NCBI GenBank assembly: GCA_009777815.1
Contig: WRLB01000014.1
Span: 1-33,656, forward strand
DNA: 33,656 nt
Direction: 5' to 3'
Source of the DNA: Bacteroidota bacterium
GTDB taxonomy: Bacteria; Bacteroidota; Ignavibacteria; Kapaibacteriales; UBA2268
Below are positions 1-33,656 of this stretch, piece by piece. Within the stretch, counting starts at the first letter, position 1. Every line of letters begins with the position of its first letter. Both the position numbers and the translations under genes were made by a program. The notes beneath the pieces were generated by a model. It did no database searches. It worked only from the letters and a program-made list of their open reading frames with translations, and had not been told where the DNA came from.

Positions 1-1
1 T

Positions 2-124
2 GTAGAAGACGAAGATGGAAGATTTAACTTTAATGGATTTAATGCTGCGGGTTGGCGTGTAATAGTTTCAAAAGCCCCTGGTGTAGGTTCATTTATGATA
101 ATATCAAAACCAGAACAATTATAA
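2..124 (+). CDS. C-terminal fragment of an unidentified protein
   Basis: An open frame enters from the left edge and ends at TAA 122-124, giving the last 40 residues of a protein (ending ...FMIISKPEQL). A strong hairpin terminator follows 17 bases after the stop, which supports a real gene end. The visible part is too short and has no motif I recognise; it alternates hydrophobic and small residues like a beta-rich domain. No signal or membrane segment is visible in this fragment. Function cannot be assigned. Confidence 0.5.
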   Translation, partial: VEDEDGRFNFNGFNAAGWRVIVSKAPGVGSFMIISKPEQL

Positions 125-141
125 TTTTGCCACCACACAAC

Positions 142-176
142 ACAGACAGGACTTTTAGCAAAAAAGTTCTGTCTGT
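142..176 (+). terminator. Strong hairpin terminator after the first partial gene
   Basis: A 15-bp stem (142-156 with 162-176, one G-T wobble) closes a 5-nt loop (157-161). The inner end of the stem is T4/A4, so the hairpin can act on both strands. It lies just after the stop at 124. Confidence 0.75.
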
Positions 177-346
177 TGTATATTTGTGAACAATTTCCAA
201 TATAAATAGTAGCGGAGCGTAAACATTTGTTATACTCCCCTCTGTTATAGATTGTTATTTTTGAATGTCTGTAATTTTAGATTTAGTAATGTTTTTAATG
301 CATCTTTGTTCTCTTTTCTGACTGTATAGTGAAATTATTACAATAC

Positions 347-475
347 TTACAATTTTATAAACAATCCTTTTTTAAACAAAGCATCCATTTTGCGCATTAC
401 TATGGGATGCAATTGCTTAAATATTTTTTTTTGAAATATTTTTTTATCTGTGTCATTGATATTTACTTTTACCAT
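347..475 (-). pseudogene. Probable remnant of an IS630-type transposase N-terminus
   Basis: A 42-residue minus-strand frame starts MVKVNIND and continues into HPIVMRKMDALFKKGLFIKL before a stop. The pattern 'HPxVxxKMxALxxKxL' resembles the helical start of the DNA-binding region in IS630/helix-turn-helix transposases, where the next helix normally follows; here the frame ends. Downstream minus-strand sequence (about 240-346) has stops in the frames I read. A -7 box (CAAAAATA at 508-515, read as TATTTTTG on the minus strand) lies about 33 bases before the start. The family assignment comes from memory of the motif. It could also be a chance small ORF. Confidence 0.35.
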
Positions 476-544
476 AATTTAATATTAATTTAATCTGAAA
501 AATTATACAAAAATAATAATATATGACAGCGGAGAGTATAAAAT

Positions 545-640
545 ACAAATATAAGTTTTTTTTGTTAAAAAATGTATCATATTTTAACAAGAAAAAGGAA
601 AGTTTTTGTAAAGATAAAAAATAACGCCATAAGTCATTGA
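545..640 (-). repeat. Copy B of a ~95-bp promoter-upstream repeat
   Basis: Read on the minus strand, this segment matches 24060-24160 closely: both carry CAATRACTTAYGGCGTTATT, then an AAAACTTTCCTTTTT block, then TGATACATTTT, an A-rich run, and a -7 box (TATATTTG, minus strand of 546-553). The copy at 24060 ends in the rplP promoter. The copy here points toward the transposase remnant. Confidence 0.7.
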
Positions 641-699
641 TTTATAAACACTTAAAAATCACTATACAAAAATAAGGTTTTTTTGTATAAAAAAAACAC

Positions 700-707
700 T
701 ATATTTG
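700..707 (+). promoter_or_regulatory. -7 promoter box for the glycosyltransferase gene
   Basis: TATATTTG fits the Bacteroidota TANNTTTG box and lies 21 bases before the ATG at 729. T-rich sequence with TTTG (682-685) precedes it at a shorter than usual spacing. Confidence 0.6.
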
Positions 708-728
708 CATATATAAACAAATCCTATT

Positions 729-2153
729 ATGAAATTCAACTACAGCTATACTAAATGGATACTCCTCGCAATAACTGTAATAGCAGGAATAATAAGATGT
801 TTTATTCTTGATGTAATTTCACTTGATACAGAAGAACAAAAAATCTGGTTTTGCGGAATACAATATACGCCGTTTGATAGTTTATTATTTTTTTTAGAAA
901 TTAAACCATTCAGTTTAATTTTATCAATAACTGCTTGGCTAACCTGTTGGGATGGCGTATTTATAGAAATACTGAACAGAAGTATTTCAGTATTAGCGGG
1001 AGTATTATGCGTTCCGCTTATATTTATTTTAGCAAGAAAATTCTATTCAGAAGTAGAAGGATTGATAAGTGCAGGATTTATTTCATTTAGTTGGATTTGT
1101 ATTTCAGTATCACTAAATATGGCGGAACATTCGCTATTAGTAATGAACATTTTGCTATATTTCATAGCACTAATAACTATGTTAGACAGCATATCTGAAG
1201 AAGGTATTGTATCAAAACAGGAAAATAATTTCTTTATATTAACAGGAATATTGCTCGGTTTTACAAGCATTTGGGGAATGTTAATCGTATTTGTTTCATT
1301 TTTATATATATTCTTTTTTATTAAAAAATTGAATATATTTTTAAGAACACTTGCTCGTTTTAGTTGCATAATTATACCGATTAGTTTGTTCTGTTTTTGG
1401 GGATTAAAGCAGGATATTTACTCGTTAAATAACTACGTTTTTCTTGATTATATTACTTTTATCAGCGATGCAATATCCAGTAACTATTTTATTTCAATAG
1501 TTTTAATATCACCGATTTTTTATTTAATTTTTGTATATATTCGTAAATTATTTAGCAAAGAAGAGTTCGGTGAAGATGCTAAAACAAAGTTTAATAATTC
1601 AACATTACTGGTAGCAATTTGGTTATTAGGAAGTATTTTAGGTTTTGTTTTGCTCGCTTGTTTATTAAAAATTAGTTTTTCATTAAGTGATTTAGTATTT
1701 GTTATTCCGCCTTTATTTATCTTAATCTCTCGCAGTATAGTTTTAATATCTGCACGCATAAAACATCAAATAATCATTAGTTCAACATTTGGATTATTAT
1801 TTTTATTATCTGTTTTTCTTAATTTAGATAACATAAATAACAAGCCCGAATATGACCAAGCAAGTAGATTTTTAATGCGAGACAAAAATAATTTTGTAAT
1901 CATTGTATCAAAAGATAATAATTTTCCAAAAGAAGCAAAAACATATTATTTAAATAAAAACAACATTAAAAAACCGATATTTCAAATAGAAAATATAGAT
2001 AAAACTCTAAAAGAAATTAGCAAACAAAATGTAGATTATATTTGGTTCATAGCAGATAATGATGCCGATAAAGAAATTATATCCGAACTATATAAAAAGA
2101 AATTAATAACAGGCGGTTACAGATACAAAGGCATTACTATTTATAAATTGTGA
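729..2153 (+). CDS. GT-C-fold membrane glycosyltransferase (GT39/PMT-like)
   Basis: A 474-residue integral membrane protein with about nine to eleven hydrophobic helices in residues 10-360 and a soluble tail of about 100 residues. After the first helix comes an acidic stretch (LDTEEQ, about residues 33-38) where GT-C enzymes have their catalytic Asp/Glu loop. The segment RSISVLAGVLCVPLIFILAR (about 85-104) followed by FYSEVEGLISAGF matches the conserved region of dolichyl-phosphate-mannose-type (GT39/ArnT-like) enzymes. Such proteins move a sugar from a polyprenyl-phosphate donor to lipid or protein on the outer face of the inner membrane; donor and acceptor here are unknown. It is a single gene with its own promoter, followed by a REP-like repeat. 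The family call is inferred; a plain multispanning protein is the alternative. Confidence 0.65.
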   Translation: MKFNYSYTKWILLAITVIAGIIRCFILDVISLDTEEQKIWFCGIQYTPFDSLLFFLEIKPFSLILSITAWLTCWDGVFIEILNRSISVLAGVLCVPLIFILARKFYSEVEGLISAGFISFSWICISVSLNMAEHSLLVMNILLYFIALITMLDSISEEGIVSKQENNFFILTGILLGFTSIWGMLIVFVSFLYIFFFIKKLNIFLRTLARFSCIIIPISLFCFWGLKQDIYSLNNYVFLDYITFISDAISSNYFISIVLISPIFYLIFVYIRKLFSKEEFGEDAKTKFNNSTLLVAIWLLGSILGFVLLACLLKISFSLSDLVFVIPPLFILISRSIVLISARIKHQIIISSTFGLLFLLSVFLNLDNINNKPEYDQASRFLMRDKNNFVIIVSKDNNFPKEAKTYYLNKNNIKKPIFQIENIDKTLKEISKQNVDYIWFIADNDADKEIISELYKKKLITGGYRYKGITIYKL

Positions 2154-2160
2154 TTATATT

Positions 2161-2195
2161 ATGCGAGGAGATGCCGTGCTTGACACAGCAGAAAA
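2161..2195 (+). repeat. REP-like dispersed repeat copy
   Basis: GCGAGGAGATGCCGTG followed by CTTGACACAGCAGAA, just after the glycosyltransferase stop. The same GCGAGGAGATGC start occurs on the minus strand at 17484-17497. Confidence 0.6.
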
Positions 2196-2267
2196 GGATA
2201 TTTATTATTTTGTTTTTAGAGGTCACCTGTATTTATTTTATCATATTTGTTATACAAAAATAATCCT

Positions 2268-2275
2268 TATTTTTG
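2268..2275 (+). promoter_or_regulatory. -7 promoter box for putA
   Basis: TATTTTTG preceded by CCT, the common promoter form in this window, 24 bases before the ATG at 2300. Confidence 0.65.
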
Positions 2276-2299
2276 TAATAACAATAAAATAGTATTAGA

Positions 2300-3208
2300 A
2301 TGTTTAATAAATTAATTGTTTCAATGGTTCCAATAATGCCTAAAAGCATTGTATGGGCTATCGGGAAAAAATATATTGCAGGACTGACATTAAACGATGC
2401 AGTTCAATATACAAAAGAACTTAATAATAACGGTAGCGAAACTACTATAGATGTGCTTGGCGAGTTCGTCACCGAAATAGAACGTGCAATTAAAGAACGT
2501 GATGCTTCTTTAAACGTTTTAGAAACAATATATAACGAAAAATTAACTTCATATTTATCAATAAAACCGACTTCTAACGGCTTAGGTATTGATTTTAACT
2601 TTGGCTACGAAAATATCAAAATGCTCGTGGATAAAGCAAAACAACTTAATCTTTTTTGCCGACTTGATATGGAAAACTCGCCATATACAGATATTACCTT
2701 AAAAGTATATCGTAAATTAGTAGAAGAAGGATATGATAATTGCGGCGTTGTTTTGCAATCGTATTTAAAAAGAACCTACTCGGATATAGAGACACTTCTC
2801 CCATTGAAACCCAATATTCGTCTCTGCAAAGGCATATATATAGAAAGCCCCGATATTGCTTATAAAGATAAAGATGATATTCGCAATAATTATAAAAAAT
2901 GTTTGCAACTTATTATAGATAATGTACCGAATGGTGCTTTTCCTGAAATAGCAACACACGACGAACAATTACTTCAATTTGTTGAACATTTAGTATTAGA
3001 AAAAGGTTTAACATCCGACCAATATACTTTTGCAATGCTACTCGGTGTGCGTGATGAAAGACGCAAAAAACTTGTTTCTGCAGGACATAGAATGGTTGTA
3101 TATACCCCATTCGGCGAAGATTGGTATGGCTATTCTACTCGCAGAATGAAAGAAAATCCTGAAATTGCAGGACACGTATTTAAAGCAATGCTCGGATTTA
3201 ATAAATAG
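2300..3208 (+). CDS. putA: Proline dehydrogenase (monofunctional)
   Basis: This 302-residue protein has the length of single-domain, FAD-dependent proline dehydrogenases, which oxidise proline to pyrroline-5-carboxylate and pass electrons to the quinone pool. Family motifs are present in order: LFCRLDMENSPYTD (about 115-128), the substrate/FAD-loop RLCKGIYIES (about 174-183), ATHD (about 218-221), and the C-terminal YTPFGEDWYGYSTRRMKENP (about 272-291), whose Arg pair binds the proline carboxylate. No pyrroline-5-carboxylate dehydrogenase is fused or adjacent, so the second step must be encoded elsewhere. The ATG at 2300 lies 24 bases after a good -7 box. The stop overlaps or nearly abuts aroA, so the two are probably one transcript. 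Confidence 0.92.
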   Translation: MFNKLIVSMVPIMPKSIVWAIGKKYIAGLTLNDAVQYTKELNNNGSETTIDVLGEFVTEIERAIKERDASLNVLETIYNEKLTSYLSIKPTSNGLGIDFNFGYENIKMLVDKAKQLNLFCRLDMENSPYTDITLKVYRKLVEEGYDNCGVVLQSYLKRTYSDIETLLPLKPNIRLCKGIYIESPDIAYKDKDDIRNNYKKCLQLIIDNVPNGAFPEIATHDEQLLQFVEHLVLEKGLTSDQYTFAMLLGVRDERRKKLVSAGHRMVVYTPFGEDWYGYSTRRMKENPEIAGHVFKAMLGFNK

Positions 3209-3233
3209 TATTTATTTTAGAAGTTATAAACTC

Positions 3234-4436
3234 TTGAAAAAAATAATTGATAACAAACATAAAAAGATATTTTTTAATGCTCCACCTTCTAAATCTATTA
3301 GTATTAGGGCAATTGTTATCGCAATGGCAGTATTAAAACATAATGCTAATATAAATAGTTTCAAAATAAATAATTTTTCTAAATGTAAAGATAGTTTAAC
3401 TGCACTAAATATCGCTAAACAATTAGGTTTCGTCTTTGATTATAAAGAGTATGAAAATCTTAATACAATATCTTTAGTATATGATAGTCATTCAGTATTA
3501 AATAATCCAATTGTTATTGATTGCGAAGAATCTGCATTATGTTATAGGTTGTTTTCATCTTTTACAAAATTATTTTCGTCAGATATTAAAGTATTAGCGT
3601 CAAATCATTTAGAAAAACGAATTGTAAAAGATAAAAAAATAATAATTAATGTAGAAGGAAGTTATGAAATAGATTGCTCACTTACATCGCAACAATTAAC
3701 AGGATTAATACACACATTACCATTTATGAAATACGATTCTACAATAAAAATTAATAATCTTGTATCAAAAGGATATATAGATTTAAGCATAGATTTATTA
3801 AAAAAAGCAGGAATAAATACCAGTTATTCAAGTGATATTATTAGTATAGCAGGGAATCAAACAGGAAATAATAATTTTTTATCAGTAGAGAGTGATTGGA
3901 GTTCGGCATCATATTTTTTTGTTTTAGGAGCAATCACAGGTGATGTAATAATATCGGGTATTAATGTGGAATCTAAACAACCCGATGCAATTATTTTAAA
4001 ACTATTTAAAGATATAGGTGTAAAAATATCAAAAACAGAAAGAGAATTATTTGCAGTAAGTAAAAGTTATTACGAAGGATTTGAATTTGATATAACAGAT
4101 TGTCCCGACCTTATAGGCGGATTAGTAGTTTTAGCACTGAATGCAAAAACAGCATCCAAAATAACGGGACTAAATAGATTAATATATAAAGAGAGTAATA
4201 GACGTGACATATTATTAAAAGTTTTTTCTATGCTCGGCGGTAAAATAAAATTAGTAAAAGATAGTTTTGAAATACAGCCATCAAAATTAACAGGTGGCTT
4301 CGCAGATTCACACAATGACCATAGAATAGCAATGGCACTCGCAATAGCATCAAAACTTTGCAAAAATCCAATAACATTAACAGGAGCAGAATGTGTAAAT
4401 AAATCTTTCCCTGACTTCTGGGAATATATATTGTAA
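3234..4436 (+). CDS. aroA: 3-phosphoshikimate 1-carboxyvinyltransferase (EPSP synthase)
   Basis: It joins phosphoenolpyruvate to shikimate-3-phosphate in chorismate synthesis. Motifs in order: PPSKSISIRA (phosphate-binding Lys/Ser/Arg), ESALCYRL (Arg of the PEP loop), TSQQLTG, ESDWSSASYF, CPDLIGG (catalytic Asp), KESNRR (catalytic Glu), NDHRIAMA and CVNKSFPDFW. The key charged residues of the family are all visible. No ATG stands at the 5' end: the open frame allows TTG at 3165 (44 bases inside putA) or TTG at 3234. I chose 3234 because it gives the usual ~20-residue lead before the KSxSxR motif and has AGAAG at 3219-3223, 10 bases upstream. Coupling to putA is likely. Ala stands where E. coli AroA has Gly96. 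Confidence 0.88.
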   Translation: MKKIIDNKHKKIFFNAPPSKSISIRAIVIAMAVLKHNANINSFKINNFSKCKDSLTALNIAKQLGFVFDYKEYENLNTISLVYDSHSVLNNPIVIDCEESALCYRLFSSFTKLFSSDIKVLASNHLEKRIVKDKKIIINVEGSYEIDCSLTSQQLTGLIHTLPFMKYDSTIKINNLVSKGYIDLSIDLLKKAGINTSYSSDIISIAGNQTGNNNFLSVESDWSSASYFFVLGAITGDVIISGINVESKQPDAIILKLFKDIGVKISKTERELFAVSKSYYEGFEFDITDCPDLIGGLVVLALNAKTASKITGLNRLIYKESNRRDILLKVFSMLGGKIKLVKDSFEIQPSKLTGGFADSHNDHRIAMALAIASKLCKNPITLTGAECVNKSFPDFWEYIL

Positions 4437-4474
4437 TATTGGTAATATCTGAAAATAAAACTTTCTGCATTCTA

Positions 4475-4499
4475 TCATACCGAACTTCACACGGCATCT
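4475..4499 (-). repeat. REP-like dispersed repeat copy
   Basis: Minus-strand AGATGCCGTG then TGAAGTTCGGTATGA, a member of the GATGCYGAAA...TTCAGYATGA family. It fills the gap between the convergent aroA and the IgGFc-binding-like gene. Confidence 0.55.
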
Positions 4500-4500
4500 A

Positions 4501-6861
4501 TCACCTTTCTATTAGCAGTTTATTTGAGTGGTTGTATGTATCTGTTTCTAATTGTATAAAATAAATATTGGATATTAAATCGCTAATATCTATAAGTATT
4601 TCATACATACTTGCAGATAAAAAGCCCGTAAAAATATTAGTTTTTCGTCCTTCTATATCATATATTGTTATAGATACATCGGAGTCGCTATATACAGGAA
4701 ACTTATAGTTAATTGTACTACTATTGGCAGGATTAGGCGTAATTGTCGGCGGAGTAAAACTTATATCAGCACTATCGGCAACCATAACAAGCGGAATATT
4801 ACATACCCCTGACATCCGCAATGTATCAGCAATCGGCTCGCCTTCTAAATAAAAAATATATGCAAAACAATCAGTATATATTATTAAGGTATCTATATCA
4901 TAAGTAGTTTTTTTATTAACTTGAGTCGGAGCATAAAACACATTTATTTTTGCTGTATCTTTGGGGTTAATTGTTATCGGAAATGCTGATTTTGAAACTG
5001 TAAAGTTTATATTGTTACTCATTGCAAATTCATTATAAGTTAATATTTGAGCGTTAGGTTCTTTATTTATTATATTTATTGCAAAACTATCCAATTTACT
5101 TATTGTAACCTTTCCAAAATCAATTTTTTCACTATCAAAACAATTATTTACAAGGAAGTATTTTGTTTTTATTGTGTCTGTATATATCGTAACATTGTCA
5201 TATATATCCGTTATTTTTATAGAAATTACAGCATCTTTAGTTTTGTCTATTTTTTTCAAATCCCAAATTATTTTCCATTTAGTTTGTCTTTTTAATTCAA
5301 TAGAACAGTTAGTAGTATCAATTACTTCTACGGATGTTATGCCTGAATGAAATGACTCTGTATATGTTACTTGAAAAAAGTTTTGGCAACAACCATCAGC
5401 AACTACTACTAAACTAATATCATCAAGTTCTTGCATTGACATACCGCCAAGATAACCATAGGATACTGCCTGTCCGTATCCATAAGCAATAACGCAAAAT
5501 GGATAAATACTATTTAAATTATGTGTGCCATCTGTTGATCTGTAATTTATATAATAGTAGCCCGTATTACCTATTTCTTGGTTCTGAAAAACATTTAAAT
5601 CAAGCAGATTCCCATCTAAATATAATCCTGCTTCTATTGCTTCAAATGGTGCGATAATAGTTATATATTGTCTTGTAAAAATACTTGCGTCAGAACTTAC
5701 AAAGGGTGCATTAATAAGTGTATAACTATTTTTATATTGTTCCACAGACGGAACAACTATCATTGCAGGGTCGCCGACACCATTACTCTGAGACGTTTTC
5801 ATATAAGTAGCAACCATTATAGGATTGTTAGACGATACTACTGATGCTTTTTCAAGTCTATATTCATAATATTTTCCCTTATTAAGAGTTATAACATATT
5901 CGCCATCAATATATATTTCTGTGCTATCTCTTGCTGCTAATACCCTAAAAATATCATTATAAGTGTTTTGTACTCCCACTGCAAAAGGCGTTATTATAGC
6001 ATTTTTACCCCACGTAGAAACAGGTATCATTTGTGCTAATAAACAATCACGCGAAGAACCATTTGGAGGAATTGCAGTTCTTTGGTGTCCTGCAATTACT
6101 GCTACTTCTTTATCTGCTAATATATGTGTGCCAGTTAAATCTTCTTGGGCACTAGTTACGTTTGCTTGAACTAAATATACTTCGCCCTGATTAAGAATTA
6201 TATTCTGTGTATCTCTTGTTTTATTCTTGTATGTATTTACTGTTGGGACAATTGTAACCATTGTGCTATCTTTAACTCCAACTATAGCAAATTGCGAAGG
6301 ATATGCAGCAGTAATTTGGTTTGAACTATAATAAGACATTATAAAGTATTCTTTTCCCAATGATGGAGTTGGTAGAACTATAAATGCATCGGAGGACGTT
6401 ATAGCATAGTCAAGTGCATATACAACGGACTTTTCTTCTGTCGTTATATGAAAACTTTTTACACTTACAGTTTCATTTTCGAATGTCGGATTATAGAATG
6501 ATAGGCTAGAACCATACTGACCGCCATTATAATACTCACCTCTTAAAGCAACATAAAAATAACTAAGAGATAGATGATATACTTCATTTGGTTGTTTTAT
6601 TTCAAAATCAATTTCTTTTGGAGTTATCCCCGTGCTTCTAACTTCATTATAATATATTTTGCCTTTTGTGGGCGTTTTTGAAGTTATATAGATATGCACA
6701 GAATCTCTGCTAGTTGGTAAATCATCATTATGGGCATTTGGCGGAAAAGTAAACCAGAAGTCAGTTCCTTCAGTATCTAATCGCTCTGTGCTTTGTGCTT
6801 GCAAGATATTATTTGCTGCAAGAGTTCCGAGAATAATAATTGCTAAACATAAATATTTCAT
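4501..6861 (-). CDS. Secreted IgGFc-binding-like protein with T9SS sorting domain
   Basis: A 786-residue protein with a signal peptide (hydrophobic core at about residues 4-16, ending LQAQ). The N-terminal half starts EGTDFWFTFPPNAH and contains AVIAGHQRTAIPP and DCLLAQMIPVSTWG, the pattern of the IgGFc-binding N-terminal domain in Bacteroidota surface proteins. A central region (about 560-670) with IDFGKVTISK and ITINPKDTAKINVFYAPT looks like a choice-of-anchor/Ig-like module. The end (about 700-786) has TPNPANSSTINYKF, ITIYDIEGRK and NIYFIQLETD, a typical type A sorting domain for T9SS export and surface anchoring. The ligand is unknown: in bacteria the domain name does not prove Fc binding. 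It has its own promoter at 6939-6946 and lies convergent to aroA. Confidence 0.8.
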   Translation of the reverse strand: MKYLCLAIIILGTLAANNILQAQSTERLDTEGTDFWFTFPPNAHNDDLPTSRDSVHIYITSKTPTKGKIYYNEVRSTGITPKEIDFEIKQPNEVYHLSLSYFYVALRGEYYNGGQYGSSLSFYNPTFENETVSVKSFHITTEEKSVVYALDYAITSSDAFIVLPTPSLGKEYFIMSYYSSNQITAAYPSQFAIVGVKDSTMVTIVPTVNTYKNKTRDTQNIILNQGEVYLVQANVTSAQEDLTGTHILADKEVAVIAGHQRTAIPPNGSSRDCLLAQMIPVSTWGKNAIITPFAVGVQNTYNDIFRVLAARDSTEIYIDGEYVITLNKGKYYEYRLEKASVVSSNNPIMVATYMKTSQSNGVGDPAMIVVPSVEQYKNSYTLINAPFVSSDASIFTRQYITIIAPFEAIEAGLYLDGNLLDLNVFQNQEIGNTGYYYINYRSTDGTHNLNSIYPFCVIAYGYGQAVSYGYLGGMSMQELDDISLVVVADGCCQNFFQVTYTESFHSGITSVEVIDTTNCSIELKRQTKWKIIWDLKKIDKTKDAVISIKITDIYDNVTIYTDTIKTKYFLVNNCFDSEKIDFGKVTISKLDSFAINIINKEPNAQILTYNEFAMSNNINFTVSKSAFPITINPKDTAKINVFYAPTQVNKKTTYDIDTLIIYTDCFAYIFYLEGEPIADTLRMSGVCNIPLVMVADSADISFTPPTITPNPANSSTINYKFPVYSDSDVSITIYDIEGRKTNIFTGFLSASMYEILIDISDLISNIYFIQLETDTYNHSNKLLIER

Positions 6862-6938
6862 AAATATAACCTATAATTATTTTAATAAATTGCAATATAA
6901 TATTTTTTTTAATATTATTTAACATTGATAAATATAAA

Positions 6939-6946
6939 CAAAAATA
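6939..6946 (-). promoter_or_regulatory. -7 promoter box for the IgGFc-binding-like gene
   Basis: CAAAAATA here reads TATTTTTG on the minus strand, 77 bases before the ATG at 6861, giving a leader of about 70 bases. Confidence 0.5.
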
Positions 6947-6971
6947 AATAATTTTACTTTAATAACGTGTA

Positions 6972-7076
6972 ATACTGGACTTGTTTCAGTATCTCCATCA
7001 AATTAGGTGATGCCGAAACAAATTCAGCATAGCATAAACAAAAATTTGGTTATGCTGAACTTATTTATGTATCTCC
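6972..7076. repeat. Cluster of three REP-like repeats in alternating orientation
   Basis: Three family members: minus 6972-6996 (ATACTGGACTTGTTTCAGTA), plus 7005-7038 (GGTGATGCCGAAACAAATTC then AGCATAG), minus 7050-7076 (TTATGCTGAACTTATTTATG). Neighbouring copies can pair with one another into larger hairpins. The cluster lies between the gcvH stop and the start of the IgGFc-binding-like gene. Confidence 0.65.
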
Positions 7077-7113
7077 ATATTTTATGAAATAACAGAGAAA
7101 AATAAAATATAAT

Positions 7114-7497
7114 TTATTCTATAAAACTTACATATTTATCTGCCGACATTAATTCATTTAGTTCGTCCGGCTTAGATAGTTCCACCTTAATCATCCAACC
7201 GCTTTCATATGGGTCGGTATTAACAACCGACGGGTCGTCATTAAGGGAAGCATTAATTTCAATAACATTTCCTGTTACTGGTGAGTTCAAGTCGGCGACT
7301 GCTTTTACTGCTTCAATAGTGCCGAAACATTCACCAAAATTTACTGCTTTAAGGTCTTCTTCAATATCTATATAAGCGATATCGCCGAGTTTTTCTTGAG
7401 CGTAATCTGTTATGCCGATGATACAAGTAATTTTATTTTCATCAACTTTTACCCATTCATGGTCTTTGGTGTATTTTAAATTATCAGGGTATGACAT
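7114..7497 (-). CDS. gcvH: Glycine cleavage system H protein
   Basis: This is the 127-residue lipoyl carrier that shuttles the aminomethyl group between the P, T and L proteins of the glycine cleavage complex in the cytosol. It shows the family start MSYPDNLKYTKDHEWV, the ITDYAQEKLGDIAYID core, and FGTIEAVKAVADLNSPVTG, in which Lys65 is the expected lipoylation site, then GWMIKVE near the end. The open frame extends upstream to 7590, but that extension has no homology and contains the promoter (7528-7535), so the ATG at 7497 (with AGGAT upstream) is the true start. No gcvT, gcvP or lipoate genes lie nearby. Confidence 0.95.
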   Translation of the reverse strand: MSYPDNLKYTKDHEWVKVDENKITCIIGITDYAQEKLGDIAYIDIEEDLKAVNFGECFGTIEAVKAVADLNSPVTGNVIEINASLNDDPSVVNTDPYESGWMIKVELSKPDELNELMSADKYVSFIE

Positions 7498-7527
7498 TTT
7501 TATCCTATATTTAATCAAAATAAAATA

Positions 7528-7535
7528 CAAAAATA
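7528..7535 (-). promoter_or_regulatory. -7 promoter box for gcvH
   Basis: CAAAAATA here reads TATTTTTG on the minus strand, 30 bases before the ATG at 7497. It sits inside the longer open frame and therefore settles the start choice. Confidence 0.65.
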
Positions 7536-7712
7536 CGTTTTTTTTTGTAATTTCCAAATAAAATATTTTAGTTCCGAATAAAATATACAAATCATAGGTG
7601 GAAAGTATTTTATTAACAGAATTTTACTTGTTTTTGAATTCCTATAAAAACCTGTAAGTTCTTTAATTAGTGTATATATAAAGATTGTGGTGAATATATT
7701 AGAATAAATTAC

Positions 7713-7720
7713 TATATTTG
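7713..7720 (+). promoter_or_regulatory. -7 promoter box for the subtilase gene
   Basis: TATATTTG, 22 bases before the ATG at 7743, the same box and nearly the same spacing as at 700-707. Confidence 0.6.
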
Positions 7721-7742
7721 CAAAAATAAAACAAAAATATAT

Positions 7743-10700
7743 ATGAAAAAAATATCCTTTTTGTTAGCGATTATTCTATTTAATGTTCCAATTTATTCTA
7801 ATAATTTTGTAATCAATTCTGCTAAATTTAATGATAATAAAGCAACCCAACAACCTGTATTTACTGTTTTACAAAACGATATAGGCGTTAGTAAAATTAA
7901 AGCAAAATTAGAAAATAATCCTAAAGCACAGACATTATTTAATGAATTAAAAAATTATTTAATTGTCCAATATGATTCTAATTATAGTGTTTTAGATTTG
8001 ATTCCTATAAGAAAAATAGTAATAGATACTCTGGCAAGCACTAATTTTATTGATAAGACAAGCAATAGTTTTCAAGCAGATTTTTCGAGGGAATGGTATT
8101 TTCGGACCTGCAATATTCAAGGTTCGTGGCAAACATCAACAGGGAAAGGAATTGTGGTTGCTGTTTTGGATACAGGAATTGATTTTGATAACGATGATTT
8201 TAATGAAAAATTATGGATAAATGTTGCTGAAGATATAAATAAAAATGCTCGCTACGATGCTTGGTTACACATAGAAAACAGGAATGGAGTGTTTGGAGAT
8301 ATAGATGGAATTGATAACGATGGCAATGGATATGTGGATGATGTTATTGGTTTTGATTTTGTAAAAGAGATAGTTCCAACCTTTGGTGATGTGCTGAATA
8401 TGAACGGCAATCCTTACGATGAACACGGACACGGAACACAGGTGGCAAGCGTGATTTCGGCTATTGCACCTGATTCTAAAATTATGGGAATTAGAACGCA
8501 TAATGTTTTGGGCGAGTCCGATTGTATTGCAATAGCAAATGGAATTATTTATGCTGTATTAAATGGTGCAAATATAATCAATTTGAGTTCAGGTGAAACA
8601 GAGGATTCGCCGTTGATACATACTGCTATAAAATTTGCATTTGAAATGGACGTTGTTGTCGTATGCTCGGCAGGAAATGATGGTAATACTTTGCCACATT
8701 TTCCGTCAGATTATAGCGAAGTAATTTCTGTAGGTGGCATAAATGAAAACGAAATGCGTATATTTAATTACGGCGACTTCATTGATATTACTGCTCCTGC
8801 GGTTAATATATATGTTGGAAATAAAAATAATACTTATCGTAAAAATAATGGAACGTCATTTTCGGCACCTATTGTTTCTGCTGTTTGTGCGTTGTTGCTA
8901 TCTCATAATCCTAACTTATCTCCTGCTGAAGTAAAGACACAACTGCAACTAACAGCAAGGTCTGAAAGCGGATGGACACCCGAATTCGGTGGCGGAATTG
9001 TTGATGCAAAAAAAAGTTTAGATTTTGTTGGAAAGGCAATTTTAAAAATAGAAAGTCCAAATAGAGCAGAAATTATTGATATATCAAAAGAAAACTATTT
9101 AACTATAAAAGGCAGTATTGCTATGCCGCTATTTGATAATTATGTTGTTAGAATAAGAAATTGCAGAGAAAGTAGAAATAATTGTGAATGGGATACGCTT
9201 GTTCAAAGCCAGTATTTACAGGTGATTTCAGGAGAATTATGTTCTATTAATTTGCAGGAAAAAGTTCTAAATATCGGAGAAAATATTATCAGTGTTATAT
9301 GTCAATTAAAGTCAGGTAAAAGTATAGAGGAACGAGTTAATGTTTTTATAATTAATTCTAATTTTAATACTAATATAATTGAAGATACAAAAGAGTTTGT
9401 TGCTTACTATAACAACAGTTTTGTCAACATAATCAACCTTAAAACATACCTGCCGACTACTGCAAAATTATTTTATAAAAATAAAAACGAATCAGAATAT
9501 CAGTTTATTAACTCTGTTAATTACATTAAAAACAATCATATTTTTATTTTAAATAATTTATTAACTGCATTAGATACTGCGTATATAGTGGCACAATACG
9601 GCGATAAGATTCAGACAGCACCGATTGGTTTTTCACACTCTCAAGCACCTATAAATGATATTAAAACTCCCCAAATAAAAAAACAACCATATACTTTATC
9701 TGCGGGTTACTTATCTAAAAATTCTGTAAATAAAAATGGACAGGACTATTTAATTGCATCGTTGTTTGATGCTAATGGCAGACCTGAAAAAATTAAATAT
9801 TTTTTTTCACAATCGGATACTATGTTTTGTGTAGATAGTAGTACTTACGATGATGTTTGCGTTGCGATAAAAAACGGCTGCATTTTGTCACATTATTTTG
9901 GTCAAATTAGTTGGCATAATTATTCTGATAATCGCACAATAACAATAGGAGATGGGAACTCGTGGGATAGTAGTTTTATCGGAATTGATTTAATTGATAT
10001 AGATGGTATAGAACCGATTGATGTTTTTTATAGAGATAATAACGGAAATTTCTTTGCTGCACTTATTAATGAAAATGCAACTAACAGAAAACTTTTATTT
10101 AATTATTATGACTTTGTAAAGCAAAATACAGATGTAGATTTATTGAAATCACTTGGCAATCAACTCGCTACTTGTTTCGGAAATTTTTATGGTGATAATA
10201 AGAATTATTTAGCAATAGTTAGTGCTAATGATGCTTATTTACATATTATTGAAATAACTTTTGAAGGTGCATCATTAAAGGAGACGTTGCCTCTTGCCGA
10301 CCATTATCACAATGAATTAACGCATAGGAATCATTATTTATCGCAAAATATATTTATCCGAAATGCAGATATAGATGGGGACGGAATTGATGAATTAATT
10401 TATATGTATTACGGCAAAATTGATGATACAAGCGATGTATTAGGTGCTAATGAAGTATGGACTATTCATATTTATAAAAATGAAAATAATTATTGGAATG
10501 AAATTGCTTCTGAAAATATTCTTGGCGTTAGAGTCGGCAACCCTTATATAAATGGCTTAAATACAGGAGACGTAGATAACGATGGAACAGACGAAATACT
10601 AATTTGTATTTATCCCAACCTGTATATTTTCAAGTGGAATGATGAACATAAAAAAATAATTCCATTTTGGTATTATCCCGAATGCAATTCTAATTTAGCA

Positions 10701-11945
10701 GTAGTAGGAGATTTCAACGGAAATGGTAAGAACGAAATTTGTTTTAATAAGTTTTCAGAAATAGTATTTTTTGAATTTGAAAATTATAAGCCGCATTCTG
10801 TTTTTAATTTTAAAGGGCATTCTTACAATAAAAACTCTGCTTTTTTTAGTTGGGAAAGTTATGCTGATGCTTTTACTGAATACGAATTATTACTAATAGA
10901 ATCAGATAGTTTGCCTGCTGGTTATCTAAAAAAATACACTACTTCTGAAAAAAACATTAACATTAGCAATTTGCTTGAACACACTTATTATACAGCATTT
11001 GTAAGGATTATTGGTGATACTACATTTTACAATCCAATAGAAATTTTCACTAATGAGCCAACATTTCCTATTAGCGCTGAAGCAATAAATAATAAAATTA
11101 TAAAAATAAAATTTACTGATAGAATTTCATTGGATTTAAATAATAATTCTAATGGAATAAAATTAATAGCAGAAGATACTTTTTTAGAACATATTTTATT
11201 TTCTTCAGTAAATTTAACAAACTATAATGATTCGTCTTTAGTAGTAGAGTTTGATAAAGATTTTTTTAATGGAACTTACACTCTCAAAATACCTATATTT
11301 ACTGATATTTATGGCAATCCAACTTTACCACAAGAGTTAGAAATAAACATAGATATTGCCATAAATTCTGACTTATTTTTAACATCACTAATATATGAGC
11401 CACCATTAAATTTAATTGTAGATTTCTCTGAAAGCATTGATGCTACTGCTTTAATAAAAGATAATTATACCTTATATCCCTATGGCGGAATTGAAGATAT
11501 ATTGCTTATTGATAGCAATACGATAAAGATATTTTTATCTAAAAACACACAAATTTATGGCAGAGGAAAAGATTATTTGCTAACAGCACATTCAGATATT
11601 ACTGCGACTTCAGGCAAGAAAATGACCACAGGTGCAGGAAACACACTCGGTTTCTGTATATCAGAAGACAATTTGGATAGTATTTATGTTTATCCTGCTC
11701 CTATTTCATTAGCAAAACACACTGAGGCATATATAGCACGTTTGCCAAATAATACTAAAATTGAGATATTAAATCAATATGGAAAACTTATAAAAACATT
11801 AAATGAAACAGATGGTAATGGCGGAATTGATTGGAATTTATGCGATGAATATGGAAATAAATGTGGCATAGGCATATATTTTGTTAAAGTAATCTACGCT
11901 AACTCTGACGAACAAAAATTAGTAAAATTCGCTATAATAAGGTAG
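7743..11945 (+). CDS. Giant secreted subtilisin-like serine protease (S8) with FG-GAP/VCBS-like repeats and sorting domain
   Basis: A 1400-residue protein with a signal peptide (residues 1-19). The S8 catalytic triad is complete: Asp143 in VVAVLDTGID, His230 in HGHGTQVAS, and Ser372 in NGTSFSAPIVSA; the oxyanion-region Asn lies in CSAGNDGN. An inserted Ca-binding-like stretch (DIDGIDNDGNGYVDD) sits between Asp and His, as in many Bacteroidota subtilases. After the protease, about residues 640-1020 carry FG-GAP/VCBS-like Asp-rich loops (NADIDGDGIDE, GDVDNDGTDE, GDFNGNGKNE). A fibronectin-like and two Ig/CalX-like segments follow, and a FlgD-like/T9SS end with YVYPAPISL, KIEILNQYGK and GIGIYFVKV. 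It is probably exported by T9SS and acts at the surface or outside the cell. The substrate is unknown. Confidence 0.87.
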   Translation: MKKISFLLAIILFNVPIYSNNFVINSAKFNDNKATQQPVFTVLQNDIGVSKIKAKLENNPKAQTLFNELKNYLIVQYDSNYSVLDLIPIRKIVIDTLASTNFIDKTSNSFQADFSREWYFRTCNIQGSWQTSTGKGIVVAVLDTGIDFDNDDFNEKLWINVAEDINKNARYDAWLHIENRNGVFGDIDGIDNDGNGYVDDVIGFDFVKEIVPTFGDVLNMNGNPYDEHGHGTQVASVISAIAPDSKIMGIRTHNVLGESDCIAIANGIIYAVLNGANIINLSSGETEDSPLIHTAIKFAFEMDVVVVCSAGNDGNTLPHFPSDYSEVISVGGINENEMRIFNYGDFIDITAPAVNIYVGNKNNTYRKNNGTSFSAPIVSAVCALLLSHNPNLSPAEVKTQLQLTARSESGWTPEFGGGIVDAKKSLDFVGKAILKIESPNRAEIIDISKENYLTIKGSIAMPLFDNYVVRIRNCRESRNNCEWDTLVQSQYLQVISGELCSINLQEKVLNIGENIISVICQLKSGKSIEERVNVFIINSNFNTNIIEDTKEFVAYYNNSFVNIINLKTYLPTTAKLFYKNKNESEYQFINSVNYIKNNHIFILNNLLTALDTAYIVAQYGDKIQTAPIGFSHSQAPINDIKTPQIKKQPYTLSAGYLSKNSVNKNGQDYLIASLFDANGRPEKIKYFFSQSDTMFCVDSSTYDDVCVAIKNGCILSHYFGQISWHNYSDNRTITIGDGNSWDSSFIGIDLIDIDGIEPIDVFYRDNNGNFFAALINENATNRKLLFNYYDFVKQNTDVDLLKSLGNQLATCFGNFYGDNKNYLAIVSANDAYLHIIEITFEGASLKETLPLADHYHNELTHRNHYLSQNIFIRNADIDGDGIDELIYMYYGKIDDTSDVLGANEVWTIHIYKNENNYWNEIASENILGVRVGNPYINGLNTGDVDNDGTDEILICIYPNLYIFKWNDEHKKIIPFWYYPECNSNLAVVGDFNGNGKNEICFNKFSEIVFFEFENYKPHSVFNFKGHSYNKNSAFFSWESYADAFTEYELLLIESDSLPAGYLKKYTTSEKNINISNLLEHTYYTAFVRIIGDTTFYNPIEIFTNEPTFPISAEAINNKIIKIKFTDRISLDLNNNSNGIKLIAEDTFLEHILFSSVNLTNYNDSSLVVEFDKDFFNGTYTLKIPIFTDIYGNPTLPQELEINIDIAINSDLFLTSLIYEPPLNLIVDFSESIDATALIKDNYTLYPYGGIEDILLIDSNTIKIFLSKNTQIYGRGKDYLLTAHSDITATSGKKMTTGAGNTLGFCISEDNLDSIYVYPAPISLAKHTEAYIARLPNNTKIEILNQYGKLIKTLNETDGNGGIDWNLCDEYGNKCGIGIYFVKVIYANSDEQKLVKFAIIR

Positions 11946-12047
11946 TTCTATATGCAATTTGGCAAAATTGTTGCAAGGTGGCACAAAATTTAACCAAGTA
12001 TGAAATGCAGTAGTATTTTCATATTTCAAAAAAAAAAAAATAAAAAA

Positions 12048-12079
12048 TTTGGAAATTAGAAATAAAAAAGTTATTTTTG
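12048..12079 (+). promoter_or_regulatory. Promoter (-33/-7) for the BspA-like locus
   Basis: TTTG (12048-12051) and TATTTTTG (12072-12079) are 20 bases apart, the standard Bacteroidota -33/-7 spacing. An A13 run (12028-12040) lies directly upstream and could act as an UP-like element. The first ATG in the predicted transcript is at 12134, about 50 bases from the expected start point. Confidence 0.65.
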
Positions 12080-12133
12080 TATTCTAATAAAGTTGATACT
12101 ATCTTTTCAATATAAATATTAAGGATTACAGCA

Positions 12134-12280
12134 ATGTTTAAATCAAAACATTATCAGGGAAACGGTACCCTTGCAAAAAATACCGACACCTCCTCCAATG
12201 CTATTTGTAGTGCTATTACTACAAGCAATGTAGTAGAAACTACTACACGGGGGGGGGGATTCTTACTGCAAAGCGTGTAG
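12134..12280 (+). CDS. Promoter-proximal ORF ending just after the G10 tract
   Basis: This is the first ATG after the promoter at 12048-12079. As written, the frame encodes 48 residues (MFKSKHYQGNGTLAKNTDTS..., then ETTTRGGGFLLQSV) and stops at TAG 12278-12280. With one G fewer (or two more) in the tract, the frame passes through 12280 without a stop and fuses in frame to the signal peptide of the BspA-like protein. The peptide is polar, rich in Thr, Ser and Asn, and matches no family I know. It may be the true N-terminus of the downstream protein in an 'on' state, a leader peptide, or a consequence of a homopolymer miscount. Confidence 0.45.
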   Translation: MFKSKHYQGNGTLAKNTDTSSNAICSAITTSNVVETTTRGGGFLLQSV

Positions 12281-12293
12281 TAGAATCACTACA
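12206..12293 (+). promoter_or_regulatory. Overlapping inverted repeats around the G tract (alternative hairpins)
   Basis: Four inverted repeats built from TGTAGT/ACTACA-type words: 12206-12211 with 12218-12223; GTAGTAG 12230-12236 with CTACTAC 12240-12246; CTACTACACG 12240-12249 with CGTGTAGTAG 12274-12283; and 12276-12281 with 12288-12293. The second and third share 12240-12246 and so exclude each other, and the third and fourth share 12276-12281. The G tract lies in the loop of the 10-bp hairpin. This layout resembles an attenuator or a slippage-promoting structure. Confidence 0.6.
12249..12258 (+). repeat. G10 homopolymer tract (candidate contingency locus)
   Basis: Ten consecutive G in a strongly AT-rich region, 115 bases into the promoter-proximal ORF. 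The distance from ATG 12134 to the in-frame TTG at 12315 is 181 bases, so one deletion restores the frame. Confidence 0.7.
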
Positions 12294-12314
12294 AGCAGCG
12301 ACAAAACCCATAAT

Positions 12315-15176
12315 TTGCTGCATAAAACATTCGCAATGGCGATGTTTATTTTATCTCTATTATTCCTGTTTAATCTCCCCGCACAAGCACAAACAGATGC
12401 AACCCTAACAATTAATTATGCTGACTTGACAACACCAGGCGTTATCACAAGATCTGATGTTGTAGAGTTGATTGGCTATCCAGTAGCCAATGGTATTGGT
12501 ACTGGTGCAACAGGTGTTTGGACCAATATTGATTGGGATACAGGTGATCCCAATATCCTTACAGGAACAGGAACATTAAAAATCATTATCGCTGCTGATA
12601 TTACAGATATAGCAGATGCAGATGCAGGGACCCCTGCTTTAGGAGTATTTGCAGCATTTGAATGCCTAACAGAAGTGGAATTTGCTGGTACTCTACAGAT
12701 GGCTAAAATAGGCAATGCTGCATTTTTGGGATGCAAAAATTTGTCAAGCATTACAATTCCATCAAGCGTAACCGAAATAGGCAATAGTGCGTTCTCAAAT
12801 TGTATAGCATTGACAACAATCGAAATTCCTTCAGGTTTAACTATGGGGCATTCTGTGTTTTTGGGTTGCACAGGATTGACAAGTGTTACATTAACGGATG
12901 GATTGCCAAGTATAGGTCCAAATACATTCCAAAATTGTATTGAGTTGACAAACATTACAATTCCAGGAAGCGTGACAACGATAGGAGCAAGTGCATTTAA
13001 TGGTTGCACAACATTGGTTAGTGTTGCACTATCTGATGGATTGCTAAGTATAGGTCCAAATGCATTCTTCAGTTGTAATAAGTTGCCAAGTATTACAATT
13101 CCATCAAGCGTAACCGAAATAGGCGATGGTGCGTTTGTTAGTTGCACAACATTGACATCTGTTACATTTTCAGCACCTTCAGTTTTACTAACTATAGGTG
13201 ACAATGCATTCCAAAATTGTAATCAGTTGCCAGGCATTGAAATTCCAGGAAGCGTGGAAACTATAGGAGCAAGTGCGTTTCAGGGTTGCGTAGAATTGTT
13301 ATCTGTTACATTAAATCATGGATTGCAAAATATAGGTAACAATGCATTCAGAGATTGTTATAAGTTGCCAAGCATTGAAATTCCAGGAAGCGTGACAACG
13401 ATAGATGTAAGTGCGTTTCGTGATGCAATTGTTTTAGCATCTGTTACATTTTCAACTCCTTCAGTTTTGCTCACGATAAATGCTGACGCATTTTGGGGTT
13501 GCGCATTGTTACCATCAATTACAATTCCTGCAGGCGTAACAACCATAGGAGCAAGTGCATTTGCTTATTGTGCTAATCTAACATCAATTACAATTCCAAC
13601 AAGTGTAACAACTATAGGAGGAAGTGCGTTTGTTGGTTGCCATGGCGACCTATCAGTAATATTTCCCGTTGAAATAGGTGATGGATTAACACATCTAACT
13701 CGCAGCAGTGTAGAAACTACTATTAATGATTTACTTACTGCTGGTTGGACTGGTCTTGGTTTTGACTGGAATTCTGGAGATCCAAATATTTTTGAAAATA
13801 CTAATGGTTATGTATTAAAAATCATTATCAAGAATAGTATTACAGAACTTGTAGATGAAACTTCTCCTGGTTTAGGAGTATTTGCTGCATTTAAATGCCT
13901 AAAAGAAGTGGAATTTGAAAGTGTTCCACAGATTAGTAAAATAGGCAGTGCTGCATTTTTAGGTTGCGAAGCATTGACAAGCATTACAATTCCAGCAAGT
14001 GTAATTTTAATAGGCAATGGAGCATTCCAAGATTGCATAGGATTAACGTCAATCGCAACGCCTACAAGTTTAGTAGATATAGGACATTCTGTGTTTATGG
14101 GTTGCACAGGATTGACATCTGTTACTCTAAATGAAGGATTGACAAGTATAGTTGCCAATACATTCCAAGATTGTATTGAGTTGCCAAGCATTACAATTCC
14201 ATCAAGCGTGGAAACTATAGGACAAAGTGCATTTTATGGTTGCACAACATTGGTTAGTGTTACATTAAATAATGGATTGCAAAATATAGGTGATAATGCA
14301 TTTTGGGGTTGCGAAGCATTGACAAGCATTACAATTCCTGCAAGCGTGATTGCTATAGGACAAAGTGCGTTTCGTGAGGCACTTGTTTTAGCATCTGTTA
14401 CATTTTCAACTCCTTCAGATTTAATATCTATAGGTGATAATGCATTTTGGGGTTGCGTTTTGTTAGGACCAGCAATTACAATTCCAGGAAGTGTAACACA
14501 CATAGGCGAGTTTGCGTTTCATTATTGCACTGCTCTAAACTCTATAACATTTCAACCATCAGCACAAGATTTGCTTTTCGAAGATTATCCATTCAGAGGA
14601 TGCGGAGCATTAGCAACAATAAACCTAACAGGTAGAACAGGTGGATTAATTTTTAGTAGACATGGATTATCGCAAACAGGAATAACAACTATAGATTTAA
14701 GCAAAGCAAGTGCAATTACTTTTGATAACTATACAGACGCTACTGGCGAAGGGTTCCGATTGTTTTTTGGCTGCACTAATTTAGAATCAATAGTATTGCC
14801 TGCCACTGTAACTACTATACCAAATGGAGCATTTGAGAATTGTGCTAAACTCAAAACACTTACAGGGTTAGATATCACATCCATCGGCGAGAGTGCTTTT
14901 GTTGGATGCACAGGTGGTTTAATTATAACATTAGGAGATGAACCACCAACTACAACAGGAGCAAATGCCTTTGGCGTTGATCATTCTTTATTACTATCTA
15001 AAAGTATCAGGATTAATATTCCGACAACTGCGAATAGACCTGCCTATGAAACTTGGTTTGCCAGTTTAGGTCTAGTTGGAATTACACTTAAAGATATAGA
15101 ATATACTACTTCTACTACCCGCATCAAGAAAATTAATGTTAAAAAAGGCAGGTTGATAATATCACCACAGCCTTAA
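12315..15176 (+). CDS. Secreted BspA-like leucine-rich repeat protein (LRR_5)
   Basis: About 950 residues. A hydrophobic signal sequence (AMAMFILSLLFLFNLPAQAQ) is followed by many ~23-residue LRR_5 units of the form 'ITIPSSVTEIGNSAFSNC', as in Tannerella BspA and Treponema surface proteins that bind host proteins or other cells. The repeat region is duplicated: residues from about 86 (LKIIIAADIT...LGVFAAFECL) are echoed from about 498 (LKIIIKNSIT...LGVFAAFKCL). The start is uncertain: TTG 12315 supplies the basic LHK n-region, while ATG 12336 would leave none; an upstream ATG at 12134 is out of frame because of the G10 tract. The protein ends GRLIISPQP, where a T9SS sorting domain would normally begin, so that domain is missing. 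The gene looks less AT-rich than its neighbours. Confidence 0.82.
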   Translation: MLHKTFAMAMFILSLLFLFNLPAQAQTDATLTINYADLTTPGVITRSDVVELIGYPVANGIGTGATGVWTNIDWDTGDPNILTGTGTLKIIIAADITDIADADAGTPALGVFAAFECLTEVEFAGTLQMAKIGNAAFLGCKNLSSITIPSSVTEIGNSAFSNCIALTTIEIPSGLTMGHSVFLGCTGLTSVTLTDGLPSIGPNTFQNCIELTNITIPGSVTTIGASAFNGCTTLVSVALSDGLLSIGPNAFFSCNKLPSITIPSSVTEIGDGAFVSCTTLTSVTFSAPSVLLTIGDNAFQNCNQLPGIEIPGSVETIGASAFQGCVELLSVTLNHGLQNIGNNAFRDCYKLPSIEIPGSVTTIDVSAFRDAIVLASVTFSTPSVLLTINADAFWGCALLPSITIPAGVTTIGASAFAYCANLTSITIPTSVTTIGGSAFVGCHGDLSVIFPVEIGDGLTHLTRSSVETTINDLLTAGWTGLGFDWNSGDPNIFENTNGYVLKIIIKNSITELVDETSPGLGVFAAFKCLKEVEFESVPQISKIGSAAFLGCEALTSITIPASVILIGNGAFQDCIGLTSIATPTSLVDIGHSVFMGCTGLTSVTLNEGLTSIVANTFQDCIELPSITIPSSVETIGQSAFYGCTTLVSVTLNNGLQNIGDNAFWGCEALTSITIPASVIAIGQSAFREALVLASVTFSTPSDLISIGDNAFWGCVLLGPAITIPGSVTHIGEFAFHYCTALNSITFQPSAQDLLFEDYPFRGCGALATINLTGRTGGLIFSRHGLSQTGITTIDLSKASAITFDNYTDATGEGFRLFFGCTNLESIVLPATVTTIPNGAFENCAKLKTLTGLDITSIGESAFVGCTGGLIITLGDEPPTTTGANAFGVDHSLLLSKSIRINIPTTANRPAYETWFASLGLVGITLKDIEYTTSTTRIKKINVKKGRLIISPQP

Positions 15177-15192
15177 TGTTGATCAAAAAAAA

Positions 15193-15207
15193 CTGAACTC
15201 GTTTCAG
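15193..15207 (-). repeat. REP-like repeat core
   Basis: CTGAACTCGTTTCAG, the 15-base core (minus strand CTGAAACGAGTTCAG) of the dispersed repeat, directly before the shared terminator. Confidence 0.45.
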
Positions 15208-15214
15208 ACACTTT

Positions 15215-15248
15215 AACACGGGGGCTTGCCCTCGTGTTATTTTTTTTG
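15215..15248. terminator. Bidirectional terminator between the BspA-like gene and ftsH
   Basis: A 10-bp stem (15215-15224 with 15229-15238, one G-T wobble) with a CTTG loop is followed by a T run on the plus strand. The same ACTTTAACACGGGG...CCTCGTGTT design recurs inverted at 31345-31373. Confidence 0.8.
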
Positions 15249-15253
15249 TGTAT

Positions 15254-17398
15254 CTATGAGTTGGCAGTATTATTTTTTAGATTATTTTCTTTGGTTTTTA
15301 CTTTTTCTTTTTTATTTTCTTTTATTTCTTTTTCGTCATCTATAAGTTCGTCAAAAAGTTCGGGTTCGTTAGTAGATTTTGTTAATGATATGTGTTTTAG
15401 TGCTTCGAGTTGAGCATTAGTTATCGGTGGGAGTTCTTTGCCATTAACAAGCATAATAAGTTCTTCGCCTTCTATTGTTTCCCGTACAACTAACATTTTT
15501 GCTGTTTTATGTAGTAGGTCTATATTTTCTAACAATATCTTTTCGGCATCGGCGGAGCATTCATCAAGGATTCGTTTTATTTCGTCATCTATAATTTGTG
15601 CCATTTTTTCTGAATGTGTTTTTCTGCGTGAAATATCTCTACCTAAAAACACTTCTTCGTCGGGAGTAGAATAAGCAATAGGTCCGACTTTATCGCTCAT
15701 TCCCCATTCGCATACCATTTTAGTTACGAGACGTGATGCTCTTTGTATATCATTAGAAGCACCTGTTGTAAGATTGCTATATATAAGTTTTTCGGCTGCT
15801 CTACCGCCAAGCATCATAGTAACATTTGTTAATATATAGTCACGAGTATGAGAACGCATTTCTTCTTGCGGTAAATACGCAGTAAGACCGAGTGCCTGTC
15901 CTCTTGGAATAATTGTGACCTTATGCAACGGGTCAGCACCAGGCAAAAAGTGACCTACTAAGGCATGTCCCATTTCGTGATATGCTGTCATTTCTTTTTC
16001 TTTATCAGAAAGGACTAATGATTTTCTTTCAACGCCCATTAACACTTTATCTTTCGCATTTTCAAAATCAAACATAGTGACCGAATCAGCACCTCTTCTT
16101 GCAGCCAACAAAGCGGCTTCATTAACTATATTAGCAATATCGGCTCCAACGAGACCTGGTGTTGCTTTTGCTAATGTATTTAAATCTACGTCATTGCCAA
16201 TTTTTATTTTTGCTGTATGAACTTTAAAAATACCTTCGCGTCCTCTAATATCAGGTCTATCAACTACTACTTGCCTATCAAATCTGCCAGGGCGAAGTAG
16301 TGCAGAATCTAACACATCAGGACGATTCGTTGCAGCAATTACTATTGTAGCATTGTTTTGTTCAAAACCATCCATTTCAACAAGCAATTGGTTTAATGTT
16401 TGTTCACGTTCGTCGTGTCCTCCTCCGACTCCCGCACCTCTTTGGCGACCTACGGCATCAATTTCATCTATGAATACTATACAAGGTGAATGTTTTTTTG
16501 CATTTTCAAACAAATCACGAACTCTACTTGCTCCGACACCAACGAACATTTCAACAAAATCTGCTCCCGACATATTAAAAAATGGAACTTCTGCTTCACC
16601 TGCTACTGCTCTTGCAAGTAGAGTTTTACCTGTTCCCGGTGGTCCTAATAGTAAAACACCTCTCGGAATTTTACCACCTAATCTTTGGTATTTTTCAGGT
16701 TCTTTTAGAAAATCAACTACTTCAGATAATTCAAATTTTGATTCTTCTACACCTGCAACATCTTTGAACGTTATTTCTGTCGGTGGAACGGGCTTGTTCC
16801 TGTTTTTTCCAAAGTTTAATATACCCTTAGGACCGCCACCTGGACCACCTTTCGTCATCCAACGAACGAAAAATATATACACTGCTATAATAATAATCCA
16901 CGGCAAAAATCCTAAAACAAAATCCCACATAGTGTTATTTCCATCTAAATAATCCCAAGTTATTCCTCTATTAGCCCAATCTTCTTCTACGGCAGAATCC
17001 ACTACTGCTATCTTTACAGAAAACTTATCTACGCTTGTTTGCTGTCCGTTGATTTCCATTTGAATAGGTTGCTTCAAATTTCCAACGAACTCATAATCAT
17101 TTATAGATGTTTTATATATTTTTGCTTTTAGTATAAGATCTTGTTTTAATAATTCTTGATATCGGGAATAGGATATTTTATGTGTTGTATCTTTATTTGT
17201 TGTCTGGTCGTAAAGAGTAAATAGCGACATAATTATTCCTGCGAGTAGCACAAATATTAGGATTTTAAGTAGGTTATTATTTCCTTGTGGCTGATTAAAA
17301 TCTTTATTTTTCCTTATATCTTTTTTAGGGTCGAAAGGATTTGGTTTATTTGGTTGTTTATTATTTTGCTTCTCTTTATTTATATTTTTGTCTTCCAT
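15254..17398 (-). CDS. ftsH: ATP-dependent zinc metalloprotease FtsH
   Basis: A 714-residue membrane-anchored AAA+ protease that extracts and degrades unneeded or misfolded membrane and cytosolic proteins. Order: charged N-terminal tail, first membrane helix ([18 protein letters not shown]), periplasmic domain, second helix ([12 protein letters not shown]), a Gly-rich linker, AAA+ module with Walker A GPPGTGKT (about 250), Walker [39 protein letters not shown], then the zinc site HEMGH (about 474-478) and the downstream Asp region. A Lys-rich tail ends the protein. The frame stays open upstream to 17497, but that part is REP repeat sequence and contains the promoter (17422-17429), so ATG 17398 is the start. 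It is a single-gene unit. Confidence 0.95.
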
Positions 17399-17421
17399 TC
17401 TGAATATATAAAAATAGAATA

Positions 17422-17429
17422 CAAAAATA
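17422..17429 (-). promoter_or_regulatory. -7 promoter box for ftsH
   Basis: CAAAAATA reads TATTTTTG on the minus strand, preceded there by AAAAACCT, 23 bases before ATG 17398. It rules out the longer upstream frame. Confidence 0.65.
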
Positions 17430-17470
17430 AGGTTTTTATTTCTAATTTCCAAATGTTTTGTTTGTCGTTC

Positions 17471-17528
17471 TGCACTTAACACAGCATCTCCTCGCATAAA
17501 ATTAGGAGATGCTGAAATGAGTAAGGTA
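17471..17528. repeat. Two convergent REP-like repeats forming a hairpin
   Basis: A minus-oriented copy (17471-17497) and a plus-oriented copy (17501-17528) face each other. GCATCTCCT (17484-17492) pairs with AGGAGATGC (17503-17511) across a 10-base loop. The pair lies between plsX and ftsH and could terminate plsX transcription. Confidence 0.65.
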
Positions 17529-17546
17529 TAAAAGAAATTTTTATTT

Positions 17547-18590
17547 TCAGAGATTTCCCTTATTTATTTCATTTTCTATTTTACTGCAAAGGTTCTCATT
17601 AATGAGAGTGCGAGCAGCAGTTATCATATTTTTTATTGCTGTAGGAGTCGAATGACCATGTCCGATTATAACATTACCTTTAACTCCTAAAAGTGGCACA
17701 CCACCTGCTGCTTCGGGATTTAATCCAACTAATACTTCTTTAATTGTATTTGCAGTAGTTTCAATTTGTTTTACTTTATCGGGATGATTTATAGCATAGT
17801 TTTTCAAACTTAATGATAGTAATATTGGCATACTTTCTGCAAATTTAAGAATAACGTTTCCTACATATCCATCCGCCACTACGACATCTGTTTTACGAGT
17901 AAATATATCTCCGCCTTCCACATTTCCATAGAAGTTAAGATTGCTCGCTTTTAACTTATTATATGCTTCAATATGCTCGGCAGTTCCTTTTGTTGGCTCT
18001 TCTCCTACGTTAAGTAAGCCGATAGAAGGATTTTCTGTTTTAGCAATTATGCTATAAAAAATAGCACCCATAACAGCATATTCGTATAGAAATTTTGATT
18101 TGCATTCAACTGTTGCACCAACATCTATTAAAAAGGTAGGAATGTTTTTAGAAGTAGGAAGAAAAGCACCAATAGTAGGACGTGCCACGCCTTCAATTCT
18201 ACCTAACATTATTGTTGCTATACTCAAAGTAGCCCCCGTATTCCCTGCGGAAATATACGCATCAGCTTTGCCTTCTTTATGCAAATGAAGTCCTTTAACC
18301 ATAGACGAATCCTTTTTTGTTTTTAACGCAACAACAGGGTCGTCGTGCATAGTAATTACTTCGGAAGCATCAACTATTTCTGTATTTTTTAATAATTCTT
18401 GTTTATTTTCTATTGTAGAATTATTAATTGCTTCTTCTATTTTTTCACGAACTCCGACATATATAATAGATAATGGTATTGCTTGATTTACATTTTCTTG
18501 TATAGCAAGCAAACCACCTTCTACTTCACTTATGGGAGCGAAATCGCCTCCCATTGCATCTACTACTATAATGTTTTTTGATTTTGTCAT
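17547..18590 (-). CDS. plsX: Phosphate acyltransferase PlsX
   Basis: A 347-residue cytosolic/peripheral enzyme that makes acyl-phosphate from acyl-ACP for the PlsY step of phospholipid synthesis. The start IIVVDAMGGDFAP is the family signature; SAGNTGA (about 115), FLIDVGATVECK, GLLNVGEEPTKGT, VVADGYVGNVILK and HGHSTPTAI follow in the expected order. Length is normal for the family. It lies 21 bases after rpmF in the common rpmF-plsX arrangement. fabH, often next, is absent: the gene is followed by REP repeats and ftsH. Confidence 0.96.
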   Translation of the reverse strand: MTKSKNIIVVDAMGGDFAPISEVEGGLLAIQENVNQAIPLSIIYVGVREKIEEAINNSTIENKQELLKNTEIVDASEVITMHDDPVVALKTKKDSSMVKGLHLHKEGKADAYISAGNTGATLSIATIMLGRIEGVARPTIGAFLPTSKNIPTFLIDVGATVECKSKFLYEYAVMGAIFYSIIAKTENPSIGLLNVGEEPTKGTAEHIEAYNKLKASNLNFYGNVEGGDIFTRKTDVVVADGYVGNVILKFAESMPILLSLSLKNYAINHPDKVKQIETTANTIKEVLVGLNPEAAGGVPLLGVKGNVIIGHGHSTPTAIKNMITAARTLINENLCSKIENEINKGNL

Positions 18591-18611
18591 AATACAAAAA
18601 CCTTTTAGTTA

Positions 18612-18788
18612 TTAGACAGATGCTATTATTTTTCTGCCGTTATAGTAGCCGCATTCAGGGCAGGCAGTATGTGTTAATTTTGCAGCGCCGCAGTTAGGAC
18701 AATTACCTGTTGTTTGCGGTATTGCTTTATAATGTGTGCGTCTTTTAGCACTTCTTGTTTTAGAATGTCTTTCTGTTGGATTTGGCAT
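18612..18788 (-). CDS. rpmF: 50S ribosomal protein L32
   Basis: A 58-residue protein starting MPNPTERHSKTRSAKRRTH, the usual L32 start, with a zinc-ribbon of two Cys pairs (Cys30/Cys33 in CPNCG and Cys43/Cys46 in CPECG), then YYNGRKII. This is the zinc-binding C+ form. It is first in the rpmF-plsX unit, 21 bases before plsX, linking ribosome and lipid synthesis as in many bacteria. The promoter box is at 18850-18857. Confidence 0.95.
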   Translation of the reverse strand: MPNPTERHSKTRSAKRRTHYKAIPQTTGNCPNCGAAKLTHTACPECGYYNGRKIIASV

Positions 18789-18849
18789 TTTACTTTCCTA
18801 ATTATATACTAAATTAAAAACATTGCTGTCTAAACAGCACAATAATTTA

Positions 18850-18857
18850 CAAAAATA
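18850..18857 (-). promoter_or_regulatory. -7 promoter box for rpmF-plsX
   Basis: CAAAAATA reads TATTTTTG on the minus strand, preceded there by AAAAAACG, 61 bases before ATG 18788. Confidence 0.6.
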
Positions 18858-18891
18858 CGTTTTTTTTGCAAATATAATATACTTAAAACCT

Positions 18892-19842
18892 CTACTCCTT
18901 TCCCACTATACTTCCAATATCTTCTTCGCCTTCTACTACGCCGACATTGACGCTGTTGGAAATAGTGGCACTGGGGAAATTTAGATAATTTATAGTTCCA
19001 CAAATTCCACCAACTTTATCTATTCCTTTTATAAAGCCGTAGTTGATGCAGTTGGTTATTGTGGCTGATTCTGAAGAAAGTCCTGATATCCCGCCGACAT
19101 TATTTTTACCTACAACACTTCCTAAATTAATGCAATTTGAAACAGAACCATAAGCAACTATTCCGCCAACGCCTCCTGCTCCGTTTGGTTGTGAACCCGA
19201 ATTTGTTGCTGTTATCTTTCCTGTATTAATGCAATTGGTTATAGTGCCTGAATTTTGCCCTGTTATTCCGCCGACATTCTCCACGCCCGTTATATCGCCG
19301 TTGTTGATGCAATTAGAGATGGTGCCTTGATTTGTAGATGCTATACTACCAATAGCATAATCGTCAGAAATACTAATTATTGCGTTATTTATGCAATTAG
19401 TTATAGTGCCAGGTTTTGATAAAGGACCTCCTCCTGCAATATGACTAACTATTCCACTATACAAACTACAACCATCTACTACCAAATTATCAATACTTGC
19501 ATCTAATGATAGCCATCCAAAAAGACCAAAAAAAGTAGGGTCAGGAACAAGTGGAAAACTTATTTTTTTACCATTGCCTTCGAAATGACCATAAAAATAA
19601 CCACTTATTGATATATTAACATCATAAATATTATCCATCAAACGAAAATATTTATTTTTACACCAACTTATTTGAAAAACATCAGCATAAACAGAATCAG
19701 CAAATTCTTGAAGGTCTTTTTTATCCCATATTTGAAAAGGATTATATTGTGAACCATCACCATTGCCATTAAAAGGTGGATTCTGTGAAAACAATAAAGC
19801 AACTGAAAAAATATATATAAAAGTATAAAAAGTAATTTTCAT
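18892..19842 (-). CDS. Secreted GLUG-repeat protein A
   Basis: A 316-residue protein with a signal peptide (MKITFYTFIYIFSVALLFSQ). The mature start NGNGDGSQYNPFQIWDKKDLQEFAD is the entry motif of GLUG-type proteins, followed by a GYFYGHFEGNGKKI turn and at least six repeats of the form TITNCINxGxITG...VGGIxG. Such repeats form beta-helix-like stalks in surface proteins; the ligand is unknown. It ends abruptly (EEDIGSIVGKE) inside a repeat, without a C-terminal domain or sorting signal. It is a paralogue of the next gene upstream. The leader carries a hairpin and a strong Shine-Dalgarno-like GGAGGT (19846-19851) 3 bases before the ATG, rare in this window. Confidence 0.72.
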   Translation of the reverse strand: MKITFYTFIYIFSVALLFSQNPPFNGNGDGSQYNPFQIWDKKDLQEFADSVYADVFQISWCKNKYFRLMDNIYDVNISISGYFYGHFEGNGKKISFPLVPDPTFFGLFGWLSLDASIDNLVVDGCSLYSGIVSHIAGGGPLSKPGTITNCINNAIISISDDYAIGSIASTNQGTISNCINNGDITGVENVGGITGQNSGTITNCINTGKITATNSGSQPNGAGGVGGIVAYGSVSNCINLGSVVGKNNVGGISGLSSESATITNCINYGFIKGIDKVGGICGTINYLNFPSATISNSVNVGVVEGEEDIGSIVGKE

Positions 19843-19851
19843 AATACCTCC

Positions 19852-19886
19852 ACTTTTAATTAGTCATTGCAGAAACTAATTAAAGT
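19852..19886 (-). promoter_or_regulatory. Leader hairpin before GLUG gene A
   Basis: Arms 19852-19864 and 19875-19886 pair with one bulged base around a 10-base loop, between promoter (19898-19905) and ATG (19842). The Shine-Dalgarno-like GGAGGT abuts the hairpin, so the fold could limit ribosome access; alternatively it terminates the upstream gene. Confidence 0.5.
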
Positions 19887-19897
19887 TCCTGCAACGA

Positions 19898-19905
19898 CAA
19901 AGTTA
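19898..19905 (-). promoter_or_regulatory. -7 promoter box for GLUG gene A
   Basis: CAAAGTTA reads TAACTTTG on the minus strand, a full TANNTTTG match, 56 bases before the ATG at 19842 and just after the stop of the upstream gene. Confidence 0.45.
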
Positions 19906-19909
19906 AAAA

Positions 19910-21502
19910 TCATATTCCTACATAAATAGGAACAATTTTCTCAAAAATTATGTTATAATTCCCTGAATAGAATCCATTGTAATTAGTATTTATTAGCCAA
20001 TTATACTCAAGTTGCACTGATAGTGAATCTTGTCCACCGCCATGAACTATTATATTAGCATTATTTAATGGCACAATTTCTATAAATCCATTAGCAGAAA
20101 ACGGAATATAACCTTGATTAAACCACCCCCATTGATATGGAAAATTATACGGAATATAATTTGGTGGAGGATATGCCCATCCATTCGACACATAAAATGG
20201 TGCCGTCACATAATCCAATCTTTCTGGAACACCTGTAAGTGGATTATCTTGCAGATATATCGGCGCGACAGACAGTAACAAAATAGGGTGACAGAATCCC
20301 GGCGAAAATGCTCCTATTATGGGATATAATTGCGGTGGAGTATCAAGCGGAGCAATTGGTAAATTAGTTCCTAGCATCTTTTCTGTCGGTAAACTTGATA
20401 CTGAATTAGCAGAACCATTATTAACTCCTATAACATCCAAAATACACATCTGCTCATCATTGTAGCAGTGTTCCACTAAACCATTATTTTCGCCTACTAT
20501 TGCACCAAAATACTGAGCAGTACCACTGTCCACCCAATTAGTATTAATACTACGATCTACTATTACATCATTGCCTACATAACCAGCAATACCACCAACA
20601 TAGTCAATAGCACCATCTACGATGCCCGAATTGGAATTGCTTGAAACAAAATACCCAAAATACTCTGAAGCACCAAAGGTCTCAATTTGCCCAACTATAC
20701 CGCCTGCATAATTGAAATCATTAGACAGAATTATGCCAATATTGACATTGCAGTAAATATCGGTAGGGTCTTTAACATATCCAACTATACCACCTATATA
20801 AGTCGGCATTTCTGAAGTAGTATTATTGCCCTGTATTGTGCCTGCATTCATACTATATTTAAGAGTAAGGTAAGAGTTATTCATAATAATTTTACCTGCA
20901 ATACCTGCAACATACTGACCGCCAGTTATTGTGCCGTTATTATAGCAATCAGCAATATATCCAGATATTGCAAAATTTGCTGTGCCTACTAATCCACCGA
21001 CTGAAGAAGTAGCACTTTCACCTGTGACATCCGCTAAATTAGTGCAGTCGTGGAAACCGCAAAGTAGCACTTGCCCTACAAAACCACCAACATTCTGACT
21101 GGCAGGTCCCCCAGTAACAGAACCATCAACAATTAATGACGATATACCACCATTATCAATTTTGCTGAATAAACCAACATTGGCGGCATCGCTGTTGATA
21201 TTAACGGTAATCTTACGTCCTCCACCATTGAAGTAACCTGCAAAATAATTAACGTCATCGCCTATCATCTGCGTGACAACACCGATATTGGCAGTAACTA
21301 TAAATTGTTCACCTGCAAATGAAGTGATACCGCTATTTACACTATCTGCAAGTTCTTCCATATCAGGAACCGAACTAATTAGATATGGATTTGCAATAGT
21401 GCCATTTCCACCACTAAAAGTAGCAGAATATAAACTTGCTGATACTAAAAACATCAAGCAAATTATTAAAACTTTTTTGAATACTTCAATATAGTTATTC
21501 AT
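19910..21502 (-). CDS. Secreted GLUG-repeat protein B
   Basis: A 530-residue protein with a signal peptide (hydrophobic core VLIICLMFLVSASLYS). The mature start GGNGTIANPYLISSVPDMEELAD, the GYFNGGGRKITVNI turn and the repeats (NVGGFVGQ, SVGGLVGT, YVAGIAGK, YIGGIVGY, YAGGIVGQ, YVGGIAGY) mark it as a GLUG beta-helix protein of the same family as gene A. After the repeats (about residue 370) comes a Pro/Tyr/Trp-rich region and a last segment with IEIVPLNNANIIVHGGGQDS. I see no T9SS sorting domain, so its export route or anchoring is unclear. GAGGA stands 10 bases before the ATG. Promoter box at 21552-21559, back to back with the next gene. Confidence 0.72.
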   Translation of the reverse strand: MNNYIEVFKKVLIICLMFLVSASLYSATFSGGNGTIANPYLISSVPDMEELADSVNSGITSFAGEQFIVTANIGVVTQMIGDDVNYFAGYFNGGGRKITVNINSDAANVGLFSKIDNGGISSLIVDGSVTGGPASQNVGGFVGQVLLCGFHDCTNLADVTGESATSSVGGLVGTANFAISGYIADCYNNGTITGGQYVAGIAGKIIMNNSYLTLKYSMNAGTIQGNNTTSEMPTYIGGIVGYVKDPTDIYCNVNIGIILSNDFNYAGGIVGQIETFGASEYFGYFVSSNSNSGIVDGAIDYVGGIAGYVGNDVIVDRSINTNWVDSGTAQYFGAIVGENNGLVEHCYNDEQMCILDVIGVNNGSANSVSSLPTEKMLGTNLPIAPLDTPPQLYPIIGAFSPGFCHPILLLSVAPIYLQDNPLTGVPERLDYVTAPFYVSNGWAYPPPNYIPYNFPYQWGWFNQGYIPFSANGFIEIVPLNNANIIVHGGGQDSLSVQLEYNWLINTNYNGFYSGNYNIIFEKIVPIYVGI

Positions 21503-21551
21503 TTAAAAGTCCTCTAATATTATTAAAAAAATTATATCAAATTATAAAAAT

Positions 21552-21559
21552 ACAAAAAT
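21552..21559 (-). promoter_or_regulatory. -7 promoter box for GLUG gene B
   Basis: CAAAAATA reads TATTTTTG on the minus strand, 50 bases before ATG 21502. It is divergent from the plus-strand box at 21573-21580, with only 13 bases between them, so the two promoters probably interfere. Confidence 0.5.
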
Positions 21560-21572
21560 AAAGTTTTTTTTG

Positions 21573-21580
21573 TATCTTTG
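21573..21580 (+). promoter_or_regulatory. -7 promoter box directly abutting an ATG
   Basis: TATCTTTG ends 4 bases before ATG 21585. The predicted start of transcription falls on or near the ATG, implying a leaderless mRNA. The same spacing occurs at 32925-32937. Confidence 0.55.
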
Positions 21581-21584
21581 TATT

Positions 21585-22841
21585 ATGAAAAACATAATTG
21601 TTCCGATAATACTAATTTTTACTATTTATTTTTATGCTGTATCGTATTCGCAGGAATATACTGAAGAATTGTTGCTTGATGGTTTAGATTCGTTAGTTTC
21701 GTTCGGTATAGATACTACGGGACATTGGTGGGCGGCAACTATGCCGTTTAAAGATAGATATAGAGTATATATTGATACTTTTCAAAGCGAACTTTATGAT
21801 GACGTATTGGAATTAAATATCTCCTCTGATGGCGAGCAGTGGGCTTTTTGGGGAATACAAGCAGGAACTATAAATCTAATAAACAGAGATGAATTCGGTG
21901 TTATAAATACACTTCCTCTTAATGCTACTGATGTTGGGGATATAGTATATTCGCCTGACGGAACGCAATTTGCTTATACTTTTTTTCAGGGTGACAACGA
22001 AATAATTAATCTTCCTACCAGACAGATAACTGTCGTAAATAGAAATAATAATAAACTATTTATTGACAACAGCGGCAAGCAATATGCTTTTGTCGGACAG
22101 CGAGGCAACAAATTTATTATAAATATAAACGGAAAAGAATCTACTATATATGACGAAATTAAACCTATCGGTTTCTGGCATAAAGGGACTTTTATGTATG
22201 CGGGGTTTAACGGAAACACTTGGGAAATTATTAATGGCACTAAAACAATCGGCACTTCTTATTGGCGAGTTTTAGACCATAAAATAAATAATTTCGGCAC
22301 CGTAATGGCAGTATTGGTGCAATTATCAACAGGACGCTGTATGTCTATCACTTTTAGCGATGAATACTACGAACCGATTTACGGCAGAAGTTATGACGAC
22401 ACTTGGGGATTAGCACTCCATCCAAAAGACGTTTTAATCGGACACGGAGCAAAAGAACACCATAAGTATTATATACTGCAAAACAGAACAGAATATTATG
22501 CTACAGAAGAAATTTCTGCACCTTTTTTCTCGCACAACGGAGATGAGTTAATTTTTATCGGAATGGGAGAATATGGTCCTTATATTAGCGTAAATGGCAA
22601 CAGAACTGACATCAGAGTCGGATTATACCCCGAAGATATGATTGCAAAGAAACCTAACACAGAAACACTTGCTTTCACTAACAATATCTCCTTATATTTA
22701 TACGATTACAAGCGAAATACACTAAAATCAGGCAATATGTATGATTATTTGAGCAATCCAATTTACAACCGCCGAACTAATTCTTACGAAGCATTAGCAA
22801 TAATTTACAACAGATTATATCTATGCAAATGGCGAATGTAA
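21585..22841 (+). CDS. Secreted beta-propeller-like protein
   Basis: About 418 residues with a signal peptide (IIVPIILIFTIYFYAVSYSQ). The mature protein is built of strand-rich repeats with motifs such as ISSDGEQWAFWG, YSPDGTQFAYTF, DNSGKQYAFVGQ, LHPKDVLIGHG and FSHNGDELIFIG, like TolB/WD40-type propeller blades (about six). No catalytic motif or sorting domain is visible, so it may be periplasmic or depend on partners. The frame extends to a TTG at 21570, but that codon lies inside the promoter box, so ATG 21585 is the start. It is convergent with the DUF2279 gene and divergent from GLUG gene B. Confidence 0.6.
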   Translation: MKNIIVPIILIFTIYFYAVSYSQEYTEELLLDGLDSLVSFGIDTTGHWWAATMPFKDRYRVYIDTFQSELYDDVLELNISSDGEQWAFWGIQAGTINLINRDEFGVINTLPLNATDVGDIVYSPDGTQFAYTFFQGDNEIINLPTRQITVVNRNNNKLFIDNSGKQYAFVGQRGNKFIININGKESTIYDEIKPIGFWHKGTFMYAGFNGNTWEIINGTKTIGTSYWRVLDHKINNFGTVMAVLVQLSTGRCMSITFSDEYYEPIYGRSYDDTWGLALHPKDVLIGHGAKEHHKYYILQNRTEYYATEEISAPFFSHNGDELIFIGMGEYGPYISVNGNRTDIRVGLYPEDMIAKKPNTETLAFTNNISLYLYDYKRNTLKSGNMYDYLSNPIYNRRTNSYEALAIIYNRLYLCKWRM

Positions 22842-22876
22842 GTGTCTTATATTGATGTGCAATTTAAAAGCAAAAT

Positions 22877-24007
22877 CTACCACAACTTAAACGGAAATAA
22901 TATATAAAAACGAGTTACCGTTCCTATTTCTAATGCAGGTGATGGCAACTTAAAACGATTTAATGTCTGCCTAAACCAATTCCAAGTATTGCCACCGTCA
23001 GGCAATATCTTTTCTAAATTGTAATCTAATGCCAAGACAATTCTTGGACTTCCCCAATATCCTTCCTTCCAAAAAGTGCATTCATTACAAGGTTCTTCTT
23101 CGGGGTGTCTAACTTTATCAAGCATATTGCGAACAGTATAACCAACACTTAACTCTAACCAACTCGGATAATATGTTTTCCATTTATCAGGCAACAAATT
23201 ATGTATATTTACAGAATAAAAAAAGAATTGAGACGAGTAATCATCAATAAACATTGCGTTTGGAATACGAGATTTATAGCCCGTCCATTCTGACGGAATA
23301 TAAATAAATTTTGGAGTAATATTTCGTAAAGAAGGATGATAATGTTGTGCCGAAAAGAATGCTGCTCCCAGAATATCTGCAATAAAATCACTTGGACTAA
23401 AACCATAATCAGGTCCAAATCCATCCCATATTTCAACATATGTAGAATATGTTAGCCCTAAAATTGCAGCGATATTATTAGACGACTCCCATCCAAATCC
23501 ACAGCCAACTAATGCTTCCCTTAAAAAATATGATGTTATATAGGCACCGTAAAAATGCCCTAATTTATCCACAAATAATTCTTCTTTCAAATCATCTTGA
23601 AACTTAAAATAAGCGTCTTTATTATTTTTCCAAATTGTCTTCATTTGAAGTTGATGCTGCAAAATGAAGGCACCTGTTAATCCTGCTGTTAATATAGCGG
23701 TAGGAATTGGTTTTATTTTTGTTTCTGCTTGAGGCAATCCGCCTATAAGAATACTCATTTTAGTGTCAGCATACCAAAAATCTTTTTCATCAATATATTT
23801 AATATTTTTTGTTTCATCATTACTAATTTCATCTGCTAAAACATTCTCTTGTAACTGAACAATTTCGTCATTAGATGCTATTAAATATTCTTTATTTAAG
23901 AAAGAATTGGTATCATTATTGCTTGCAAAAATATATCCTAAACCTGCATTACAGCAAAAATAATTGCAAAAGAAAATTAGAAATATTATTAAATATATTT
24001 TTTTCAT
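22877..24007 (-). CDS. DUF2279-family protein
   Basis: A 376-residue protein with a hydrophobic N-terminus (signal peptide or anchor) ending in CCNAG. The core has LPTAILTAGLTG-like and VDKLGHFYGAYITSYFL segments, then NNIAAILGLTYSTYVEIWDGFGPDYGFSPSDFIADILGA; the DKxGH, E-x-x-D-G and S-x-x-D motifs in hydrophobic helices are those of DUF2279 proteins (Bacteroidota, annotated as predicted periplasmic lipoproteins). The polar conserved residues suggest a membrane-embedded site, but no function is known. The tail has a CNEC pair and aromatic strands that could face the outer membrane. No clear promoter box was found upstream. Confidence 0.7.
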   Translation of the reverse strand: MKKIYLIIFLIFFCNYFCCNAGLGYIFASNNDTNSFLNKEYLIASNDEIVQLQENVLADEISNDETKNIKYIDEKDFWYADTKMSILIGGLPQAETKIKPIPTAILTAGLTGAFILQHQLQMKTIWKNNKDAYFKFQDDLKEELFVDKLGHFYGAYITSYFLREALVGCGFGWESSNNIAAILGLTYSTYVEIWDGFGPDYGFSPSDFIADILGAAFFSAQHYHPSLRNITPKFIYIPSEWTGYKSRIPNAMFIDDYSSQFFFYSVNIHNLLPDKWKTYYPSWLELSVGYTVRNMLDKVRHPEEEPCNECTFWKEGYWGSPRIVLALDYNLEKILPDGGNTWNWFRQTLNRFKLPSPALEIGTVTRFYILFPFKLW

Positions 24008-24059
24008 ATACTTTCATTAAAATAACTATTTTTTATACTAAAAAATATCTCTTTACATA

Positions 24060-24160
24060 TCAATAACTTACGGCGTTATTTTTTGCCTTCCCTAAAAACT
24101 TTCCTTTTTTTTGCTAAAAATGATACATTTTATTTATAAAAAAAACCTTATTTTTGTAAT
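24060..24160 (+). repeat. Copy A of a ~100-bp promoter-upstream repeat
   Basis: CAATAACTTACGGCGTTATT, an AAAACTTTCC block, TGATACATTTT, an A8 run and CCTTATTTTTG match the minus strand of 545-640 over their length with scattered changes. In both places the segment ends in a -7 box, so it lies from about -110 to -7 of a promoter. Confidence 0.7.
24149..24156 (+). promoter_or_regulatory. -7 promoter box for rplP-rpmC
   Basis: TATTTTTG after AAAAAACCT, 44 bases before ATG 24201. It shows that the pair is its own transcription unit. Confidence 0.65.
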
Positions 24161-24200
24161 TTCAGTTAGTTTTTAATTAAAATATATATACAGGTAAAAA

Positions 24201-24623
24201 ATGTTATCACCTAAAAGAGTAAAACACCGCAAAACAATGCGAGGCAGAATGACAGGATATTCAGAACGTGGCTCAATAGTGACTTTTGGTTCTTTCGGAT
24301 TAAAAGCATTAGAACCACATTGGATAACCAATCGTCAAATAGAATCTGCCCGTATTGCTATTAATAGGTATTTGAAAAGAGATGGTAAGGTTTGGATTAG
24401 AATATTTCCCGATAAACCTTATACCAAAAAACCAGCAGAAACCCGTATGGGGTCAGGTAAAGGAAGTCCTGAAGGTTGGGTTGCAGTTGTGCGTCCTGGA
24501 CGCATTATGTTTGAAGTTGATGGCGTATCAAGAGATGCCGCTAAAGAAGCATTACGTCTGGCTTCTAACAAACTTCCTATTAAAACAAAATTTGTTACAC
24601 GAGTTGATTTAGTGGAGGTATAA
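24201..24623 (+). CDS. rplP: 50S ribosomal protein L16
   Basis: A 140-residue protein of normal L16 length. It starts [19 protein letters not shown], then [28 protein letters not shown]-type helix ([26 protein letters not shown], about 46-71), [19 protein letters not shown] and the tail [10 protein letters not shown]16 helps form the A-site tRNA-binding region of the large subunit. It overlaps rpmC by one base (TAATG), so the two are translationally coupled. Normally rpsC precedes and rpsQ follows within the S10 operon; here both are missing and a promoter stands directly upstream. Confidence 0.97.
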
Positions 24624-24814
24624 TGAAAGCAAGAAAAGCAAAAGACCTAAGAGAATTAGCCACAGATGAGTTATCAAGAGTTCTTATCGAAAGTGCAGAA
24701 ACATTAACTAAACAAAAATGGGAACATTCTCTAAAAACCTTAAAGGACCCTGCTTATCTTAAAATACTAAAAAAAGATATTGCAAGAATGCATACTATTT
24801 TGAATGAGAGGTAG
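24623..24814 (+). CDS. rpmC: 50S ribosomal protein L29
   Basis: A 63-residue, highly charged helical protein: [20 protein letters not shown], then [15 protein letters not shown] and [16 protein letters not shown], the L29 pattern ending in the conserved 'KKDIARxxTxLxER'. It lies near the nascent-chain exit on the large subunit. Its ATG overlaps the rplP stop. rpsQ (S17), which almost always comes next, is absent; instead an 85-bp inverted repeat and a REP-like repeat follow before the hydrogenase-like gene. Confidence 0.95.
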
Positions 24815-24827
24815 TGTTCTTTACATA

Positions 24828-24912
24828 TTATTGTGAGCAATTATATAATAAATGCTATGTAATAAATTGTATTTTTATTGCAATGTATTTGTTTTATAAT
24901 TGTTCACAATAA
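24828..24912. repeat. 85-bp inverted-repeat element after rpmC
   Basis: 18-base arms TTATTGTGAGCAATTATA (24828-24845) and TATAATTGTTCACAATAA (24895-24912) pair throughout, with one G-T wobble, around a 49-base AT-rich middle. It could be a terminator-like hairpin or a very small MITE; no target duplication is evident. Confidence 0.6.
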
Positions 24913-24964
24913 TAAAATGTATGTTCATATTGAAAATATTGGCGACATCTAAAAATGTCATAAA

Positions 24965-24997
24965 ATTAGGGAATGCGAAACAAGTTCAGTATGACAG
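24965..24997 (+). repeat. REP-like dispersed repeat copy
   Basis: ATTAGGGAATGCGAAACAAG followed by TTCAGTATGACAG, a clear member, between rpmC and the hydrogenase-like gene. A small GACAT/ATGTC hairpin lies just before it (24944-24960). Confidence 0.6.
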
Positions 24998-25018
24998 AAA
25001 AAAAATACAAAAAATCCT

Positions 25019-25026
25019 TATTTTTG
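25019..25026 (+). promoter_or_regulatory. -7 promoter box for the hydrogenase-like gene
   Basis: TATTTTTG after AAAAAATCCT, 41 bases before ATG 25068. Confidence 0.6.
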
Positions 25027-25067
25027 TAATAATTTTTAGTAAAAAATAATATATATTATTTTATATA

Positions 25068-26387
25068 ATGAAAAATCCAATTAAAACAAAAGAAGAACAA
25101 TGTGTCGGATGCCACCAATGTGTCCATATATGTCCTGTAAATGCTAATATAGAATCAAGCACTTATATGTCAGGAATTATCGTAACTACAACAATAAAAA
25201 TTAACGAAAATAGATGTATCCAATGCGGTTCCTGTATAAAAGTATGCACACATAATGCTCGGTATTACGAAGACGATACAGAAAATTTTTTCAACGATAT
25301 TAAAGCAAACGACAACAAAATCGCACTTATTACTGCACCTTCTTTTTTATATAATTTTGAAAATTATAAGCAAGTAATAGGATGGTTCAGAAGTATGGGA
25401 ATAGAAATAATTAAAGATGTATCATTTGGAGCAGATATAACAACGTATTTATACTTAAAATCATTTGATGCATTAAAATATACATTTATTTCGCAGCCAT
25501 GCCCTGTTATAGTTAATTATATAGAAAAATATGCTCCGCATTTGCTATCGTATTTATCACAAAAACAAAGTCCGATTATGTGTACTGCTATATGGATGCG
25601 AAAATACGAAAACTTTAAAGGAAAAATTGCATTTATCTCGCCTTGTATAGCAAAACGAATTGAAATATTTGATGTTAATAATGGAAATCTAATAAATTAT
25701 AATGTTACTATAAAAAAATTGAAAGAATATATAAAAGAAAAAAACATTAACTTATCAGATTTTCCTGAATCTAATTTTGATAATTTATCGCCAAATTTGG
25801 GATATAATTATAGTAGACCAGGCGGTTTAAAAGAACAGGTTGATTATTATACAGGCGGCGATATGTGGGTTAAACAAGTGGAAGGTATTCCGAAAGCAAC
25901 AGATTATATTCAAAAATATGCAGATAGAATAAAAAGTATGAAACCTACTCCACAATTAGTAGACATACTTAGTTGTGATTGTGGTTGTAATTTTGGACCA
26001 GGAACAGAGCAAAATATTTGTGAAGATGATATAGATTATAAGATAAAATCTCGTAAAAAACATTTTTTAGATGTCACATTTGACAAGCCGATGGATAATC
26101 CACTATTCAAAATGTTTGATGATAAGTTAAATCCCGATGATTTTGTAAGAAAATATACAGCGAAACCAGTTTTGCCTCCTGATAAAAATACTGCTGAATA
26201 TAAAGAAAAGGTGGAAAATGTATATATCTCATTAGGAAAAGAAACAGATGCTCAACGCAATCATAATTGTAATGCTTGTGGTAGAGGTAGTTGTGTTTTA
26301 TTTGCTGAATCGGTTGCTGAAGGATTTGCAATGATTAATAGTTGTTTTTTCTATTCACAAAAAATATTACACGATATTCTGGGGTAA
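25068..26387 (+). CDS. [FeFe]-hydrogenase-like iron-sulfur protein
   Basis: 439 residues. Two [4Fe-4S] ferredoxin motifs (Cys12/15/18/22 and Cys50/53/56/60) precede an iron-hydrogenase large-subunit domain. H-cluster motifs are altered but recognisable: FISQPCPVIV (Cys145; TSCCPxW in typical enzymes), SPCIAKRIE (Cys193; MPCxAKKxE) and SCDCGCNFGPG (Cys303/Cys307; ACPGGCxxGGG). The four ligand Cys are kept, but the proton-transfer Cys of the TSCCP motif is replaced by Pro. The C-terminus has an extra Fe-S module, Cys401/404/409/426 in CNACGRGSC...C. This layout resembles the putatively sensory or uncharacterised group C/D hydrogenases of anaerobes. It may sense H2 or redox state or handle electrons rather than make H2. 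tRNA-Val follows 11 bases later. Confidence 0.8.
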   Translation: MKNPIKTKEEQCVGCHQCVHICPVNANIESSTYMSGIIVTTTIKINENRCIQCGSCIKVCTHNARYYEDDTENFFNDIKANDNKIALITAPSFLYNFENYKQVIGWFRSMGIEIIKDVSFGADITTYLYLKSFDALKYTFISQPCPVIVNYIEKYAPHLLSYLSQKQSPIMCTAIWMRKYENFKGKIAFISPCIAKRIEIFDVNNGNLINYNVTIKKLKEYIKEKNINLSDFPESNFDNLSPNLGYNYSRPGGLKEQVDYYTGGDMWVKQVEGIPKATDYIQKYADRIKSMKPTPQLVDILSCDCGCNFGPGTEQNICEDDIDYKIKSRKKHFLDVTFDKPMDNPLFKMFDDKLNPDDFVRKYTAKPVLPPDKNTAEYKEKVENVYISLGKETDAQRNHNCNACGRGSCVLFAESVAEGFAMINSCFFYSQKILHDILG

Positions 26388-26398
26388 AAAAAGAATAT

Positions 26399-26474
26399 GG
26401 GTTGTTAACTCAGTTTGGTCTAGAGTGTTATCTTGACAGGGTAAAAGCCACTGGTTCGAATCCAGTACAACCCA
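26399..26474 (+). tRNA. tRNA-Val (GAC anticodon)
   Basis: A full 76-base cloverleaf: acceptor GGGTTGT/ACAACCC, D stem ACTC/GAGT, anticodon stem TTATC/GGTAA (one G-T) with loop TTGACAG giving anticodon GAC, T stem ACTGG/CCAGT with loop TTCGAAT, discriminator A. CCA is not encoded. It begins 11 bases after the stop of the hydrogenase-like gene, so it is probably cotranscribed with it. Confidence 0.96.
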
Positions 26475-26566
26475 CAAAATGAATATATGCAATATCTAAA
26501 AATTATATTCTGTTCTGTCATATTAAATAATACGGCGTAGCATTTTCATAATTTCGTTATTCTAAA

Positions 26567-27121
26567 TTATTGAAACATTAACTCTTCCAATCCGTCTAAC
26601 ATATTTATTTTAATTGTTTTATTTGTAAAATCACAATGCTTAATTACTGATTCTATAACAGGAATAGGTAACTTTCCTTTAGCATTTTGGACTATCCATA
26701 CATCATTTGCAGGCATTTCCCATACGTCTACTATAACTCCTACACTTGTGTTTTGTATATCATCTACGACATTACAATCTAAAATATCTTCTTTAAAAAT
26801 GTAATCCTGATTATATTTTAAAATTAAATTTTTAGATATAAACACAGCGTTTTCTTTTAATTTTTCTGAATCTTCTTTTGAACAAACACCTTCTAAAAAT
26901 AAAGTAGCATACCGTTTTGTAGATTGTTTTTTGGAATCCACTTTATTATTGTCTGTAAAAAAATCTTCAGATAGTGTATATTCTTTAGCAAAATTTAAAC
27001 TATATCCCACAAGCACAGAAATTCCTGCAGGTAAGTATATATTTTTTAGAGGATTTGCTAAATTTAATCCACCTGCAAGTCCTTTTGAATTAACTATTAT
27101 TCCTAATTGAATAAGTGCCAT
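26567..27121 (-). CDS. rimM: Ribosome maturation factor RimM
   Basis: 184 residues. The N-terminal domain starts LIQLGIIVNSKGLAGGLNLA, matching the RimM pattern 'hxxGxIxxxhGhxGxhxh'. The second half has YIFKEDILDCNVVD...GVIVDVWEMPANDVWIV and LPIPVIESVIKHCDFTNKTI then MLDGLEEL, the PRC-barrel domain. RimM binds S19 and assists 30S maturation. It lies 41 bases after the truncated mutS, without its own clear promoter, so it is probably read from the mutS promoter. Its usual partners rpsP and trmD are not here. The N-terminus is somewhat divergent. Confidence 0.82.
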   Translation of the reverse strand: MALIQLGIIVNSKGLAGGLNLANPLKNIYLPAGISVLVGYSLNFAKEYTLSEDFFTDNNKVDSKKQSTKRYATLFLEGVCSKEDSEKLKENAVFISKNLILKYNQDYIFKEDILDCNVVDDIQNTSVGVIVDVWEMPANDVWIVQNAKGKLPIPVIESVIKHCDFTNKTIKINMLDGLEELMFQ

Positions 27122-27162
27122 TTAATTACCTAAAAATTAATTATATATTTTTTAGCATCTTT

Positions 27163-28416
27163 TTACATATAGTTATGAGATGCTGAATCAAGTTCACTAT
27201 GGTTAGAGTGAATTTCACCCTTATTTTCCGTATTAAATATCTTTTTTATTTGGGGTATTTTATCTAATGAAGCAGATAGATTAACAACATCACGAGTTGT
27301 TGCTTTACCTGAACCAATGCGACTTATAAGCCGTTCCATATCACCCAAATTACGCAAAGTAGATACTAATTTTTCTAAAATCTGAGGATTAGTTGCCAAG
27401 CATTCTACGGCATCTAATCGGTTATGTATTGCTTCTAAATTATTTAGTGGTTGATTGAGCCATTTTCGCAATAATCTTGCCCCCGGCGGAGTAGTTGTTT
27501 TATCAAGCAATTTTATTAATGAACCATTGGCTTCGCCTTCTATATTTTGCAAAATTTCTAAATTTCTGCGTGTGGAATAATCAAGCAACATTCTGTCGGA
27601 TAAATTAAGTAAGCGTATAGTTTGTATTTGTGGAAGGTTTTGTTTTTGTGTTTCAGAAATATAGTGTAATATAACTCCTGCAGCAGATATTCCAACATTT
27701 AATGTTTCTATACCGAAACCTTTGAACGATGTTTTTTGAAATTGCCTTAATAACAACTCGATAGAAAACTCTTTTTCAAAAACCCATTCTTCTAATTTAG
27801 TATATGAAAGTTTAAGAGGCGATTGTGATAGTATATTTTCAATTTCATTACTTTGCGATTTAGAAAAAATAATTTCACGAGGCGAATACTGTTCTATTAC
27901 CTGTCCTATTTGGTCTGCACGGACTTCTCCTACTAAAAACTCACCCGTAGTAATATCACAAATACTAATTCCTGCAAATAATGAAGCATCTTTATTTTTT
28001 TGCAAATAAACAGAGCAAATAAAATTATTTCTGCTGCTTTCCAAAAGTTTATCATACAAAGATATTCCTGGCGTCACAACCTCAATAACTTCTCTTTTAA
28101 CAATCTTTCCTGTTTTATACTTCGGGTCCTCAATTTGCTCGCAGACAGCAACACGCAATCCTGCTTTAACTAATTTAGGAAGATATGTATCTAATTGATG
28201 ATGCGGAAAGCCCGCCAATGGTGATGCTTCAGCAGAACCATTGTTCCGTTTAGTAAGAGCAATCCCGCCAATTTTAGACAATAACGCCGCATCGTCATCA
28301 AAGCATTCAAAAAAATCGCCCATTCTGAACAACAGCAAAGTATCAGGATATTTTGCTTTAATATCGTAATATTGTGCCATTAGTGGCGTTGTATCTTTCT
28401 TTTTAGAAAACAGCAT
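27163..28416 (-). pseudogene. mutS: Truncated DNA mismatch repair protein MutS (N-terminal half only)
   Basis: 417 residues, against about 850-870 for full MutS. Domain I is intact, with the mismatch-reading FxE (Phe35-Phe36-Glu37 in RMGDFFECF) and LTKRNNG...LAGFPHHQLD. The connector domain (ICDITTGEF) and the first part of the core (LNLSDRMLLDYSTRRNLEI, LLDKTTTPPGARLLRKWLNQ, DMERLISRIGSGKATTRDV) follow. Homology ends near residue 395; the last ~22 residues are encoded by a REP-like repeat. Clamp and ATPase domains (Walker A, dimer region) are missing here and absent elsewhere in the window. The product cannot perform ATP-dependent repair by itself. The other half may be elsewhere, lost, or misassembled. 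Promoter at 28434-28441; rimM follows. Confidence 0.88.
27176..27205 (+). repeat. REP-like repeat at the mutS break point
   Basis: GAGATGCTGAATCAAGTTCA then CTATGG, a family member that encodes the last codons of the mutS fragment on the opposite strand. Confidence 0.7.
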
Positions 28417-28433
28417 TTAAGGACCTTATTATA

Positions 28434-28441
28434 CAAAAATA
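28434..28441 (-). promoter_or_regulatory. -7 promoter box for mutS'-rimM
   Basis: CAAAAATA reads TATTTTTG on the minus strand, 17 bases before ATG 28416, giving a very short leader. Confidence 0.55.
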
Positions 28442-28461
28442 ATGAAAAAAATATAATTTTT

Positions 28462-28484
28462 CATATACTAAACTTATTTTTGCA
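28462..28484 (-). repeat. Degenerate REP-like repeat copy
   Basis: CATATACTAAACTTATTTTT then GCA resembles the clear copy at 33465-33488 (TATACTAAACTTGTTTCTGC). It lies upstream of mutS. Confidence 0.35.
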
Positions 28485-28578
28485 AAAAATAAGTTTATAT
28501 GGTGTAATAATAGATATAAATACTATAATTATAATTTTTACTAATATCACTATTGCTATAGGACTTATTCTTTAATAA

Positions 28579-29703
28579 TCACTTCACTATAAAACTTTTT
28601 ATTTGCGATATTTTGTTTGTCGTCATTCGCAAAAAGTATGCACCCATATGTAAATCCAAATCATTAATTGTAATCGCTTGAATTCCTTCATCACAATACT
28701 TATTTATAGGTGTTGCAATTGTTTTCCCCATAGCATCAACCAAATCAATCCTAACAGTGCCCGAATATGGATTATCAAAAATGATATTTATATAATCAGT
28801 TGCAGGATTCGGAAACACATATAAATCCATATTTAGTTCTTCATTTATGCTTGTTTCTTCTAAATACTTCATTATTGCTTGTGCGTTAATTTTGCCCCAA
28901 CCCCAAGTGGGACTTTTATTATCTTTTGCATTTCCTGTCCATTGGTCGTTAATTGCTGTTATTCTAATAATTTCTTTTGCTTCTTTTTGTGTTTTATCAA
29001 AAACATATAAACTACTAAGAATAGAACTATGTTTATTAAAATAATCAAAATATTTGTTTTTGTTTGAAAAAACCAATCCGCCAGGTCCTAAAAAACATAC
29101 TTTTTTACATTTAAAATCAAAATTGTAATGACTAAATTTCTTATTAAAATATTCAGATTCATAATCATTTAAATATTCTGAACTATCTATTCCCATTTTA
29201 TCAAAATTCTTTAATGTATCTGCTATATTTATTTTCTCTACTCTATACACTTGTTTATTCTTTTTTAATCGTTTTATTACATCATCAATAGAAATAGCAT
29301 ACTTAAACCAACAAACTATAGCCGCATCATATCCATCTGTTTTAATTTTTTGTTGATTGTTAAAAATATACAAAATACTATGCTTAATGGTACCACTATT
29401 TTGATTTAAAGATATAAAATATTCCTTTTTATTATTCCTAGGACCTATGAAAGCAATTTTTTTTTCAACAAAATTAAACTCTTTTACAACGCTATCAAAA
29501 ATATTATTAAAAAAATCGGCTTCGTAAACATTCAATATAGAACTCGTATCCAGTCCCATTTTAGATATATTTTTTATATAATATTTATTTGTAGAATAAT
29601 TATTATTATAATTACTTTTTATTCCATAATAATTTTTTATTTCTATATTATTGGCGCAACCAATAAAAAGAAATAACATACATATACAAATATATTTTTT
29701 CAT
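28579..29703 (-). CDS. Lipoprotein with internal duplication and T9SS sorting domain
   Basis: 374 residues. The N-terminus MKKYICICMLFLFIGCANN has a lipobox-like FIGC, suggesting lipidation at Cys16. Two related modules follow: one with SKMGLDTSSILNVYEADFFN...KKIAFIGP, the other with DKMGIDSSEYLNDYESEYFN...KKVCFLGP, each ending in a SILxxLYIF/VF-type strand. Then comes NDQWTGNAKDNKSPTWGWGK and a T9SS type A sorting domain (about 300-374: VFPNPATDYINIIF, VRIDLVDAMGKTI, MGAYFLRMTT, FIVK end). A lipid anchor plus a sorting domain is an unusual combination. The repeated module is unknown to me. The gene starts 52 bases after the thiolase stop and has no clear promoter, so it is probably cotranscribed with it. 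Confidence 0.68.
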   Translation of the reverse strand: MKKYICICMLFLFIGCANNIEIKNYYGIKSNYNNNYSTNKYYIKNISKMGLDTSSILNVYEADFFNNIFDSVVKEFNFVEKKIAFIGPRNNKKEYFISLNQNSGTIKHSILYIFNNQQKIKTDGYDAAIVCWFKYAISIDDVIKRLKKNKQVYRVEKINIADTLKNFDKMGIDSSEYLNDYESEYFNKKFSHYNFDFKCKKVCFLGPGGLVFSNKNKYFDYFNKHSSILSSLYVFDKTQKEAKEIIRITAINDQWTGNAKDNKSPTWGWGKINAQAIMKYLEETSINEELNMDLYVFPNPATDYINIIFDNPYSGTVRIDLVDAMGKTIATPINKYCDEGIQAITINDLDLHMGAYFLRMTTNKISQIKSFIVK

Positions 29704-29755
29704 ACATTATTTAATAAAATACTAAAATACCATTTATCTTATAAATTTCTAATCT

Positions 29756-30979
29756 TTACACATTTCTATAAATGGTGCAAGTTCCCATTCCGCCGCCGAT
29801 ACATAATGATGCTAAACCGAGTTTGTTATTGCTACGCTTCATTTCGTGTATCAAACTAACTACAATTCTATTGCCCGATGCCCCAATAGGATGTCCCAAA
29901 GCAATAGCACCACCATTTTTGTTTGCCCGTTCTGATAACCATTCATTAGAAACATTATGCTCCTCGCTTAACAATTTTAGAACGCCTAATGATTGTGCTG
30001 CAAATGCTTCATTAAGTTCTAATACATCTATATCGGATAATTTTAATTCGGGGATAAAATGTTTTGCTATTGTTAATGCCTTTTGTATTGCAGGAACGGG
30101 ACCTAATCCCATAATATCAGGAGCAACACCGCCTTGTCCAACACCAATAATTTCAACCATCGGATTTAAATTATATTTTTTAACTGCTTCTTCGGAAGCA
30201 ATTAGCACAAAAGATGCACCATCATTGATGCCAGAGGCATTGCCAGCAGTGACACTTCCATCTTTTTTAAATGCAGGTTTTAGTGTAGCGAGTTTTTCAA
30301 GAGTAGAATTTCTGTTTGGATATTCATCAATATCAAAAACAATATCGCCCTTTTTATTTGGAATAATTACAGGAACAATTTCTTCTTTAAACTTGCCACT
30401 ATCAATAGATGCGATTGCTTTTTGTTGTGAATTATAAGCAAAATTATCTTGTGCTTGGCGAGAAATATTATATTTTTCAGCAATGTTTTCAGCGGTTATG
30501 CCCATGTGCAATCCGCTAAATGCGTCTGTTAGTCCATCAAGAACTAAATGGTCAATTATTTGGAAGTCGCCCATTTTAGCACCATTCCGCATAGTTGTGC
30601 CGGGAACAACATAACTTGCCGTTGACATACTTTCTGTTCCGCCTGCAAGCACAATTTCGGCTTGTCCTGCAACAATTTCTGTTAATCCTTGCATTATTGA
30701 CTTCATTCCACTACCGCATATCATATTAATACCATAAGCGGGAACTTCTTCGGGAATGCCTGATTTTATTGATATTTGGCGAGCAATACCTTGTTTGTGA
30801 CCTGCCATCAACACATTACCGACTATTACTTCATCTATTTTAGATGGTTCTATTTTTGTATCTTTTAAGATTTGTTTTACTACGGGAACTGCTAAATCTA
30901 CAGGATTTACGTTAGATAATGTTCCGAGGAATTTTCCGATTGCTGTTCTTTTTGCAGCAACTATATAAACTTTTTTCAT
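29756..30979 (-). CDS. atoB: Acetyl-CoA acetyltransferase (thiolase)
   Basis: 407 residues, normal thiolase length. It condenses two acetyl-CoA to acetoacetyl-CoA or runs in reverse. Signature residues: nucleophile Cys88 in NMICGSGMKS, His363 in GGAIALGHPIGASG, and Cys393 in LCIGGGMGT; GSVTAGNASGINDGA and VLELNEAFAAQ are also present. The substrate (short acetyl-type or longer acyl) cannot be settled from sequence reading; the biosynthetic/AtoB type is most likely. No other fatty-acid or butyrate genes lie nearby. The upstream gap contains the 155-bp nested palindrome, so the gene's expression may depend on it. No exact TANNTTTG box was found close to the ATG. Confidence 0.93.
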   Translation of the reverse strand: MKKVYIVAAKRTAIGKFLGTLSNVNPVDLAVPVVKQILKDTKIEPSKIDEVIVGNVLMAGHKQGIARQISIKSGIPEEVPAYGINMICGSGMKSIMQGLTEIVAGQAEIVLAGGTESMSTASYVVPGTTMRNGAKMGDFQIIDHLVLDGLTDAFSGLHMGITAENIAEKYNISRQAQDNFAYNSQQKAIASIDSGKFKEEIVPVIIPNKKGDIVFDIDEYPNRNSTLEKLATLKPAFKKDGSVTAGNASGINDGASFVLIASEEAVKKYNLNPMVEIIGVGQGGVAPDIMGLGPVPAIQKALTIAKHFIPELKLSDIDVLELNEAFAAQSLGVLKLLSEEHNVSNEWLSERANKNGGAIALGHPIGASGNRIVVSLIHEMKRSNNKLGLASLCIGGGMGTCTIYRNV

Positions 30980-31114
30980 AAATATTTGTATTAAATTATT
31001 GCAATATACGAAATTTAAGTTAAAAATAATTAGGTGATTATATAAAAAAATGCATGATGCTAAAATAAATTTAGTCCGATAAAATAAATATGTTATTTGT
31101 ATTAAAAAAAGTGT

Positions 31115-31269
31115 AATTATGTAAAAATTACTTGAATCGGATACTGAAAAAGCAGTAGAGATGTACTGCTTAAGCAGTAACGGATACTGCTTAAGCAGTA
31201 AAATGTACTGCTTAAGCAGGTAAAACTACTGCTTTTTCCACATCCGATTAAGGTAATTTTTACATAATT
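31115..31269. repeat. 155-bp nested palindrome with 21-bp-period palindromic 16-mers
   Basis: 44-base arms (31115-31158 and 31226-31269) are inverted repeats identical at 39 of 44 positions, beginning AATTATGTAAAAATTAC. Between them are three palindromes TACTGCTTAAGCAGTA at 31164-31179, 31185-31200 and 31206-31219 (last two bases changed), exactly 21 bases apart. Related 16-mers in the arms (TACTGAAAAAGCAGTA at 31142-31157, TACTGCTTTTT at 31227) extend the rhythm to five units. It may be an operator array, a MITE or a long terminator/RNA hairpin. Confidence 0.85.
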
Positions 31270-31303
31270 TAAGATTAAATAGCGTCTAAATATAGTAAAA
31301 TAA

Positions 31304-31330
31304 GGGATGTTGAAATAAGTTCAGCAGGAC
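31304..31330 (+). repeat. REP-like dispersed repeat copy
   Basis: GGGATGTTGAAATAAGTTCA followed by GCAGGAC. Confidence 0.6.
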
Positions 31331-31344
31331 GTTTTCCAAAATGC

Positions 31345-31373
31345 AACACGAGGATGAATCCCCGTGTTAAAGT
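31345..31373. repeat. AACACG/CGTGTT hairpin module
   Basis: AACACGAGGAT...ATCCCCGTGTTAAAGT is the reverse complement of the hairpin design at 15211-15238. It lies between two REP-like copies and may terminate rseP transcription. Confidence 0.55.
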
Positions 31374-31385
31374 AGAAAAAATTAA

Positions 31386-31413
31386 GTGATGCCGAAATGA
31401 GTTCAGCAGGACG
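31386..31413 (+). repeat. REP-like dispersed repeat copy
   Basis: GTGATGCCGAAATGAGTTCA followed by GCAGGACG, nearly identical in its second half to the copy at 31304. Confidence 0.6.
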
Positions 31414-31457
31414 TAGAAAAAACTCTATTTATAGAAGTTAGCAAAATATATTATATG

Positions 31458-32840
31458 CTACATCAATCGGACAATATCATTAAATATAACATAAGCCATA
31501 AGTGCTAATAGGCAGCCCATACCGATTTTTTGACCCCATATTTTTGCATTAACAGGTATTTCGCGTCTAATTATTGCTTCTACTACAATTATTACTAAAT
31601 GCCCGCCGTCTAAAGCAGGAAAAGGAAGTATGTTAATTAGTGCTAATGATATAGATAGCATAGCAGTAAAATAAAGGAAACTATATATGCCTTTTTCGGC
31701 AAACGTGACCGCTGTTTTGGCAATCATTACAGGACCACCAATAGCACTCTTAAACTCTATATTACCTATAATAATTTGCTTTATAGATAGTATTATTGTT
31801 CTAAATGTTTCAAAAGTTTGTATAGTTCCTTTCTGAATTGCTTGGAATATATTGTAATTTATTGTTTCTATTTCTCCTACAAAAAGAGTTGAAATGCCGA
31901 CTCCAATAGTTCCTGTTTCATCCAATGTGAATTGTTTTTCTGTTATACCTGTTTCATTTTTAACTAATATAGCAATGTTTTGATTTTTATTTGCTTGTAG
32001 TTTTGATATTAGTTCGGTGTGCGAATATACTTCTTCAGAATTAACTGCAATTATTGTATCGCCTTCGTTAATTCCGTTTTCTTTTGCTAATCCATCAAAG
32101 ACACAATTAACAACAACTTTAGATTCGGCGGGTGCTAATCCTAATGGGAGTTCTTTAGATATTTGGCTTATTAAATCTTTTCCACTTACATATAAAATTG
32201 TATCAATACCCTCTCTATTCAATTTTATATTAAGGTTTTCGCCCATATTACCTATTGTTAGTGCTTCATTTAATTCACTCCAATTATTAGGCATTTTATC
32301 ATTAATAGATACTATTCTATCGGCTGATTTAAAGCCAATATATTCACCGATAGAATTATTTGCAACAGCACCAATAGTAGTAGTTTTATATGTTGTTTCA
32401 CCTAATCCAAACTGAATTATTGAAAACAAAAATATAGCAAGCAATACATTAAATATAACTCCACCTGCAATAGTAATTGCTTGTTTGAATGGATTTTTTG
32501 CTCTAAATTCCCATTCTTGTGGTTCAGTATTTTTGAATGAAGTTTTAAAAGATTCATCCACCATTCCTGCTATTTCACAATAACCGCCGATAGGAAATGC
32601 CGATAAACGATAATCACAATTATCTTGCAAATCTATACCATCAGGTAATGCACCAAAGGTAAATCCATTAATTTTATTCCAACCGAATAACCTGAATCCC
32701 ATACCCAGTGCAAAAGTATAAACTCGCATTCCTGACAACCTTGCCATTAAAAAATGTCCTAATTCGTGGACAAATACTAATACGCCTAATACTACTACAA
32801 AAGCAATAACTGCACTTAAAAACGAAAGAATTGATTCCAT
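31458..32840 (-). CDS. rseP: RIP metalloprotease RseP (site-2 protease)
   Basis: A 460-residue inner-membrane zinc protease that cuts within membrane segments, typically anti-sigma factors or leftover signal peptides. The zinc motif HELGH is at residues 25-29 in the first helix, followed by FALGMGFRLFGW and FPIGGYCEIAGM. A membrane segment (about 123-145), two PDZ-like regions (about 150-310, with NGINEGDTIIAVNSEEV) and the second active-site motif INILPFPALDGGHL follow, then two helices at the C-terminus. Length and order are normal. Promoter at 32871-32878. The neighbours dxr/cdsA/bamA seen in many bacteria are absent. Confidence 0.94.
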   Translation of the reverse strand: MESILSFLSAVIAFVVVLGVLVFVHELGHFLMARLSGMRVYTFALGMGFRLFGWNKINGFTFGALPDGIDLQDNCDYRLSAFPIGGYCEIAGMVDESFKTSFKNTEPQEWEFRAKNPFKQAITIAGGVIFNVLLAIFLFSIIQFGLGETTYKTTTIGAVANNSIGEYIGFKSADRIVSINDKMPNNWSELNEALTIGNMGENLNIKLNREGIDTILYVSGKDLISQISKELPLGLAPAESKVVVNCVFDGLAKENGINEGDTIIAVNSEEVYSHTELISKLQANKNQNIAILVKNETGITEKQFTLDETGTIGVGISTLFVGEIETINYNIFQAIQKGTIQTFETFRTIILSIKQIIIGNIEFKSAIGGPVMIAKTAVTFAEKGIYSFLYFTAMLSISLALINILPFPALDGGHLVIIVVEAIIRREIPVNAKIWGQKIGMGCLLALMAYVIFNDIVRLM

Positions 32841-32870
32841 AATTTCTAATATAAATTATTTATTAAAACA

Positions 32871-32878
32871 CAAAAATA
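32871..32878 (-). promoter_or_regulatory. -7 promoter box for rseP
   Basis: CAAAAATA reads TATTTTTG on the minus strand, preceded there by AAAAAACCT, 30 bases before ATG 32840. Confidence 0.6.
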
Positions 32879-32924
32879 AGGTTTTTTTTTAATATAAAAA
32901 ATATATTGTTTTGCTGAAAAAACG

Positions 32925-32932
32925 TATTTTTG
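32925..32932 (+). promoter_or_regulatory. -7 promoter box directly abutting an ATG
   Basis: TATTTTTG ends 4 bases before ATG 32937, the same spacing and the same TATT linker as at 21573-21585, predicting a leaderless mRNA. Confidence 0.55.
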
Positions 32933-32936
32933 TATT

Positions 32937-33428
32937 ATGAAAAATATACTTTTATTGCTTTTTTTAATATTTCCAAGTTATAATTCTATTGCACAAAATA
33001 CACTTAATTATTCTGCTAATAGTACTTCGAGCAGCAATTTAATAGAAATTAACTATAATGATTCTGTTTCTATTGATTATGTTGTTGGTGAGGCAATTTC
33101 TACTAATTCTTATCTAATTACTATTCCGTTAGCAAATCTTGTAGATTCTTTTGACAATATATACCAATATGATGCTTATTACTTTAAGATATTTCCTAAT
33201 CCAGCGACTAATTACATTATAATTTCTTTTCCTATTAGCGATAATTATGATATTGATTTGTTAGATAATGCAGGAAAAACTATAGGGAATATTTGTTCTG
33301 ATGAAATTAATTCAGATGAAAATTGTTATTTATCAATAGAGGATTTTAATTTGCCGAGTGGTCCATATTACCTTCATATCCAATCTAAAAAAATTAATAC
33401 GTTTTTAAGTTTTATAATACAGAAATAA
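32937..33428 (+). CDS. Small secreted protein with T9SS sorting domain
   Basis: 163 residues: signal peptide (ILLLLFLIFPSYNSIAQ), a short middle with NSTSSSNLIEINYNDSVSID then YVVGEAIS, and a type A sorting domain (FKIFPNPATNYIIISF, YDIDLLDNAGKTI, LPSGPYYLHIQSK, SFIIQ). The middle resembles short Bacteroidota proteins of the form 'sAGNS...sYxIGExx', whose function is unknown. Nearly half of the protein is sorting signal, so the mature surface product may be a peptide of about 60 residues. It is divergent from rseP and followed by a REP-like repeat. Confidence 0.75.
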   Translation: MKNILLLLFLIFPSYNSIAQNTLNYSANSTSSSNLIEINYNDSVSIDYVVGEAISTNSYLITIPLANLVDSFDNIYQYDAYYFKIFPNPATNYIIISFPISDNYDIDLLDNAGKTIGNICSDEINSDENCYLSIEDFNLPSGPYYLHIQSKKINTFLSFIIQK

Positions 33429-33464
33429 GGCAACCCCTAAAAATAAAACTTTACATATTCTGTT

Positions 33465-33488
33465 ATACTAAACTTGTTTCTGCATAAT
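33465..33488 (-). repeat. REP-like dispersed repeat copy
   Basis: TATACTAAACTTGTTTCTGC then ATAA, minus-strand member of the family, after the small T9SS gene. Confidence 0.5.
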
Positions 33489-33528
33489 ATTTTTAGAGAT
33501 ATCTATAATGTTTCACAAAAAAAAACCT

Positions 33529-33536
33529 TATTTTTG
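33529..33536 (+). promoter_or_regulatory. -7 promoter box for the last partial gene
   Basis: TATTTTTG after AAAAAAACCT, 24 bases before ATG 33561. Confidence 0.6.
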
Positions 33537-33560
33537 TAAAAAATATAAAAGAATTAAATT

Positions 33561-33656
33561 ATGTTTAGATTAACAAAAATAGTAAAAACTTTATTAGTAA
33601 TTAACGCTGCTGTATTTTTTCTTGAAATGCTTTTTAACGGCTCAATTATAGAAACG
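33561..33656 (+). CDS. Start of a probable rhomboid-family intramembrane protease
   Basis: Only the first 32 residues are in the window. MFRLTKIVKTLLVINAAVFF followed by LEMLF has the short basic start plus 'VxxLLxINxxVFxLxxL' first helix common to rhomboid serine proteases of Bacteroidota. The catalytic Ser (GxSG) and His lie beyond the window edge, so the call rests on the first helix alone. Another small membrane protein is possible. It has a good promoter 24 bases upstream. Confidence 0.5.
   Translation, partial: MFRLTKIVKTLLVINAAVFFLEMLFNGSIIET

Follow-up and report, generated by a model that had tools for sequence, protein, structure and literature searches.

A poly-G tract ahead of a BspA-like gene is a probable phase switch within a multi-locus surface-protein family of an uncultured Bacteroidota bacterium

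We analyzed a 33,656-nucleotide (nt) stretch of DNA (the window; contig WRLB01000014.1, assembly GCA_009777815.1) from a Bacteroidota bacterium of the order Kapaibacteriales. Its source, a 1.94-Mb MAG of 121 contigs (G000), is 72.88% complete. Its best FtsH relatives bear the labels Ignavibacteria, Kapabacteria/Kapaibacterium or Bacteroidetes, which suggests a place near Kapabacteria/Ignavibacteria. On the plus strand, the locus under study begins with a Bacteroidota-type promoter, TTTG-N20-TATTTTTG, at 12048-12079. A promoter had been predicted at this place, and its elements were located there (TTTG at 12048-12051 and, after N20, TATTTTTG at 12072-12079); the -7 part is common to nearly all copies of the cassette described below. 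As had also been claimed, the first ATG past the promoter lies at 12134, and its frame enters exactly ten G (12249-12258) and closes with a stop codon ending at 12280. The leader ORF as assembled (12134-12280) thus encodes 48 amino acids (aa), MFKSKHYQGNGTLAKNTDTSSNAICSAITTSNVVETTTRGGGFLLQSV*. It contains the palindromes TTGTAGT-N6-ACTACAA (12205-12224) and TGTAGTAG-AAA-CTACTACA (12229-12247), the latter abutting the G tract upstream. Beyond the tract, CGTGTAGTAG at 12274-12283 is the complement of CTACTACACG at 12240-12249; in other copies its equivalent supplies the signal peptide with the basic n-region (S/K)RVV.

The surface-protein ORF (12315-15176, plus strand) has a hydrophobic signal segment from about 12336 (MAMFILSLLFLFNLPAQAQ) and ends in the C-terminal tail TTRIKKINVKKGRLIISPQP (15114-15176), which is common to cassette-family proteins. 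Its product is BspA-like, matching LRR_5 (PF13306) with an E value of 1.9e-178 and 584 bits against a cut-off of 27.7. As assembled, the tract leaves this protein out of frame: 12315 minus 12134 is 181, or 1 mod 3, in agreement with the predicted offset of one base from the leader register. Of the in-frame starts downstream of the tract, TTG 12315 and ATG 12336 had been recognized, and ATG 12342 had been overlooked. The two ATGs lie just 5' of the hydrophobic segment and may keep the OFF state of the window copy leaky. The G10 tract is the only run of eight or more G in the window (shuffles gave a mean of 0.09 matches, and 0 of 100 had three).

When the source genome was searched at the DNA level with positions 12040-12420, 44 matches were obtained, of which about 25 cover the leader and the remainder only the promoter part. 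The same layout (promoter, leader ATG, about 40 codons, G tract, signal peptide, surface protein) occurs as a cassette in 24 copies. Since it recurs about 24 times with the same frame geometry, the arrangement in the window is beyond chance. Homopolymers of the length typical of contingency loci (about seven or more G or C in the 5' coding part) are present in the window (G10) and in the 24 copies (G7-G13), with tract lengths that short-read assemblies may misstate and with many copies sitting at contig ends. Four contig-end pieces (L145, L146, L149 and L150) have the appearance of assembly artifacts fused at the tract, and we left them out of the cassette count. No cassette copy was found in this genome outside an upstream position to a secreted protein. 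The pre-tract sequence pattern, present in 24 copies here, had 0 matches in 39 relatives, and a leader profile detected the same cassette in none of 59 relatives. Searches of genome_contigs and viral_contigs also gave no cassette, in collections that may both omit the window's own genome. Tracts of at least nine G number 25 in the source genome, mostly in cassettes, versus 0 to 13 in the 59 relatives. Separately, a promoter-containing stretch of about 42-47 bp (window 12040-12086, and 17415-17459 on the minus strand) has about 18 other occurrences across the genome at 93-100% identity. One of these falls within the annotated ftsH gene, right at its start, and the true start of ftsH is therefore probably further downstream.

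The leader start was readable in 22 copies, and the distance from the ATG to the tract was 1 mod 3 in 21 of them. These 21 regular copies have their homologous ATG 115, 118, 121, 124 or 127 nt before the tract, and this frame is open, whereas the two remaining frames are closed. In L027, the one exception, the ATG lies 95 nt from the tract; the frame is still open into the tract, and we counted this copy against a switch. Changes in leader length thus come in triplets, while the tract (G7-G13) and a few post-tract bases vary freely. Because the post-tract bases vary as well, the in-frame tract length is specific to each copy. Closely similar leaders carry unlike tracts: lengths are 13, 7, 9 and 12 in L016 (which stops at the contig edge), L021, L023 and L013, and 8 and 9 in L025 and L026.

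Tract length sets the frame of the protein relative to its start codon. Among the 17 complete copies (downstream ORF of at least 200 aa and standard distance), 5 were ON (L011, L012+, L013, L024 and L028) and 12 were OFF; free-running tracts would be ON in one-third of cases by chance. Nine copies have no in-frame ATG, GTG or TTG before the hydrophobic segment, apart from the leader ATG in those that are ON, and would otherwise be startless. Three of the nine are ON (L011, L024 and L028). The six that are OFF (L012-, L017, L023, L025, L026 and L029) keep intact ORFs of 246-502 codons. In most of the nine, the basic n-region, TTSRVV or TTKRVV, is encoded by the cassette.

Two paralogues have a leader without a tract that runs in a single frame into the signal peptide: L152 (contig C18, 700-codon ORF) and L030 (contig C36, short at about 95 codons). 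Since both leaders are fused in frame to the signal peptide, the leader is most likely the true N-terminus. When the same base changes were put at random sites, the chance of all 21 leaders staying open was 10^-3.3. The leader pN/pS ratio was 0.80 on nearest-neighbor links and 0.94 over all pairs, which we counted against a switch. Purifying selection on the leader peptide was rejected on these values, which leave almost no amino-acid constraint. Thus, selection appears to preserve the frame of the leader and hardly its peptide. We also rejected a conserved RNA structure in which CCTCCTCC pairs with the G tract: the window copy gave a z score of -4.2, yet compensatory changes were seen in 0 of 25 pairs.

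The cassettes precede genes for proteins with LRR_5, InlB-like Flg_new_2, beta-helix/PMP-type or WG repeats. Many of these proteins end in the tail RIKKINVKKGRLIITPQP; among the loci examined, it was found only in cassette-family genes, in 17 cases that include L031 and L149 (cut by contig ends) and the tract-free L152. In the form RIKKINVKKGRLI(I)xPQP, this conserved tail joins family members with different middle domains. It is possibly an anchoring or sorting signal. The type IX sorting domain Por_Secre_tail (PF18962) had no match in the window protein or in the scanned cassette proteins. In five copies (L012, L013, L014, L021 and L027), the cassette and the signal peptide are separated by another palindromic repeat, inserted in frame and read as (H/Y)AELVSASPxLTRRFRNKFGMT; it is also present elsewhere in the genome.

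Relatives from the same order have G/C tracts at comparable positions. A paralogue pair in G003 (L214) shows a cassette-like layout, MFQNVKGNYTLPKSPN(S/P)I, G10 and LRSF(I/V)PAIVIALSIFFATN, with both members out of frame. Further tracts lie in signal-peptide regions of other secreted proteins in G012 (L218 and L219) and G015 (L230, L251, L253 and L256). In a test for signal-peptide-like context, 21 of 100 tracts from relatives passed, versus 11.3 expected from random positions in the same loci (p = 0.004), and these tracts give modest support to a switch. Plain enrichment of G/C tracts at the 5' ends of ORFs was rejected (38 versus 49 expected). G9+/C9+ tracts in or beside signal-peptide regions of secreted proteins were also seen at L195/L220 (G009/G051); several such tracts in relatives are out of frame, and some occur in paralogue pairs.

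Mismatch repair genes of the source genome appear unusual. In most relatives searched, mutS is one ORF of about 880 aa. Here it consists of two separate intact genes that jointly span the whole MutS profile: the N-half (window 27163-28416, minus strand) covers profile positions 2-391 of 793, and the C-half (contig C6, L210:1722-3230, plus strand) covers 378-793. At its end, the N-half has a tail similar to the AELVSAS repeat. MutL (PF01119) had no match in the 73% complete source genome versus a presence in 35 of 39 relatives. If mismatch repair were weak in this bacterium, the tracts would slip more.

The roughly two dozen paralogous cassettes lend strong support to the original prediction of a phase switch formed by the G tract that separates a promoter-proximal ATG from a surface-protein frame. 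The cassettes keep their leader frame, their tract length is free, ON and OFF copies stand near 1:2, tract-free paralogues are fused in frame, and many copies lack an alternative start. We therefore put the probability at about 85% that one locus of a multi-locus, phase-variable surface-protein family is switched by the G10 tract. Translation would start at the leader ATG (12134), and about 40 leader codons would run into the tract. Slipped-strand gain or loss of G would then determine whether translation proceeds through the signal peptide and the BspA-like protein (ON) or meets a stop a few codons later (OFF). We infer that slippage proceeds within populations and that an OFF tract leaves little or no protein. 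The BspA-like and other surface proteins would probably flip on and off independently as the G runs change and, with one tract per gene in about two dozen genes, surface repertoires would form a mosaic across a population. Such diversity may serve against phage, grazers or hosts.

Slippage of RNA polymerase or the ribosome on the tract could instead let every copy yield some full-length protein, with DNA length only tuning the level. G10 is slippery, the ORFs of OFF copies remain intact and palindromes flank the tract, all of which suits such a mechanism. A programmed frameshift site would, however, hold one frame relation, and here three frame states, free tract lengths and variable post-tract bases are found; the tract-free paralogues, moreover, are simply fused. 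We consider this explanation unlikely. It is decidedly improbable, in our judgment, that translation starts downstream of the tract (at ATG 12336 in the window) and that the leader is an upstream ORF tuning translation by coupling or reinitiation. The window copy, L013, L014, L012+ and L027 do have an in-frame ATG beside the hydrophobic segment, but the nine copies described above have no such start and mostly take their basic n-region from the cassette, and an upstream ORF would not require its distance to the tract to change by triplets.

The palindromes around the tract also recall a spreading REP/MITE-like repeat, and tract differences might be assembly or sequencing noise, since some copies lie at contig ends, where one carries adapter-like sequence and others carry G/C-rich junk. 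We regard this combination as very improbable: every copy includes a promoter, an ATG and an open frame in which indels come in triplets, and every copy precedes a secreted-protein ORF; internal copies with clean flanks vary in the same way. At the level of assembled sequence, cassette repetition, the kept leader frame and the ON/OFF split are the signature of independently switching contingency loci. A broader proposal is tentative, and we hold it at less than even odds: the cassette, with its promoter, open leader, palindromes, G tract and n-region, may be a portable module that confers switching on unrelated downstream surface genes. Its setting would be an order in which signal-peptide regions of secreted proteins commonly hold G/C tracts, and a genome with unusual mismatch repair (split mutS, no mutL match).

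Simple-repeat phase variation is known best in host-adapted pathogens. The opa family of Neisseria gonorrhoeae comprises 9-12 loci, the frame of which is set by CTCTT coding repeats in the signal-sequence region (PMC13183285). By analogy, with homology not claimed, the present family likewise has many unlinked paralogous surface genes. Each has a repeat that sets its frame, located within or ahead of the signal sequence, and a minority are in frame at once. The family differs from opa in its poly-G tract rather than a pentamer, its unrelated proteins (BspA/LRR_5, InlB-like, beta-helix), its phylum, its long pre-signal leader and the palindromes flanking the tract; opa is backed by reads and expression (PMC13183285), and the present case by assembled sequence. 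In Candidatus Mycoplasma girerdii, BspA-like genes vary by (CA)n, with length variants counted in metagenomic reads (PMC5476646). That bacterium, also uncultured, shares BspA-like proteins, frameshift switching by simple repeats and several genes that are OFF in the consensus; its repeats are dinucleotides, and the available part of the report describes no common leader cassette, unlike the poly-G and leader cassette found here (PMC5476646). As in the poly-G contingency loci of Campylobacter and Neisseria (PMC6321876, PMC3786947), G tracts lying inside reading frames would switch expression by frameshift, but here one conserved cassette has been duplicated with its promoter ahead of many secreted proteins.

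In a limited literature search, we found no report of simple-repeat phase variation in Kapabacteria/Ignavibacteria-like Bacteroidota. If true, switching of about two dozen surface proteins by poly-G tracts, together with the G/C tracts at signal peptides of relatives, would extend this kind of variation to these uncultured bacteria.
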